From an uncultured Gammaproteobacteria bacterium (GTDB lineage Bacteria; Pseudomonadota; Gammaproteobacteria; Steroidobacterales; XN24), in assembly GCA_947259915.1 (NCBI GenBank), contig CAMYOC010000028.1, positions 207,749-271,058 on the forward strand: a DNA stretch of 63,310 nt, given 5' to 3'. The notes beneath the pieces were generated by a model. It saw nothing but the letters and a program-made list of their open reading frames with translations. It was not told where the DNA came from and did no database searches. This document shows positions 1 to 63,310 of the stretch, in pieces (the first letter of the stretch is position 1; each line of letters opens with the position of its first letter). Position numbers and translations under genes: made by a program.

Positions 1-588
1 CGCGGTGCGGGCCATACCCATGGCGAGAAAATTGCCCAGCAGCGTCTGGCCTGCGGGGGTCAACACGCTCTCCGGATGGAATTGCACGCCTTCCAGCACC
101 AGGCGCTCGTCTCGCACCCCCATTATCTCGCCGTCGGCGGTGTGCGCCGTGACGATAAAATTGGCCGGCAGATCCTCGCGGCGCGCGGCGAGAGAATGAT
201 AGCGTCCGGCCGCAAACGGCCGCGGCAGGTCGGCAAACAAACCCCGGCCGTCGTGGAAGACCTCCGAGGTCTTGCCATGCATCAAGACGCCGGCGCGGAC
301 GATGGTGCCGCCAAAGGCCGCCACCAGCGACTGGTGGCCAAGACAGACGCCCAGCACCGGCACGCGACCGGCAAATGCCCGGATCACATCCATGGACACG
401 CCGGCGTCACCGGGATCTCCCGGTCCGGGCGAGATCACCACATGACTCACGTCCTCGGCCAGGGCCTGATCGACGTTGATTTTGTCATTGCGGAACACCT
501 GCACCTCTGCGCCCAGGATGCGGAATCCCTGCACCAGATTGAAGGTGAAGGAGTCGTAGTTGTCGATCAGCAGGATGCGCGCGTTCAC
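1..588 (-). CDS. trpG: anthranilate synthase glutamine amidotransferase subunit (partial)
   Basis: This is the class I glutamine amidotransferase that releases ammonia from glutamine for TrpE in the first committed step of tryptophan synthesis. The protein opens with a typical LLIDNYDSFTFNL strand. It has the nucleophile motif GVCLGHQ (Cys near residue 82) and the catalytic His/Glu in QFHPES. The start is a GTG that overlaps the trpE stop as GTGA, so the two are probably translationally coupled. The window edge cuts the C-terminus after about 196 codons, leaving only a short tail missing. TrpG subunits often also serve PabB (p-aminobenzoate synthesis), so a dual role is possible. trpD and trpC would be expected next, outside the window. 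Confidence 0.93.
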   Translation of the reverse strand, partial: MNARILLIDNYDSFTFNLVQGFRILGAEVQVFRNDKINVDQALAEDVSHVVISPGPGDPGDAGVSMDVIRAFAGRVPVLGVCLGHQSLVAAFGGTIVRAGVLMHGKTSEVFHDGRGLFADLPRPFAAGRYHSLAARREDLPANFIVTAHTADGEIMGVRDERLVLEGVQFHPESVLTPAGQTLLGNFLAMGMARTA

Positions 589-1967
589 AGGCCGTCCCTC
601 GCGATCTCCAGCGCCTGGCGCAGGATGGCGCTTTTCGCCAGCACCTCGGCATACTCATTATCCGGCGTGCTGTCAGCGACGATACCGGCGCCGGCCTGAA
701 AACTGTAGCGCCCGTTTCCGAACACCAGGGTACGGATGGCGATAGCCTGATCCATGCCGCCGTCGACGTCGAAATAGCCGATCGTGCCGGCGTAAAAACC
801 GCGGCGCGTCGGTTCGTAATCCTCGATCAACTCCATCGCCCTGACCTTTGGCGCGCCGACAAGGGTGCCGGCCGGGAAGGCCGCCGCGAACAGATCCATC
901 GCGTCGTAACCGTCCTCCAGCTCGCCGACCACGCCGCTGACCAGGTGCATCACGTGGCTGTAACGCTCCACCGCGCGGCTGGGCTCGACGCGGATGCTGC
1001 CCGGTACACCGACCCGGCCAAGATCGTTACGCGCAAGATCGACCAGCATCACGTGCTCGGCTGCCTCCTTGGGGTCAGCCAGAAGTTCGCTCTCGTGTTG
1101 TCGATCCTCGTCCGGCGTGGCCCCGCGCGGGCGGGTCCCGGCGATAGGGCGCAACGCCGCCTGGCGTCCGTGCAGCCTGACCAGTGCCTCCGGCGAGGAA
1201 CCGGCGATGGCGCCGTCGCCAAATTCGAGGAAGTACATATAGGGAGACGGATTGAGCAGCCGCAGCGCGCGATAGGCCTCGAACGGTTCCAGCGAGCACG
1301 CACCGGAGAAACAGATCGACAGCACCAGCTGGTATACGTCGCCGGCGGCGATGTCCTCCTTGGCCGCGTCCACAGCGGCACGAAACGCCGCGCCGCTCAT
1401 GCTCGCTTCGGGCGGCGAAAAATCACCGCGACGGCGCGCCGGGATTCCGCCCTGCAGCGCGCGGATCACATCTCGTCTGACCGCCTGCCGCTCGGCCTCG
1501 CTACCGGCATGCAACAGTGCAGCCCGCCGCGTCAGATGATCAAAAACCAGCACGCTGGCGGGTGCCACCCACACCGCGTCGGGTGCTGGATCCACAACCC
1601 TGGTCTGTTCGGGCAGGCGTTCAAAGAAACGTACGATGTCATAGGCCGAGGCCCCGACCAGGCCGCCATGGAACGGCAGGTCCGGCGCGTCGGGCGCCAG
1701 ACGCGGCGCCCGCGCCAGAGCCTCTCGCAGCAGCGCCAGCAGCTGGTCCCGGTCGTCCGGCCGTGGCCGCACATCGCCGCCGATACGGAACCCGTCCGCA
1801 TCCAGCACCACGTCCAGCGAATCGCCAAAGCCAAGAAAGGAATAGCGGCCGAGGCGCTCACCGCCCTCTACGCTCTCTAGCAGGAAACGGGGCTGGAACG
1901 GCCGCAGCTTGAGATAGGCCGATACCGGCGTATCCAGATCGGCGGCGATGTCGAATGGTGGTTCCAT
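585..1967 (-). CDS. trpE: anthranilate synthase component I
   Basis: The 460-aa chorismate-using subunit forms anthranilate with TrpG. The N-terminal tryptophan-binding lobe carries LLESVEGG, the usual feedback-inhibition signature. The C-terminal chorismate-binding domain has PIAGTRPRG, DLARNDLGRV, GTLVGAPKVRAME and GAGIVADSTP. The Ala in PIAGT, where PabB proteins normally have Lys (PIKGT), favours TrpE over aminodeoxychorismate synthase. An AGGGAGG Shine-Dalgarno lies just before the ATG. The gene is preceded by a leader peptide and an attenuator hairpin, and it overlaps trpG by 4 nt. Expression is therefore probably set by tryptophanyl-tRNA supply. Confidence 0.95.
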   Translation of the reverse strand: MEPPFDIAADLDTPVSAYLKLRPFQPRFLLESVEGGERLGRYSFLGFGDSLDVVLDADGFRIGGDVRPRPDDRDQLLALLREALARAPRLAPDAPDLPFHGGLVGASAYDIVRFFERLPEQTRVVDPAPDAVWVAPASVLVFDHLTRRAALLHAGSEAERQAVRRDVIRALQGGIPARRRGDFSPPEASMSGAAFRAAVDAAKEDIAAGDVYQLVLSICFSGACSLEPFEAYRALRLLNPSPYMYFLEFGDGAIAGSSPEALVRLHGRQAALRPIAGTRPRGATPDEDRQHESELLADPKEAAEHVMLVDLARNDLGRVGVPGSIRVEPSRAVERYSHVMHLVSGVVGELEDGYDAMDLFAAAFPAGTLVGAPKVRAMELIEDYEPTRRGFYAGTIGYFDVDGGMDQAIAIRTLVFGNGRYSFQAGAGIVADSTPDNEYAEVLAKSAILRQALEIARDGL

Positions 1968-2004
1968 GGGCCTCCCTCTTTATCCCGGCGCCAGGGAGGT
2001 CACA

Positions 2005-2039
2005 GAAAAAACCCATCCCCGGCTGCCGCAGGATGGGTT
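2005..2039 (-). terminator. trp attenuator (intrinsic terminator in trpE leader)
   Basis: Read on the minus strand, an 8-bp stem (ACCCATCC at 2038-2031 with GGATGGGT at 2018-2011) closes a GC-rich loop and runs into an uninterrupted U tract (2011-2006). It lies downstream of the Trp-rich leader ORF and about 40 nt before the trpE ATG. That is the position and form of the 3:4 terminator of a trp attenuator. The G-rich tail of the leader ORF (GGGAGGG around 2084-2090) can pair imperfectly with the CCCATCC arm and is a candidate antiterminator strand. Confidence 0.85.
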
Positions 2040-2064
2040 CGTTCTCTTCAGACTGACCGGATGA

Positions 2065-2148
2065 TCAACCGCGAGCCCGCACCCTCCCGTGGGCGACAGG
2101 CCACCACCAGTGGCGGGCGCGAGTCGGATTTCCGGCGTTGATCATCAT
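2065..2148 (-). CDS. trpL: trp operon leader peptide
   Basis: A 27-codon ORF starting ATG ATG ends in TGA 26 nt before the attenuator stem. Codons 14-16 are three consecutive tryptophan codons (TGGTGGTGG, 2109-2101), followed by Pro and an Arg/Gly-rich tail. This is the hallmark of a trp attenuation leader: ribosome stalling at WWW would free downstream RNA to form an antiterminator. No Shine-Dalgarno precedes the ATG. The best promoter places the transcription start at or within a few bases of the first ATG, so the leader mRNA may be leaderless, as reported for trpL of Sinorhizobium meliloti. Too short for ordinary ORF callers. Confidence 0.85.
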   Translation of the reverse strand: MMINAGNPTRARHWWWPVAHGRVRARG

Positions 2149-2156
2149 GGAGATTC

Positions 2157-2184
2157 ATATTACCGGCCGACTCCGGGGCGTCAA
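2157..2184 (-). promoter_or_regulatory. trpL-trpE-trpG promoter
   Basis: TTGACG (2184-2179), a 16-bp spacer and TAATAT (2162-2157) form a near-consensus sigma-70 promoter on the minus strand. The expected start, 6-9 nt downstream of the -10 box, falls at about 2151-2148, next to or on the A of the trpL ATG. I saw no obvious TrpR operator, but that cannot be excluded by eye. Confidence 0.7.
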
Positions 2185-2287
2185 GCCTTATCGGCCGCAG
2201 GCAGAGGCTACCCGGCATCGCGCGGCAGTGCAGGTTCGGGATTCCCGCCCGGACCCGGCATGCCCACTGTGGCCGACGGACGCAGAC

Positions 2288-4123
2288 CTAGAGCTTGTAG
2301 ATGACCGAAAGCACCAGCGAGAAACCGATCCAGGTGATGATGCTCAAAGGGATACCCGCCCGCAGGAAGTCGCTGAAGCGGTAGCCCCCGGCGCTGTAGA
2401 TCAGCAGATTGGTCTGATAGCCGATCGGCGTGGCAAAGCTCATATTGGCGCCGAACAGCACGGCGAGTACAAACGGCTCCGGCGGCAGCGACAGCTGCTG
2501 CGCGATGTTGAGTGCGATAGGCGTGCCGATGACGGCCGCCGCATTGTTCGAAACCACGTTGGTCAACACCGCCAGCAACAGGATCAACGCGCTCAGGATC
2601 ATGGTCGAAGACAAACCGCTGGTAGCGGCGACGAACAACTGCGCGAGAAACAGATCGACACCGGTGCTGAGGATGGCGTGACCGAGAGCCAGGCTGGTGA
2701 CGATGATCAGCACGACCGAGGTGGTCAACGATGACAATGCGTCGCGCCAGCCGAGACAGCGGGATAACAGCATCACGGTCGCGCCCAGCACCGCGCTGGT
2801 AAAGATCGGCATCACTCCGGTGCCCGCCAGCACCACGACCATGGCCATGATGCTGAGCGCCCATGGCGCCAGACGCGTGTGCGGCAGATCCATGGTGCCG
2901 TCGAGCACCAGCATATTGCCGCCGCGCTTGAGCTCGGCAATATGTTTGCTGCTGCCCTGGACCAGGATCACATCGCCGGCGCGCAACAGCACGTCATCGA
3001 AGTCGCCGGTTACTTCGCCCGGCGCCGTGCGCGGGCGATGGATGGCAAGCGGGAGCAGCGAATAGCGGGCGCGGAACTGCGCGGTGTTCAGCGTGCGCTG
3101 ATGCAGCGGTGAGCCGGTGGTCACCACCACCTCGGCGAGCTGCTGGCCGGCGCCGGGCGTCGGCAGATCCGCGCTGCCGCCATCTTCGAGATCGGTCGCA
3201 TCATGCATGCGTGCACCGAGCAGCCTCTCGAACTCCTTCAGATGCTCGCGGGTATCCGCCACCATCAGCCGGTCCCCTTCCTGCAGTAACAGCGACGGCA
3301 GCTTGGCCACATAGAGTCCGTCGGCACGCTGGACGCGATTGATCGTCATCCGTTTCTCGGTGCGCTCGCGGATCTCGGCCAGGGTCTTGCCAAGGGCGAA
3401 ACTATCCTCGGTGACAAACAGCATCGCTTTGAAAATCCGCGGTGATGTATCCGCCATCGGCGGCTCGCGGTCGGGCAGCAGCCGTGGCGCGATCAGCCAC
3501 AGATAGAGAATGCCCACGCTGCCAACGATGGCTGCTGGCACGGTAAAATCGAACATATCGAAGCGGCGCATGCCGAGGTCGGCCGCCACCGAAATCACCA
3601 GCAGATTGGTCGACGTGCCGATGGCCGTGCCCATACCGCCCAGCGTGGTAGCCAGACCGATCGGCATCAGGATCTTCGATGACGTGATGCGGGTGCGGAG
3701 CGATACGGTGATCATGATCGGCAGCAGCATGATCACGATAGGCGTGTTGTTGAGGAACCCGCTCAATACCGCGCACACGACCAGGGTCCCCAACATGGCC
3801 AGCTTGGGTCGCGAACCCCAGGCCCGTCCGAGCACGACCGCAACCGGTTGCAGGGCACCGGTCTTTTCCAGACCCTTGCCCAGGATCATCAGGCAAGCGA
3901 TGGTGACCAGCGCCTCATGGCCAAATCCGCTGAAGAAATCCGCCGCCCGGACCCGCGCCCCGTCGTGGGTGTACGGAAACAGCTCAAACCCGGTCACCAG
4001 CAGCGCCAGGATCAGCAGACACGACGTCTCCAGCGGAATCCGGTCGCGGGAGAACAGGATCAGCGCAAGGACCGTCAGGATCAGGGCGGCGATGCCGTGG
4101 GCGTCGGGAAGGGTGACCGGCAA
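2288..4123 (-). CDS. SLC13/DASS-type anion permease with central RCK (TrkA-C) domains
   Basis: This 611-aa inner-membrane transporter belongs to the divalent anion:Na+ symporter superfamily. N-terminal membrane segments include the conserved SGFLNNTPIVIMLLPI hairpin. A soluble middle part of about 200 residues carries two TrkA-C/RCK modules (KTLAEIRERTEK...LQEGDRLMV and LRAGDVILVQG). C-terminal membrane segments carry a second hairpin-like NVVSNNAAAVI repeat. This layout is typical of bacterial SLC13/SAC1-like permeases for sulfate, other oxyanions or dicarboxylates; the substrate cannot be read from sequence. The likely start is a TTG at 4123 with AGAGAGGA 8 nt upstream. The frame stays open upstream, but that stretch lacks family sequence and runs antisense to ppc. 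Confidence 0.85.
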   Translation of the reverse strand: MPVTLPDAHGIAALILTVLALILFSRDRIPLETSCLLILALLVTGFELFPYTHDGARVRAADFFSGFGHEALVTIACLMILGKGLEKTGALQPVAVVLGRAWGSRPKLAMLGTLVVCAVLSGFLNNTPIVIMLLPIMITVSLRTRITSSKILMPIGLATTLGGMGTAIGTSTNLLVISVAADLGMRRFDMFDFTVPAAIVGSVGILYLWLIAPRLLPDREPPMADTSPRIFKAMLFVTEDSFALGKTLAEIRERTEKRMTINRVQRADGLYVAKLPSLLLQEGDRLMVADTREHLKEFERLLGARMHDATDLEDGGSADLPTPGAGQQLAEVVVTTGSPLHQRTLNTAQFRARYSLLPLAIHRPRTAPGEVTGDFDDVLLRAGDVILVQGSSKHIAELKRGGNMLVLDGTMDLPHTRLAPWALSIMAMVVVLAGTGVMPIFTSAVLGATVMLLSRCLGWRDALSSLTTSVVLIIVTSLALGHAILSTGVDLFLAQLFVAATSGLSSTMILSALILLLAVLTNVVSNNAAAVIGTPIALNIAQQLSLPPEPFVLAVLFGANMSFATPIGYQTNLLIYSAGGYRFSDFLRAGIPLSIITWIGFSLVLSVIYKL

Positions 4124-4562
4124 CTGGGATTCCTCTCTCGACTCGGGAATGTCACGTCCCTTGTTGGTCGTTAGTATAAGGGCAGGGACGCGGGCATTCC
4201 CGTATACCACGACCGGTGATCCGCCACCAAATGCGGGCGTCAGCCCCGGGCCGAGGCTCGTCCATAAGCATCGCGGGCGCGAGGGGCCGACGCCTGCCGC
4301 GGCGACACGAGCTTCCATGCCCGTCCACACAACCCGCAAGCTAGCCCCCCGGCAGGCCCGACAGCAGAGTGAGAATACGTCGCGACAGGCCTGTTTTGCG
4401 CCACTCGATTTGCGTCGCAGCATCCGGGTGCGGATGATTACCCCCTTTCCGGTCCGTCGCCGGCGAGCGCGTCGGACCGGGCCGACCCGACGAACCGCCA
4501 ATATCCCGGACTGCCCGCAGACCGGCACAGCGCAGCATCTGCAGACCCTGGAGACTGACGAC
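4124..4562. other. divergent intergenic region between the SLC13 permease and ppc
   Basis: The 439 bp between two divergent genes contain no convincing coding sequence or RNA gene. On the minus strand a TATACT -10 box (4178-4173), about 50 nt before the permease TTG, is a plausible promoter, but its -35 is poor. I could not fix a ppc promoter. Open frames running through here on both strands look like extensions of the flanking genes. Confidence 0.5.
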
Positions 4563-7250
<2,688 letters not shown>

Positions 7251-7268
<18 letters not shown>

Positions 7269-8636
7269 AGGCGGCACCACAGCCGTACGTTCCAGGTAGT
7301 CCCGGGTCTCGCGGGCAGCGACACCGCTGAGCAGTACCAGACCGATCAGATTCGGCAGGGCCATCATGCCGTTCATCACGTCCGAGAACAGCCAGACAAA
7401 ATCCAGCGTGTAGATAGTCCCGGCAAAGCTCGCGGCCACGAACAACAGGCGATAGGGCAGAACCACACGACGTCCGAACAGATAAGACGCGCTCTGGCTA
7501 CCGTAGTAACTCCAGCCGAGGATGGTGGAGAACGCGAACAGCGCGAGACACAGCGCGATGACCTGACTGCCCAGACCGCCAGGCATTGCGCCGTCAAACG
7601 TCGCCTGGGTCAGCGGCGCCCCATTTATCCCGGTCTGCCAGACACCCGAGGCGACGATCGCGATCCCTGTGAACGAGCAGACGACGATCGTGTCGACAAA
7701 GGTCTGGGTCATGGACACCAGGGCCTGGCGCGCCGGTTCACGGGTCTGTGCGGCCGCAGCAGCTATGCCGGCGGAACCGAGACCGGACTCGTTGGAAAAA
7801 ATGCCACGAGCGACACCGTAGCGCATGGCCTGGGCCACGCTGGCGCCGAGGAAGCCACCGGCTGCGGAGGTACCGCTGAAAGCATCGGCAAAGATGGTGG
7901 CGATGGCGGCCGGGATCTGGGCGGCGTTCGCGATCAGCACCCAGGTACAGGCAAGCAGATACAGCAGGATCATCGACGGCACCAGCACCGAGGTCACGCG
8001 CCCGATCGAGCGCACGCCGCCAATAGTCACCACCGCCACGCCGATGGCCACGACGACGCCGGTCAGCCAGTCAGGCACACCGAAGGCGCCCTCGATCGCC
8101 GCCGCCAGCGAATTCGACTGGACCATGTTGCCGATGCCGAAGGCCGCCAGCGCGGTAAACAGCGCAAACATGCCGCCGAGGACGCGGCCAAGACCACGCC
8201 AGCGGATGCCGCGCGACAGATAATACATGGGTCCGCCGGCCTGCTTGCCGGCTTCGTCCGTAATCCGGTACTTGACCGCCAGCAGCGCCTCGCAATATTT
8301 GGAGGCCATGCCGACGAGACCGGTCATCCACATCCAGAACAGAGCGCCGGGCCCGCCGGCGGCGATGGCCGTGGCCACGCCGACGATATTGCCGGTACCG
8401 ACCGTCGCCGCCAGCGCGGTCATCAACGCCTGGAAATGGGAGATCTCGCCGGGCCCCTTGCGTTCATCGCGCGCCACGAACGCAAGATGCAGCGCCGGAC
8501 CCAGCTGCCGGAACTGCAGCCCTTTCAGTCGTACAGTCAAAAACAGCCCCGCGCCCAGCAACAACGGGATCAGGCAGTAGGGGCCCCAGACGAAATCCGA
8601 AATCCGGCCCAATAGCTGTGTCATCGCCTCGAGCAC
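7251..8636 (-). CDS. alanine/glycine:cation symporter (AGCS family)
   Basis: This 461-aa inner-membrane Na+(H+)-coupled amino-acid symporter shows about ten membrane segments. AGCS signatures include [18 protein letters not shown] near residue 75, [29 protein letters not shown] and [14 protein letters not shown]. Substrate is probably alanine or glycine, by family. The GTG at 8636 has no clear ribosome site; an ATG four codons in (8624) has GAGG very close by, so the start is uncertain by 12 nt. The gene lies 9 nt downstream of the nitroreductase and is probably co-transcribed with it. Its 3' end overlaps ppc tail to tail. Confidence 0.92.
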
Positions 8637-8645
8637 CGCGCGGCG

Positions 8646-9335
8646 CTAGGTCCGATCGCTGGGGTCAAAAAACACGGCGATCTCATCGAGATCCTTGCGC
8701 TGGATATCCGGCACCTGGACGTCGTCCACCGGATAGCCGGTCACCAGCAACAGGAACGGCCGCTCGTGGGCCGGCCGTTCGAGAATCCGGTTCAAGAACT
8801 TCATCGGGCTGGGTGTGTGGGTCAGCGTAGCCAGGCCCGCATGATGAAGGGCCGCGAGCAGAAAGCCGCTGGCGAGCCCGACCGATTCCGTCGGATAATA
8901 ATGTTTGCGCCGCTGGCCATCCGGTCCGGCGCCCCAGCGCTCTTCGAAAATGGCGATCAGCCAGGGCGCGGTCTCGAGAAACGGCTTTCTCGCGTCGGTA
9001 CCCAACGGCGCCAACGCCTCCAGCCATTGTTCCGAAGCACGATGGTCATAGAAGTGGCGCTCTTCCTCCTCCGCCGCTGCGCGGATCTGACGCTTGACCT
9101 CCCCGTCGGCGATGGCGACGAATTTCCACGGCTGCATGTTCGCGCCGCTCGGTGCGCTGCCGGCTGTGCGCAGACAGTCTTCGATGATTTCTCTGGGCAC
9201 AGGGCGCGACGAGAATTCCCGGATAGAGCGACGCCCCTGCAATTCCTCGCGTAACTCGCGAGCCCGGCGCCGCATCTCGTCTTCCGTATAGCTGCGGTAC
9301 TCGTGCCAGGGCCGGAATGTGTGGGGTTCACTCAC
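8646..9335 (-). CDS. iodotyrosine deiodinase-like flavin nitroreductase
   Basis: This 229-aa FMN protein of the nitroreductase superfamily resembles iodotyrosine deiodinase (IYD) more than NfsA/NfsB. N-terminal SYTEDEM and RRSIREFS are followed by the flavin loop [33 protein letters not shown] and GRPAHEK-like ERPAHERP follow, and the C-terminal [20 protein letters not shown] closely parallels IYD. Glu92, Tyr96 and Lys117 fall where IYD places its substrate-zwitterion clamp (E-x3-Y-x20-K). It may reductively dehalogenate halotyrosine-like substrates, but that is inferred. A GTG start at 9335 has GGGAGG eight bases upstream; an upstream ATG would overlap ycgN. Neighbours are ycgN 13 nt upstream and the AGCS symporter downstream. 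Confidence 0.85.
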
Positions 9336-9348
9336 GGGTTTGCCTCCC

Positions 9349-9804
9349 TCAGCGGCGGATCCAGCGCACCACATGCTCCTCGATCCCGTCCGCTGCGACG
9401 TCGTTTTCGCTCAGCACTCTGCCGCGCACGGAGATGCCGGCCTTGTGGACACTTTCCTGCGAGCCGGAGACCAGCGGATGCCACCAGGCCAGATCACGCC
9501 CTTCGGCCAGACGACGATAGGCGCACGTCAGCGGCAGCCAGTTCAGCGTACTGATATTGGCAGCGTCCAGCCGCAGACAATCCGGCACCTGCTGCAGCCG
9601 GTGAGGGTAATCGCGGCAACGGCAGCTGTCGAGATTGAGTAAGCGACACGCGACCCGGGTAAACTCGATGTGACCGGTATCTATGTCCTCCAGCTTGTGC
9701 AGACAGCAACGGCCACAGCCGTCACACAAGGCCTCCCATTCATCGGCGTCCATCTCGGCCAGGGTCTTGCTGCGCCAGAACGGAAGCTGTTCCGCCTCAG
9801 GCAT
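9349..9804 (-). CDS. ycgN: UPF0260 cysteine-cluster protein YcgN
   Basis: This 151-aa cytosolic protein is a member of the UPF0260/YkgJ cysteine-cluster family, whose function is not settled. The motif CDGCGRCC near residue 28 plus later cysteines ([19 protein letters not shown]) suggests a metal or Fe-S site. [14 protein letters not shown] and [10 protein letters not shown] are characteristic of YcgN. Length fits the family. Its start overlaps the end of the acyltransferase gene by 8 nt, so the two are probably translated from one message. Confidence 0.85.
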
Positions 9805-10699
9805 ATTCCGCTTCCAATCGGGTCAGCAGCTCGTCCTTGTTCTGCCAGCGCTCGCGGAGCCAGGCTTGCAGCCGCTCCCGGAACGCCTCGTCATCCGTGT
9901 AGTCGCCCTCGGCCATCCATCGCTCTATCGCGTCGCAGCGATAACGGACCACGATCTGCCGGACCCTGCCGCAGCACAGCTGCCAAAAAGTCGGACGGCC
10001 TTCGGGATACGCGATGGTGACATCGAGCAGCTGACGCAGGATGCCGTGCATGGCCGCCAGCGTGTAGGCGATGCCACCGGCTCGCGGTGCCAGAAGATGG
10101 CGGTAAGCGCTGTCTTGCGACTGATGTTTGGCGACGGTGAAGCGGGTGCCCTCGACAAAGTTGACCAGGGTGGTGGGGACCTCGCGGAACTTCTCGCAGG
10201 CCTTCTGCGTCGCCACCAGATCCTGGTCCCGCTTCTCGGGATGTCTGGCCAGGTATTCTTTGGAATGGCGGCGCATAAAGGGCATGTCCAGCGCCCACCA
10301 GGCCTGGCCCAGAAACGGCATCCACGCCATCTGCCGTTTGATAAAGAACTTCAGAAACGGGATCTGGCGATTTAGTGAGCACTGCAGCACCAGGATGTCC
10401 ACCCATGACTGGTGATTGCAGATCACCAGATACCAGTCCCGCCGCAGCAGCGGTCCTTCACCGCCGACGTCCCAGTCGATCCGCTGGGTCAATGCAAGGA
10501 TGCGCCGGTTGAGTCCGATCCAGCCTTCGCCCAGATAGCACAACCATTGGCCGACCCGTAAGCGTAGCCGCCGCGACGGCACAATCTTTAGCAACGCAAC
10601 AAGAAAAAAAGGCACGCAGACAGCCAGAGTGCCCACGGTCAGCATGCTCAGGGTCAACGTGCCCCGCAGATGCTCTCTCAACGTATACTTCATCGACAT
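9797..10699 (-). CDS. YihG-like 1-acyl-glycerol-3-phosphate acyltransferase
   Basis: This 300-aa membrane-bound acyltransferase belongs to the PlsC/LCLAT clade. A hydrophobic N-terminal segment (residues about 15-40) is followed by NHQSWVDI (the HX4D catalytic box), then FIKRQMAWMPFLGQ and NFVEGTR (the second box, EGTR). This order matches E. coli YihG-type enzymes that acylate the sn-2 position of lysophosphatidic acid. The first gene of a minus-strand run with ycgN, the nitroreductase and the symporter. A second ATG two codons in is equally possible; neither has a strong ribosome site. Confidence 0.88.
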   Translation of the reverse strand: MSMKYTLREHLRGTLTLSMLTVGTLAVCVPFFLVALLKIVPSRRLRLRVGQWLCYLGEGWIGLNRRILALTQRIDWDVGGEGPLLRRDWYLVICNHQSWVDILVLQCSLNRQIPFLKFFIKRQMAWMPFLGQAWWALDMPFMRRHSKEYLARHPEKRDQDLVATQKACEKFREVPTTLVNFVEGTRFTVAKHQSQDSAYRHLLAPRAGGIAYTLAAMHGILRQLLDVTIAYPEGRPTFWQLCCGRVRQIVVRYRCDAIERWMAEGDYTDDEAFRERLQAWLRERWQNKDELLTRLEAEYA

Positions 10700-10811
10700 G
10701 TCCCGGTGTTCGCGTAACTCGGCGCCGCTACCCGCTGCCGGCGCCGCGAGTCTGACGTGGCGCCTAGTTTAACCCCGCACACCCCCTGCACATGAACGTT
10801 AGCGCATATCG

Positions 10812-11783
10812 ATGAAAACGGTATTCCTGGACTTCGACACGGTCAGTCATGACGATGTCAGCGCCGATGCGCTGCGCCTGCCCGGGATCGAGCTGGTGTT
10901 ACACGGCGTCACGCCTCCATCGGCGCTCGACGAGCGCATCGCAGATGCCGCGATCGTGATCACCAACAAGATGAGGCTCGATGCCGGGATGCTGGCCTCG
11001 GCAGCGGATCTGCGGCTGGTGTGTGTCGCCGCCACGGGCACCAACAATGTCGATGTCGAGGCCGCGCGGCGGCTTGCTATCGGAGTGTGCAATATCGAGC
11101 GCTATTGCACCGCCTCGGTCGTGCAGCATGTGTTCGCGGTGATCCTGACGCTGACCCATCATCTGCGGGCCTACCAGCGATTGCTGCAGCAGGGCGCATG
11201 GCGCTCGAGCCCGCAATTCTGCCTGCTCGACTTTCCTATCCGCGAGCTCTCCGGCAAGACCATCGGCATCGTCGGGTTTGGCGAGCTGGGCAGCGCGGTG
11301 GCGCGGGTTGCCGAGGCCTTTGGTATGCGTGTACTGGTGGCGCAGCGTCCGGGTAATGCCAGCCCGGGTGCTGACGACAGCGAACCGGATCGGACACCGC
11401 TGCAGCGGCTACTCGCCGAAGCCGACGTCGTCAGCCTGCATTGCCCGCTGACCGACCAGACGCACGGCATGATCGGCGTGGCCGAGCTGCAGCTGATGAA
11501 GAGCGACGCGCTGCTGATCAACACCGCGCGCGGCGCACTGGTCGATTCGAGCGCGCTGGCGGAGGCACTGGCATCCGGGCAGATCGGCGGTGCCGGTATC
11601 GACGTACTGCCGGAAGAGCCGCCGCTGCACGGCGATCCGCTGCTGGATGCAGCGCTCCCCAATCTGGTCGTTACGCCGCACATCGCGTGGGCAGCGCGTG
11701 AAGCCCGTCAACGCGCGGTGGACGAGATCGCGGCCAACATCCGCGACTTTCTGGCCGGGGGCCGCCGCGGCCGCGTCGATTGA
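10812..11783 (+). CDS. D-2-hydroxyacid dehydrogenase (glycerate dehydrogenase-like)
   Basis: This 323-aa NAD(P)-dependent enzyme of the D-isomer 2-hydroxyacid dehydrogenase family probably reduces hydroxypyruvate or glyoxylate. The Rossmann motif is GIVGFGELGSAVA. The catalytic Arg lies in NTARGALVD, the Glu in GIDVLPEEPP and the His in TPHIAWA. ATGTNNVDVEAA in the substrate domain is typical of glycerate dehydrogenases (HprA). It ends 9 nt before the photolyase start, and the photolyase ribosome site overlaps its stop codon. The two genes are therefore linked, although no metabolic connection is obvious. Confidence 0.9.
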   Translation: MKTVFLDFDTVSHDDVSADALRLPGIELVLHGVTPPSALDERIADAAIVITNKMRLDAGMLASAADLRLVCVAATGTNNVDVEAARRLAIGVCNIERYCTASVVQHVFAVILTLTHHLRAYQRLLQQGAWRSSPQFCLLDFPIRELSGKTIGIVGFGELGSAVARVAEAFGMRVLVAQRPGNASPGADDSEPDRTPLQRLLAEADVVSLHCPLTDQTHGMIGVAELQLMKSDALLINTARGALVDSSALAEALASGQIGGAGIDVLPEEPPLHGDPLLDAALPNLVVTPHIAWAAREARQRAVDEIAANIRDFLAGGRRGRVD

Positions 11784-11792
11784 GGTGAACAG

Positions 11793-13229
11793 GTGAAGAA
11801 AGTCATATGGTGGCTCAGACGCGATCTGCGTCTGCACGACAACCCGGCATTACGCGCTGCGGTCGATCGCGCCGGGGAGGTGATCCCGGTGTTTATCTGG
11901 GCGCCGGACGAGGACGCAGAGTGGGGACCCGGCGGCGCTCAACACTGGTGGCTGCACCAGAGCCTGAAGGCCCTTGATCAGTCTCTCCGGCGGCTGGATA
12001 GCCGCCTGGTCCTGCGTAAGGGCGGCTCACTGACCGAGCTTCGCTCGCTGCTGCAGGAGACGCGCGCCACCGGCGTCTTCTGGAATCGTCTGTATGAGCC
12101 TGCTGCGATAAAACGCGACACCGAGATCAGGGAGGCGCTGCGGGCAGACGGTCATCAGGCCGAGAGTTTTAACGCCGGACTGTTATACGAGCCCTGGACT
12201 CAGGCAACCCTGAAAGGCGATCCCTATCGGGTATTCACGCCATTCTGGAAATCCTGCCTGAAAGGGCCGGAGCCAGCCGCGCCCGAAGCCGCGCCGCAAG
12301 CCATGCCGACGGTCAGCTCATGGCCGGACGGGATCGAGCTTGATGCGCTCGATCTGATGCCACGGCGTGACTGGTACCGTGGACTCGGCGAAGCGTGGAC
12401 GCCCGGAGAAGCGGCAGGATTGGCGCGCCTCGAGCAGTTTCTCGATGACGGTCTTGCTCATTACGACGAGAAGCGTGATTACCCGGCGGTCGACGGCGTC
12501 TCGCGGCTGTCTCCGTATCTCCATTTTGGCGAGCTCTCGCCGCGCACCGCCTGGCAGGCGGCCAGCGCCCGTCGCGCCGATTCGGGCTGTGAGCGCGGCG
12601 GCGAGGCTTTTGTGCGCGAACTCGGCTGGCGTGAATTTGCGCACCATGTCCTGTTCCACTTTCCGCAGACGCCGACCCGCCCGATGGATCAGCGCTTCGA
12701 AGTCTTCCCCTGGCGCGACGATCCCGGGGGATGGCTGGGAGCCTGGCAGCGGGGCCACACCGGCATTCCGATCGTCGACGCCGGTATGCGGCAGCTGTGG
12801 CAGACCGGCTGGATGCACAATCGGGTGCGCATGATCGTCGCATCATTCCTGGTCAAGAATCTGCGTCTGGACTGGCGCCACGGCGCGCGCTGGTTTTGGG
12901 ACACCCTGGTCGACGCCGACCTGGCCAGCAACACCATGGGATGGCAGTGGTCGGCGGGTTCCGGGGCAGACGCGGCGCCCTACTTCCGGATCTTCAATCC
13001 GGTCCTGCAAGGCGAGAAATTCGATCCGGACGGTGGCTATGTGCGGGCCTATGTGCCCGAGGTGCGCAAGCTGCCTCCGCGCTTCGTGCACAAGCCGTGG
13101 GCCATGCCGGCCGCGGAGCAGGCCAAGCTTGGGTTCGAAATTGGCGTGGCTTATCCCGAGCCGCTGGTTGACCTCAAGACCTCGCGCGAGGAGGCACTTG
13201 CCGCGTTCAAGGCTTTACCGGGACGCTGA
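11793..13229 (+). CDS. phrB: deoxyribodipyrimidine photolyase (cryptochrome/photolyase family)
   Basis: This 478-aa FAD enzyme repairs UV pyrimidine dimers using blue light. The N-terminal antenna domain opens with WWLRRDLRLHDNPAL. The C-terminal FAD domain contains YLHFGELSPR, FVRELGWREFAHHVL, GIPIVDAGMRQLWQTGWMHNR, RMIVASFLVKNL and the tail NTMGWQWSAGSGADAAPYFRIFNP. These are class I CPD photolyase signatures, and length fits (470-480 aa). The start is a GTG with GAGGTGA, which overlaps the stop of the upstream dehydrogenase. The 3' end overlaps the convergent Nudix gene by 23 nt. Confidence 0.94.
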   Translation: MKKVIWWLRRDLRLHDNPALRAAVDRAGEVIPVFIWAPDEDAEWGPGGAQHWWLHQSLKALDQSLRRLDSRLVLRKGGSLTELRSLLQETRATGVFWNRLYEPAAIKRDTEIREALRADGHQAESFNAGLLYEPWTQATLKGDPYRVFTPFWKSCLKGPEPAAPEAAPQAMPTVSSWPDGIELDALDLMPRRDWYRGLGEAWTPGEAAGLARLEQFLDDGLAHYDEKRDYPAVDGVSRLSPYLHFGELSPRTAWQAASARRADSGCERGGEAFVRELGWREFAHHVLFHFPQTPTRPMDQRFEVFPWRDDPGGWLGAWQRGHTGIPIVDAGMRQLWQTGWMHNRVRMIVASFLVKNLRLDWRHGARWFWDTLVDADLASNTMGWQWSAGSGADAAPYFRIFNPVLQGEKFDPDGGYVRAYVPEVRKLPPRFVHKPWAMPAAEQAKLGFEIGVAYPEPLVDLKTSREEALAAFKALPGR

Positions 13230-13659
13230 CCTGTTTGCGGGCAGACGTTCTGCTGGCCCAGTGCACAACCGGACGGACCCGCGGTGATGTCATGTCCAGC
13301 GCCTGCTGATAGCTGACCCAGCGGAATTCGCTGTGTTCGGGCCGGCCCAACAGCGGATTCACCGGCAGCGACACCTCCAGCGAAGAGGTCAGCGCAACAT
13401 AGTAGCGGGCGACCTTGCCGCGGCTGTATGGCCCTGTCTCCACATATTCGTGGCCCCACTGGAAGTCCAGATCCGTGAGCGTGGTCTCCTCGGCCACTTC
13501 ACGGATCGCCGCCTCCAGAGCGGTCTCGCCAGGCTCCACCATGCCCTTGGGGAAATCCCAGTGCTGGAATGCCCGGAGCAGCAGAAAACGCTGGTTTTTG
13601 CCGGCGTGGATTATGACCACGCCGGCAGACAATCTATGCACATCGGGCACGCTAGCCAT
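13207..13659 (-). CDS. Nudix hydrolase (Ap4A-hydrolase-like)
   Basis: This 150-aa protein has a Nudix box at about residues 39-61 (GMVEPGET...REVAEETTL). The metal-binding REVAEE core is intact, but the consensus Gly near the end of the box (EEXGU) is Thr. WDFPKGMVEPGE resembles asymmetric diadenosine-tetraphosphate hydrolases, and YYVAL and SEFRWVSYQQA fit that subgroup. The substrate is not proven. It lies tail to tail with the photolyase gene, overlapping it by 23 nt. Confidence 0.85.
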   Translation of the reverse strand: MASVPDVHRLSAGVVIIHAGKNQRFLLLRAFQHWDFPKGMVEPGETALEAAIREVAEETTLTDLDFQWGHEYVETGPYSRGKVARYYVALTSSLEVSLPVNPLLGRPEHSEFRWVSYQQALDMTSPRVRPVVHWASRTSARKQVSVPVKP

Positions 13660-13697
13660 GATGGCCAGTATATCGTTTTGCGCATCGCGCCTGCGGA

Positions 13698-14243
13698 TCA
13701 GGCCGCCGCGCCCACCGGATGAGCCAGCACGCCCGACACCGCATGCACGACGGCTCCGATGCGCACCGCACTCTGTATGGCCTCACGGCTGACACCGGCC
13801 TTGCGCAGCGTCTTCTCATGAGACTCGACACACAGCCCGCAGCCATTGATCGCGGAGACCGCCAGACAATACAGCTCGAAGTCCTCCCTGGACACGCCCG
13901 GATCACGCAGCAGGTTCATGCGCAGCCGCGCCGGCATGGTCATATAGTCCTTGTCGCCGGCGAGGTGAAGAAACCGGTAGTAGACGTTGTTCATGCCCAT
14001 CAACGCGGCGGCACCGCGAGCGGCATCACGGACCTGGGGCGTCACCCCATCTCCGATCGCCTGCTCAAAATTCGCGGTGATCGAGGCATCGCGGGCCGCA
14101 TAAGCGCAGGCCAGGGCGGTGCCCAGGATCTGCTCCTGGCTGAGGCCGGGAGCACCCTGCGTGGTGAGCACGCTGCTCAGGTTCAGGCTCAAGTCCTTGG
14201 CATAGTCCGGGATACGGTCCCGGATCGGGTTCAGATTCAACAT
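13698..14243 (-). CDS. ahpD: alkylhydroperoxidase AhpD
   Basis: This 181-aa thioredoxin-like CMD-fold protein reduces AhpC during peroxide detoxification, as in Mycobacterium tuberculosis. The redox motif is CGLCVESHE (C-x2-C-x3-H), preceded by NNVYYRFLHL. PDYAKDLSLNLSSVL at the N-terminus is the AhpD signature. I chose the ATG at 14243 because GAGG lies 9 nt before it; an ATG five codons upstream has no ribosome site. It follows ahpC by 75 nt, a gap filled by a strong hairpin, and is presumably in the OxyR regulon. Confidence 0.93.
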   Translation of the reverse strand: MLNLNPIRDRIPDYAKDLSLNLSSVLTTQGAPGLSQEQILGTALACAYAARDASITANFEQAIGDGVTPQVRDAARGAAALMGMNNVYYRFLHLAGDKDYMTMPARLRMNLLRDPGVSREDFELYCLAVSAINGCGLCVESHEKTLRKAGVSREAIQSAVRIGAVVHAVSGVLAHPVGAAA

Positions 14244-14281
14244 GTCAAAAAACCTCATCGATGTCGGGGAGTCGCCGGACT

Positions 14282-14312
14282 GCTGCCGGCCGCGACTGAC
14301 GCGGCCGGCAGC
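14282..14312 (-). other. 13-bp intercistronic hairpin between ahpC and ahpD
   Basis: GCTGCCGGCCGCG (13 bp on the minus strand) pairs perfectly with its complement across a 5-nt loop (14295-14299). No U tract follows, so it is not a standard intrinsic terminator. It could stabilise the ahpC 3' end or lower ahpD expression. Confidence 0.7.
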
Positions 14313-14318
14313 CCGTGA

Positions 14319-14858
14319 TCAGGCGGCTTGCAGGGTGTCGTCGCCGGCCTGCCAGTTGCAGGGGCACAGCTCATCGGTCTGCAACGCATCAAGGACACGC
14401 AGGACCTCTTCCGGGCTGCGGCCCACGTTGAGGTCGGTGACGTAGACGAAGCGGATGATGTTGTCCGGATCGACGATGTAGGTGGCCCGTTGCGCCACAC
14501 CCTCTTCAGCATCGAGGATACCGAGGGATCCGCTCAGCTCGCGCTTGATATCGGCAAGCATCGGGAACGGCAGATCCTTCAGCTCTTCGCGATCACGACG
14601 CCAGGCCAGATGGACAAATTCCGAATCGGTGCTGGCGCCGAGGAGCTGCGCGTCCCGGTCGCGGAAGTCACGCTCCAGAGCACCGAAAGCGGCGATTTCG
14701 GTCGGGCAGACAAAAGTGAAGTCCTTGGGCCAGAAGAAGACGATCTTCCACTTGCCTTCGAAGTCTGATGACTTGATGGGCTTGAATCCGCCCTGGATAT
14801 CACTGTTGACGACGCCGGTAAGGGAAAACTCGGGAAACTGATTGCCGATGCCAAGCAT
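14319..14858 (-). CDS. ahpC: alkyl hydroperoxide reductase AhpC (three-Cys peroxiredoxin)
   Basis: This 179-aa typical 2-Cys peroxiredoxin reduces organic peroxides, H2O2 and peroxynitrite. The peroxidatic Cys51 lies in FTFVCPTEIAAF. The C-terminus has DELCPCNW with Cys165 and Cys167, the paired resolving cysteines of the mycobacterial three-Cys AhpC class rather than the enterobacterial AhpC/AhpF class. No ahpF is nearby; ahpD follows instead. The ATG at 14858 has GGAG eight bases upstream. The gene is divergent from oxyR, and the shared 101-bp region ends in an OxyR operator. Confidence 0.95.
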   Translation of the reverse strand: MLGIGNQFPEFSLTGVVNSDIQGGFKPIKSSDFEGKWKIVFFWPKDFTFVCPTEIAAFGALERDFRDRDAQLLGASTDSEFVHLAWRRDREELKDLPFPMLADIKRELSGSLGILDAEEGVAQRATYIVDPDNIIRFVYVTDLNVGRSPEEVLRVLDALQTDELCPCNWQAGDDTLQAA

Positions 14859-14933
14859 GTTGCTAACTCCTGTGTTCGGGTGGGTGATTGAGTTCACGGA
14901 GGGAAGGATGCCGTCGGGCAGTTGATATTTCCA

Positions 14934-14970
14934 ATGAATTAATACTATATTTTTGATAGATGAAAGCTAT
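14934..14970 (+). promoter_or_regulatory. OxyR operator between ahpC and oxyR
   Basis: The OxyR consensus is ATAG-N7-CTAT-N7-ATAG-N7-CTAT. Here I read ATGA (14934) N7 CTAT (14945) N7 ATAG (14956) N7 CTAT (14967): three perfect quarter-sites and one half-matched, all at exact spacing. The last N7 contains the oxyR ATG, so OxyR bound here would sit on its own start codon. That suggests autorepression of oxyR while activating the divergent ahpC. Confidence 0.8.
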
Positions 14971-15895
14971 AAGATCAGGCGTCAGCCTCCGCGCCCTTGG
15001 CTATCTCGTGGCCGTCGCCGATGAGCGGCATTTCGGCCGCGCCGCCGCTAACTGCTTTGTCAGCCAGCCGACCCTGAGCGCCCAGATCAAGAAACTCGAA
15101 GAACAGCTCGGCGTCCAGCTGCTCGAGCGCAATCAACGTCAGACGATGGTCACACCTGCCGGCGAGGAAATCGTCGGACGGGCGCGGAAAATCCTCCAGG
15201 GGGTGGACGAGATTATCGATCTGGCCCGCAGCAGCCATGACCCGCTGGCGGGCGAGCTGCGCGTGGGTTTGATCCCCACGGTCGCGCCGTATCTGCTGCC
15301 ACGGGTATCCCGATCGTTGAAGCAGTCCTTACCGCGGTTGCGGCTGATGCTGCTGGAACTGCAGACCGAGGAGCTGTTGGCGCAGCTGCGCGCCGGCAGC
15401 CTCGATCTCGCCATCCTCGCCCTGCCCTTCGATCAGGACGCACTGCAGACCGAGCCGCTCTATGATGAAGAATTCCTTGTCGCCCTGCCCGACGACCATC
15501 CGCTGGCCGCCAGCGCTGCGATCAGTGTCGCTGACCTGGATGATCAGACGCTACTGCTCCTGGAGGAGGGGCATTGCCTGCGTGATCAGGCACTGGAGGT
15601 CTGCAGCCGGGTTTCGATCCGCGAACCGCAGGACTTCAGGGCCACCAGTCTTGAGACCCTGCGCCAGATGGTAGCGGCGGGCATCGGCGTGACCCTGCTG
15701 CCCGCGCTGGCAGCGGACGCAGCCGCCTCGCCGGATGCGGGTCTCGCGGTTCGTCCGTTCCGCTCGCCGCGGCCCTCGCGCACGATCACCGCGGCCTGGC
15801 GCGCGACCAGCGCACGGACCGCAACCATGCAGGCGGTCGGCGCCACCATCAGCGAGGCCGTAGCGGCGATCGGTGACGGCGTCAGAACCGTCTGA
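14960..15895 (+). CDS. oxyR: hydrogen-peroxide sensor OxyR (LysR family)
   Basis: This 311-aa LysR-type regulator activates peroxide-defence genes. The N-terminal winged helix includes HFGRAAANCFVSQPTLSAQIKKLE. The effector domain holds the redox pair Cys206 and Cys215 in EGHCLRDQALEVC, matching the C199/C208 disulfide switch of E. coli OxyR at identical spacing. It is divergent from ahpC-ahpD. The ATG has no obvious ribosome site and lies inside the OxyR operator, so translation may be weak, or the start may be imprecise. Its 3' end overlaps ybbP by 14 nt, tail to tail. Confidence 0.94.
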   Translation: MKAIRSGVSLRALGYLVAVADERHFGRAAANCFVSQPTLSAQIKKLEEQLGVQLLERNQRQTMVTPAGEEIVGRARKILQGVDEIIDLARSSHDPLAGELRVGLIPTVAPYLLPRVSRSLKQSLPRLRLMLLELQTEELLAQLRAGSLDLAILALPFDQDALQTEPLYDEEFLVALPDDHPLAASAAISVADLDDQTLLLLEEGHCLRDQALEVCSRVSIREPQDFRATSLETLRQMVAAGIGVTLLPALAADAAASPDAGLAVRPFRSPRPSRTITAAWRATSARTATMQAVGATISEAVAAIGDGVRTV

Positions 15896-18365
15896 GCACC
15901 GCCATCGGCGGCTGATCCAAAACCCTGCGCGTCGCCAGCAGTCCGCTCACCCCGACCACGATCAGGCCAGCGAGCGTTCCGGTAGCCCATAACCACGGGC
16001 TACCATTGAATTCGAGCCGGAACACACGATCAGCCAATAGCCATCCCGCGGCGAGGGCACCGCCGGCTGCCAGCAGACCTGACAGAGCGCCGAGCAGACC
16101 GAACTCGATAGCGGTGCTGGCCAGGATCTGCCTGCGTTTCGCGCCCATCGCCCTGAGCAGGGCGCTCTCGAAGAGCCGCTCATCGCGCCCGGACTCGACC
16201 ACCGCCAGCAGTACGACGATGCCAGCGGCGATGGCGAACAGGAACACGTATTGGACCGCGATCGCTGCCTGGTCCATGACCCGTCTCACCTGGCCAATGA
16301 CCGCCTCTATGTCGATCACGGTGACGCTCGGGAAACGTCGCACCAGCTCGAGCACGGTCTGATCCCTGCTGTCGTCCACGAACAGACTGCCGATATGCGT
16401 GCGGGGATACACCTCCAGCGTGCCCGGTGAGAACAGCATGAAGAAATTGGGTTTGAATGAGTCCCACTGCACCGTGCGCAGACTGGTGACCTCTGCGGAA
16501 AAAGTCTCTCCGGCGACGTTGAAGTCGAGACGGTCACCGAGTCCTATACCGGCATCCCGGGCGAAATCCGCCTCCACCGAGACCTCGCCGGGCAACGGGT
16601 CATCATCCCACCAGCGGCCAGCCACGATCTCGTTGTCGTCCTGCAGGGTCGACGACCAGCTCAGATTGCCCTCGCGATCGGCCAGACGTTTGCCGCGCAG
16701 GGTCGGAAAATCGATCTCGGCAACGGGGCGGTCTTTGATGGCGCTCAAGCGGGCCCGCACCAAGGGCACAAGACGCGTCTCGGCCCCGCGCTCGCCGAGA
16801 AAGCTCTCCACGGCCTCGGCCTCATGGGGCTGGATATTGATCAGGAAACGGTTCGGCGCCCGCTCCGGAAGCGTCGCGCGCCACTCGTCCATCAGGTCGT
16901 TGCGCACCACCGTGAGCAGCAGCAAGACCATGATACCGAGGCCGAACGCCACTACCTGGACCACGCTCTCGCCACCTCGCCGCGCCAGGCTGGCGACCGC
17001 ATAGCGCCACGGCGCGCCGGCGGTCCCGCGGATCCGGGTCGCCAGCCACACCAGCGCCCCGCCGATCACCATCAAACCGCCCGCAGCGACCAGGAAACCA
17101 GTGGCCACCCATGCGGTGAGCCTCAGATCACCCACCTGCCAGAGCAACAGCGCGAAAATGGCCGCGCCGGCACCGCCATAGGCGAACAGTGCAGACGGGC
17201 GGGGCCCGGGCAGATCATGACGCAGCACGCGCAGCGGCGGCACCCGCTTGAGTGGCGCGAGTAGCGGCAGCGCGAACCCCGCCATGACCAGACCCGCCAT
17301 CAGGAAGCCACCGGCCACCGGTCCCCAGCCAGGTGTCGGCAGATCAGCGCCGGCCAGCTCCGCGAGCAGCGCGGACAAACCCAGCTGGCTGAGATAGCCG
17401 AGGAGCACGCCGATCAGCCCCGCACAGGCCGCGAGGATGGCCAGCTCCGCCATCATGACCCGCAGCACGAAACCCTGCCGGGCACCAAAGCACTTCATCA
17501 GCGCGACCGTCTCCACCTGGCGGCTGGCGTGGCGACGCGCGGCCATCGCGATCGCGACCGCGGCCAGCAGGCTGCCAACCAGTGCGGCCAGGCGGAGGAA
17601 GCGGTGGGCCCGCTCCAGAGCTGTCCTGATCTCCGGACCCGCATCGCCGAGATCCCGCAGCGACTCCCCGGGTTCCAGCCGGCTTTCCACAAAATCTCTC
17701 AATGTGACGATGTCATCCGGCGCGCCGGCGAAGAGCTGACGATAGCTTACGCGACTACCCGGCAGTACCAGACCGGTCGCCGGCACGTCGGCTTCGTTGA
17801 TCAACAGGGTCGGTGCAAGATCGACAAAGCTCCAACCCTGATCCGGCCGGTATCTGAGCACCCCGGTGACCCGCAGACGGATCGAGCCGAGCGCGATCTC
17901 GGCGCCCACATCGGCGTCCAGTCGCGCCAGCAACTTGGCATCGGCCCAGGCTTCACCCGGAGCCGGCAGGGCTGTGGTCACGCCGGCAACGTCATCCAGG
18001 CTCACACTGGTCTTCAATTCGCCGCGCAGCGGATAACCTGCACTCACCGCCTCGACATCTGCCAGTGCGCTCGAGTCGCCGGCCAGCACGACGCTGGGGA
18101 AGGAGGTCGCGCTGGCGGTGTCGAGACCCAGCTCTCTGGCCCGATCCTGATAGTCCGGCGTTATCAGGCGCTTCGAATTCACCACCAGATCCGCCGCCAG
18201 CACCTCGGCCGAGCGGATATCGACCGCCCGACTGACGCGATCGGTAAAGAATCCGACGGCGGTCATGGCGGCCACCGCGACGGCCACCGCCGCGGTCAGT
18301 ACCCACAGGTCGCCGGCCCGCAGGTTGCGGATGACGTTACGCAGCGCGAAGCCGGCCGCGGTCAC
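15882..18365 (-). CDS. ybbP: YbbP-like ABC transporter permease (FtsX domains)
   Basis: This 827-aa inner-membrane permease works with the YbbA ATPase. It has an N-terminal membrane anchor, a large periplasmic MacB-like domain, FtsX-type membrane bundles (around residues 265-380 and the C-terminal 120 residues) and central membrane pairs, about ten segments in all. EXXALLRAMGAKRRQI near the C-terminus and VALMKCFGARQGF are the coupling-helix motifs that contact the ATPase. The substrate is unknown; related systems handle lipoproteins, lipids or toxins. The GTG start overlaps the ybbA stop as GTGA. Confidence 0.9.
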   Translation of the reverse strand: MTAAGFALRNVIRNLRAGDLWVLTAAVAVAVAAMTAVGFFTDRVSRAVDIRSAEVLAADLVVNSKRLITPDYQDRARELGLDTASATSFPSVVLAGDSSALADVEAVSAGYPLRGELKTSVSLDDVAGVTTALPAPGEAWADAKLLARLDADVGAEIALGSIRLRVTGVLRYRPDQGWSFVDLAPTLLINEADVPATGLVLPGSRVSYRQLFAGAPDDIVTLRDFVESRLEPGESLRDLGDAGPEIRTALERAHRFLRLAALVGSLLAAVAIAMAARRHASRQVETVALMKCFGARQGFVLRVMMAELAILAACAGLIGVLLGYLSQLGLSALLAELAGADLPTPGWGPVAGGFLMAGLVMAGFALPLLAPLKRVPPLRVLRHDLPGPRPSALFAYGGAGAAIFALLLWQVGDLRLTAWVATGFLVAAGGLMVIGGALVWLATRIRGTAGAPWRYAVASLARRGGESVVQVVAFGLGIMVLLLLTVVRNDLMDEWRATLPERAPNRFLINIQPHEAEAVESFLGERGAETRLVPLVRARLSAIKDRPVAEIDFPTLRGKRLADREGNLSWSSTLQDDNEIVAGRWWDDDPLPGEVSVEADFARDAGIGLGDRLDFNVAGETFSAEVTSLRTVQWDSFKPNFFMLFSPGTLEVYPRTHIGSLFVDDSRDQTVLELVRRFPSVTVIDIEAVIGQVRRVMDQAAIAVQYVFLFAIAAGIVVLLAVVESGRDERLFESALLRAMGAKRRQILASTAIEFGLLGALSGLLAAGGALAAGWLLADRVFRLEFNGSPWLWATGTLAGLIVVGVSGLLATRRVLDQPPMAVLRRF

Positions 18366-19042
18366 ACCAGCCGCCCACTGCGCAGACGCAGCGCGCGATC
18401 ACAGCGGTCCGCCAGCCGCTCTTCATGGGTTACCAGCACCAGCGTGGTACCGGATTCGTCGTTGAGCGAGAACAACAGATCGGCCACCCGGCTACCGGTC
18501 TCCGCGTCGAGATTGCCGGTGGGCTCATCCGCAAACAGCACCAGCGGCTGACCGACAAAGGCCCTCGCGATGGCGACCCGCTGACGCTCACCACCGGACA
18601 GCTGTCGCGGGTAATGGCGCCGCCGGGGCGTGAGCCCGACCCGGTCCAGCACCGATTCTGCCGCGGCCCTGGCTTCACTCTGGCCGGCCAGCTCCAACGG
18701 CAGCATCACGTTCTCCAGCGCAGTAAGCGAGGGCACCAGGTGGAAGGACTGGAAGACGAAGCCGACGCGACCGGCGCGCAGCGCCGCGCGTCCGTCTTCG
18801 TCCAGCCCGGTCAGGGCCTGGCCATCGAGCCAGACCTCACCCTCGCTGGGTGAGTCGAGCCCCGCCAGCAGCGCCAGCAGCGTCGACTTGCCGGCGCCGG
18901 ACGGGCCGATGACGGCGACCGACTCGCCGCGGCCGATATCCAGATCGATATCGTCCAGGATGGTCAGGGTTCCCTCTGGACTGCTAACCTTACGGGTCAG
19001 ATTTCTTGCCGCGAGTACGCTGGCGGCTGTTGGTGCATCCAT
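18362..19042 (-). CDS. ybbA: YbbA/LolD-type ABC transporter ATPase
   Basis: This 226-aa nucleotide-binding subunit pairs with YbbP. Walker A is GPSGAGKS (residues 46-53), followed by the Q-loop FVFQSFHLVPSLTALENV, signature LSGGERQRVAIARAF, Walker B LVLFADEPTGNLD and H-loop VTHEERLA. The ATG at 19042 lies in the same CATG palindrome as the tesA ATG; a TTG four codons upstream (19054) is an alternative. No convincing ribosome site supports either. The divergent tesA neighbour is as in E. coli. Confidence 0.9.
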   Translation of the reverse strand: MDAPTAASVLAARNLTRKVSSPEGTLTILDDIDLDIGRGESVAVIGPSGAGKSTLLALLAGLDSPSEGEVWLDGQALTGLDEDGRAALRAGRVGFVFQSFHLVPSLTALENVMLPLELAGQSEARAAAESVLDRVGLTPRRRHYPRQLSGGERQRVAIARAFVGQPLVLFADEPTGNLDAETGSRVADLLFSLNDESGTTLVLVTHEERLADRCDRALRLRSGRLV

Positions 19043-19673
19043 GTCCTGGCGCAAAACAATTCCCCTTCTGTTGCTGTTCGTCAGCGCATCCCTGTATGGC
19101 GGGACGCCGGCTGTCCTGGTCGTCGGTGACAGTCTCAGCGCCGGCTATGGTCTGTCGGCCGAGGAGACCTGGCCGCGACTGCTGCAAAAAATGCTGCAGC
19201 AGCGCGATCTTGCGTTTCGTGTCGTCAATGCCAGCATCAGCGGCGACACGACCAGCGGCGGCCTGGCCCGCCTGCCCCGGGCGCTGAAGATACATGAGCC
19301 TGCCGTGGTCATCATCGAGCTGGGCGGGAATGACGGACTTCGCGCCGTGCCGATCGCGGAGGTCCGCCGCAACCTTGACCGGATGATCGAGCTCAGCCAG
19401 GACGCCGGCGCCAAGGTTTTATTGACCAGCATACTGATCCCTCCGAACTATGGCCCCGATTACAGCGAAAAGTTCGCTCGCGTGTTCGGCGAGGCAGCGG
19501 CGGAGGGCGGCGCGGCCCTGGCACCGTTTTTCCTCGAGGGCATCGCGCTGGAGCCCGGAATGATGCAGGCAGACGGCATCCATCCTACGGCCGCAGCCCA
19601 ACCCCGGATCGTCGCCAATCTCTGGCCGTCGCTCTGCCCGCTGCTTGTCGGAGAACAACTATCGCGCTGCTGA
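19041..19673 (+). CDS. tesA: periplasmic acyl-CoA thioesterase I / lysophospholipase (GDSL family)
   Basis: This 210-aa exported SGNH hydrolase is the TesA/ApeA/PldC type. A signal peptide spans about residues 1-20 (WRK, hydrophobic core, LYG). SGNH blocks follow: VVGDSLSAGYG with nucleophile Ser, NASISGDTTSGGLARLP with Gly, ELGGNDGLRA with Asn, and DGIHPTA with the Asp/His pair. It hydrolyses acyl esters in the periplasm. It is divergent from ybbA with overlapping start codons. A ribosome site is not evident. fadD follows after 125 bp with its own promoter. Confidence 0.92.
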   Translation: MSWRKTIPLLLLFVSASLYGGTPAVLVVGDSLSAGYGLSAEETWPRLLQKMLQQRDLAFRVVNASISGDTTSGGLARLPRALKIHEPAVVIIELGGNDGLRAVPIAEVRRNLDRMIELSQDAGAKVLLTSILIPPNYGPDYSEKFARVFGEAAAEGGAALAPFFLEGIALEPGMMQADGIHPTAAAQPRIVANLWPSLCPLLVGEQLSRC

Positions 19674-19675
19674 GT

Positions 19676-19705
19676 TTGCTCAGGGGCGGTCCAGACTGCT
19701 ATACA
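19676..19705 (+). promoter_or_regulatory. candidate fadD promoter
   Basis: TTGCTC (19676-19681), an 18-bp spacer and TATACA (19700-19705) precede fadD by about 95 nt. I did not recognise a FadR or PsrA operator. Confidence 0.4.
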
Positions 19706-19798
19706 AGGGGTAGCGAAGCCGAATCCGACGTCTCGCGCGGTTGCAGACGGGAGATCGAGCTCGAACAAGAATAAATATCCGACCGGGGGAGAACGCTG

Positions 19799-21463
19799 AT
19801 GACTGACAAGATCTGGTTAAAGTCCTATCCCGAGGGCGTGCCGGCAACGATCGACCCCAGCCAGTACGCGTCGCTAAAACAGCTGGTCGAGTCTTCCATG
19901 GAGAAGTACCGGGACCTGCCGGCCTTCACCAACATGGGTCATTCGCTCAGTTTTGGCGACCTGGATCAGCTCACCCGCTACTTCGGTGCTTATCTGCAGA
20001 AGGTGGCCGGTCTCGAGAAGGGCGATCGGGTCGCGGTGATGATGCCCAATGTGCTGCAGTATCCGGTAGCCGTGTTCGGCATCATCCGGGCCGGTATGTG
20101 CGTGGTCAACGTCAACCCGCTGTACACGCCGCGCGAGCTTGAGCACCAGCTAAAGGACTCTGGCGCCAAAGCGATCCTGATTTTCGAGAATTTCGCCACA
20201 ACACTGCAAAAAGTCATCGACAAGACCGATGTACGCTCGGTGATGGTCACCGGCATCGGCGACTTGCTGCCTTTCCCCAAGGGCATGATCGCGAATTTCG
20301 TGGTGCGCAAGGTCAAGAAGATGGTGCCGGAATACTCGCTGCCCGACGCGATCCCGTTCAAACAGGTCCTCAAGGAAGGCAAGTGGCAGACGATGGATGA
20401 GGTCAGCCTGGAACGGGAGGACCTCGCATTCCTTCAGTACACCGGCGGCACCACGGGTGTCTCCAAAGGCGCCATCCTCACCCACGGCAATCTGATTGCG
20501 AATGTGCTGCAGTCGCGAGCCTGGTGTGGTGACGTGCTCAGGGAAGGCGAGGACATCGTGATCACCGCGCTGCCGCTCTATCACATCTTCTCGCTGACGG
20601 CGAACTGCCTGATGTTCACCATGCTCGGCGGCAACAATATCCTGATCACCAATCCGAGAGATTTCCCCGGCTTTGTGGCCGAGCTCAAAAAATACCCATT
20701 TACCTATATCAGCGGCGTAAACACCCTGTTCAACGCGCTGCTCAACACACCGGGCTTCGATACCGTGGATTTCAGTTCGATGGAGATAGCGCTCGGCGGC
20801 GGCATGGCGGTACAAAAGCCGGTGGCGGACCGTTGGAAAGCGGTGACCGGTAAACCGATATTGCAGGCCTACGGACTGACCGAGACCTCGCCCGCAGCAT
20901 GCATCAATCCTGCCCACGCGGAAGAGTTCACCGGCTCCATCGGTCTGCCGATCAGCTCCACCGAGATAAGCATTCGCGACGATTCTGGCGCCGATTTAGC
21001 CGTGGGAGATATCGGGGAAATATGCATCCGCGGCCCCCAGGTGATGGCGGGCTACTGGCAGCGGCCGGAAGATACGGCCGAGACCATGTTCGAGGGCGGG
21101 TGGCTGCGCACCGGCGACATGGGCCGCATGGATGAAGCAGGCTTCGTCTTTATCACCGACCGCAAGAAAGACATGATCCTGGTCTCGGGCTTCAATGTAT
21201 TCCCGAACGAGATCGAGGATGTGGTGATGGCCATGGACGGAATCCTGGAGGCGGCGGCGGTCGGTGTCCCCGACGAGCGCTCGGGCGAGATGGTCAAGCT
21301 GTTTATCGTGCGCAAGGATCCGGATCTGACCGCGGAAGACGTGATCAAGTACTGCCGTGAGAATCTCACCGGCTACAAGGTGCCGCGGAAAGTCGAGTTC
21401 CGTGAGGAGCTGCCCAAGACCAACGTGGGCAAGATCCTGCGCCGCGCGCTGCGCGACAGCTAG
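19799..21463 (+). CDS. fadD: long-chain fatty-acid-CoA ligase
   Basis: This 554-aa ANL-superfamily adenylating enzyme activates fatty acids to acyl-CoA for beta-oxidation or lipid synthesis. The P-loop is [22 protein letters not shown] (A5), [10 protein letters not shown] (A7) and [20 protein letters not shown] (A8/FACS signature) follow, and the catalytic Lys lies in TNVGKILRR at the C-terminus. Length equals E. coli FadD. GGGGGAG precedes the ATG. A patatin-like lipase and a phasin lie immediately downstream on the other strand. Confidence 0.94.
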
Positions 21464-21466
21464 GCG

Positions 21467-22744
21467 TCAGCTGCGGCCGGGACGCGGGCGCCCTCGCGCC
21501 AGACGTGGGGCGCTGCCTACCCAGTTCTCCAGCCGATCCAGCGCTGCGCTCAGCGCGTTGGTCGTCCGGTGCTTATAGAGCCCCATGTCTTTGACCTCGT
21601 CGCTGTCAGCCAGCGCCTGGCTGAAATGGCGATTACGCTGCGCCAGAATCTTGTCGCGGACGCGGATGCCATGGGCGTTGAGGATCGGCTCGAGTTCCTC
21701 ACGCCGCAGCCGCAGATCCCGCCGCGTGGTCTGATAGGCGTGCTGACAGACGTTGGCCCGATTGGCGTAACTGAATACGCTGGCGAAGAACATCTTCGAG
21801 TCATGGCGGTCCGGCTCGAACAGGACCACTTTCGCATCCTGATACTGGCTGTCGTATTTGGACATGCCCACGTTCATCCGCGAGTGGATCAGAGCGCGGA
21901 AGGTCTGCGACAGCACGACCGGCAGACCGCCTTCTACCAGCTTTTTGTGCCGCGTATCTTTGGTCTCTGGTGCCAGCTGTGCGTCAAACGGCACGATCGG
22001 ATTGATGCAGAACAACAGGTCCACGCCCGCATCCAGCGCCACCGAGGCATGCAGGGTGCGCTTGAGACCACCGTCGACAAAGGAACGTCCGTCGATATCA
22101 ACCGGCGGATACAGACCCGGCAAAGCGGTACTGGCCTGGACCGCCTTGGAGATCGGTATCCGATTCGCGGTCGGGTCGCCAAATTTGACCGCCTGCCCGG
22201 TGTCGAGATCGACCGCCACCACGTACAGCTCCCGCTTTAGCTTGCGGAAGTCGTCCGTGCACCCGCGATTACTAAACAGGTCGGCGAGAAACCGCTCGAT
22301 CGGCTGGTTATCGAATACCGCCGTCGGGATTGCCTGAGTCAGCTGGGTAAACGAGGCCAGTAGCCCGTTACGCAGCGGATTGCGCAGATAAGTGGCGGTG
22401 GACTTGACCAGCAGCCACGGCACCGAGAGACCGCGCCGGGCGTATTCGCCAAAAGCCGGCTGCATGAACATCAGCGGCGAAAATCGTGGATCCCCGGGTC
22501 GCGGATCGATAAAGACCCGGGCCATCTGCTGCGGCGAGATGCCGTTGGCCAGCAGCGCGGAGACCAGCGCGCCGGCGCTGACGCCGACGAGGACATCGAC
22601 ATCCTGGAAATCGACGCCCTCGAGCGCCTCGTTGAGCGCGATCAGCGCGCCTATTTCATAGACCCCGCCCAGCGGGCCGCCGCCGGCCAGCGCCAGGCCG
22701 ATCTTGTGCTTACCCGCACCGTTGTTCGCCGCCTGCTTCGGCAA
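21467..22744 (-). CDS. patatin-like phospholipase
   Basis: This 425-aa cytosolic acyl hydrolase has the patatin Ser-Asp dyad. The oxyanion hole is LALAGGGPLGGVYEIGAL near residue 17, the nucleophile lies in GVSAGALV (G-x-S-x-G) near residue 55, and the Asp in FVDGGLKR (DGG). It acts on phospholipids or neutral lipids. The TTG start has a perfect GGAGG seven bases upstream, so it is likely genuine. It lies 14 nt downstream of the phasin gene, so a role with PHA or lipid granules is plausible but inferred. It ends 3 nt from fadD, tail to tail. Confidence 0.87.
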   Translation of the reverse strand: MPKQAANNGAGKHKIGLALAGGGPLGGVYEIGALIALNEALEGVDFQDVDVLVGVSAGALVSALLANGISPQQMARVFIDPRPGDPRFSPLMFMQPAFGEYARRGLSVPWLLVKSTATYLRNPLRNGLLASFTQLTQAIPTAVFDNQPIERFLADLFSNRGCTDDFRKLKRELYVVAVDLDTGQAVKFGDPTANRIPISKAVQASTALPGLYPPVDIDGRSFVDGGLKRTLHASVALDAGVDLLFCINPIVPFDAQLAPETKDTRHKKLVEGGLPVVLSQTFRALIHSRMNVGMSKYDSQYQDAKVVLFEPDRHDSKMFFASVFSYANRANVCQHAYQTTRRDLRLRREELEPILNAHGIRVRDKILAQRNRHFSQALADSDEVKDMGLYKHRTTNALSAALDRLENWVGSAPRLARGRPRPGRS

Positions 22745-22758
22745 CTCGAATCCTCCGC

Positions 22759-23328
22759 TCAGGCGCTAGCGCGGGTCTTCGGCGACGCAGACCGCCGGGC
22801 GGTCTTGCGACCGGAGCTGGCCCGGCTGGCCTTGGCGGGCGTTTTGCGCCGGATCGCCTTTTTCTTGCCGGTCGTGCTCGTGGTCTTGCTGCGCCCGGAT
22901 GCCTTACGGCGGGGCCGGGTATCCGGGGTCTTTGGCTCGGTGCTCAATTCAGCCACGAGGCGCTGCAAGGCTTCGACCCGGCGAGTCAGCGCGTCGATGT
23001 CCCGACTCGTAGGAATCTGCATGGAATTCAGTATCTTGGCTATACGGCGTTCGAGGGCGAGTTCGAGACGCGTCCAGGTGTCGTTGGCGGTCTCGCGCAC
23101 ATCGGTCACGGTTTTTTCCACCGCATCGATCGGTCGCTGAATCTGCATCCGTGCCGACCGCTCGATCTGCTCACCGAGTGCGATCAGACTCTCGAACCAG
23201 CTATTGCCCTCGGTCTCGGCACGTCCCATGGCGCCCAGACCGGCCAGCCAGATCTGGTGGGCCGATCCCCGTATTACTTTGGCCAGTGGGTAATCGTTGT
23301 CGGCTGGTTTGGATTTCTTATTTGACAT
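22759..23328 (-). CDS. phasin / PHA granule-associated protein (PhaF/PhaI-like)
   Basis: This 189-aa protein has a phasin domain in its first 125 residues (SAHQIWLAGLGAMGRAETEG, typical of PhaI/PhaF, then amphipathic helices). A strongly basic Lys/Arg/Ala/Ser/Pro tail of about 60 residues resembles the histone-like DNA-binding tail of PhaF. Such proteins coat polyhydroxyalkanoate granules and tether them to the nucleoid. The ATG at 23328 has GAGG nine bases upstream. No PHA synthase is in the window, so PHA production itself is not shown. Confidence 0.85.
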   Translation of the reverse strand: MSNKKSKPADNDYPLAKVIRGSAHQIWLAGLGAMGRAETEGNSWFESLIALGEQIERSARMQIQRPIDAVEKTVTDVRETANDTWTRLELALERRIAKILNSMQIPTSRDIDALTRRVEALQRLVAELSTEPKTPDTRPRRKASGRSKTTSTTGKKKAIRRKTPAKASRASSGRKTARRSASPKTRASA

Positions 23329-23469
23329 AATGTAGAACCTCTGCGGATTCTCCTGTCGACCACCGAACGTGCCTGGCGGATCGACAGGCTTCATATCCAA
23401 AGAATACCACCCAATGCCGTCGCATGCTGCTGCGCACCACACATTCCCGCCAGCGTAAAATACCGGCTT

Positions 23470-24207
23470 ATGGACAAAAATAGCGCTCGCGCGGCCCTGG
23501 CGAAGACCATCGCCTCACTGCTTGAGGATTGCCGTGAGGCCCGCCATCGCATTACCGGCGAGGGCGGCCTCAAGCCGGCCTTCGCGGCGTTGGCCCGATG
23601 GCAGGCTGCCCGTCTGAGCCACACCCATGCCGACCTGCTGGCCTCACCGCGCTACGGCCCCGCCGCCAGCTTCGTATTTACCGACCTCTATGGCGATCGC
23701 GATTACAGTCCGCGTGACGAAGACCTCGAGCGGGTCTATCGGGTGATGGTACGGATGATGCCGGCGAGTGCGCTGCGGAGCATCATCCTGGCGCTTGAGG
23801 CCCACGCTCTGACCCAGTCGCTGGATATCGCCATGGTCGAACAATTCGAACGGCTCGGCTGCCCAATGGAAATTTCCGCCGGGCGCTATGCCGAGGCCTA
23901 TCGGGCCTGCGCCAACGCGCCGTTGCGGCGGCGTCAGATAGATCTGGTTCTGGAAACCGGGCAAGTGCTGGATCGGGTCGTCAGACACTCACTGGTCTAC
24001 AACATGATCCGACTCGCCCACGGTCCGGCCCATATGGCGGGTCTTGGCGCCCTGCATGACTTTCTCGAGCGTGGCTTCAAGGCATTCCGGCACATGCACG
24101 GCGCTGCGGGGTTCCTGCAGACCATCCACGACCGCGAGAGCGGGATCATGGCAAGTATCCTGGCCCGGAAGGCACCGGAAACCTGGGCTCCGGCGGCGCT
24201 GCTCTAG
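23470..24207 (+). CDS. conserved protein of unknown function (FFLEELY-type motif)
   Basis: This 245-aa soluble, mostly helical protein has no catalytic motif that I recognise. Around residues 46-90 it has WQAARLSHTHADLLASPRYG followed by FVFTDLYGDRDYSPRDED. This fits a conserved gammaproteobacterial family marked by an F-F-L-E-D/E-L-Y-G motif. No signal peptide or membrane segment is visible. It is divergent from the phasin gene across 141 bp and ends 12 nt from hemE, tail to tail. Function unknown. Confidence 0.75.
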   Translation: MDKNSARAALAKTIASLLEDCREARHRITGEGGLKPAFAALARWQAARLSHTHADLLASPRYGPAASFVFTDLYGDRDYSPRDEDLERVYRVMVRMMPASALRSIILALEAHALTQSLDIAMVEQFERLGCPMEISAGRYAEAYRACANAPLRRRQIDLVLETGQVLDRVVRHSLVYNMIRLAHGPAHMAGLGALHDFLERGFKAFRHMHGAAGFLQTIHDRESGIMASILARKAPETWAPAALL

Positions 24208-24219
24208 GGCCGGCGTAGC

Positions 24220-25289
<1,070 letters not shown>

Positions 25290-25293
<4 letters not shown>

Positions 25294-26003
25294 TGCCCGA
25301 ATACCGCGGCGATATCGCGCTGCACGGCCACGGCTGCAGCCCGCGGGTCGGCAGCGTCGCGGATCGGACGGCCGATAACGATGTAGTCGGCGCCGTTACG
25401 GAACGCCTGTTCCACGGTGACCACGCGCTTTTGATCGTCCTCGGGCCGGTTATCCACCGGCCGGATGCCCGGCGTGACCACGAGCAGCTTCGGGTCGATA
25501 GATTCCCTCAACCGCGCAACCTCCAGACCGGACGAGATGACACCATCGCAGCCGGCCTCCAGGGCTCGCCGCGCTCTGGACAACACCAGTTCGGATACGT
25601 CGCATTGGAACCCGAGATCATCCAGATCGCCGCGATCCAGGCTGGTCAGCACGGTGACGGCAAGGATCTTGACCTCACCCTTGGCCGCTGCCGCCGCCTC
25701 CATGATCGATTGATTGCCGTGTACTGTGGCGAAGGTGACACCGCGATCACGCAGCCGCGATACCGCCCGGCCGACCGTCGCCGGCACGTCAAAGAATTTC
25801 AGGTCGACGAATATCTGCTTGTCGCGCGCCACCAGCCAGTCGAGCAACTCGAAGTAGCCACCGGTCATCAGCAGTTCGAGACCCAGTTTGTAGAAACGGA
25901 CCGCGTCACCCAGCCGCTCGGCCAGCGCCCGCGCCTGATCCACATCCGGCACGTCCATGGCGAAAATCAGGCGGTCTTCGGGGGGGATATCGCTGCGCGC
26001 CAT
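25290..26003 (-). CDS. pyrF: orotidine 5'-phosphate decarboxylase
   Basis: This 237-aa TIM-barrel enzyme makes UMP in pyrimidine synthesis. The catalytic cluster [11 protein letters not shown] (D-x-K-x-x-D), [18 protein letters not shown] and [12 protein letters not shown] are all present. Length is standard. It overlaps hemE by 4 nt and lies 53 nt downstream of dgt, with an extended -10 promoter candidate in that gap. Confidence 0.97.
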
Positions 26004-26032
26004 GCCGGTCTCCGGGCCTTAAATCGGGCGGC

Positions 26033-26041
26033 ATTCTAGCA
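26033..26041 (-). promoter_or_regulatory. candidate extended -10 promoter of pyrF-hemE
   Basis: TGCTAGAAT on the minus strand (26041-26033) combines a TGn extension with the -10 box TAGAAT in the 53-bp dgt-pyrF gap. It would start transcription near 26026. No good -35 is visible. Confidence 0.4.
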
Positions 26042-26056
26042 CGACCGGAGCGCCGC

Positions 26057-27235
26057 TCAGCCGTCCTCGCCGGGCAGGAACAGGCGTTCGTATTCGAGTA
26101 TGGCGTAGCGATCGGTCATGCCGGCGATATAGTCCGCCACCACCCGCGCGCGGCCGGCCTCGCCGTGCTCCCGCTGGCGTGTCTCGGCGGTATCCGCAAA
26201 TCCCTTGGGCATCAGCCGGATCTCGTTATTGAACGCCTCGAACAGACTGCCGACGATCCGCCCCGCCTTGATCGTCATGCGCAAGACCCGCGGATGACGA
26301 TACAGCCGCTGCATCAGAAATCGCTTCAGCTCCAGATGTGCCGTGGCCACCGGTTGGCTAAACGCGATCAATGGCCCGGCCGCGTCCCGCACGGCGTCGA
26401 TGTCATCGGGTTCGGCGGCATCGATCCGCCGCGTGCTCTCGTCGATGACGTCGTCGACCAGACGACCGATCAAGCGCCGCACGATTTCGTAGATCAGGCG
26501 CCGGCCGTGAAGATCCGGATAACGCTCCAGCACTGCGTCATGCAGCTCGGCAAAGATCGCTACCTGACGCAGCTCGTCGATCTCGAGCAGACCCGCACGC
26601 AATCCGTCATCGACATCGTGGCTGTTGTAGGCAATCTCATCCGCCAGATTGGCCAGCTGCGCCTCGAGGCTGGGCTGGCGCTTGTCCAGAAAGCGCTGGC
26701 CCAGCGCGCCGAGCCCGCGCGCGTGGGCCGCAGAGCAGTGCTTCAACACGCCCTCTCGTGTCTCGTACATCAGGTTGAGACCGGGGAAATCCGCGTATTT
26801 CTCTTCCAGTTTGTCGACCACACGGAGTGATTGATAATTGTGTTCGAAACCGCCGAAATCCCGCATGCAGTCATTCAACGCATCCTGACCCGCATGGCCG
26901 AACGGAGTATGGCCCAGATCGTGGGCCAGACAGATGGCCTCGACCAGATACTCGTTCAACCCGATCACACCAGCGACCGTTCGCGCGATCTGAGCCACCT
27001 CCAGAGAATGGGTGAGGCGGGTCCGGTAGAGATCCCCCTCGTGATTGACGAAGACCTGAGTCTTGTAGACCAGCCGGCGGAAGGCAGAACTGTGGATGAC
27101 GCGGTCGCGGTCGCGCTGATACTCACCCCTGTGGGTCGGGGGCGGTTCCGGATGACGGCGCCCGACCGATTGTTCCTCGCGAGCTGCAAATCTGGCGAGA
27201 GCGGGTCCCCGGGATCCTGCCGGCTGCTCGTTCAC
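26057..27235 (-). CDS. dgt: dGTPase-like HD-domain triphosphohydrolase
   Basis: This 392-aa metal-dependent dNTP triphosphohydrolase-like protein (type 2 dgt) cleaves dGTP or other dNTPs to nucleoside and triphosphate. The HD box runs from TRLTHSLEVAQIART to CLAHDLGHTPFGHAG, with a further D in NLADEIAYNSHDVDDG. KTQVFVNHEGDLYRTR is typical of the family. It overlaps aroB by 4 nt (ATGA), in an order seen in several gammaproteobacteria: aroK-aroB-dgt. Confidence 0.93.
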   Translation of the reverse strand: MNEQPAGSRGPALARFAAREEQSVGRRHPEPPPTHRGEYQRDRDRVIHSSAFRRLVYKTQVFVNHEGDLYRTRLTHSLEVAQIARTVAGVIGLNEYLVEAICLAHDLGHTPFGHAGQDALNDCMRDFGGFEHNYQSLRVVDKLEEKYADFPGLNLMYETREGVLKHCSAAHARGLGALGQRFLDKRQPSLEAQLANLADEIAYNSHDVDDGLRAGLLEIDELRQVAIFAELHDAVLERYPDLHGRRLIYEIVRRLIGRLVDDVIDESTRRIDAAEPDDIDAVRDAAGPLIAFSQPVATAHLELKRFLMQRLYRHPRVLRMTIKAGRIVGSLFEAFNNEIRLMPKGFADTAETRQREHGEAGRARVVADYIAGMTDRYAILEYERLFLPGEDG

Positions 27236-28326
27236 GCGGGATCCGATGCTGCCAACACCGCTTTCAGCTCCGTGATCGGCACGTCCGCGCGTACCAGAGA
27301 TGCGCCGAGCCCGTCGAATAGCACCAGGTGCAAGCGTCCGCCGCTGACTTTCTTATCCATGCCCATGAGTTCCAACATGGCGTCGCCACCCATGGCTGGC
27401 GGCGATAGCGGCAGGCCAAAGCTTTCGAGCAGGCTGCGCAGGCGGGCAGCCTCAGCCTCGCTCAGAGAGCCCAGTCGAACAGACAGATCCGCGGCCATTA
27501 CCATACCCGCGGCGACCGCCTCTCCATGCAGCCACCGGCCATAGCCGGTGCCCGTCTCTATTGCGTGGGCAAAGGTATGACCGAGATTGAGCAGCGCGCG
27601 ACAGCCTGCTTCACGTTCGTCCTCAGCGACAATAGCCGCCTTGATCGAACAACAACGGATCACCGCCTCGACCAGCACCGGGGTGCGGCGCTCGGACAAG
27701 GCGTCACGATGATCCTCCAGCCAGGCAAAGAACGCCGCGTCCAGACCGGCGCCGTACTTTACGACCTCTGCCAGGCCCGCCCGATACTCCCGCACCGGCA
27801 GGGTGTCGAGGGTGTCGGTATCGGCGATTACTCCCCGCGGCTGATAGAACGCGCCGATCAGGTTCTTACCGGCAGCATGATTGACCGCGGTCTTGCCGCC
27901 CACCGCCGCATCGACTTGGGCCAGCAGCGTCGTCGGTAGCTGTACAAATGCGATACCGCGCTGATAGCAGGCCGCGGCGAATCCCGCCAGGTCACCGATG
28001 ACCCCCCCGCCCAGCGCCATCACAACGGCGTCCCGGTGATAACCGAGATCCGCCAGGCGATCGATGATCGCCGTAAACGACGTCAGCGTCTTGAACTGCT
28101 CGCCGTCGGGCAGGACCAGGGACTCGACACGGTGCCCGCTCAGCGCCCCGGCGAGACGATCGAGATACAGAGGCGCGACCGTAGCATTGGTGACGATAAG
28201 AACATCGCGACCGGCGAGATCGGCCGGTATCAGGGTCGCATCGCCGAGGATACCGGGCCCCACATGGATCGGATAACTGCGATCCCCGAGGCCCACCTCC
28301 AGGGTCTTGTGCACCGCGCCTGTCAT
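27232..28326 (-). CDS. aroB: 3-dehydroquinate synthase
   Basis: This 364-aa NAD- and metal-dependent enzyme carries out the second step of the shikimate pathway. NAD-binding VMALGGGVIGDLAGFAAACYQRG, PTTLLAQVDAAVGGKTAVNH, GLAEVVKYG, LLNLGHTFAHAIE and GYGRWLHGEAVAAGM supply the metal and substrate ligands. Length matches. It starts 4 nt after the aroK stop, so the two shikimate genes form a unit with dgt. Confidence 0.97.
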   Translation of the reverse strand: MTGAVHKTLEVGLGDRSYPIHVGPGILGDATLIPADLAGRDVLIVTNATVAPLYLDRLAGALSGHRVESLVLPDGEQFKTLTSFTAIIDRLADLGYHRDAVVMALGGGVIGDLAGFAAACYQRGIAFVQLPTTLLAQVDAAVGGKTAVNHAAGKNLIGAFYQPRGVIADTDTLDTLPVREYRAGLAEVVKYGAGLDAAFFAWLEDHRDALSERRTPVLVEAVIRCCSIKAAIVAEDEREAGCRALLNLGHTFAHAIETGTGYGRWLHGEAVAAGMVMAADLSVRLGSLSEAEAARLRSLLESFGLPLSPPAMGGDAMLELMGMDKKVSGGRLHLVLFDGLGASLVRADVPITELKAVLAASDPA

Positions 28327-28330
28327 GAGT

Positions 28331-28849
28331 TTATTCGCCCTCGAGCCAGCGCCGGATCTCTTCGGCCACCGCTATTACCTTTCTGCCGTTGGTATTTACC
28401 ACGACGTCGGCCATAGCGCGATACAGGGGTTCGCGGATAGTCATCAAATCCTGCAAACGCTGACGCGGATCCTCGGTCTCCAGGAGCGGGCGGCCCCGCC
28501 CTCTGCGCGTGCGCTGGAGCTGCTGGTCGACTGAAGCGTGCAGATAGACCACCGCACCCGCAGCTGAAAGGTCGCGACGATTGGCCTCGTCCAGCACCAC
28601 ACCACCGCCGGTGGCCAGCACGATGCCCTGGAGCTTGCTCAGATCCATAACGACCTGGCGTTCACGGCGGCGAAACCCGGTCTCGCCTTCCTTCTCGAAG
28701 ATAAAGGGGATATCGACGCCGGTGCGCTGCTCGATCTCGGCGTCGGTGTCGTAGAAGGTGCGCTTGAGCATCTGCGCCAGACGGCGCCCCACGGCCGACT
28801 TGCCTGCGCCCATGGGGCCGATAAGAAAGACGCTGGCGTCGGCGCTCAT
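28331..28849 (-). CDS. aroK: shikimate kinase
   Basis: This 172-aa P-loop kinase phosphorylates shikimate. Walker A is GPMGAGKS (residues 11-18). DTDAEIEQRTG binds shikimate, GFRRRER contains the shikimate-contacting Arg, LATGGGVVL is the Walker-B/GGG motif, and RGRPLLE forms the lid. The purine-rich ribosome site AGGGG abuts the ATG closely. An intrinsic terminator ends only 26 nt upstream, so aroK depends on read-through or on a promoter I could not place. Confidence 0.96.
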   Translation of the reverse strand: MSADASVFLIGPMGAGKSAVGRRLAQMLKRTFYDTDAEIEQRTGVDIPFIFEKEGETGFRRRERQVVMDLSKLQGIVLATGGGVVLDEANRRDLSAAGAVVYLHASVDQQLQRTRRGRGRPLLETEDPRQRLQDLMTIREPLYRAMADVVVNTNGRKVIAVAEEIRRWLEGE

Positions 28850-28875
28850 CCCCTGGCTGGATTTTTGGCGTCTGC

Positions 28876-28906
28876 AAAAAGCAGGGCCGGCATCAGCCGG
28901 CCCTGC
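28876..28906 (-). terminator. intrinsic terminator after the Ig-repeat lipoprotein gene
   Basis: On the minus strand, an 11-bp perfect stem (GCAGGGCCGGC, 28906-28896, with its complement 28891-28881) and a TGAT loop run into five U residues (28880-28876). It lies between the end of the pil/lipoprotein operon and aroK. Confidence 0.9.
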
Positions 28907-28912
28907 AAATTT

Positions 28913-30766
28913 CTAGTTGACCGTCGCGCAGGTGGGATCGCGACCCCAGCGGCTGACAAGACCGCCCGGTGGCGACTGATCCAGATCGACGTCTGTACGC
29001 AGGACCTCGAGCCGGTAGTCCTGGGTCTCCAGGAACTCTGTGCCGGTCACCGAGGCCTTGGCCTGTATCGTCACCTCGACCCAGTTACCGAACTCCTGGG
29101 CATAGGTCATGCTCACCAGCCCGAAGCCGTTCTGATCGGTGACAACGGTACCCGGTGACACGGTGGCCACATTGCCGGCCTCGATGCTTCCGCTGTTGTT
29201 AAAGTCCTCGCCCGGGTCGAGGATACCGTTGCGCGCGGTGGCCGGTATCAGCGTGTCTTCATCCTGACATGTCGCGGAGACCGTGGCCACCCAGACTTCG
29301 TTGATGAAATCAGCCTGATATTCGCCCTTGAAATACTGCTTCGAGAAAGCGCTCATCTGCACTTCGGCACCGGCCACGCCGACACCCTGGCTGTCAGTCA
29401 CCTGAACCGCGAATTCCTTGAGATAACTTGCGGTCGTCGGCTCCGAGATCTGGTTGCCGGTACCGATGCTGATAAACACCTCGCGCTGAGCCACGGTCAG
29501 GGCCACCTGATCCGTGACCGTGGGCGTATCCTGCACCACACCGGTGATACGTACACCGCCGACCGAACTAGTGGTCTGACCTGCGGTGTAAACCGTCGTC
29601 GCCTGACCGGAACTATTGGTCACCCCGGCACCGACCGAGATCGATCCGCCGGTGACGTCATCGAGCACAAACGTCACGACCTTGTTCTTGACCAGGTTGT
29701 CGTTGATATCGCGCACCGTAGCGGTGATCGTGCTGTCCTCTCCTGGGCCGACCGTGAAGCTGCTGGCCTGGAGGTCGATCTTTGCCGCCGTGGTCGCGAC
29801 GAACTCGATCGGCCGCTGTGTCGACGGTCCGCCGGCCACGCTGGCTGAGAGGACCGCAGGGCCGGAGTTGGTCGAGTTGATGGTCACCGTCGCACGCCCA
29901 TTGGCATCGAGCGCCGCGGAAGCCGCCGACAACGTGCCGCGGGTGCTGGCAAAGTTGACCGTGCCGGCCTGCGGCACGCCGTTTATCAACCACTCGACGG
30001 TGATGGTCTCGTCCACACCCAGATTGACCTCGGTGTCCGCAGCCGGCGCCAGGAACGCAAAGCTGTCGTTGCTGATCGTCGCGTCCAGCGTTGCAGTCAA
30101 ACCCAGCGCGGTCGCCGCCAGCGTATCGACACCGGAGACGGTCGCGGTCAGCTGGAATGTCGCCTCGCCCTGGGAGTTGGTCACCAGGGAGTTGGACGAA
30201 AGCGTGTTGCCGCCCGAAGAGCTCACGTCTACCGTGCGCCCGGGTATCCCGGCACCACCGGAATCCCTGAGCGAGACGGTATAGGTGGCGGTATCGCCGA
30301 AGACCACGTTGGGCGGCCCGGTCAACACCAGGGTCGTGCCGGTCACGGAGATCACCAGCGTCGAACTCAGACCGCCCGTGGTCGCACCGACCGTGATATC
30401 CCGATTGGTGGGATCGCCGGCCGTCGCTAGCTCGGCCGCGACTATCCCGTTCTCGTTGGTGGTTGGTGGGGAGGAGAGCGGCGTCAGCGCGCCCGAATCG
30501 GCGCTGAATACCACGCTCGCACCCTCGACAACGTTGTTGTTGTTGTCGCGGACGATCGCGGTGATGGTCGCCGGCGAGGCGCCATCGGAGGGCAGCTGCG
30601 GACTGCTCGCGAGCAGGGTCAGGTCACTAACCGGCACCGGCGGGGGCAGGCCCGTACCGCTACCAGGATCCGTGATGGAATTATCACTGCCGCAGCCGGC
30701 CAGTGTCACAAGACACAGTGCCGCGGCCGGGATGCTCCAGCTGGAGAGGGGATTCAATCTGAACAT
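28913..30766 (-). CDS. outer-membrane lipoprotein with tandem bacterial Ig-like (Big-1) repeats
   Basis: This 617-aa lipoprotein has a signal peptide ending in lipobox LAGC; Cys25 is followed by Gly-Ser, compatible with outer-membrane sorting. About five tandem invasin/intimin-type Ig-like units of 85-105 residues follow. Each ends in a strand with the motif T(N/D)xxGxA (TNENGIVAAEL, TNSQGEATFQL, LDANGRATVTI, TNSSGQATTVY, TDQNGFGLVSM). The last unit is longer and contains DPGEDFNNSGSIEAG, resembling a calcium-binding loop. AGGTGA precedes the ATG at 30766. It lies 37 nt after pilQ and ends at a terminator, so it looks like the last gene of pilMNOPQ. A role in pilus extrusion, secretin support or surface adhesion is inference only. 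Confidence 0.85.
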   Translation of the reverse strand: MFRLNPLSSWSIPAAALCLVTLAGCGSDNSITDPGSGTGLPPPVPVSDLTLLASSPQLPSDGASPATITAIVRDNNNNVVEGASVVFSADSGALTPLSSPPTTNENGIVAAELATAGDPTNRDITVGATTGGLSSTLVISVTGTTLVLTGPPNVVFGDTATYTVSLRDSGGAGIPGRTVDVSSSGGNTLSSNSLVTNSQGEATFQLTATVSGVDTLAATALGLTATLDATISNDSFAFLAPAADTEVNLGVDETITVEWLINGVPQAGTVNFASTRGTLSAASAALDANGRATVTINSTNSGPAVLSASVAGGPSTQRPIEFVATTAAKIDLQASSFTVGPGEDSTITATVRDINDNLVKNKVVTFVLDDVTGGSISVGAGVTNSSGQATTVYTAGQTTSSVGGVRITGVVQDTPTVTDQVALTVAQREVFISIGTGNQISEPTTASYLKEFAVQVTDSQGVGVAGAEVQMSAFSKQYFKGEYQADFINEVWVATVSATCQDEDTLIPATARNGILDPGEDFNNSGSIEAGNVATVSPGTVVTDQNGFGLVSMTYAQEFGNWVEVTIQAKASVTGTEFLETQDYRLEVLRTDVDLDQSPPGGLVSRWGRDPTCATVN

Positions 30767-30803
30767 AACGCTTTTCACCTGAAGCTTTGCGGGCAATCCG
30801 CGG

Positions 30804-32993
30804 TTAATAGATGTTGCTCCCCTCCCGGAGAATCTTCGGCGTAACGAAGATCAGCAACTCGGCCTTCTTCGACTGGTCGGAGCTGCTCTTGAACAGGCGG
30901 CCTACGCCTGGCAAGTCACCCAGCACCGGGACCTTGTTGATGGTCTCTCTTCGCTCGGTCTCGAAGATGCCGCCCAGGACCACGGTCTCGCCGTCATTGA
31001 CCAGCACCTGGGTCACCACGGAGCGGGTATCGATACTCGGCACGAGGCCGCCTGTGGCGCTGGGTACGAACTCACCGACGGTGTCCTGATTGACCTGCAG
31101 ATCCATGATGATGCGATCATCCGGCGTCACCTGAGGCGTGACCCGCAGGCTGAGCACGGCCTTCTTGAACTGGGTCGTGGTAGCACCGCTGGACGCTGAT
31201 TCCTGATACGGAATCTCGACACCCTGCTCGATCAACGCTTCCTTCTGATTCGCGGTGATCACCCGAGGCGTCGAAATGATCTCACCACGACCCTCGGACT
31301 GTGCCGCCTGCAGCTCGAGGTCGATCAGGTAGTCCGAATCGAGGATCGCCAATGCGACGCGGCCAGCGGGATTATCGATCGGCAGATTGACGTTATATCT
31401 TTCGGCGATGCCGGGGACCGTCACCGGAGAAATCGAGCCAGTGTTGTTCAGGTTGTCGATACCGGACTGCACAATCGTGTCTGAGCCGTCGCCGGAACCG
31501 GTCACCGAGATCAGGCCATCGTTCCTTTCGTCGACATAAGTGACACCAAGTCGCACACCGAGATCGCGGCTGAAGTCGTCGTTGACCACCACGATGCGTG
31601 ACTCGATCAACACCTGCTTGACCGCGATATCCAGGGTCTGAACCAGACGGCGGATATCGACCAGCCGTTCCGACGTGTCATAGACCAGCAGCGTGTTGGT
31701 GCGCTCGTCGATACTGACCGTGCCGCGGTCCGACAGCATGGAATTGTCGCCACCGGACTGCAGCAGGTCGGCCAGATCGGAAGCCTTGGCATAGTTGACC
31801 TGGATAAAGTCGGAAACAAGCGGCGTCAGTTCCTGCAGGTCCTGACGCGCTTCCAGATCCTGTTTCTCGCGCGCGGCGATCTCGGCCGCTGGCGCAACGA
31901 TCATCACGTTGTCTATCTGACGCATATCGAGACCGCGGGTCGCCATCACGATGTCCAGCGCCTGGTCCCAGGGCACGTCGCGCAGACGCAGGGTCACGTT
32001 ACCGGTGACCGAGTCGCTGACCACCATGTTCAAGCCGCTGACCTCGGACAACAGCTGCAGCACAGCCCGGGTCTCGATGTCCTGGAAATTCAGCGTCAGG
32101 CGCTGACCCTGATAGGCCTTCCCGGTGTCGTAGACACCCAGGTCCTCGGGCTTCTCCTTGACCACGGGACGCACTTCGACCGTGAATATCTCGTCGGTCT
32201 GATACGCGAAGTGTTCGTAATCGCCGGTAGCGGCGATGATCAGCCGCGCGCCGTCGCCGGCGGTGATGCTGTCCACCGTGGTCACCGGTGTGGCGAAATC
32301 CAGCACGTCCAGTCGGCGGCGCAGATTCGTCGGCAGGTCAGTGTCGCGGAAGTCCACCACGATCTTGCCCGCTTCCTGACGCATCTCGACCACTGCAGAC
32401 GGATCGGTGAGGGACACGATCACGCGGCCGCCGCCTTCCTCGCTGCGACGGAAATCGACATCGCGGATGGCGCTGTCCACGGCGACCGGGGCCGGCGCCG
32501 GGCCGGCGGCGAACACCGGCTGTGCTTCCGCCGCGACCGCGGCGGTGCTGCCGAGACTGATAATGATGGTGTCACCATCGACGCGGGTCTGATAAGGCAC
32601 CATGTAGTCCATGTTCAGGACCACCCGGGTCCGGCCCTGAGCTTCGGCAACAGTTACGGTATCGAGTGGTCCCTGTTTGACGACGGTGCGTCGCGAGGGC
32701 AGCGCCAGTGTGGTACCCGCCAGATCCAGAGAAATCCTGGCCGGCTCATCAATGGCGAAGCTCATCGGCTCCGCGGCCGGACCGCTCATCCTCAGATAGA
32801 CCATCACCCGATCACCACCCTGTGCGGCTACGTCCACGGCCTCAAGCCGCTGGGAAGCCTCCTGGGCAGAGACAGTGGAGGCCAGCGAGAGCAGCGTAAG
32901 CGCCCCGAGCCAGCCGGCCATGTTTGAAATCCCGCGGATTCCAGTTGTCGCCCGTGCTTTGCGCATCATCCCATGTACTCCCCGAGTCTTCAT
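30804..32993 (-). CDS. pilQ: type IV pilus secretin PilQ
   Basis: This 729-aa outer-membrane secretin is the channel through which the pilus fibre exits. A signal peptide ends near STVSAQ (about residue 43). Two AMIN domains bind peptidoglycan. An STN/N0 domain follows (LTLNFQDIETRAVLQLLSEVSGLNMVVSD), then a secretin N1 domain with VNYAKASDLADLL and the secretin barrel with VPGIAERYNVNLP-type loops and EVPVLGDLP-like NKVPVLGDLPGVGRLF. It ends in ELLIFVTPKIL. The ATG overlaps the pilP stop (ATGA) and has GGGTGA upstream. Confidence 0.96.
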   Translation of the reverse strand: MKTRGVHGMMRKARATTGIRGISNMAGWLGALTLLSLASTVSAQEASQRLEAVDVAAQGGDRVMVYLRMSGPAAEPMSFAIDEPARISLDLAGTTLALPSRRTVVKQGPLDTVTVAEAQGRTRVVLNMDYMVPYQTRVDGDTIIISLGSTAAVAAEAQPVFAAGPAPAPVAVDSAIRDVDFRRSEEGGGRVIVSLTDPSAVVEMRQEAGKIVVDFRDTDLPTNLRRRLDVLDFATPVTTVDSITAGDGARLIIAATGDYEHFAYQTDEIFTVEVRPVVKEKPEDLGVYDTGKAYQGQRLTLNFQDIETRAVLQLLSEVSGLNMVVSDSVTGNVTLRLRDVPWDQALDIVMATRGLDMRQIDNVMIVAPAAEIAAREKQDLEARQDLQELTPLVSDFIQVNYAKASDLADLLQSGGDNSMLSDRGTVSIDERTNTLLVYDTSERLVDIRRLVQTLDIAVKQVLIESRIVVVNDDFSRDLGVRLGVTYVDERNDGLISVTGSGDGSDTIVQSGIDNLNNTGSISPVTVPGIAERYNVNLPIDNPAGRVALAILDSDYLIDLELQAAQSEGRGEIISTPRVITANQKEALIEQGVEIPYQESASSGATTTQFKKAVLSLRVTPQVTPDDRIIMDLQVNQDTVGEFVPSATGGLVPSIDTRSVVTQVLVNDGETVVLGGIFETERRETINKVPVLGDLPGVGRLFKSSSDQSKKAELLIFVTPKILREGSNIY

Positions 32994-33514
32994 TGCTCAC
33001 CCAGACTGATGGTGGCCGGCCGTTCCATGTAGCCGCCGATACCGTCGGGAATGATTTCGACAACCTGAATCTCAGAATCGTCAATTAAAATAATCTTGCC
33101 GTCGCTCTGGCCCACGTAGTTACCGACCGTGACCCGGTGCACCAGCGTGTCTGACGTCTGCACCAGCCCGTAGAGCTGGCCGTCCTTGCTCAAGGTCCCC
33201 ACCATGTCAAGCGTGTCCAGCGGGAACTGTTCCAGGAATTCGCGCGGCCGCGCGCTGTCAGGCCGCAGACCACCGCCGGCCGGGCCTTTCCTCTGCGCAC
33301 GCTCTGGCACAAATGGCGAACGCAGATCGAAGGCCTCGTAGGCAAACGGCTCGTGCTCTTTGATCTCTGGCAGCGGCTCGATGCGTCCACCAGGGCGTGC
33401 GTTTGTCTCGGCGATAAAACCTTCGAGGTCCGACATGTCGTTGGAACAGCCGGCCAGCATAAAGGTCGCAACGAGGGCGAGGAGAGTCGCCGTCATAATC
33501 GGACGCTGTCTCAT
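32990..33514 (-). CDS. pilP: type IV pilus inner-membrane lipoprotein PilP
   Basis: This 174-aa lipoprotein links the inner-membrane PilMNO platform to the PilQ secretin. The lipobox is MLAGC (Cys at about residue 23). The central region has FAYEAFDLRSPF, typical of PilP, and the C-terminal HR-like beta domain includes DTLDMVGTL, VTVGNYVGQSDGKI and EIIPDGIGGYMERPA. It overlaps pilO by 4 nt and pilQ by 4 nt. Confidence 0.95.
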   Translation of the reverse strand: MRQRPIMTATLLALVATFMLAGCSNDMSDLEGFIAETNARPGGRIEPLPEIKEHEPFAYEAFDLRSPFVPERAQRKGPAGGGLRPDSARPREFLEQFPLDTLDMVGTLSKDGQLYGLVQTSDTLVHRVTVGNYVGQSDGKIILIDDSEIQVVEIIPDGIGGYMERPATISLGEQ

Positions 33515-34122
33515 GACTGCTCCTCGTCGTCTTCCAGATAGCGATAGGTCTTGGCGACCAGATCCATCTGCAGTTCAGGGTCACCGTCGGAGCTGGATAA
33601 TTCCACGTCGTGGATGGTGACGATGCGTGGCAGCGCCGCGATATCACTGACGAATTTGGCCAGCTCGTGATAAGTGCCACGCAGACGGATCTTGATCGGC
33701 AGCTCCGCATAGAAATCCCTGCGGATCTCGGCGTCGGGACGGAACAGCTCTTCCTCGAGGCCCGCGCCAAGACCGGTCTGCGAGATGTCGACCAGCAAGC
33801 TGGGCACTTCGGTCTTACCGGGTAGCTGTCGCAGCATAGCGCCGAATGATTGTTCGATTTCGGCGAGCTGGATCTTGTAAGCCTCGAAATTCGCCGCCTT
33901 GCGCTGCCTGACGACAAAGACCTGGCGCAGCTCCTGCTCCTTGGCCTCCGCTTGCTCCAGCATCGGCGTCTTGTTCTTTATCGGGAAGTAGTAGACCGAT
34001 GCTGCTGTAACGATTACGAAGATAATTACCACGAACAACGCCCGGAACAGGAACGGCCATCTGCCGACATCGCTGGTGTCCAGCGCGCGGAGTTCGTCGA
34101 GGAACTTGTTCAGCCGCTCCAT
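33511..34122 (-). CDS. pilO: type IV pilus alignment protein PilO
   Basis: This 203-aa bitopic inner-membrane protein forms heterodimers with PilN. A short cytoplasmic N-terminus is followed by one membrane helix (about residues 25-47), a coiled coil (LEQAEAKEQELRQVF...) and a ferredoxin-like periplasmic domain with LPIKIRLRGTYHELAKFVSDIAALPRI, the PilO signature. It overlaps pilN by 1 nt and pilP by 4 nt. Confidence 0.95.
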   Translation of the reverse strand: MERLNKFLDELRALDTSDVGRWPFLFRALFVVIIFVIVTAASVYYFPIKNKTPMLEQAEAKEQELRQVFVVRQRKAANFEAYKIQLAEIEQSFGAMLRQLPGKTEVPSLLVDISQTGLGAGLEEELFRPDAEIRRDFYAELPIKIRLRGTYHELAKFVSDIAALPRIVTIHDVELSSSDGDPELQMDLVAKTYRYLEDDEEQS

Positions 34123-34679
34123 TACGAACCCTCCTCATCGGTAACGATCTGCTGGGCGGAGACGGTAAACCGGCTGCGCCGCGCGCCGCGATCGTCCACG
34201 GTCTCGACCACCTCGAGACCAGGCTGCTGCAGCCAGGCAGAGTTTTCGATATTCCGCATCAGCGCCGATACGCGGGTACTCGATTCTGCGATCCCCTCGA
34301 TCTCTAGCCTTTTGGCCCTCTGCTCCACCTTCTGGTAGTAGACGCCATCGGGCAGAACCCGCGCCATCTGATCGAACAGATGCACGCTGTCAGGACGGCT
34401 CCGCTGCAGCTCGTCGATGATCTCCATCCGGGCCAGCAGGCGATCTTTCTGGGTCTCGAGCTCGGCAATCTCTTTGATCAATGCATCGAGTCGCGCAATC
34501 TCCTGCTCGATGCGGGCATTGCGTTGATTCTGATAGTCGATGCGATGTTGCAGGTAGGCGCTGACCCCGAATGTCACGAGGCCACCAAGAACCACCGCGG
34601 CAACAGCCGCGATGCCGAAGTTCGTCTGACGCCGTTTGCGCTCTTGCTCGCGCCACGGCAGAAGATTAATACGAGGCAT
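34122..34679 (-). CDS. pilN: type IV pilus assembly protein PilN
   Basis: This 185-aa inner-membrane protein has the N-terminal INLLPWRE motif that docks into cytoplasmic PilM. A membrane helix (about residues 22-44), a coiled coil (ARIEQEIARLDALIKEI) and a periplasmic ferredoxin-like fold with LPDGVYYQKVEQRAKRLEIEGIAES follow. It starts 1 nt after the pilM stop and shares one base with pilO. Confidence 0.95.
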   Translation of the reverse strand: MPRINLLPWREQERKRRQTNFGIAAVAAVVLGGLVTFGVSAYLQHRIDYQNQRNARIEQEIARLDALIKEIAELETQKDRLLARMEIIDELQRSRPDSVHLFDQMARVLPDGVYYQKVEQRAKRLEIEGIAESSTRVSALMRNIENSAWLQQPGLEVVETVDDRGARRSRFTVSAQQIVTDEEGS

Positions 34680-34680
34680 G

Positions 34681-35742
34681 TCAGTCGAAACTCCTCAGGG
34701 CCAGTCCGCAGGCTGTGAGCAGTGCGGTTGCATCCTTCATCACTCCGCCAGAGCGCGCCCTGGATGAGAGCTTCATGTCGCCGAGCGGGTTGCCGATCTC
34801 GGTCGGGATACCGACGCGACTGCCGATGACATCGGCTACGCCGGGGATGTTTGCGCAGCCGCCGCAAACCAGAATCTGCTGAGGTTGCTCGCGACCGCTG
34901 CCGGAAGCGAGGAAGAATTGCAGCGAGCGGCTCACCTGCTGAGTCATGTCATCGATAAACGGATCGAGGACCTCTGGCTCGAAGTTGCTCGGCAGTCCAC
35001 CCTCTTTCTTCGCTCGACCTGCGTCTTCGAAGCTCAGGCCATAGGTGCGCATGATCTCTTCGGTCAGCTGCTGGCCACCGAAGGCAAAGTCCCGCGTGTA
35101 GATAACCTTGAGGTCGCGCAAGACGGAAAACGTAGTGCTGCTGGCGCCGAAATCGATAACGGCCACATTGTGGCTATCCCCGTGCTCGGGCATCTGGTGA
35201 CGGAGAAGCCGGCAGGCATTCTCAAGTGCGAAGGCCTCGACGTCGACGATCTGCGCCTTGAGCCCGGCCGCTTCCACTGCCGCCTGGCGCTGCTCGACGT
35301 TCTCGCTGCGGGTAGCCACCAGCAGCACGTCGAGCATGTCCGGATCGTGCTCGGATTTGCCGAGCACTTCGAAATCGTAGCTGACCTCTTCCATCGGAAA
35401 GGGAATGTACTGGTCCGCCTGCAGCTCGACCTGTCCCTCTAATTCATTGCCCGACAACGTCGCGGGCATCTGAATGACCTTTGTGATCGCGGCATCGCCG
35501 TTGATCGCAATGGCAGCCTCGCGACTGCGGGCACCCGAACGTTTGACCGCGCGGCGAATGGCCTCGCCCACGGAGTCGGGATCCACCACCGCCTTTTCGT
35601 TCACCGCGTTCTGCGGCGTCGCCTCGGCGGCATAGGATTCCACACGGAACTGGCTGCCGCTGCGGCCCAATTCGATCAGCTTGACCGACGAAGTCGTTAT
35701 GTCAAGGCCGATAAGCGGTCGACTAGACTTACCGAAAAGCAC
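34681..35742 (-). CDS. pilM: type IV pilus actin-like protein PilM
   Basis: This 353-aa cytoplasmic actin-fold ATP-binding protein recruits PilN and is the first gene of the pilMNOPQ operon. IGLDITTSSVKLIEL is phosphate-1, VAVIDFGASSTTFSVL phosphate-2 and ILVCGGCANIPGVADVI the adenosine motif. AAIAINGDAAITKVIQMP is characteristic of PilM. AAAGGAA lies just before the ATG. A promoter is close by and a c-di-GMP riboswitch lies about 290 nt further up, so second-messenger control is likely. Confidence 0.96.
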   Translation of the reverse strand: MLFGKSSRPLIGLDITTSSVKLIELGRSGSQFRVESYAAEATPQNAVNEKAVVDPDSVGEAIRRAVKRSGARSREAAIAINGDAAITKVIQMPATLSGNELEGQVELQADQYIPFPMEEVSYDFEVLGKSEHDPDMLDVLLVATRSENVEQRQAAVEAAGLKAQIVDVEAFALENACRLLRHQMPEHGDSHNVAVIDFGASSTTFSVLRDLKVIYTRDFAFGGQQLTEEIMRTYGLSFEDAGRAKKEGGLPSNFEPEVLDPFIDDMTQQVSRSLQFFLASGSGREQPQQILVCGGCANIPGVADVIGSRVGIPTEIGNPLGDMKLSSRARSGGVMKDATALLTACGLALRSFD

Positions 35743-35777
35743 ATGAATTTCCTTTTAGGTCCGCAGCTTGGCTTCGA

Positions 35778-35806
35778 AAGATAGAATAATGTCTTAGCTA
35801 ATGCAA
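35778..35806 (-). promoter_or_regulatory. candidate proximal pilM promoter
   Basis: TTGCAT (35806-35801), a 17-bp spacer and TATCTT (35783-35778) lie in an AT-rich patch just before pilM. It would give a short leader of about 30 nt that lacks the upstream riboswitch. If active, it would supply riboswitch-independent pilM transcription. Confidence 0.45.
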
Positions 35807-36033
35807 TGTTCTGTATAGCAATTCCCGAGGCTGCAAAACGTGACCGCCTTCACGCTCCAAAGATCACGTGTCTGCGGCACCCGGTCCAACCGCCGCTGCG
35901 GCTGTAGGTCGAGGTTGGGGAAGGAGCTGTCATGCGGCCTTTGATTCCGGTCGGGAGCAGCGCATTGCGCGGTGCAAAAAAGCCCGTGCGTGGCGCCCGA
36001 CTCCGTCCTCGGAGATAGTGCATGAATGTCGAT
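35807..36033 (-). other. long leader between the c-di-GMP aptamer and pilM
   Basis: About 230 nt of non-coding sequence follow the aptamer. The first 55 nt contain a short hairpin (CTCCG, AGGA loop, CGGAG at 36015-36001) and, further on, six U residues (35981-35976) preceded by a GC-rich stretch. These could be parts of the expression platform, but I cannot draw a convincing terminator. A 63-codon minus-strand ORF crosses here; it has no recognisable features and no ribosome site, so I do not call it a gene. Confidence 0.4.
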
Positions 36034-36113
36034 TCCGGCAACCCCGCTATCCTAGGCCGAAGCCCTTAGACCGGTGGCTTTGCGCCCCCACCTTTCGATG
36101 GGTTTGCCTTTTA
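36034..36113 (-). promoter_or_regulatory. cyclic-di-GMP-I (GEMM) riboswitch
   Basis: Read on the minus strand, the segment matches the GEMM-I aptamer element by element: GGCAAACC (36108-36101), a GAAA tetraloop (36096-36093), GCGCAAAGCC (36085-36076), CCGGUCUAA, a second stem with UUCG, and UAGCGGGGUUGCC (36049-36037). The order, the GNRA loop, the tetraloop receptor and the GCGGGGUU strand parallel the Vibrio cholerae Vc2 riboswitch. It points toward pilM, 290 nt downstream, and a promoter lies directly before it. Binding of c-di-GMP would presumably alter pilMNOPQ expression; the expression platform is unresolved. Confidence 0.9.
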
Positions 36114-36124
36114 CGTTCGGTGGT

Positions 36125-36153
36125 AATATGCATAAGCTACCCCGGCAAAACAA
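36125..36153 (-). promoter_or_regulatory. promoter of the riboswitch-pilMNOPQ transcript
   Basis: TTGTTT (36153-36148), a 17-bp spacer and CATATT (36130-36125) on the minus strand predict a start near 36118, only a few bases before the first conserved aptamer element. The position is right for a riboswitch transcript. It lies in the 61 bp before the PBP1A ATG, so the two divergent promoters must overlap. Confidence 0.55.
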
Positions 36154-36174
36154 GAACCTACCTCTCACTTCTGC

Positions 36175-38592
36175 ATGAAGCTCTTTCTCCGTACCCTCTA
36201 TGCTGCGGCTGCGTTGTTGCTGATTCTTGCCGCCGGCGCGGCCGTCGCGACAGCGGGCGCGTATTATTATGTGTTGCCCAGCCTGCCGGCAGTGGAGTCG
36301 CTTCAGGACATCCGTCTCCAGGTTCCGCTGCGAGTCTACACCCGTGACGGCCGGTTGTTGGCGGAATATGGCGAGATGCGCCGTATTCCGCTGTCTTTCG
36401 AGCAGATCCCACCCGTCGTGGTGGATGCGTTCCTGGCCGCCGAGGACGATCGGTTTTTCGAGCACCCCGGCGTCGATTATCAGGGCCTGGTCCGCGCCAC
36501 GGCGTCCCTGATGCTCACCGGGGAGCGTCGCCAGGGCGGCGGCACCATAACCATGCAGGTGGCGCGCAATTTCTTCCTCACCCGGGAGAAAACCATCTCG
36601 CGCAAGGTCCGGGAGATTTTTCTGGCGCTGCGTATCGAGAGCCAGATGAGCAAGCAGGAGATCATCACGCTCTATATGAACGCGATATTTCTGGGCCAGC
36701 GCGCCTATGGCGTGGGCGCGGCCGCCGAGGTGTATTTCGGCAAGACCGTAGACGCACTCAGCCTCGCCGAGGCCGCGACTATCGCAGGCCTGCCGAAAGC
36801 GCCGTCACGGGACAACCCGGTTGCCAGTCCGGAGCGGGCCGAGCAGCGCCGCGCCTATGTGCTGCGCCGGATGATGGAGACCAGCAGCATCGACAGGGCC
36901 GCGTTCGAGCAGGCCAGTACGGAACCGATGGAATCTGTGCTGCATGGCGCGACGGTGGAGACCGATGCGCCGTATGTGGGGGAGATGATCCGTCTGCAAG
37001 TGCTCGACCTCGTCGGCCCCGAGGCATACACGGCTGGATATATCGTCATCACGACGATAGACAGCCGTCTGCAGGCAGCGGCCGTGTCGGCGCTCCGCGA
37101 GGGACTGATGGAGTATGACCGGCGCCACGGCTACCGGGGTCCGCTGGCAAAAATCGACATGTCTGGTGCGGACGAGACAGAGGATTTTGCCGAGCAGCTG
37201 GCGGGTTATCGTGCCGGACCGGGCATGCAGATCGGCCTGGTCACCGCGGTCGAGGGCCAGACCGCGCAAGTCCTGGTGCCCGGTCACGGCACCCTGGTCT
37301 TGCCTTGGGAGGGTCTTGACTGGGCCCGTGCGTTTATCGATGACAACACGCGCGGCCCGGAGCCGGCGGTGGCCGCGGACATCCTGTCGGTGGGCGATCT
37401 GATCGAGGTCAGCCCGATGGAGAACGGTGACTGGCGGCTGAGCCAGGCGCCGACGGTACAGGGCGCAATTGTCGCCGTGGACCCGATCGATGGCGCCGTG
37501 GCCGCGCTGAGCGGCGGTTTCGACTTCGAGGCCAGCAAATACAATCGGGCGGCCCAGGCCCGGCGTCAGCCGGGGTCCTCTTTCAAACCCTTTATCTACT
37601 CGGCCGCGCTGGAAAACGGCTTTACCACCGCGACGATGGTCAACGATGCGCCGGTCGTATTCAGGGATGATCAGCTGGAAAGCACCTGGCGCCCGGAAAA
37701 CTACAGTCAGCGTTTTTATGGTCCGACCCGGCTGCGCGAAGCGCTGGTGCGATCGCGCAATCTGGTTTCGATCCGCGTACTCCGCTCGATGGGTGTGGGT
37801 AACGCCATCGACCACATCACCGCGTTCGGCATCCCCGAGTCCGCCATGCCCCGTGATCTGTCATTGGCACTGGGCAGCGTGACCCTGACGCCGATGGAAC
37901 TGGCCGACGCCTACACGGTATTCGCTAACGGCGGCTTCAGCGTCGACACCTATCTGATCGACCGCATCGTGGATGCCGAGGGCGCAGCGATCATGCAGTC
38001 CGATCCACTGGTCGCATGCGCATCCTGCACCGACGCCGAGCAGGCCGCCGCTGAGGGTCGGGTGGGCCGGCCCGCGGTGCAAGACGAGACGATGACCATC
38101 GACTATGCGCCGGCGGCCATAAGCCGACAAAATGCCTATCTGGTTGCGGACATGATGCGGGACGTGATCCGTCGCGGCACCGGCAGACGCGCCATGGCCC
38201 TGGGTCGGGGCGACCTGTCCGGCAAGACCGGCACCACCAACGATCGTCGCGACGCCTGGTTCAGCGGCTTCAATGGCGATCTTGTGGCGACGGCCTGGGT
38301 GGGTTTCGATCAGGAGCGGCCACTGGGTGCCCGCGAAGAGGGTGGCCGCACCGCCCTGCCGATCTGGGTCAAGTTTATGGGCCAGGCCCTGGCCGGCGCC
38401 CCGGAGAGCCCGCCGCCGAAACCGTCGGGTCTGGTCACGGTACGCGTCTCCTCCAGCACCGGTCTGCTCGCGCGCAGCGCGGACGTGGACGCCATATTCG
38501 AGACCTTCCGGGCGGATCAGGTACCGCCGCCGGGAGAAGACGACAACGGATCGCCCTTCGGCCCGTCCGAGGACGAAGAGCCGATATTCTAG
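36175..38592 (+). CDS. mrcA: bifunctional penicillin-binding protein 1A
   Basis: This 805-aa class A PBP polymerises and cross-links peptidoglycan in the periplasm. A membrane anchor spans residues about 8-30. The GT51 glycosyltransferase has catalytic Glu90 in AAEDDRFFEHPG, GGTITMQVARN and the KVREIFLALRIE region. An OB-like insert follows. The transpeptidase has S468-x-x-K (GSSFKPF), S527-R-N and K684-T-G-T. Length is slightly below E. coli PBP1A (850). No clear ribosome site precedes the ATG. Divergent pilM next to the PBP1A gene is a common gammaproteobacterial order. Confidence 0.95.
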   Translation: MKLFLRTLYAAAALLLILAAGAAVATAGAYYYVLPSLPAVESLQDIRLQVPLRVYTRDGRLLAEYGEMRRIPLSFEQIPPVVVDAFLAAEDDRFFEHPGVDYQGLVRATASLMLTGERRQGGGTITMQVARNFFLTREKTISRKVREIFLALRIESQMSKQEIITLYMNAIFLGQRAYGVGAAAEVYFGKTVDALSLAEAATIAGLPKAPSRDNPVASPERAEQRRAYVLRRMMETSSIDRAAFEQASTEPMESVLHGATVETDAPYVGEMIRLQVLDLVGPEAYTAGYIVITTIDSRLQAAAVSALREGLMEYDRRHGYRGPLAKIDMSGADETEDFAEQLAGYRAGPGMQIGLVTAVEGQTAQVLVPGHGTLVLPWEGLDWARAFIDDNTRGPEPAVAADILSVGDLIEVSPMENGDWRLSQAPTVQGAIVAVDPIDGAVAALSGGFDFEASKYNRAAQARRQPGSSFKPFIYSAALENGFTTATMVNDAPVVFRDDQLESTWRPENYSQRFYGPTRLREALVRSRNLVSIRVLRSMGVGNAIDHITAFGIPESAMPRDLSLALGSVTLTPMELADAYTVFANGGFSVDTYLIDRIVDAEGAAIMQSDPLVACASCTDAEQAAAEGRVGRPAVQDETMTIDYAPAAISRQNAYLVADMMRDVIRRGTGRRAMALGRGDLSGKTGTTNDRRDAWFSGFNGDLVATAWVGFDQERPLGAREEGGRTALPIWVKFMGQALAGAPESPPPKPSGLVTVRVSSSTGLLARSADVDAIFETFRADQVPPPGEDDNGSPFGPSEDEEPIF

Positions 38593-38624
38593 CCTCAGGC
38601 CTCGCGGCCAGAAGGGTGCCAGAG

Positions 38625-39236
38625 ATGCCCAGGAAACGCAGTCACCGATCCCTGCAGGCCAGATACGGCGTCGCTCAGGAAGCCGCGCGGATCATGCGGG
38701 AACAGGGCATAAAGGATTTTCTGCTTGCCAAACGCAAGGCGGCCGAACGCCTCGGCATCTCGGATCGTACCGCGCTGCCTGGCAATGACGAGATCGCCGC
38801 TGCGCTGACCGAACAGCAGCGTCTGTTCGGTGGCGCAGCCTATCCGGCCCGCCTGCGCGCTCTGCGCGAGACGGCGGGTCAGGCCATGGACATGCTCAGA
38901 GAGTTTGAGCCGCGACTGGTCGGCTCGGTATTGAGCGGTGCGATCACTGAACACAGCGACGTCAATCTGCATGTGTTTTCCGACACCGCGGAGGCGGTCG
39001 CCATACGGCTGATGGACCAGGGCATCCCTTACGAAATGAACGAGCGGCGAATCCGCTATCCGACGGAACGTATCGAGCAGCTGCCCAGCTTCCGTTTTAT
39101 CGCCGGCGACGTCTCAGTTGAGGCGACCGTCTTCCCTGTCCAGGGCCTGCGTCAGGCACCGAGCTGTCCGGTGGACGGTCGTCCGATGCAGCGGGCACGA
39201 CTGCCGGATCTCAAAGCGCTGCTGGTCGAAAGCTGA
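38625..39236 (+). CDS. conserved protein, possibly nucleotidyltransferase-like
   Basis: This 203-aa soluble protein has a basic N-terminal helical half (KRSHRSLQARYGVAQEAARIMREQG, LAKRKAAERLGI). The C-terminal half has LVGSVLSGAITEHSDVNLHVFSD, which loosely resembles the GS-x-D-x-D strand of minimal nucleotidyltransferases. In that comparison Asp is present only in part, so catalysis is doubtful. The ATG at 38625 has GAAGG nine bases upstream; an in-frame GTG at 38616 lacks one. It lies 32 nt after PBP1A and 8 nt before the end of gltA. Function unknown. Confidence 0.7.
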   Translation: MPRKRSHRSLQARYGVAQEAARIMREQGIKDFLLAKRKAAERLGISDRTALPGNDEIAAALTEQQRLFGGAAYPARLRALRETAGQAMDMLREFEPRLVGSVLSGAITEHSDVNLHVFSDTAEAVAIRLMDQGIPYEMNERRIRYPTERIEQLPSFRFIAGDVSVEATVFPVQGLRQAPSCPVDGRPMQRARLPDLKALLVES

Positions 39237-39244
39237 CGTGCCGC

Positions 39245-40543
39245 TCAATCCCGCTCGCTGACGGCGATGTAATCGCGCTCGGTCGGACCGGTGTATAGCT
39301 GGCGCGGCCGGCCGATGCGGGTACTCGGATCCGCAGTCATCTCCTGCCAGTGCGCGACCCAGCCCACTGCTCTTGCGATCGCGAACATGACCGTGAACAT
39401 GGATACGGGAATACCCAGCGCGCGATAGATAATGCCGGAATAGAAATCCACGTTCGGATAGAGCTTCTTCTCGACGAAGTACTCGTCCTGCAGCGCAATC
39501 TCTTCCAATCGCAGCGCCAGCTCGAACATCGGTGAGTCCGTGGTGCCCAGCTGCGTCAGTACCTTATGGCACATCTCGCGGATGATCTTGGCGCGGGGAT
39601 CGAAGTTCTTGTAGACGCGATGGCCGAAGCCCATCAGACGGAAGGGATCGTCACGATCCTTGGCCCGGGCCACGTATTTAGGGATCTGCGAGGTGTCGCC
39701 GATCTGCTCGAGCATCTTCAGCACCGCCTCGTTCGCGCCGCCGTGGGCCGGGCCCCACAAGGCCGAAACGCCCGCAGCGATCGCCGCGTAGGGATTGGTG
39801 CCGGAACTGCCAGCCAGGCGCACGGTGGATGTACTGCAATTCTGCTCATGATCCGCGTGCAGGATAAACAACAGATCCAGCGCCTCGGCCGCGACCGGAT
39901 CCACTTCGTAGTCTTCGCAGGGCACGGCGAAGAACATGTTCAGCAGGTTGCTGCAATAGTCCAGATCGTTGCGCGGATAAACGAAGGGCTGTCCGACCGA
40001 GTGCTTGTAGGCGGCGGCCGCTATGGTGGGCATCTTGGCGATGATGCGATGGGCGAAAATCTCACGATGCTCCGGATTCTTGATGTCCATGGAGTCGTGA
40101 TAAAACGCGGACATCGAGCCGACCACACCAGACACCATCGCCATCGGATGGGCGTTGAAATGGAATCCGTTGAAAAACCGCAGCAGGGTCTCGTTGATCA
40201 TGGTGTGATGCATGATCAAGCCTGCGAATTCCGACTGTTCGCTGGCCGTCGGCAGCTCACCGTACAGCAGCAGATAAGCGACTTCCAAAAAACTGCTGTT
40301 GGCGGCCAGCTGGTCCACCGGATAGCCGCGGTACAACAGCACGCCTTTCTCACCATCGATAAAGGTGATCTTGCTCTCGCAGCTGGCCGTGGCAACGAAT
40401 CCCGGATCGGAAGTAAAAACACCGTGGTCGCGATACAGACGGCCGATGTCCACCACTGCGGGACCGATTGAACCTTCACTGACCCCCAGCCTGGAGGTCG
40501 TGCCGCTCTCTACATCCTTGAGTTCGAAAAACTTGTCGCTCAT
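39245..40543 (-). CDS. gltA: citrate synthase (type II)
   Basis: This 432-aa TCA-cycle enzyme condenses oxaloacetate with acetyl-CoA. Catalytic-site segments are [44 protein letters not shown] (active-site His) and [16 protein letters not shown] (active-site Asp region). An N-terminal domain ([19 protein letters not shown]) places it among NADH-inhibited hexameric Gram-negative enzymes. The ATG at 40543 has AGGGA seven bases upstream; the nine codons before it in the open frame are not conserved. Confidence 0.97.
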
Positions 40544-40714
40544 ACCTGTTTCCCTGAAAGCCAAAACCAATTGCGCTCGCCAGCGGCAAACCGTACCGCC
40601 ATGATCTCGGTACCTGCCTGCTCGGGGGTCTGCATGGGCCGCGGGGGCCCCGGGGGCGGAATAGACCGGCGAGGTTCACCGCAGGACGCTCAGCGCACCT
40701 CCGGTGAGAAGAAA

Positions 40715-40744
40715 AGTATAAGGCAGCCCCCCTCTGATTGACAG
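40715..40744 (-). promoter_or_regulatory. candidate gltA promoter
   Basis: CTGTCA (40744-40739), an 18-bp spacer and TATACT (40720-40715) lie just past the rpmE terminator. They predict a leader of about 165 nt for gltA. Confidence 0.4.
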
Positions 40745-40780
40745 ATTATCGCCGTATAAAAAAGGCGGGCGCGGGAACGA

Positions 40781-40804
40781 AAAAGGGCGCCGCAAGGCGC
40801 CCTT
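40781..40804 (-). terminator. rpmE intrinsic terminator
   Basis: GGGCGCC, loop TTGC and GGCGCCC, followed by five U residues on the minus strand, begin 29 nt after the rpmE stop and separate rpmE from gltA. Confidence 0.9.
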
Positions 40805-40832
40805 CAGATAGATCAGATCCGGATCAGCGCGC

Positions 40833-41042
40833 CTAGTTGGCCGCCTTGCCGTATTTGCGGCGGAATTTGTCCACCCGGCCCCCGCTGTCGAGGATCTTCT
40901 GCTTACCCGTATAGAACGGATGGCATTTGGAGCAGACTTCGATGTGCAGGTCCTCGCCCATCGTGGAACGGGTCTGGAAGGTGTTCCCGCAGCTGCAGGT
41001 CACGCTGATCTCTTCGTACTTGGGATGGATATCGGCTTTCAT
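40833..41042 (-). CDS. rpmE: 50S ribosomal protein L31 (zinc-binding form)
   Basis: This 69-aa ribosomal protein opens [12 protein letters not shown]. Cys16, Cys18, Cys37 and Cys40 form the zinc ribbon of the C+ type; no C- paralogue is in the window. The ATG at 41042 has GGAG seven bases upstream. It is monocistronic, with a good promoter and a terminator. The C+ form commonly loses out to zinc-independent paralogues under zinc starvation. Confidence 0.97.
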
Positions 41043-41090
41043 CTTCCAACTCCTGGCTCGAGCCAGAGCGCCTGTAAAAAAGAGCCGCGT

Positions 41091-41119
41091 ATGATATCGA
41101 TTCCGCCCGGGACTCACAA
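41091..41119 (-). promoter_or_regulatory. rpmE promoter
   Basis: TTGTGA (41119-41114), a 17-bp spacer and TATCAT (41096-41091) predict a start near 41084 and a leader of about 42 nt. That leader contains the palindrome CTGGCTCGAGCCAG directly before the ribosome site. Confidence 0.65.
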
Positions 41120-41466
41120 GCCCCTGACCCTTGATGACCAGTGCTCTGGCCAGGGCAGGTCGATGGTCTCTTATCAATCAAACCTAGCGCATTACTTTAG
41201 CTTTCAGGCAGAAACTCGGTATGGCCATCGGAGTTTCCGGCTTATCCACAATATTTGTGGATAAGCCTGTGGAATAAACCAGAATGGTCTATCAGCGGTG
41301 CTTTCATCATAGTGTCACAAACGTTTTGAGCAAAAAGCGATCAATCTATGTTTAGTTATAATAATCATTGACTTACGCTTGTCTTGCCGGATATCTCCGG
41401 CGCAGAGACCGGCGAACGCCGCGAACAACCCGCGACCCGGCAAGCCCCTGTGAATAAATCCCCGGC
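41120..41466. other. gene-free AT-rich segment with DnaA boxes
   Basis: No gene is visible in these 347 bp. A perfect 13-bp inverted repeat (41239-41251 with 41255-41267, 3-nt loop) carries two consensus DnaA boxes, TTATCCACA at 41242-41250 and its reverse complement at 41256-41264. A third box, TTATTCACA on the minus strand, lies at 41449-41457, fitting TTATNCACA. A degenerate copy (TGTGGAATA) starts at 41269. The stretch 41300-41372 is AT-rich, with one GATC. A minus-strand promoter candidate, TTGCTC-N16-TATGAT (41333-41306), also points through the palindrome. Confidence 0.7.
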
Positions 41467-41739
41467 TCAGGCGCCTCTATCGGCATCAACCCTGTCCGCG
41501 ACCGGCGACTCAGACACGTTCAGAATCCGGTCCAGGCGGACCCGACGGCGTGCCTCGGCTGCATCCGCGAACACCAGGAACTCTTCGCCTCCCCTGGTCT
41601 CCAGGTCCAGCGGTCGGACCACCTCAATCCGAAGCAATCCATCCTGCTCCCGCCAACTCAGACGCAGGCGTTGCCGCCGCATGATTGCAAGCTCGTAGCG
41701 GTCGTGGACCGCGCAATCCACCTGCCGGTAGTCACCCAT
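41467..41739 (-). CDS. Rof-like Rho-binding antiterminator family protein
   Basis: This 90-aa small cytosolic protein aligns well with E. coli Rof (YaeO), which binds Rho and blocks termination. YRQVDCAVHDRYELA corresponds to the Rof N-terminus (YxPINCDDYDNLELA). RLRLSWREQDG, GEEFLVF and RRVRLDRILNVS follow the same beta pattern. I chose the ATG at 41739, which overlaps the hemW stop by 8 nt (ATGGGTGA); the longer frame upstream runs inside hemW. It is the last gene of the PP2C-rph-rdgB-hemW run. Rho binding is inferred from the family. Confidence 0.68.
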   Translation of the reverse strand: MGDYRQVDCAVHDRYELAIMRRQRLRLSWREQDGLLRIEVVRPLDLETRGGEEFLVFADAAEARRRVRLDRILNVSESPVADRVDADRGA

Positions 41740-42919
41740 TGCCAGGCCCGGATACGCCGGCATCAGGACGGGGCGGCAGGAAACGAGCCTGCAGATCATT
41801 GAGAAACCTGAAGCCAAGCGCCGAGGCCCGCCAACCGCCATCACCATCACTCAGCAGCATGCCCTCTTCTTCCAGGATCTCCAGCTCGCGCCTCAACCCG
41901 CCGATCTCGCTACCGGTACGCACCTGGTAGTCGCACTCGTGGATGCCGGTGGTCAATCTGAGACCGTTGAGCATGAACTCGAACCTCAGCTGCGCCGCAT
42001 CCATCAGCGTCTCTCCATCGACAGGCGGAACCGGTGCGGCCATATATGACTGCGGATGTCTGTTTTTCCAGCGGCGGCTCACGATCAGTGGCTCACCCTG
42101 ACTCAGCTTGCCGTGAGCGCCCGCGCCGATCCCGAGGTAATCGCCGAAACGCCAGTAGTTGACGTTGTGCCGGCAGACTCTCCCATCGCGGGCGTAGGCG
42201 GATACCTCGTAACGCTCGAAGCCGGCCGCGGCAAGACGCTCGGCGCATGCGATCTCGGCATCGGCGATCAGGTCATCATCCGGACGCACAGGCGGCCGGG
42301 CATGGAACAGCGTGTTCGGCTCGATGGTGAGCTGGTAGTGCGAGATATGGCTGGGCTGGGCCTGGATCGCCTGCTCCACGTCAGCGAGGGCGGCGGCGAT
42401 ATCCTGACCGGGAAGCCCGTACATCAGATCGAGGTTGACGTTGGTGATGTCGGCGCGGCGCAGTTCTTCCAGCGTTGTCTCGGTTTCTCGCGGCGAGTGA
42501 ATCCGGCCCAGCGCCGTCAGTTTGTCTGCGTCGAAACTCTGCACGCCGACCGACACACGGTTGACCCCGGCGGCGGCATAGTCGGCAAAACGGCCCCGCT
42601 CCACGGCTCCCGGGTTCGCCTCGAGCGTGATCTCGGCATCCGGCGCCAGACTGCCGCGCCGTCTGACCGCGACGATCAGACGGTCTATTGATTCGGCGCT
42701 GAACAGACTTGGCGTCCCGCCGCCGAAGAACACCGACTCGATCTGCCGGCCGCCAGCGCGTCCCAGTTCCTCATCCAGGTCGGCAATCAGCGCAGCCAAA
42801 TAGGCCTTTTCCGGCAAACTGCCGCGAACGGCGTGAGAATTGAAGTCGCAATAGGGGCACTTCTTCACGCACCACGGCAGGTGGACATAAAGGCTGAGCG
42901 GCAACGGCGTTGGCGACAT
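41732..42919 (-). CDS. hemW: radical SAM haem chaperone HemW
   Basis: This 395-aa radical-SAM protein, often mis-annotated as oxygen-independent coproporphyrinogen oxidase, carries Cys17-x3-Cys21-x2-Cys24 (CVKKCPYC) for the 4Fe-4S cluster. It also has FFGGGTPS, VNRVSVGVQSF, MYGLPGQ and the HNVNYW motif (HNxxYW) linked to haem binding in HemW. The N-terminal extra Cys typical of true HemN is absent. It follows rdgB by 15 nt and overlaps the Rof-like gene. Confidence 0.93.
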   Translation of the reverse strand: MSPTPLPLSLYVHLPWCVKKCPYCDFNSHAVRGSLPEKAYLAALIADLDEELGRAGGRQIESVFFGGGTPSLFSAESIDRLIVAVRRRGSLAPDAEITLEANPGAVERGRFADYAAAGVNRVSVGVQSFDADKLTALGRIHSPRETETTLEELRRADITNVNLDLMYGLPGQDIAAALADVEQAIQAQPSHISHYQLTIEPNTLFHARPPVRPDDDLIADAEIACAERLAAAGFERYEVSAYARDGRVCRHNVNYWRFGDYLGIGAGAHGKLSQGEPLIVSRRWKNRHPQSYMAAPVPPVDGETLMDAAQLRFEFMLNGLRLTTGIHECDYQVRTGSEIGGLRRELEILEEEGMLLSDGDGGWRASALGFRFLNDLQARFLPPRPDAGVSGPGNG

Positions 42920-42934
42920 GCGTAGCGCGTCGTC

Positions 42935-43543
42935 TCAGGCAACAGCCATGGTCAGCCGTTCGATCAGTTTGCGCAGCGCCTGGGCCCGGTGGCTCAGACG
43001 ATTCTTCTCGGCTGGACTCAGCTCGGCGGAGGTCATCGACATGCCTCGCGGCACGAACAGCGGATCGTAGCCGAAGCCACCGCCGCCCCGTGGGTGATCG
43101 GCGATACGGCCCTCCCAGATCCCTTCACAAATCAGCGGCGCGGGATCGGCGGCATGGGCGAGACTGACGACGACGCAGCGGAAACGGCCGCTGCGCCCGG
43201 AACCCGGCACCTGTGCGAGGCGTTCGAGCAGCAATGCGTTATTGGCCTGGTCGTCGCCGTGGATACCGGCAAAGCGGGCTGAGTGCACGCCGGGTTCGCC
43301 GCCCAACGCATCTACCTCGAGACCGGAATCATCGGCGATCGCGGGCAAGCCGCTGGCGACACATGCCGCCCGGGCCTTGATGATCGCGTTTTCGACAAAA
43401 GTAAGCCCGGTTTCCTCGACGTCGGGCATCTCGAACTCCGACAGCGACCGGAGCTCGATCCCGCTCCCTTCCAGCAGCGCCTGGACTTCGGCCAGCTTGC
43501 CCTTGTTGGCGGAAGCCAGCACGACTCTGCGGCGTGCACTCAC
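42935..43543 (-). CDS. rdgB: XTP/dITP diphosphatase (non-canonical purine NTP pyrophosphatase)
   Basis: This 202-aa house-cleaning enzyme hydrolyses dITP, XTP and ITP. It opens [92 protein letters not shown] and the metal-binding Asp/Glu residues are all in place. The GTG start overlaps the rph stop as GTGA. Confidence 0.95.
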
Positions 43544-44268
43544 GACGCGGCGGCGTCGGCCATCGCCTCGCGTTGCAGATCGACCAGCTCGCGGGTGCCG
43601 GCAGCGGCCAGGCTCAACATCTGATCCAGCTCGTCGCGGCGGAACGCATGGCCTTCGGCCGTACCCTGGACCTCGACGAACGCACCCGCCTCGTTCATGA
43701 CCACGTTCATGTCGGTCTCGGCTTCCGAGTCCTCTGCATAGTCCAGATCGAGTACCGGTTCGCCCTTGTAGATCCCGACGGACACCGCGGCGATCTGGCC
43801 GTAGACAGGATCCTGACGCAGACGACCCTGTTTACGGATGGTCCGCACCGCGTCGACCAGCGACACATAGGCCCCGGTGATCGCAGCCGTCCGCGTACCG
43901 CCGTCTGCCTGCAACACGTCGCAATCCAGGGTGATAGTCATCTCTCCCAGCGCGCTGAGGTCGGTCACCGCGCGCAACGATCGTCCGATCAGCCGCTGGA
44001 TCTCCTGGGTACGCCCGCCCTGTTTCCCCCGCACCGCCTCCCGGCCGCTGCGGGTGTGCGTCGCGCGGGGCAACATGCCGTATTCCGCGGTGACCCAGCC
44101 GCGCCCGCTGCCGCGGAGGAAGGGCGGCACGCGTTCCTCGACGCTCGCGGTACAGAGCACGATCGTGTGACCAAATTCCACTAGCACCGAGCCCTCGGCG
44201 TGGCGGGTATAGCGGCGCGTAAAACGGACGGGTCGCAGTTGGTCGGGCCGGCGTCCACTGGGTCGCAT
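43540..44268 (-). CDS. rph: ribonuclease PH
   Basis: This 242-aa phosphorolytic 3'-5' exoribonuclease trims tRNA 3' ends. It opens [16 protein letters not shown] like E. coli RNase [78 protein letters not shown] and [11 protein letters not shown] supply the phosphate and RNA sites. I chose the ATG at 44268 because GGTGA sits seven bases before it and it matches the family start; an ATG six codons upstream is less likely. It is intact, unlike the frameshifted gene of E. coli K-12. Confidence 0.96.
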
Positions 44269-44312
44269 GTGCTGTTCACCACTCATCAGGGTTGGGTTGG
44301 CGGCGCCGGCAC

Positions 44313-45056
44313 TCAGCCGGCAAGGACGCGCAAAGCGGCGGCGGTCGTGTTGTCGCTATGAGGGCCATTGGCGGCGACGGCTTTCTCGGCCAGCTCCCCG
44401 AGCGACTCCGAGAGCGGTCTGGACGAGTCAAAAGACGACGCGATGTACTCGTCGCTCAGTCCGGACCAGAAACCATCCGAGCAGACCAGGAGGATATCGT
44501 CGGTCTGCAGCCCGCGGAAGTTAGGCAGTGACAGATCGGGCAGACCCGACTCACCACCGAGGCACGCCTCCACATAATGGCGCATCGGATGGGTAGAGAC
44601 CTCCTCCGGCATGATCAGGCCTTCCTGCAACAGCACTTCGACATGGCTGTGGTCGCGTGTGCGTTCCACCACAGCGGAACCCCTCAGCAGATAGATGCGG
44701 GCATCGCCGACGTGGGCCCACCAGGCTCGCCCCTGGTGCACCAGGCATACGGCGCAGGTGGCGCGGGGCTTGTGTTCGACGGACAGGCCGCTGCCGATAG
44801 AGACAATCGCTTCGTGAGCATTCCTCACCAGGTCGTCGAGAAAGCCGGTCGGGTCCTTTATCGATTCGGATGACTGCCAGAAACTTTCGCTGATCGATTC
44901 GATAGCCACTTCCGCGGCGCGCTCGCCATCAGAATGACCACCCATGCCATCGAGTACGGCAAGAATGCAGCCCGCCTCGTTCTCGGCGACCAGCACCCGG
45001 TCCTGGTTTTGATCCCGATCCCCGATCAGGCTCAACTCGGCAGTTTGGTAACGCAA
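44313..45056 (-). CDS. PP2C-family serine/threonine phosphatase
   Basis: This 247-aa Mn/Mg-dependent phosphatase has the PP2C metal motifs in order: [53 protein letters not shown] and [11 protein letters not shown]. It resembles Stp1/PppA-type bacterial enzymes that reverse Ser/Thr phosphorylation. The only in-frame start is a TTG at 45056. No partner kinase is in the window. It heads the rph-rdgB-hemW-rof run, 44 nt before rph, and is divergent from yicC. Confidence 0.9.
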
Positions 45057-45074
45057 TCCGGGTCCCTTGGCTTT

Positions 45075-45083
45075 TGCTAGACT
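45075..45083 (+). promoter_or_regulatory. candidate extended -10 promoter of yicC-gmk
   Basis: TGCTAGACT combines a TGn extension with a -10 box in the 122-bp gap between the divergent PP2C and yicC genes, predicting a start near 45090. No clear -35 is visible. Confidence 0.35.
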
Positions 45084-45178
45084 ACGCGGCCTTGCCGCTG
45101 CGGAGGCAGAGTATAAGCTGACAGGGGCTGACGCGCACCGCGGCCGGGCGCCACCAGCCGCACACAGTCGGGAGTTTC

Positions 45179-46045
45179 ATGACTAACAGCATGACCGGTT
45201 TTGCGCGCCGTGAGGAGCGCTGGGAATGGGGGTCCCTGGCCTGGGAAATCCGTTCCGTCAATCATCGTTATCTGGAGGTCAGCTGGCGGCTGCCGGAGGA
45301 ATTGCGTCCACTCGAGGCGGATTTCCGACGCCGGGTGGGCAAGCATCTCAAGCGTGGCAAGATCGAATGTTCGCTGCGCCTGCGCTGGGGCGAGGAGGAC
45401 GACGCCGGTCTGCACCTGCGCTTGCCGGCACTCAGACAGCTTGATCAGGCGCTAACCACCGTATCCGAGCATCTCGGCGGCTGTGCGCCGGTCAGCCCGC
45501 TGGACGTCCTGCGCTGGCCAGGCGTGGTGGAGGAACAACAAAGAGATACCGAGCCGGCGCAGGCTGCCGCCATGGAGCTGCTGGATGCCGCGCTGGTGGA
45601 TCTGAATGCGGCACGAAGCCGTGAGGGTGAACGGATAAGCATTATGTTAACCGAGCGCTGCGACGGCATAGCGGCGCTGGTAACAAGCGCGCGTGCGCTG
45701 CTGCCCGAGATTCGCGAGCAGCTGCGGCAACGGTTGCTGGAGCGGATCGCCAAGCTCGATCTGGAGCCGGATCCGGGTCGGCTCGAACAGGAACTGGTTT
45801 TGCTGACGCAGAAGATGGACGTCGATGAAGAGCTGGATCGCCTCGACAGTCACGTGACCGAAGTGCGCAGGATCCTCGGGGCAGATGAGGCTGCCGGCCG
45901 GCGGCTGGACTTCCTGATGCAGGAGTTCAATCGTGAAGCCAACACCCTGGGTTCCAAGTCTCAGTCGCTGGAGACCACGCGGATCAGCGTGGAGCTCAAA
46001 GTGCTGATCGAGCAGATGCGGGAACAGATACAGAACGTGGAATGA
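45179..46045 (+). CDS. yicC: YicC/YloC-family endoribonuclease
   Basis: This 288-aa protein opens MTNSMTGFARRE, the family signature. SLAWEIRSVNHRYLEVSWRLPEELR and RRGKIECSL-like KRGKIECSLRLRW follow. The C-terminal DUF1732 ends DFLMQEFNREANTLGSKSQS with VELKVLIEQMREQIQNVE. E. coli YicC is an endoribonuclease implicated in sRNA turnover. GGGAG precedes the ATG. It overlaps gmk by 4 nt, as in many proteobacteria. Confidence 0.94.
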   Translation: MTNSMTGFARREERWEWGSLAWEIRSVNHRYLEVSWRLPEELRPLEADFRRRVGKHLKRGKIECSLRLRWGEEDDAGLHLRLPALRQLDQALTTVSEHLGGCAPVSPLDVLRWPGVVEEQQRDTEPAQAAAMELLDAALVDLNAARSREGERISIMLTERCDGIAALVTSARALLPEIREQLRQRLLERIAKLDLEPDPGRLEQELVLLTQKMDVDEELDRLDSHVTEVRRILGADEAAGRRLDFLMQEFNREANTLGSKSQSLETTRISVELKVLIEQMREQIQNVE

Positions 46046-46704
46046 GCTTCGGCATGACGGCTGCCAGCGACAAGCATTCTCTTCTCAAGCCGCGCCGTGG
46101 GCGCCTGGTGGTGTTCTCCGCGCCCTCGGGGGCCGGCAAGACGTCGCTGGTCCGGGCCCTGCTGGAACGCGATCCAAACACCCGTTTTTCGACCTCTTTT
46201 ACCACCCGCCCGCCGCGCCGCGGCGAGCGCCACGGCCACGACTACTTCTTTGTCGATGAAACCGAATTCACCCGCATGCTGGACCGCGCCGAGTTCCTGG
46301 AGCATGCGCGGGTCTTCGACAATCTGTACGGAACCAGCCGGGCCCAGGTCGAGGCGTTGATGGCCGAGGGCTTCGACGTGCTGCTGGAGATCGACTGGCA
46401 GGGAGCCAGGCAGATCCGCGCGGCCATGCCTGATTGTCTGGCCATCTTTATCCTGCCGCCCTCCGCCGCGGAACTGGAGCGGAGGCTGCGCGGGCGCAGC
46501 ACCGACAGCGAGGCCACGATCCGCAGGCGCCTGCGCGATGCCCGCGCCGATATGTCCCATTGGGAAGAATTCGATTACGCTGTGATCAACGAGGATTTCG
46601 ACCGGGCGCTGGCGGAACTGGCCGCGATATTGAACGGCGGCGGCGAAAAGAGCCGGACGGACGATGTGATCCATGCCGGGCAGATCGCCCGCCTTATGGC
46701 GTAA
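46042..46704 (+). CDS. gmk: guanylate kinase
   Basis: This 220-aa enzyme phosphorylates GMP to GDP. Walker A is APSGAGKTSLVRALL. STSFTTRPPRRGERHGHDYFFV binds GMP, ARVFDNLYGTSRAQVE and LLEIDWQGARQI follow, and the lid contains RLRGRSTDSEATI. An N-terminal extension of about 20 residues precedes the core; the ATG overlaps the yicC stop (ATGA). rpoZ follows after 73 nt. Confidence 0.96.
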   Translation: MSFGMTAASDKHSLLKPRRGRLVVFSAPSGAGKTSLVRALLERDPNTRFSTSFTTRPPRRGERHGHDYFFVDETEFTRMLDRAEFLEHARVFDNLYGTSRAQVEALMAEGFDVLLEIDWQGARQIRAAMPDCLAIFILPPSAAELERRLRGRSTDSEATIRRRLRDARADMSHWEEFDYAVINEDFDRALAELAAILNGGGEKSRTDDVIHAGQIARLMA

Positions 46705-46736
46705 ACCCCAGCTTTTCCGTAGTATTTGAAGACTGC

Positions 46737-46752
46737 GCCCTGGAAACAGGGC
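46737..46752 (+). other. GNRA-capped hairpin in the gmk-rpoZ gap
   Basis: GCCCTG, a GAAA tetraloop and CAGGGC make a perfect 6-bp hairpin 25 nt before the rpoZ ATG. No U tract follows. It may be an mRNA processing or stability element. Confidence 0.55.
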
Positions 46753-46777
46753 TCCAAAACCGAGAGACACTGAATCA

Positions 46778-47062
46778 ATGGCCCGTATCACCGTAGAAGA
46801 CTGCATGCAGAACGTGGAAAACCTGTTCGAACTTGTGCTGGTCGCCTCCAAGCGCGCCCGCCAGCTTTCCAACGGCGCACCCACCGAACTGGATTGGGAG
46901 AACGACAAGCCCACGGTCATGGCGCTGCGCGAGATCGCCGCAGGCAATGTCACCCCGGAAATCCTCAAGGAGCCGGATCGAATAGTAGAGCCATCGCTGG
47001 AAGACGCGCTGGCCGCCGAGGACGATCTCAGTCCCCGGCCGATCCCACCCTTGGGGAGCTGA
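46778..47062 (+). CDS. rpoZ: RNA polymerase omega subunit
   Basis: This 94-aa subunit helps assemble RNA polymerase around beta' and forms part of ppGpp site 1. [29 protein letters not shown] is diagnostic, and [15 protein letters not shown] follows. It is located between gmk and spoT, as in enterobacteria. The Shine-Dalgarno is weak. Confidence 0.96.
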
Positions 47063-47087
47063 CCCGACCCCAGCCCGATAGCCCCAT

Positions 47088-49238
47088 ATGGACTACGCCG
47101 CTTCCATCCTGGCCAGGTTGCCGAACAGGAAGCGGGCCATAGGGCTCGACCAACTGCTGAAAAAAATCGAGGGCTACCTGACGCCGGAGCAGGTAGCCAT
47201 GGTCGTCGACGCCTACCATTACGCTGACGAGGCCCATCGCGGTCAGAATCGAAAGACCGGAGAACCCTACATCTCCCATCCGGTCGCGGTGGCCGGCATC
47301 CTGGCCGATCTGCGGCTGGACCCGCAGACGCTGATGGCTTCCCTGCTCCACGACGTGATCGAAGACACCGGCGTGGACAAGAAGGCGCTGGCCGAACGCT
47401 TCGGCGATGAAGTGGCGGAGCTCGTCGACGGTGTCAGCAAGCTGGACCAGATCGAGTTCCGCAGTCGTGCCGAGGCTCAGGCTGAGAGCTTCCGCAAGAT
47501 GCTGCTGGCCATGGTCGGCGATATCCGCGTGATCCTGGTGAAGCTGGCCGACCGCACTCACAACATGCGCACGCTGTGGGTGATGGGGACAGAGAAGCGG
47601 CGACGCATCGCCCGCGAGACGCTCGACATCTACGCGCCCATCGCCATTCGCCTCGGCATCAACAGCATCAAGCTGGAACTCGAGGACCTGGGCTTCCGCG
47701 CCCTGTATCCCTATCGCTACCGCGTGCTCGAGCGGACGCTGCGCCGCGGCCGGGCTCAGCGGCAGATCCTGAGCAAGATCACCAAGCGCTTCGAAGAGTC
47801 GATGAAGCGGGTGCAGATCCGCGGTGAGGTCCGGGCCAGAGAGAAACATCTCTACAGCATCTATCGGAAGATGCGCGACAAACATCGCTCGCTAAGCGAG
47901 ATCGCCGACGTCTATGGCATCCGCGTCATCGTCGACACGGTCGACAACTGTTACCGCGCCCTGGGTCTGGTGCACAAGTGCTACAAGCCGATGCCGGGCC
48001 GCTTCAAAGACTACATCGCGATCCCGCGGGTCAATGGTTACCAGTCCCTGCACACCACCCTGTTCGGACCGAACGGTGTACCGGTCGAAGTGCAGATCCG
48101 CACCGAGGACATGGACCGTATCGCGGAATCGGGTATCGCCGCGCACTGGCTGTACAAGTCCGGCGACCGGCTCGGGTCGGCGCCTCAGGCGCGCGCCCGC
48201 GAATGGCTGCAACAGCTGGTGGACATGCAGGAGGGAGGCAGCTCCGAGGAATTCCTCGAGAGCGTCAAGATCGATTTGTTCCCGGACAAGGTCTACGTGT
48301 TCACCCCCAAAGGTGACATCCTGCGCTTGCCGCGCGGCGCAACCTGCGTCGATTTTGCCTTTGCCGTGCACACCGCGATCGGCAACCGTTGCGTGGCCGC
48401 CCGCGTCGATCGCCGGCCGGTGCCGCTGCGCACGCCGCTGAAGAACGGACAGACGGTTCAGATCATCACCTCGAGGAACGCCAGCCCCAATCCGGCCTGG
48501 GTCAATTTTGTCGTCACCGCGAAGGCAAGGACCGCGATCCGCAACTATCTGAAGAATCTGCGCCGCGGCGAGGCGGCGGATCTGGGTCGCCGCCTGCTGG
48601 ACAATGCGCTGCGTGAATACTCACTCAGCGTGCGCAAGATCCCGCGCAAGACGCTGGCCGCCGCGTTGGAACAGCTTGGTCTGGAGAACCGCGAAGCCTT
48701 GTTCGAGCAGATCGGGCTGGGCGAACGCATGGCGACGCTGGTGGCCAGACGCCTGGTGCCGGGCGATGCGCCGGATCACACCGACGGCGACGCGGCGCCA
48801 CTGACGATCGCCGGCACCGAAGGCATGGTCGTCAGCTACGGACGCTGCTGTCATCCGCTTCCCGGCGATACGATTTTCGGTTATCTCAGCGCCGGACGCG
48901 GTCTCGTGATCCATCGCGAGGGCTGTGGCAATCTGGCTGAGTTCCGTAAACAACCGGACAAGTGGATCCCGGTCGAATGGGAAGCGGAGCTGGATCGGAC
49001 CTTTATCGTCGAGATCCGTGCCGAGGTAAAAAACCGTCTCGGCGTGCTCGCCGCGGTAGCCGCCAACATCTCCGCGACAAACACCAATATCGAGCATGTG
49101 TCGGTGGTCGAACGCGACGGCGATATGTCGTCCCTGACCTTCCAGCTGCAGGTCAAGGAGACCAAGCACCTGGAACGCGTGCTGCGCAGCATCAACTCGA
49201 TGCCGGACGTGGTCCGCGTCGAGCGCACCAGCAACTGA
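47088..49238 (+). CDS. spoT: bifunctional (p)ppGpp synthetase/hydrolase SpoT
   Basis: This 716-aa stringent-response enzyme has an N-terminal HD hydrolase with PYISHPVAVAGIL and ASLLHDVIEDTG, so the hydrolase site is intact. The synthetase has YGIRVIVDTVDNCYRALG, FKDYIAIPRVNGYQSLHTTL and EVQIRTEDMDRIAESGIAAHW. A TGS domain (VYVFTPKGDILRLPRGAT), a helical region, a zinc-finger-like stretch (YGRCCHPLPGD) and a C-terminal ACT domain follow. It lies in the conserved gmk-rpoZ-spoT order, 25 nt after rpoZ. An FYDD-type acidic motif is not seen in the synthetase, fitting SpoT rather than RelA. Confidence 0.94.
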   Translation: MDYAASILARLPNRKRAIGLDQLLKKIEGYLTPEQVAMVVDAYHYADEAHRGQNRKTGEPYISHPVAVAGILADLRLDPQTLMASLLHDVIEDTGVDKKALAERFGDEVAELVDGVSKLDQIEFRSRAEAQAESFRKMLLAMVGDIRVILVKLADRTHNMRTLWVMGTEKRRRIARETLDIYAPIAIRLGINSIKLELEDLGFRALYPYRYRVLERTLRRGRAQRQILSKITKRFEESMKRVQIRGEVRAREKHLYSIYRKMRDKHRSLSEIADVYGIRVIVDTVDNCYRALGLVHKCYKPMPGRFKDYIAIPRVNGYQSLHTTLFGPNGVPVEVQIRTEDMDRIAESGIAAHWLYKSGDRLGSAPQARAREWLQQLVDMQEGGSSEEFLESVKIDLFPDKVYVFTPKGDILRLPRGATCVDFAFAVHTAIGNRCVAARVDRRPVPLRTPLKNGQTVQIITSRNASPNPAWVNFVVTAKARTAIRNYLKNLRRGEAADLGRRLLDNALREYSLSVRKIPRKTLAAALEQLGLENREALFEQIGLGERMATLVARRLVPGDAPDHTDGDAAPLTIAGTEGMVVSYGRCCHPLPGDTIFGYLSAGRGLVIHREGCGNLAEFRKQPDKWIPVEWEAELDRTFIVEIRAEVKNRLGVLAAVAANISATNTNIEHVSVVERDGDMSSLTFQLQVKETKHLERVLRSINSMPDVVRVERTSN

Positions 49239-49266
49239 TACGAACCCGGGTCACGAGGAGACCGTC

Positions 49267-49647
49267 ATGGCACGACGCCCCATCGCAACCGACAGCGCTC
49301 CGGGAGCCATCGGCACCTACTCCCAGGCCATAGAGGCTGACGGCACGATCTATCTGTCTGGACAGATCCCGCTCGACCCGGTCTCGATGGAGCTGGTGAC
49401 GGGCGATATCCGCGAGGAAATACGCAGAGTCTTCGACAATCTCTCCGCGGTCGCGGACGCCGCCGGCGCAAGCCTGGACGACGCCGTCAAACTCACAGTT
49501 TATCTGGTCGACCTGGGCGATTTCGGCGCAGTCAACGAGGTAATGGCGACGTTTTTCAGCGAGCCCTACCCGGCCCGCGCCGCGATCCAGGTGGCGGCGC
49601 TCCCCAAGGGCGCCCGGGTCGAGGTCGACGCGATCCTGAGACCCTGA
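49267..49647 (+). CDS. ridA: 2-iminobutanoate/2-iminopropanoate deaminase RidA
   Basis: This 126-aa YjgF/Rid protein hydrolyses reactive enamine/imine products of PLP enzymes. GTYSQAIEADGTIYLSGQIPLDP, a Cys-free KLTVYLVDLGDF and PARAAIQVAALPKGARVEVDAI with the catalytic Arg define the RidA subfamily. GAGGAG precedes the ATG. It lies 28 nt after spoT and 9 nt before recG, all on one strand. Confidence 0.95.
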   Translation: MARRPIATDSAPGAIGTYSQAIEADGTIYLSGQIPLDPVSMELVTGDIREEIRRVFDNLSAVADAAGASLDDAVKLTVYLVDLGDFGAVNEVMATFFSEPYPARAAIQVAALPKGARVEVDAILRP

Positions 49648-49656
49648 CCGCATCTC

Positions 49657-51759
49657 TTGACTCCACTCGATCAGTCTCCTGCCGCCCGGGTCGAACCAGA
49701 GCCCGTCACGGCCCTCAGTGGCGTCGGGCCGGCGCTGGCCGAGAAGCTCGCGCGGCTGTCGGTGCATTCGATCAGGGACCTGCTGTTCCTGCTGCCGCTG
49801 CGTTACGAAGATCGCACCCGCCTGGTCGAGATCGGCGCGCTGCGTCCGGGTATGCGTGTGACGGTGGAAGGCGAGGTCGAACTCAGCGAGGTCGTGATCC
49901 GCAGACGGCGCATGCTTTTGTGCCAGCTCGCGGACGGAACCGGCTTTGTATTGCTGCGTTTCTTCCATTTCAGTCGCAACCAGGCGGCTGGCCTGCGCCG
50001 CGGCACACGCATGCGCTGTTTTGGCGAGGTGCGTCTTGGCACGTCCGGGATGGAGATGGTGCATCCGGAGTATCGTCGCCTCGCACCCGGTGAGACACCG
50101 CCATTGGACGAGACGCTGACGCCGATCTATCCGAGCACGGAGGGCCTGCAGCAGAAACGCATCCACCGCCTGGTGGAGGCCGCGCTGGCGCGGATCGACG
50201 CCGAACCACCGGCTGATCTGGTGCCGGCTGAGGTGCTCGCTGATCTGGGCCTGCCGTCGCTGCTCGATGCCCTGTGCTATGTGCATCATCCGCCGCGGGA
50301 CGCCGACCAGGCGCTTCTGGAACAGGGCACCCATCCGGCACAACAGCGGCTGGCCTTCGAGGAGTTGCTCGCCCACCAGCTCAGTCTGCGGCTGCTGCGC
50401 CAGCGGATCCGCGAGCATGTTGCCCCGGCGATGGTGTCGGGCGGCAGCCTGCTGCCACGGTTCCTCAACGCCTTGCCGTTCCAGCTGACTGGTGCACAAC
50501 GACGCGTGCTGGACGAGATCCTGGTCGATCTGGCCGAACCCCGTCCGATGCTGCGGCTGGTCCAGGGGGATGTGGGCTCGGGCAAGACCGTGGTGGCGGC
50601 AGCCGCCGCCGTCAGGGCGGTGGAAGCGGGTCTGCAGGCCGCGATCATGGCGCCCACGGAACTGCTGGCCGAGCAACATCTGCGCAGTTTCCGCGGCTGG
50701 CTCGACCCGGTCGGCGTGACGGTCAGCGCGCTGACCGGACGGCTCGGTGCCGCCGATCGCCGCACTGCGCTGGAACAGATCGGCTCAGGCCAGGCGGGCG
50801 TGGTCATCGGCACCCACGCCCTGTTCCAGGCCGGGGTCGAATTCGCACGCCTGGGGCTGGTGATTATCGACGAGCAACATCGTTTTGGCGTCCACCAGCG
50901 TCTGGCTCTGACGGAAAAAGGCGAGGACGGCGAGCTGCGACCGCACCAGCTGGTGATGACGGCTACGCCGATCCCGCGCACCCTGGCCATGGCCAGCTAC
51001 GCGGATCTGGACACGTCTGTTATCGACGAACTCCCTCCCGGCCGTGGCCAGGTCACTACGGTCGCCATCCCGGACAGCCGCCGCAGCGAGGTGACGGCCC
51101 GAGTGCGCAAGGCCTGCGCCGAGGGCCGCCAGGCCTACTGGGTGTGCCCGCTGATCGAGGAGTCAGAGCAGCTCCAATACCAGGCTGCCGAAGACACGGC
51201 TACCGCATTGGCGGACGCCCTGGGGGAGCTGCGCGTCGGCTTGGTGCACGGGCGCATGAAGGGCGCGGACAAGGAATCCGTGATGAGCCGCTTCAAGGCC
51301 GGCGAGGTGGACATGCTGGTGGCGACCACGGTGATCGAAGTCGGCGTCGACGTGCCCAATGCGAGCCTGATGATTATCGAAAACGCCGAGCGCATGGGGC
51401 TGGCACAACTGCATCAGCTGCGCGGCCGTGTCGGCCGCGGCCGCGATGACGCCAGCTGCGTGCTGATGTATCACCCGCCGCTGGGACAGGGTGCGGAGCG
51501 CCGGCTGCGCACCATGCGCGAGACCACCGATGGCTTCCGCATCGCCGAGGAGGACCTGCGGCTGCGGGGGCCCGGCGAGGTGCTCGGAACCCGGCAGACC
51601 GGCGCCATGCAGATGCGCGTGGCGGACCTGATGCGGGATCAGGCATTGTTGCCGCGCATCCGTAAGGCCGCCGATCGCATGCTGGCCGAACAGGACCCCG
51701 CGGTAGCTGCCCTCCTCGAACGCTGGATCGGCGACGCCGCCCGTTATGGCAAGGTCTGA
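49657..51759 (+). CDS. recG: ATP-dependent DNA helicase RecG
   Basis: This 700-aa fork-remodelling helicase has an N-terminal wedge/OB domain (LTALSGVG-like VTALSGVGPALAEKL, LPLRYEDRT). SF2 motifs are LVQGDVGSGKTVVAA (I), MAPTELLAEQH (Ia), VIIDEQHRFGVHQR (II), MTATPIPRTLAM (III), VATTVIEVGVDVPNA (V) and QLHQLRGRVGRG (VI). The C-terminal hook has GFRIAEEDLRLRGPGEVLGTRQ. The only usable start is a TTG at 49657, since a stop lies four codons upstream; no ribosome site is evident. Confidence 0.95.
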   Translation: MTPLDQSPAARVEPEPVTALSGVGPALAEKLARLSVHSIRDLLFLLPLRYEDRTRLVEIGALRPGMRVTVEGEVELSEVVIRRRRMLLCQLADGTGFVLLRFFHFSRNQAAGLRRGTRMRCFGEVRLGTSGMEMVHPEYRRLAPGETPPLDETLTPIYPSTEGLQQKRIHRLVEAALARIDAEPPADLVPAEVLADLGLPSLLDALCYVHHPPRDADQALLEQGTHPAQQRLAFEELLAHQLSLRLLRQRIREHVAPAMVSGGSLLPRFLNALPFQLTGAQRRVLDEILVDLAEPRPMLRLVQGDVGSGKTVVAAAAAVRAVEAGLQAAIMAPTELLAEQHLRSFRGWLDPVGVTVSALTGRLGAADRRTALEQIGSGQAGVVIGTHALFQAGVEFARLGLVIIDEQHRFGVHQRLALTEKGEDGELRPHQLVMTATPIPRTLAMASYADLDTSVIDELPPGRGQVTTVAIPDSRRSEVTARVRKACAEGRQAYWVCPLIEESEQLQYQAAEDTATALADALGELRVGLVHGRMKGADKESVMSRFKAGEVDMLVATTVIEVGVDVPNASLMIIENAERMGLAQLHQLRGRVGRGRDDASCVLMYHPPLGQGAERRLRTMRETTDGFRIAEEDLRLRGPGEVLGTRQTGAMQMRVADLMRDQALLPRIRKAADRMLAEQDPAVAALLERWIGDAARYGKV

Positions 51760-51792
51760 GGCCCCGGTTAGCGGGGGCGCCGGAGGCCGATC

Positions 51793-51798
51793 TATAAT
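51793..51798 (+). promoter_or_regulatory. candidate -10 box of ubiC-ubiA
   Basis: A perfect TATAAT lies 54 nt before the ubiC ATG in the 93-bp recG-ubiC gap. The -35 region is poor (TTAGCG at 19-bp spacing). Confidence 0.4.
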
Positions 51799-51852
51799 CA
51801 CTATCCCGCACCATGGGGGGCGGTCGGCCCGGACCGGGGATTTCGGCACGTT

Positions 51853-52422
51853 ATGGAACCGATTCACGTTCGCACCAAGCAGCACGCGCGTCACTGGCAG
51901 CCAGCGGACGCGCCGGGCGCGCTGCCGCCGTCTGCTTCCCTGCGCGGCTGGCTGCTCGAGCGTGGATCGCTGACCGCCAGGATCCGCGGCGGCGGCGACG
52001 GATTCGCACTCGAACTGCTCCGCGAGGCATTGGAGCCCGCCGATGCAGAAGACCTGCGCCTGCTCGACTGTAACGATGATCGGCTGCACGTGCGTCGCGT
52101 GCGTCTGAGCGGACGCGGCGTCCGTCTGATATTCGCCAGCACGCTGGTGCCACCGGCCACGCTGGCCCGCCACCCCTGGTTGGCGCAGCTGGGTGAACAG
52201 CCCCTGGGTGAAGCGCTCGCGGATCAAACGGCGGTCACGCGGACGCCGTTCGAATACACCCGCATCGGTGAGCGGGATCCCCTGTTCGCCGCCGCACTCG
52301 AGGGCACGGACATCGCACCGGAGACGCTATGGGCGAGGCGCTCCCGGTTCCTGGTGGGGGATGACGCGATCCTGGTTTACGAGGTCTTCCTGCCCGGATT
52401 GGCGCGCGTCGGGACCGACTGA
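51853..52422 (+). CDS. ubiC: chorismate lyase
   Basis: This 189-aa enzyme converts chorismate to 4-hydroxybenzoate and pyruvate, the first step of ubiquinone synthesis. RGWLLERGSLTARI at the start of the fold, VRRVRLSG, ASTLVPPATLA, LGEQPLGEAL (family PLGE) and WARRSRFLVGDDAILVYEVFLPGL are typical. Its TGA shares one base with the ubiA ATG. It competes with trpE, elsewhere in the window, for chorismate. Confidence 0.92.
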   Translation: MEPIHVRTKQHARHWQPADAPGALPPSASLRGWLLERGSLTARIRGGGDGFALELLREALEPADAEDLRLLDCNDDRLHVRRVRLSGRGVRLIFASTLVPPATLARHPWLAQLGEQPLGEALADQTAVTRTPFEYTRIGERDPLFAAALEGTDIAPETLWARRSRFLVGDDAILVYEVFLPGLARVGTD

Positions 52423-53327
52423 TGACCGTCGATGACGGCGGTCAGGCCGGGACCAGCGGCCGCCTCGCATCCAGGTTGCACGCCTATGGCCTGTTGATCC
52501 GTTTCAATCGACCCATCGGCACGCTGTTGTTGCTGTGGCCGACCCTGTGGGCGCTGTGGATCGCCGGGCGGGGTCATCCTGATGCCGAGGTGTTCCTGGT
52601 CTTTGTGGCCGGCGTATTTCTGATGCGCTCGGCCGGCTGTGCTATCAACGACTTCGCCGACCGGGACATCGATCCGCATGTCAGACGCACCCGGGAACGC
52701 CCGCTGGCCGCCGGGCGGGTTTCGCCGCGGGAGGCACTGGCCATCGCGATGCTGCTGGCCTTTGTTGCATTCCTGCTGGTGCTGCGCATGAACGGGTTGA
52801 CCATCGGTCTGTCGCTGATCGGCGGATTTCTCGCCGCCAGTTATCCCTTCGTCAAGCGTTTTACCCATCTGCCTCAGTTCTATCTCGGCGCGGCATTCGG
52901 TTGGTCAGTGCCGATGGCGTTCGCGGCACAAACAGGTTCCGTGCCGGTCATCGCCTGGCTGATGTTTTTTGCCGTGGTGGCGTGGGCGGCGGCTTACGAC
53001 ACCATGTACGCCATGGTGGACCGGGAAGACGATCTACGCATCGGCGTGCGCTCAACCGCGATCCTGTTTGGGCGCGGCGACCGGCTCGCCGTCGGCGTTT
53101 GTCAGGGCATCACGCTCCTGTTGATGTACTGGATCGGCAGCATCGTCGAGCTCGGCGCGTGGTTTGTTGCGGGTCTGCTAGCCGCGGCCGGCACCGCGAT
53201 CTGGCAACAGTGGCTGATCCGTCATCGGCAACCCGAGGCATGCTTCCGCGCGTTTCTCAACAACAACCAATTCGGCTTGCTGCTGTTCTGCGGCATCCTG
53301 CTCAGCTACGTTTTCGGCCCGGTTTGA
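52422..53327 (+). CDS. ubiA: 4-hydroxybenzoate polyprenyltransferase
   Basis: This 301-aa inner-membrane prenyltransferase with about nine membrane segments joins 4-hydroxybenzoate to the polyprenyl chain in ubiquinone synthesis. The two Asp-rich motifs are NDFADRDID (first) and DREDDLRIGVRST (second). RFNRPIGTLLLLWPTLWALWIA is the UbiA N-terminus. It overlaps ubiC by one base and, tail to tail, the comF gene by 22 nt. Confidence 0.96.
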   Translation: MTVDDGGQAGTSGRLASRLHAYGLLIRFNRPIGTLLLLWPTLWALWIAGRGHPDAEVFLVFVAGVFLMRSAGCAINDFADRDIDPHVRRTRERPLAAGRVSPREALAIAMLLAFVAFLLVLRMNGLTIGLSLIGGFLAASYPFVKRFTHLPQFYLGAAFGWSVPMAFAAQTGSVPVIAWLMFFAVVAWAAAYDTMYAMVDREDDLRIGVRSTAILFGRGDRLAVGVCQGITLLLMYWIGSIVELGAWFVAGLLAAAGTAIWQQWLIRHRQPEACFRAFLNNNQFGLLLFCGILLSYVFGPV

Positions 53328-54013
53328 GCGACGCCGGCGCGGGCGATCGCCCAGACTTCCACGCTGGCGGCCCCTGCCCTGAGAAGCGCACGGCATAAGG
53401 TAGCCGCGGTGGCGCCTGTGGTGAGCACATCGTCGACCAAAGCCACACGGCGCCCGCGGACGCGGGGACAGACCTCGAACGCGCCGCGGAGCACGCGGCG
53501 GCGGGCGCCCGGTGTCAGATCCCACAGCGGCGGCGTGTCGGCCACCCGGGAGCAAATGTCATCCGCCATCTCCATGCCCAACACACGACCCGCGCCGAGG
53601 GCGAGCTCACGAGCCTGGTTGAATCCACGCTGACGCCAGCGGCGACGGTGCAGCGGCACCGGTAGCAATAATTCCGCGGCGGGCTGGCGGCCACGCACCC
53701 AATGTCCCAGCAGTTCGCCAAACAGGCGCGCCCGCATCAGCCTGCCTTCGTACTTGAGCTCCTGGAGCATGCGGTCGACGGGAAACGCATAACGCAGCGG
53801 CGCGACCGCCGCCGACCACGGCGGTGGGCGATGCAGACAGCGCCCGCAAACCTTGCTCTCTGCCACCGGTCTGGCGCAGCGCGGGCAGGCGGCCTCGACC
53901 CGCGGCAGGTCGCGAAAACAGCCGCTACAGATATCCGGACCCATGCCGTCAGCGCCACAAAGCTGGCACACCGGCGGCAACAAAATCTGGGCAATTTTTG
54001 TACAGATGTTCAC
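53306..54013 (-). CDS. comF: ComF-family phosphoribosyltransferase-like protein
   Basis: This 235-aa cytosolic protein has an N-terminal double zinc ribbon (CQLCG, CSGC, CPRC, CGRC) followed by a PRTase domain with LLPVPLHRRRWRQRGFNQA and the PRPP loop VALVDDVLTTGAT. ComF/GntX proteins are needed for DNA uptake after import in naturally competent bacteria. Together with the pil genes this leaves competence possible. It is divergent from bioB, the usual gammaproteobacterial order. Confidence 0.9.
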   Translation of the reverse strand: MNICTKIAQILLPPVCQLCGADGMGPDICSGCFRDLPRVEAACPRCARPVAESKVCGRCLHRPPPWSAAVAPLRYAFPVDRMLQELKYEGRLMRARLFGELLGHWVRGRQPAAELLLPVPLHRRRWRQRGFNQARELALGAGRVLGMEMADDICSRVADTPPLWDLTPGARRRVLRGAFEVCPRVRGRRVALVDDVLTTGATAATLCRALLRAGAASVEVWAIARAGVAQTGPKT

Positions 54014-54031
54014 GAATCAGCCGCAGCCTGG

Positions 54032-54061
54032 TTGACAGTTACGCGCTCGGACTCGAATACT
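54032..54061 (+). promoter_or_regulatory. bioB operon promoter
   Basis: A perfect TTGACA (54032-54037), an 18-bp spacer and AATACT (54056-54061) lie in the comF-bioB gap, predicting a start near 54068. GGTTGACA over the -35 resembles one half of a BirA operator (GGTTTACAA); the partner half is not recognisable. The start point argues against the in-frame ATG at 54063 and for the bioB ATG at 54141. Confidence 0.6.
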
Positions 54062-54140
54062 CATGACCGTCGCATGCCGTCATTCTCAATCGATCGTGCA
54101 GGTCGGCGGCAGGCCGCATTTCCCTGCAAAAGAGCAACAT

Positions 54141-55172
54141 ATGAACCAAGACATACCGGTCCACACCGCCACACCCCGCCACAATTGGTCGCTGGAGGAG
54201 GTTCAGGCCTTGTTCGGGCTACCGTTCAATGACCTGTTGTTCAAGGCCCATCAGGTACATCGGCAGCACTTCTCGCCCAACCAGGTCCAGGTCAGCACGC
54301 TGTGCAGTATCAAGACCGGGGCCTGCCCGGAAGACTGTGCCTATTGCCCGCAAAGCGTGCGCTTCGACACCGGACTCGAGCGTGAGGCACTGCTGGCCGT
54401 CGAGGAGGTGGTCGAGCAGGCGCGTACCGCCCGCGCGCGTGGGGCGACCCGCTTCTGCATGGGCGCCGCATACCGCAGCCCCAAGGCAAAACAACTCGAG
54501 GTGATCTGCGAGATGGTGCGCCAGGTCAAGGCGCTGGGCATGGAGACCTGCGCCACGGTCGGCATGCTGTCCGCTGAACAGGCGGTGCAGCTGCGCGATT
54601 CAGGCCTGGATTACTACAACCACAACCTCGACACCTCGCCCGAGTACTACGGCGAGATCATCACCACGCGCACCTATCAGGACCGTCTGGATACCCTGGA
54701 GTATGTGCGATCCGCGGGCATGAAAGTCTGCTGCGGCGGCATCATCGGCATGGGCGAGGAGGCAGTCGACCGGGTGCGCCTGCTGCAAACACTGGCCAAT
54801 CTGCCGGCCCATCCGGAGAGTGTGCCGATCAACCAGCTGGTCCAGGTACCCGGCACACCGCTGTTCGGGACGGATCCGCTGGACCCGCTGGATTTTATCC
54901 GCACGATAGCGGTCGCCCGGATCCTGATGCCGTGTTCGCACGTGCGTCTGTCAGCCGGACGCACGGAAATGAGCGACGAAACCCAGACGCTGGCGTTCTT
55001 TGCCGGCGCCAACTCCATTTTCTACGGAGAGCGACTGCTGACCACGGACAACCCCGACCAGGATCACGACCGTCGGCTGTTCGCCAGACTGGGGATCGAG
55101 GCAGAACCGGCGACGTCGCCGGTCGGCAACACAACCGCCACCGACCGGATGGCCGCCGATGCCGGATCCTGA
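54141..55172 (+). CDS. bioB: biotin synthase
   Basis: This 343-aa radical-SAM enzyme inserts sulfur into dethiobiotin. The radical-SAM cluster motif is [11 protein letters not shown] (C-x3-C-x2-C). [56 protein letters not shown] and [12 protein letters not shown] carry the 2Fe-2S ligands (Cys and Arg). The ATG at 54141 fits the family start and the promoter. It overlaps bioF by 14 nt. Confidence 0.97.
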
Positions 55173-56337
55173 GCCCGGCCTGGCCGCGGCACTCGATGAT
55201 CTGGAAGCGCGGCAACTCCGACGCCATCGACGCATCGCGGAGGCCGGTGCGTCGCTGCCCTGGGCGCGGATCGACGGCCGCGACATCCGCGTCTTCTGCA
55301 GCAATGATTATCTCGGTCTGGCCCACGATCCGCGTCTGGCGGAAGTGATGGCCCGGGCCGTTCGCGACTGGGGCGCCGGCGCCGGCGCGGCCCATCTGGT
55401 CAGCGGCCACACTGCAGAACACCACGCGCTGGAGGAGGCGCTGGCGAGGTTCACCGGCAGACAACGTGCGCTGCTGTTTTCCACCGGCTATATGGCCAAC
55501 CTGGGTGTGCTCAGCGCCCTCGCCGGCCGTGGTGACCTGGTGGTCGAGGACCGCTTGAATCACGCTTCTTTGATCGATGCCGCCCGGCTGTGTGGCGCCC
55601 GGGTGCGCCGCTATCGGCATGCCGACGCAGACGCGGCGGCGGAGCGCCTGGATGCGCCGGCGCGTCGCAGGTTATTGGTGACCGACGGTCTGTTCAGCAT
55701 GGACGGCGACGTCGCGCCGCTGGCCGCGCTGCACGCCGCCGCGCATGCCAACGGTGCGTGGCTGGTGGTGGACGACGCCCACGGGCTCGGTGTGCTCGGT
55801 GACTCGGGCCGCGGCAGCCTCGAGGCTGCCGGGCTGGATACCACCGCGGCGCCGGTCCTGGTCGGCACCCTGGGCAAGGCCTTCGGTGTATTTGGCGCCT
55901 TTGTGGCGGGCAGCGACGATCTGATCGAGACCCTGATCAACCGCGCGCGGAGCTATATCTACACGACGGCCCCACCCCCTGCTGTCGCAGCGGCTGCGCG
56001 GGCTGCATTGGCCATCGCCAGCGAGGAAGGCTGGCGGCGCCAGCGACTGTGCGCGCTGGTGTCCAGATTCCGCAGTGGCGCCCTGGCGCTGGGTCTGCGT
56101 CTCTTGCCGTCGGCCTCGCCGATCCAGCCGATCCTGGTTGGTACGCCAAAGGCCGCGCTGGAAGCCAGTGAGACACTGTTCCGCAAGGGTTTTTGGGTAG
56201 CGGCTATCCGCCCCCCGACCGTACCGGCAGGTACGGCCCGGCTGCGGGTCACATTGTCGGCAGCTCACGTGGACCAGGATGTGGACGATCTGCTGGAGGC
56301 GCTGGCGGCGGCCGATATCGCCAGGGCGGCCGCGTGA
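55159..56337 (+). CDS. bioF: 8-amino-7-oxononanoate synthase
   Basis: This 392-aa PLP enzyme condenses pimeloyl-ACP with alanine. [14 protein letters not shown] is the N-terminal signature. [54 protein letters not shown] and [13 protein letters not shown] with the PLP Lys follow, ending with [18 protein letters not shown]. The ATG lies inside the last codons of bioB. It overlaps bioH as GTGA. Confidence 0.96.
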
Positions 56338-57131
56338 GCATCGAGCTCCATGTGGAGTCGGCCGGTCAGGGGCCGTCACTGGTGCTGATCCACGGCTGGG
56401 GGCTTCACGGCGGCATCTGGTCCGATCTGTTGCCACGGCTCAGCCGCCAGCGGCGCGTGATCTGTCCGGATCTGCCGGGCCATGGTGCCAGCCCGCGGGC
56501 TGCCAATCTGGATCTGGACAAGCTGGTCGAAGCGGTGGCTTTCAACGCGCCGCGCAGGGCCACATATATAGGCTGGTCGCTGGGTGGGCTGATCGCGATG
56601 GAGTTGGCCCGGCAGCTGCCGCAGCGGGTTGAGCGGCTGGTGCTGATGGCGACGACGCCGCGGTTTATGAGCGGTCCTGGCTGGCCGTGCGGCGTGGCGC
56701 CGGATGTGCTGCGGAGCTTCGGTGAGGGGCTGGCCGCAGACTATCGCAAGACGGTCCGCGACTTCCTGACGCTACAGGTCCGCGGCGACAGCCATGCGGT
56801 GGAGCTGCTGCGTACCCTGCGGCGCCGGGTTTTCGCCCACGGCGAGCCCGACCCGGCCGCACTGGCCGACGGTCTGACCGTGCTGGCCGAAACCGACCTG
56901 CGCAAACGACTATCCGAGATCCATCATCCAACGCTGGTCCTCGCCGGGGAGCATGATCGGCTGTGTCCGGCAGAAGCGAGCCGGCGACTCGCCCAGGCGC
57001 TGCCAGACGCCGAGCTGGACGTCATCAGGGGTGCGTCACACGCGCCGTTCCTCTCACATCGCGACGCGGTCCTGGAGCGCCTGCAGACATTTGTCGGCAC
57101 CACCCCGGTCAGCGTCGACGTGCCGGCATGA
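56334..57131 (+). CDS. bioH: pimeloyl-ACP methyl ester carboxylesterase BioH
   Basis: This 265-aa alpha/beta hydrolase removes the methyl group from pimeloyl-ACP methyl ester, ending the BioC-BioH pathway. LVLIHGWGLHGGIW (oxyanion hole), GWSLGGLIAMELA (nucleophile Ser), LAGEHDRLCPAE (Asp) and GASHAPFLSH (His) match E. coli BioH closely. The GTG start overlaps the bioF stop by 4 nt. The open frame upstream lies within bioF and has no family sequence. Confidence 0.94.
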   Translation: MSIELHVESAGQGPSLVLIHGWGLHGGIWSDLLPRLSRQRRVICPDLPGHGASPRAANLDLDKLVEAVAFNAPRRATYIGWSLGGLIAMELARQLPQRVERLVLMATTPRFMSGPGWPCGVAPDVLRSFGEGLAADYRKTVRDFLTLQVRGDSHAVELLRTLRRRVFAHGEPDPAALADGLTVLAETDLRKRLSEIHHPTLVLAGEHDRLCPAEASRRLAQALPDAELDVIRGASHAPFLSHRDAVLERLQTFVGTTPVSVDVPA

Positions 57132-58033
57132 ACACCGCACCAGGACCGGATCCCCAGACGCTGGATTCAGGCGAAGTGCGGCGCGCCTTTGATCGGGCCA
57201 GCGCAAGCTATGACGCCTCCGCGGTGCTGCAGTCCAGGGTCAGAGATGAACTGCTTGACCGGCTCAAGTATGTGCGGCTTGAACCACGCGTCATTCTGGA
57301 TGCGGGATGCGGCACCGGTCACGCCGGCCGCGCGCTGTTGAAACGTTATCGCGGCAGCAGACTCATCGCCCTGGATATTGCGGAGGGCATGCTGCACCAG
57401 GCCCGGCGACGCCGACCAATGCTGCGACGTCTGGATCCGATCTGCGCTGACGCGGCGGCGTTGCCGCTGCCGGACGCGAGCGTCGATCTGATTTTTTCCA
57501 ATCTGATGCTGCAATGGTGCAATGACCTGGACGCGGTATTTGCCGAATTCCGCCGCGTGCTGGCCCCCGGCGGTCTGCTGAGTTTTGCCAGCTTCGGGCC
57601 GGACACGCTGCACGAGCTCAGAAATGCCTGGCGACAAGTCGATGATCAGGTCCACGTCAGCCGCTTTATCGATATGCACGATCTCGGCGATGCGATGGTG
57701 CGCTCCGGACTCGCCGAGCCGGTCATGGACGTCGACTATTTCTGCGTCACTTATGAGGATGTCTTTGGCCTGATGCGGGATCTGAAAGCTATTGGCGCCC
57801 ACAATGCGGCCCGCGGCCGTCCCCGTGGATTGACCGGCCGCGGTCGTCTGCGCGCGTTCGCACAGGCCTATGAAAAACACCGCCGCGACGGCCGCCTGCC
57901 GGCCACCTGGGAGGTGGTCTACGGGCAGGCCTGGGGCAGCTCAGCTCCGGCGATGGCAGCCGGAGGCGGCGAAACGCGGGTGCCGCTTACTGCCATCGGA
58001 CGGCGCGGGCGGGACCGGGAGCCAGGATCGTGA
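57128..58033 (+). CDS. bioC: malonyl-ACP O-methyltransferase BioC
   Basis: This 301-aa SAM-dependent methyltransferase methylates malonyl-ACP to disguise it for fatty-acid elongation. FDRASASYDASAVLQ is the BioC N-terminus. The SAM motif is ILDAGCGTGHAGRAL; SNLMLQWCNDLDAVFAEFRRVLAPGG and FASFGPDTLHELR follow, with a VYEDV-like C-terminal segment. The ATG overlaps the bioH stop and the TGA overlaps the bioD GTG. The C-terminus is somewhat longer than in E. coli (251 aa). Confidence 0.95.
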   Translation: MNTAPGPDPQTLDSGEVRRAFDRASASYDASAVLQSRVRDELLDRLKYVRLEPRVILDAGCGTGHAGRALLKRYRGSRLIALDIAEGMLHQARRRRPMLRRLDPICADAAALPLPDASVDLIFSNLMLQWCNDLDAVFAEFRRVLAPGGLLSFASFGPDTLHELRNAWRQVDDQVHVSRFIDMHDLGDAMVRSGLAEPVMDVDYFCVTYEDVFGLMRDLKAIGAHNAARGRPRGLTGRGRLRAFAQAYEKHRRDGRLPATWEVVYGQAWGSSAPAMAAGGGETRVPLTAIGRRGRDREPGS

Positions 58034-58755
58034 GCGGCGGCGTGTTTGTCACCGGCACCGACACCGATATCGGCAAGACGCTGCTCGCCTGTGCGCTGAT
58101 CGACGGCTTGAGCCGCGCCGGGATAGCCACCGGCGCATTCAAACCAATCGCTGCGGGCGGACGCCGGACCCCGGCGGGCTGGCGCAACGACGACGCGGAG
58201 CGCCTGATGGAATACAGCAACGTGGCGCTGACCTATGAAGAGATCAATCCGGTCGCCCTGCCCGAGGCCATCGCGCCACATATCGCCGCGGCCCGGACCG
58301 GCGTCGAACTGAGCATCCCGGCCCTCGTCCATGCTCACGAGACACTGCAGCAACGGGCAGACTTTGTCGTGACCGAAGGTGCTGGCGGCTGGCTCGTCCC
58401 GCTGAATGATCAACACAGCATGGCTGACCTGGCGGCCGCGCTCGGATCACCGGTGCTGCTGGTTGTCGGCATGCGGCTCGGTTGTCTCAACCATGCGTTG
58501 CTCACCGTCGAGGACATCCGCCGGAGGGGCCTGCCACTCGCTGGCTGGATCGCCAACTGCCTCGACCCGGCGATGGCGGAACTGGAAGCCAACATCGCGA
58601 CGCTGGATCGTGCGATCCGCTCGCCCCGGCTCGGTCTCGTACCCTGGCTCAAGCAGACGGAGCATGCGGCCCGGGTGGCCGGCGCCGCCGCCGGTCTGGA
58701 CATCGAGCAAATCCTGTCCGCGATTGACCCGACAACCCGATCCCTAAACGGCTGA
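58030..58755 (+). CDS. bioD: ATP-dependent dethiobiotin synthetase
   Basis: This 241-aa P-loop enzyme closes the ureido ring of dethiobiotin. The P-loop is GTDTDIGKTLLACAL; FKPIAAGG binds CO2/DAPA with Lys, EGAGGWLVPL follows, and VVGMRLGCLNHALLT is the MGLRLGCxNH signature. The GTG overlaps bioC by 4 nt, completing bioBFHCD. bioA (DAPA aminotransferase) is absent from the window and must be elsewhere. Confidence 0.96.
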   Translation: MSGGVFVTGTDTDIGKTLLACALIDGLSRAGIATGAFKPIAAGGRRTPAGWRNDDAERLMEYSNVALTYEEINPVALPEAIAPHIAAARTGVELSIPALVHAHETLQQRADFVVTEGAGGWLVPLNDQHSMADLAAALGSPVLLVVGMRLGCLNHALLTVEDIRRRGLPLAGWIANCLDPAMAELEANIATLDRAIRSPRLGLVPWLKQTEHAARVAGAAAGLDIEQILSAIDPTTRSLNG

Positions 58756-58868
58756 ATTAGAACAATAAAATGATGGTTGTGGCAACGCGGCAGAAGTTGC
58801 CATGCCGGGGGCGTTCAATTAGCATAGCCGGCTTGGATTGAGGCAGTCGGAGTCACGGGGGCCGCCGC

Positions 58869-59393
58869 TTGGCAGAGCGTGTCGATGCAGAGAGCCAGTT
58901 GATCACTCGGATCCACGTCAGCAGCAATTGCTCGCTGACGCCGAAAGAAGGGCTGCTGTTCTATCTGAGCATCGTCGCAATTTCCCTGATCATCGCCGGG
59001 ATTTGTCTCTGGCGCGGCTATTGGCCGGTACTGCCGTTTACCGGATTGGAGCTGCTGTTGCTTGGCCTGGTGCTCGGCATCAGCATGCGCCGCGGGCGTT
59101 ATCAGGAAGTCATCGAGATTAGCGATGATCGCGTGATCATCGAAAAGATCGGTCATGCGAGCCGGGAGCGACACGAGTTCCCTAGAGTGTGGGCGAGAGT
59201 CGAGTTGACGCGATCGCGGCGTAACAGTCATCCGAGCCGGCTGTTGGTTGGCTCACACGGCAAGCGCTGCGAGCTTGGCGGGTCGTTGATCGAGAGCGAC
59301 CGTGTCAGCCTCGCTCGGAGACTGGCGGAATTGATCGGCGCCACCGGCACCGTACCCGGAGACGGGGATGGGCATGTGGCCTCTGAAATTTGA
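58869..59393 (+). CDS. DUF2244-family membrane protein
   Basis: This 174-aa protein has two closely spaced membrane helices (about residues 28-48 and 52-72) forming a hairpin, then a soluble beta-rich domain with YQEVIEISDDRVIIEKIGH and CELGGSLIESDRVSLARRLAELI. This pattern fits DUF2244, a family often found beside cytochrome oxidase genes. Its function is unknown; a part in oxidase assembly is inference. The only start is a TTG at 58869 without a clear ribosome site. coxB begins 24 nt after its stop. Confidence 0.78.
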   Translation: MAERVDAESQLITRIHVSSNCSLTPKEGLLFYLSIVAISLIIAGICLWRGYWPVLPFTGLELLLLGLVLGISMRRGRYQEVIEISDDRVIIEKIGHASRERHEFPRVWARVELTRSRRNSHPSRLLVGSHGKRCELGGSLIESDRVSLARRLAELIGATGTVPGDGDGHVASEI

Positions 59394-59417
59394 ACGGACA
59401 AGACGGGAGTCGGATAG

Positions 59418-60623
59418 ATGTCCATCTGCATGTTGAGAAGAGCATCGGCCACCATCGCGGCATTGGGTTTGTGGCTGGGCTCGTCCTCCGCCGCCCTGGC
59501 CGACTGGGAGGTCAATATGCCGGTCGGCGTGACCGCGATCAGTCAGGAAGTCTACGGCCTGCATATGCTGATCTTCGGCATCTGCTGCGTGATCGCCGTC
59601 ATTGTCTTCGGCGCGATGATCATCTCGCTGATCCGGCATCGCCGCTCGCTCGGCGTGACCCCGGCGACGTTCTCTCACAGCACCAAGGCCGAGATCATCT
59701 GGACCATAATCCCGATCCTTATCCTGGTCGGCATGGCGGTGCCCGCCGCCGACACCCTGGTGCGCATGGAAGACACGCGCAACAGCGATATCACGGTCAA
59801 AGTGACTGCCTATCAGTGGAAGTGGCACTACGACTACATCGATCATGGGGTGGATTTTTTCAGCAACCTTGCCACCAGCAGCAACCTGGCCCGCCAGCTG
59901 GACTCCGGTATCGACCCCTACTCGGTAGAAAATTATCTGCTCGACGTGGACAACCCGCTGGTAGTGCCGGTCGGCGCCAAGGTCCGCCTGCTGCTGACCG
60001 CCTCGGACGTGATCCATTCCTGGTGGGTGCCTGACCTGGGCGGCAAACGCGACGCCATCCCGGGTTTTGTCAACGAGTTCTGGTTCAAGGCCGATGAAGT
60101 CGGTGTCTATCGCGGTCAGTGCGCCGAACTTTGCGGCCGTGACCACGGCTTTATGCCGGTGGTGGTCAACGTCGTCTCCGAGGAAGATTACGACACCTGG
60201 CTGGTTGATCAGGGCGGTTCTGTGCAGATACAGACGGCAGCACTGACGCCGACCGCAGCGCCGGTCCAGGTCGCACCGGCATCTGCCCCGGTGGCGGCAG
60301 CACCGGCAGCCGAGTGGACCATGGCGCTTGCGATGAGCCAGGGCGAGAGCCAGTACAACACCAGCTGCGCCGCCTGCCATCAGGCTAACGGCCAGGGTCT
60401 GCCGCCGACGTTCCCCGCCATCGCCGGCAGCGCGATGGCGACCGGTGACATCGTCGCCCACATCGATATCGCAATCCATGGCCGTCCCGGCACGGCGATG
60501 GCCGCGTTCGGTCCGCAGTTATCGGACGAACAGCTGGCCGCGATTGTGACGTATCAGAGAAACGCGTTTGGCAACGACACCGGCGATCTGGTGAAGCCGG
60601 CCGACATTGCTGCAGCCCGATAG
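59418..60623 (+). CDS. coxB: cytochrome c oxidase subunit II with fused cytochrome c domain
   Basis: This 401-aa membrane-anchored subunit takes electrons from cytochrome c to CuA. A signal peptide spans residues about 1-28 (cut near ALA-DWEV); two membrane helices follow. The CuA domain has QWKWHYDY, SDVIHSWWVPDLGGKRDAIPG and Cys235-x3-Cys239-x3-His243-x2-Met246. An Ala/Pro-rich linker leads to a cytochrome c domain with CAACH (Cys317, Cys320, His321) and a Met ligand probably in GTAMAAFG. This is caa3-type architecture. Confidence 0.95.
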   Translation: MSICMLRRASATIAALGLWLGSSSAALADWEVNMPVGVTAISQEVYGLHMLIFGICCVIAVIVFGAMIISLIRHRRSLGVTPATFSHSTKAEIIWTIIPILILVGMAVPAADTLVRMEDTRNSDITVKVTAYQWKWHYDYIDHGVDFFSNLATSSNLARQLDSGIDPYSVENYLLDVDNPLVVPVGAKVRLLLTASDVIHSWWVPDLGGKRDAIPGFVNEFWFKADEVGVYRGQCAELCGRDHGFMPVVVNVVSEEDYDTWLVDQGGSVQIQTAALTPTAAPVQVAPASAPVAAAPAAEWTMALAMSQGESQYNTSCAACHQANGQGLPPTFPAIAGSAMATGDIVAHIDIAIHGRPGTAMAAFGPQLSDEQLAAIVTYQRNAFGNDTGDLVKPADIAAAR

Positions 60624-60642
60624 GCTCGAGGTGGAGAAGAAT

Positions 60643-62232
60643 ATGAGCACGACGACCGCGACCCACGACGATCACGCCCACGAGCCCACTGGTCTCATAC
60701 GCTGGTTGACGACCACCAACCACAAAGACATCGGCACCCTGTATCTGGTGTTCAGTCTGGCGATGTTCTTCGTCGGTGGCGCGATGGCCATGGTCATCCG
60801 CGCCGAACTGTTCCAGCCGGGTCTGCAGTGGGTAGATCCCGGGTTCTTTAATCAGATGACCACCATGCACGCGCTGGTGATGATCTTCGGCGGCGTGATG
60901 CCGGCCTTCGTGGGGCTGGCCAACTGGATGGTGCCATTGATGATCGGCGCCCCGGATATGGCGCTGCCGCGGCTCAATAACTGGAGCTTCTGGATCCTGC
61001 CTTTCGCCTTTGCGCTGTTGCTGACCCCGCTGGTGCTCGGCTTGTTCGGCATCGGTGGCGGCGCTCCTGCCGGCGGCTGGACCATGTACCCACCGCTGGT
61101 GCTGCAGACCGGCAACGCGTTTCCGTTCCTGATCTTCGCCGTGCATCTGATGGGCATCTCCTCGGTGTTGGGCGCGATCAATATCATCGTCACCATCATG
61201 AACATGCGCGCGCCCGGCATGACGCTGCTGAAGATGCCGCTGTTCGTGTGGACCTGGCTGATCACCGCCTACCTGCTGATCCTGGTGATGCCGGTTCTGG
61301 CCGGCGCCGTGACCATGCTGCTGACCGACAAGTATTTCGGCACCAGCTTTTTCCTCGCCGCCGGCGGTGGCGACCCGGTGATGTTCCAGCACATCTTCTG
61401 GTTCTTCGGGCATCCCGAGGTCTACATCATGATCCTGCCGGCGTTCGGCATCGTCTCGCAGATCATCCCGACCTTCGCGCGCAAACCGCTGTTCGGCTAC
61501 GACTCGATGGTCTACGCCACCGCCAGCATCGCGTTTTTGTCGTTTATCGTCTGGGCCCACCACATGTTCACCGTCGGCATGCCGCTGGCCGGCCAGCTGT
61601 TCTTTATGCTGGCGACGATGCTGATCGCAGTGCCTACCGGGGTGAAGGTGTTCAACTGGGTCGCCACTATGTGGAAAGGCGCGATGACCTTCGAAACGCC
61701 GATGTTGTTCGCCATCGCGTTCGTGTTCCTGTTCACCATCGGCGGCTTCTCCGGTCTGATGCTGGCCATCGTTCCGGCCGATCTGCAGTACCACGATTCC
61801 TACTTCGTGGTGGCCCACTTCCACTATGTGTTGGTGCCGGGCGCAGTGTTCGGCATCATGGCCGGTGTCTACTACTGGCTGCCGAAATGGACCGGGCATA
61901 TGTACAACGAGAAGCTCGGCAAGCTGCATTTCTGGCTCTCGGCGATCTTTGTCAACGTGACGTTTTTCCCGCAGCATTTCGTCGGCCTCGCCGGGATGCC
62001 GCGGCGTATCCCGGACTACGCCACGCAGTTCGCGGACTTTAACGCCATCTCCTCGATCGGCTCGTTTGTGTTCGGGCTGGCCCAGCTGATCTTCCTCTAC
62101 GTGATCTGGTCCTGCGCCCGTGGCGGCAAGAAGGCCGAGGCTCAGGTCTGGGAAGGCGCCGAGGGTCTGGAATGGACGGTGCCGTCGCCGGCGCCCCATC
62201 ACACCTTCGACGTACCACCGGTCGTGAGGTAG
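60643..62232 (+). CDS. coxA: cytochrome c oxidase subunit I
   Basis: This 529-aa haem-copper oxidase catalytic subunit has twelve membrane helices. Haem a His lies in MTTMHALVMIFGG, the CuB His-Tyr crosslink region is FWFFGHPEVYIMILPAFG, the K-channel/CuB His-His pair is VWAHHMFTVGM, and FVVAHFHYVLVPGAVFG carries the haem a and a3 ligands. The HPEVY tyrosine marks an A-type (A1) enzyme. GGAG precedes the ATG at 60643; the 12 upstream codons are not conserved. Confidence 0.97.
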   Translation: MSTTTATHDDHAHEPTGLIRWLTTTNHKDIGTLYLVFSLAMFFVGGAMAMVIRAELFQPGLQWVDPGFFNQMTTMHALVMIFGGVMPAFVGLANWMVPLMIGAPDMALPRLNNWSFWILPFAFALLLTPLVLGLFGIGGGAPAGGWTMYPPLVLQTGNAFPFLIFAVHLMGISSVLGAINIIVTIMNMRAPGMTLLKMPLFVWTWLITAYLLILVMPVLAGAVTMLLTDKYFGTSFFLAAGGGDPVMFQHIFWFFGHPEVYIMILPAFGIVSQIIPTFARKPLFGYDSMVYATASIAFLSFIVWAHHMFTVGMPLAGQLFFMLATMLIAVPTGVKVFNWVATMWKGAMTFETPMLFAIAFVFLFTIGGFSGLMLAIVPADLQYHDSYFVVAHFHYVLVPGAVFGIMAGVYYWLPKWTGHMYNEKLGKLHFWLSAIFVNVTFFPQHFVGLAGMPRRIPDYATQFADFNAISSIGSFVFGLAQLIFLYVIWSCARGGKKAEAQVWEGAEGLEWTVPSPAPHHTFDVPPVVR

Positions 62233-62238
62233 GGATCA

Positions 62239-62367
62239 GTGGCCACGACGACTCAGCCGGATCGCAAACGCGCGGTGCGCTCGGCCGTGGTGCTGTTCCT
62301 GGTCGCGGTCGCGGTCTACGGCAGCTTTATCTTCGTCCAATATCTGCGTAGTCAGGGCGGCGCCTAG
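62239..62367 (+). CDS. 42-aa single-span membrane protein of the cox cluster
   Basis: This short ORF starts with GTG (AGGGATCA upstream) and encodes a basic cytoplasmic head (TTTQPDRKRAVRSA), one membrane helix (VVLFLVAVAVYGSFIFV) and a short tail. It fills the gap between coxA and ctaG exactly, 6 nt after coxA and 2 nt before ctaG. Small assembly-type proteins are common at this place in proteobacterial cox operons. The role is inferred from position. Confidence 0.75.
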   Translation: MATTTQPDRKRAVRSAVVLFLVAVAVYGSFIFVQYLRSQGGA

Positions 62368-62369
62368 AC

Positions 62370-62930
62370 GTGACTGGCAAGCCAGGCAATAACGCGCTGG
62401 TCGGCAAGCTGGTTTTGCTGACCATCGGCATGTTCGGCTTCGGCTATCTGCTGGTGCCGATCTACGACGTGTTCTGTGAGATCACCGGACTCGGCGGCCG
62501 CACCGGCGATCAGGCGACGGCGGTGGCGATGCAGCCGGATCTCGACCGTCTGGTGACCATCGAGTTTATCGCCTCGGTCAATCAGGGCGCGCCATGGGAC
62601 TTCCGCCCGACCGTCAGCCACATGCAGGTCCATCCCGGACAGATGTACCGCACCAGCTTTTTTGCTCAAAACCAGTCGGATGAATTCCTCGTCGGTCATG
62701 CGGTACCCAGCGTAGCGCCGGGCCAGGCGGCCCGCTATCTGCAGAAGACCGAATGTTTCTGCTTTAACCAGCAGGATTTCAATGCACGCGAGAGCAAGGA
62801 CATGCCGGTGGTTTTCTTCCTCGACCCGGAGATCCCGGAACATGTCGACACGGTGACCTTGTCGTATACGTTTTTCGCCCGGGATCGCCTGGCGGCGGCA
62901 GGCCAGGATGCTTCAATTACAACGAAATAA
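62370..62930 (+). CDS. ctaG: cytochrome c oxidase assembly protein CtaG/Cox11
   Basis: This 186-aa copper chaperone delivers CuB to subunit I. One N-terminal membrane helix (about residues 10-30) is followed by a periplasmic immunoglobulin-like domain. VPIYDVFCEITGLGGRTG, PWDFRP, and the copper motif ECFCFNQQ with its Cys pair are diagnostic. FFLDPEIPEHVDTVTLSYTFF closes the domain. The GTG start lies 2 nt after the preceding small ORF. Confidence 0.96.
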   Translation: MTGKPGNNALVGKLVLLTIGMFGFGYLLVPIYDVFCEITGLGGRTGDQATAVAMQPDLDRLVTIEFIASVNQGAPWDFRPTVSHMQVHPGQMYRTSFFAQNQSDEFLVGHAVPSVAPGQAARYLQKTECFCFNQQDFNARESKDMPVVFFLDPEIPEHVDTVTLSYTFFARDRLAAAGQDASITTK

Positions 62931-62951
62931 GACAACGCTTGGGGTTTAGAG

Positions 62952-63310
62952 ATGGCGCACACACAGGGATATTACGTACCACACGGCAGCAACTGGCCCA
63001 TCGTCGGCGCGGTCGGTTTGTTCGTGATGATGCTCGGCATAGCCAGCGCGTTCAACGGTGCCGCGGCAGGCTCCTGGCTGGCCTGGCTCGGCGTCATCGT
63101 CCTGCTGGTCATGATTGTCGGCTGGTTCGGCACGGTCATCAACGAGAGCGAAAGCGGTGCCTATAACGCCCAGGTGGACCGGTCGTTCCGTATGGGCATG
63201 ACCTGGTTCATCATCTCCGAGGTCATGTTCTTCGCCGCCTTCTTTGGCGCATTGTTCTATGCCCGCCAATTCGCGCTCCCGTGGCTGGGCGGCGAGGGCA
63301 ACAACGTGTT
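62952..63310 (+). CDS. coxC: cytochrome c oxidase subunit III (partial)
   Basis: The first 119 codons of subunit III are present; the gene runs off the end of the window. It opens MAHTQGYYVPHGSNWPIVG. Membrane helices follow, with WFGTVINESESGAYN and MGMTWFIISEVMFFAAFFGALFYAR, whose Glu is the conserved Cox3 residue. GGGTTTAGAG precedes the ATG, 21 nt after ctaG. It completes the order coxB-coxA-small ORF-ctaG-coxC. Confidence 0.95.
   Translation, partial: MAHTQGYYVPHGSNWPIVGAVGLFVMMLGIASAFNGAAAGSWLAWLGVIVLLVMIVGWFGTVINESESGAYNAQVDRSFRMGMTWFIISEVMFFAAFFGALFYARQFALPWLGGEGNNV

Follow-up and report, generated by a model that had tools for sequence, protein, structure and literature searches.

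The DNA analysed here, hereafter the window, is a stretch of 63,310 nucleotides from an uncultured gammaproteobacterium of the order Steroidobacterales. Its minus strand carries pilM, pilN, pilO, pilP and pilQ, all confirmed by Pfam and all downstream of a riboswitch aptamer on the same strand. From the 3' end of the aptamer to the GTG codon of pilM (35742) there are 291 nt, so that the orientation toward pilM and the distance of about 290 nt given by an earlier, sequence-only reading of this DNA are confirmed. On the other side of the aptamer lies a divergent gene for a penicillin-binding protein, whose match to the MrcA model NF008643 is below the cut-off of that model. The features to which the text refers are the following.

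30804–32993, minus strand: pilQ, secretin (TIGR02515, 510 bits; PF00263)
32990–33514, minus strand: pilP (PF04351)
33511–34122, minus strand: pilO (PF04350)
34122–34679, minus strand: pilN (PF05137)
34681–35742, minus strand: pilM (TIGR01175, 373 bits; PF11104)
35748–35756, minus strand: Shine-Dalgarno-like sequence of pilM, AAAAGGAAA
35778–35806, minus strand: promoter-like element P3, TTGCAT-N17-TATCTT
35812–35820, minus strand: extended -10 element of the predicted promoter P2, TGC-TATACA
35840–35853, minus strand: CRP-type palindrome GTGA-AGGCGG-TCAC, centred at -41.5 of predicted P2
35866–35921, minus strand: putative anti-aptamer strand, whose partners in the unconstrained fold are the aptamer's P3 core, tail and GGCA
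35900–35934, minus strand: C-rich, G-poor stretch, a possible Rho loading site
35976–36003, minus strand: weak terminator-like hairpin (-8.2 kcal/mol by script), followed by six T
36034–36118, minus strand: c-di-GMP-I riboswitch aptamer (RF01051), with covariation
36125–36130, minus strand: -10 element of promoter box P1, CATATT, inside TTATGCATATT; a GCAT..T box is found in 53/53 aptamer leaders
36148–36153, minus strand: -35 element of P1, TTGTTT, which falls, without gaps, on TTGCCT-like letters when the 53 leaders are aligned on P1
36175–38592, plus strand: divergent mrcA-like penicillin-binding protein gene of the PBP1A family (TIGR02074, 570 bits, over cut-off)

The aptamer, its occurrence and its predicted ligand

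In a cmscan search with Rfam, c-di-GMP-I (RF01051) is the sole above-threshold match in the window. It covers 36118–36034 on the minus strand and model positions 1–87 completely, with 86.2 bits against a gathering score of 35 and an E-value of 1.2e-15. The sequence-only reading had named a c-di-GMP-I (GEMM-I) aptamer on this strand from its conserved blocks and had proposed the covariance-model search as a check. The search upholds that call at full length, and the consensus blocks, including the GAAA tetraloop, are all found. In an alignment of 19 aptamers from the window's genome and its relatives, the P2 and P3 stems of the aptamer covary, with nine pairs altered on both sides, a number that none of 500 shuffles reaches. 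The RNA is a member of the known c-di-GMP-I family.

The survey of aptamer occurrence began with 196 genomes from the order, 162 of which proved to have pilM. Upstream DNA was examined at 130 of these 162 loci, while the remaining 32 genomes, with a distant or partial pilM, a pilM near a contig end or a pilM that was not taken, were left out; the survey covers 12 families and is without f3, f12, f13 and f14. A covariance model (R1) was made from the 19 aptamers, 12 of which lie upstream of pilM and are all among its 53 detections there. It found a same-strand aptamer upstream of pilM at 53 of the 130 loci, in 6 of the 12 families. Among the 128 loci whose upstream DNA reaches 450 nt or more, the aptamer is present at 4/7 loci of the window's own family (f1), 1/4 of f4, 6/6 of f6, 5/5 of f10, 8/29 of f11 and 29/32 of f15, and at none of those of f2 (4 loci), f5 (3), f7 (31), f8 (1), f9 (2) and f16 (4). 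Thus, 75 of the 128 pilM loci have no detectable aptamer, which implies that the riboswitch is not needed for pilM expression. Woeseiaceae and Steroidobacteraceae are among the named relatives. Rfam cut-offs were passed by 38 of the 41 positives not used in the model (36 with RF01051 and 2 with RF03167, c-di-GMP-I-GGC); three low-scoring positives (G077, G146 and G064) are under them.

At 36086–36084 the window has GGC in place of the consensus GAC, ahead of GCAAA, and this step occurs in 11 of the 50 readable pilM leaders, namely the window and 10 leaders of f15. Two other leaders have their best Rfam score with the sister family c-di-GMP-I-GGC, to which the window's GGC step may or may not be related.

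Of 143 genomes sampled from the class, one per family as listed, 25 had the aptamer anywhere and 110 had pilM. Comparison of contigs and positions placed the aptamer beside pilM in the window's own genome only; the count was 0 in the 141 that belong to other orders (roughly one genome per family), under stricter filters with which weak matches may be lost. Since this adjacency is confined to the window's genome in the class sample, the pairing of aptamer and pilM seems, within the class, to be a peculiarity of this order that is independent of the Geobacter case.

With regard to the ligand, letters G12, A39 and C81 are invariant in the 19 aligned aptamers and are equivalent to the pocket letters G20, A47 and C92 of Vc2, where the number of the last is presumed. 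GG stands at the equivalents of Vc2 19–20 in 53/53 leaders, the window included, and AAA at the pocket in all 50 readable of the 53. The selectivity position, equivalent to Vc2 G20, is therefore G and not A in the window and in 53/53 leaders. As a rule, riboswitches of the cGAMP class have A for G at this position. The Vc2 pocket positions through A47 are those in passages of one report (PMC11218506), and parts of another (PMC6274999) deal with a G20A mutant and with A14 of a cGAMP riboswitch. The window's genome encodes 25 GGDEF domains. From its pocket letters, c-di-GMP rather than cGAMP is the likely ligand of the aptamer. A pilM-linked GEMM riboswitch of Geobacter metallireducens senses cGAMP, as described in sections of PMC9262584, but the same specificity (GEMM-Ib) is scarcely credible here, given the G at the selectivity position in the window and the 53 leaders and the score of the window aptamer with RF01051.

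Predicted promoters on either side of the aptamer

The element TTGTTT-N17-CATATT spans 36153–36125 on the minus strand and places a predicted start at about 36118, the 5' edge of the aptamer. This box, P1, precedes 53/53 pilM-linked aptamers. Seventeen nucleotides ahead of the -10 element, its TTGCC-like -35 element has T, T and G in 50, 51 and 50 of the 53 leaders, and TTATG stands ahead of CATATT in their alignment. Because the search pattern itself fixed GCAT and the last T, only the -35 and upstream letters count as independent evidence. A plain sigma-70 scan of 35650–36250 returned zero promoters; it needs four of six letters per hexamer, and TTGTTT has three. The support for P1 as a predicted promoter is its conservation. 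The sequence-only reading had given the riboswitch a promoter of its own, and this stands as a promoter-like box, with the letters in place and conserved before 53 aptamers.

A P1 matrix trained on the same 53 aptamer loci beats the 99% level of single-base shuffles in 52/53 of them, its own training set, and in 23/77 aptamer-less loci. The persistence of the box in the latter suggests that P1 is useful without the riboswitch. As P1 boxes occur without an aptamer, the simplest reading suggested is that the aptamer was lost repeatedly while its promoter stayed in place, individual relics being judged by eye. On a quick tree of 80 PilM proteins, 46 of them with an upstream aptamer (45 named loci and the window), the aptamer label can be explained by 7 changes, where shuffled labels need 26 on average, and well-supported branches alone force 3; the 80 named loci overlap the genomes of the pilM survey, and the two sets are not independent. 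One locus with too little upstream DNA (L136) was left out of the tree. At three loci (G118, G020 and G179), the DNA past the P1 box resembles a broken aptamer by eye and gives no score with R1 or Rfam. Another (G153) has a weak match to the model (19.3 bits, E 0.019) and none in Rfam, and a named locus (L149) matches weakly at 22.9 bits. With intact, weak and missing aptamers before one gene, these leaders offer a good setting in which to ask how a riboswitch disappears and its promoter persists.

Two observations concern the side of P1 that faces the penicillin-binding protein gene. In most relatives, the P1 -10 region (36135–36125 in the window), ATTATGCATATT, reads as a CATAAT -10 element on the opposite strand, toward mrcA, and could possibly form a back-to-back P1/mrcA promoter; the window has CTTATG, which gives CATAAG on the mrcA-facing strand. 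A divergent mrcA promoter with its -35 element inside the aptamer was rejected, since the spacing is too long in most families. In addition, the anti-ponA RNA asponA (RF02812) matches at L054, L161, L068, L189 and seven more of 20 loci scanned. These matches are under the gathering score and near the divergent gene, and they probably reflect coding similarity.

Between aptamer and pilM lies a second arrangement, P2. The position of the CRP site relative to the -10 element is fixed by a geometric rule in class II CRP promoters. The window has this layout, with GTGA-N6-TCAC at -41.5 and an extended -10 element: the centre of the palindrome is exactly 29 nt from the start of TATACA, which is preceded by TGC. 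An exact GTGA-N6-TCAC within 200 nt of pilM was found at 87/130 loci, against 15/6500 single-base shuffles, and is divided between 34/53 aptamer-bearing and 53/77 aptamer-less loci. The palindrome together with a TGn-TA hexamer at its centre +29 (±1) was found at 70/130 loci and in 0/6500 such shuffles, with a division of 24/53 and 46/77. A CRP equivalog (303.7 bits; cut-off 266) and two class III cyclase domains are encoded in the window's genome, in which no match to a class I adenylate cyclase was found. Just downstream of P2, the pattern TTGC[AG]T-N17-TATC[TA]T, or P3, is present at 6/7 loci of f1, 4/5 of f10 and 2/4 of f4, and at none in the nine other families.

Judged from this layout, pilM very likely has a predicted promoter that leaves the aptamer untranscribed. 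Because P2 sits between aptamer and pilM, the riboswitch probably gates P1 transcripts only. The sequence-only reading had put pilMNOPQ as a whole under riboswitch control. The riboswitch, its promoter-like box and the orientation toward these genes are supported; a response of the whole operon is too simple, as transcripts from P2 and P3 would bypass the aptamer.

The same elements could be read differently: the P1 transcript might terminate ahead of P2 as a free-standing riboswitch RNA that hardly affects pilM, if at all, and expression would then depend on P2 and P3 alone. The proximal promoter elements keep their spacing with or without an aptamer, the aptamer is missing in several lineages, and runs of at least four T occur between aptamer and P2 in 34/53 leaders, against 15.1 expected from single-base shuffles. 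Such runs need not end the aptamer RNA, since aptamer-less leaders are T-rich too (52/76). Moreover, the aptamer stays 197–354 nt from pilM in six families, which suggests a role in cis. A riboswitch without effect on pilM is rather unlikely. It is less probable still that P1 polymerases gated by the riboswitch act by transcriptional interference, displacing CRP or polymerase at P2; P1 does lie upstream of P2 on the same strand, but nothing in the sequence distinguishes interference from plain read-through.

Leader folding and the possible direction of control

How the ligand might act was approached by folding aptamer plus leader twice, once freely and once with the aptamer kept intact; the energy difference between the two best folds is termed the gap. 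With leaders of up to 150 nt and 40 dinucleotide shuffles, the gap had P ≤ 0.05 in 22/51 leaders (f4 1/1, f6 3/6, f10 3/5, f11 2/8, f15 13/27, f1 0/4), related leaders not being independent trials. Against leaders swapped in from other families, the same level was reached in 13/51. Two of the 53 leaders (G146 and G064) were dropped because their aptamer letters could not be placed. For leader lengths of +160 to +180 nt, the gap in the window ranges from -17.2 to -14.5 kcal/mol, with P 0.02 (100 dinucleotide shuffles), whereas P is 0.30–0.71 at +60 to +150 and 0.06 at +200. The signal is thus seen at 3/8 lengths, and the window's own P is modest because eight were tried. The three other aptamer-bearing f1 leaders show no anti-aptamer signal.

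The ligand-bound aptamer and the downstream anti-aptamer fold would then be mutually exclusive, an exclusion to which these statistics lend partial support, and by that exclusion the ligand would change elongation through the leader of about 180 nt.

Several other devices were considered and set aside. A conserved intrinsic terminator is not borne out, as a hairpin plus U tract by a loose criterion is found in 29/53 leaders at scattered places, some inside P2. The hairpin at 35976–36003 is absent at this place in other f1 leaders, and a consensus terminator scan was silent there. Complementarity of single aptamer segments to the leader was also rejected: the mean shift is greatest for the P3 segment (-0.8 kcal/mol), yet only 3/51 leaders have P ≤ 0.05 there, and the other five of the six segments reach this level in 3 to 5 of 51. 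For the aptamer tail, complementarity to the leader had P < 0.05 in 0/53, and P ≤ 0.05 in 3/51 in a second test. Pairing to the aptamer just before U tracts is no more frequent than at random positions (30/47 against 567/1060; p 0.18), and neither this comparison nor the duplex energies support a Geobacter-type terminator with an aptamer arm as a general feature. In f10 leaders, CCGGCA is followed by four U in three of five and by three U in two; this arrangement may be a private case. Finally, masking of the ribosome site by the aptamer was set aside, the Shine-Dalgarno sequence of pilM being about 280 nt away and present on P2 transcripts too.

For the direction of the switch, ON and OFF are close in probability. 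In an ON switch, c-di-GMP would hold the aptamer and so keep a terminating fold from forming, the way the pilM riboswitch of Geobacter works; the known pilM case being ON, we lean slightly to this version, at about even odds. An OFF switch is somewhat doubtful, and one form of it, which we regard as tentative, would use the C-rich anti-aptamer strand (35934–35900): c-di-GMP binding would free this strand, Rho would load on it and P1 transcripts would stop before pilM. In the fold that keeps the aptamer, 35924–35904 is an unpaired run of 21 nt, while 18/35 nt of the stretch pair with the aptamer in the free fold. Sections of the report on tfoY also provide a precedent for an OFF switch, one that works by translation (PMC7371385). 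The excess of C over G is higher in aptamer-bearing leaders (53 leaders, median +0.026) than in the 49 measurable of the 77 aptamer-less leaders (median -0.034), and YC steps are more frequent in the former, but both the relatedness of the leaders and their complementarity to the G-rich tail of the aptamer confound this comparison. In addition, the window leader's own C excess is not significant (P 0.14), f10 leaders are without it, and the strand would be freed by ligand binding under any anti-aptamer model. Composition was therefore rejected as evidence of a Rho signal, and Rho is kept as a rival explanation only.

Proposed control of pilMNOPQ and comparison with known systems

The window holds the aptamer, its place before pilM, the P1 box, and the CRP palindrome with its extended -10 element, and the same layout is found in relatives. 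The reading that we prefer, with a probability of about 0.72, is that a c-di-GMP-I riboswitch on the P1 transcript likely sets the flow from P1 into pilMNOPQ, while a predicted CRP-type promoter would bypass it. Transcription would start at the conserved P1 box, the riboswitch would sit on that transcript, and it would decide how many P1 transcripts reach pilMNOPQ. The operon for the alignment complex and the secretin would thereby have two inputs, with cAMP-CRP at P2 as the basal one and c-di-GMP at P1 as the modulating one.

A broader proposal, for which we see as much chance of being right as wrong, is that this two-messenger control of type IV pilus assembly is ancestral and order-wide among relatives of Steroidobacteraceae and Woeseiaceae, most of them uncultured. 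In these, pilMNOPQ would be served by two promoters in series, one with a c-di-GMP riboswitch and one under cAMP-CRP, an arrangement acquired independently of the cGAMP version of Geobacter. Its anti-aptamer leader would still be evolving, and the riboswitch would have been lost several times independently while the promoters remained. Most known control of type IV pili by c-di-GMP acts on proteins such as PilB, PilZ and FimX. Here, in a widely distributed group represented mainly by metagenomes, c-di-GMP would target the transcript for the secretin and the alignment complex, and cAMP-CRP would add a further input. For Geobacter, regulation of pilM by a cGAMP-sensing GEMM RNA has already been published; in the mainly open-access literature, no c-di-GMP-I riboswitch at pilM in Gammaproteobacteria was found among the matches listed.

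The window's genome has 11 RF01051 riboswitches, and the ten other than that of pilM make the latter one member of a riboswitch regulon. Some of these loci deserve mention in their own right. A c-di-GMP-I riboswitch of 77.2 bits (L013, G000:C26:52165-52250), with a P1-like GCATATT box ahead of it, precedes a peptidase M23 gene, with secA next in line; c-di-GMP control beside secA would be unusual. Tandem aptamers about 140 nt apart (L010, G000:C50:140106-140202 and 140346-140440) precede a reading frame without a Pfam match. Three other riboswitch-led frames encode a spore coat U domain protein (L016), a long protein in which DUF11 and SdrD-B-like domains occur (L014), and a protein that matches hydrazine-synthase-alpha-like and CXXCH models (L009). 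At one more riboswitch (L012, G000:C41:37114-37197), a GGDEF domain is encoded on the same strand some 240 nt upstream.

Compared with its own family, RF01051, the window aptamer has the same sequence, fold, GAAA tetraloop, pocket letters and covarying stems, and its core differs little, with GGC for GAC before GCAAA. For the arrangement as a whole, the tfoY gene of Vibrio cholerae offers a likeness: in the part of the report that treats its promoters, P1 and P2 transcripts carry Vc2 and P3 and P4 transcripts do not (PMC7371385), so that, as in the window, the distal transcripts have the aptamer and the proximal promoters bypass it. The proximal promoters of tfoY use VpsR and Vc2 blocks translation, according to the same passages, whereas the window has a CRP-type site in the proximal position, and its ribosome site is downstream of P2. 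Similarly, the c-di-GMP-I riboswitch Vc1 and CRP act on one gene, gbpA of V. cholerae (PMC4545359; PMC11218506); CRP acts at the gbpA promoter, and the relevant passages mention no separate CRP-type promoter downstream of the riboswitch. Bc1 of Bacillus thuringiensis resembles the window in combining a c-di-GMP-I aptamer with a long expression platform, but has two intrinsic terminators and, per its authors in the sections devoted to it, no alternative promoter in the leader (PMC11218506).

The closest parallel in terms of the genes controlled is Geobacter, in which a GEMM fold precedes the same operon (passages of PMC9262584 and PMC6456294). The GEMM-Ib riboswitch at pilM of G. metallireducens is described there as a cGAMP sensor and an ON switch (PMC9262584), and deletion of gacA, which encodes the cGAMP synthase GacA, lowered genes of the pilMNOP operon 2–3 fold in G. 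sulfurreducens (PMC6456294). By the same account, the terminator fold of Geobacter takes up the ligand-pairing C of the aptamer (PMC9262584); no such terminator was found in the window leader. The window also differs from Geobacter in having G at the selectivity position, a leader of about 290 nt, and a CRP-type promoter in between.
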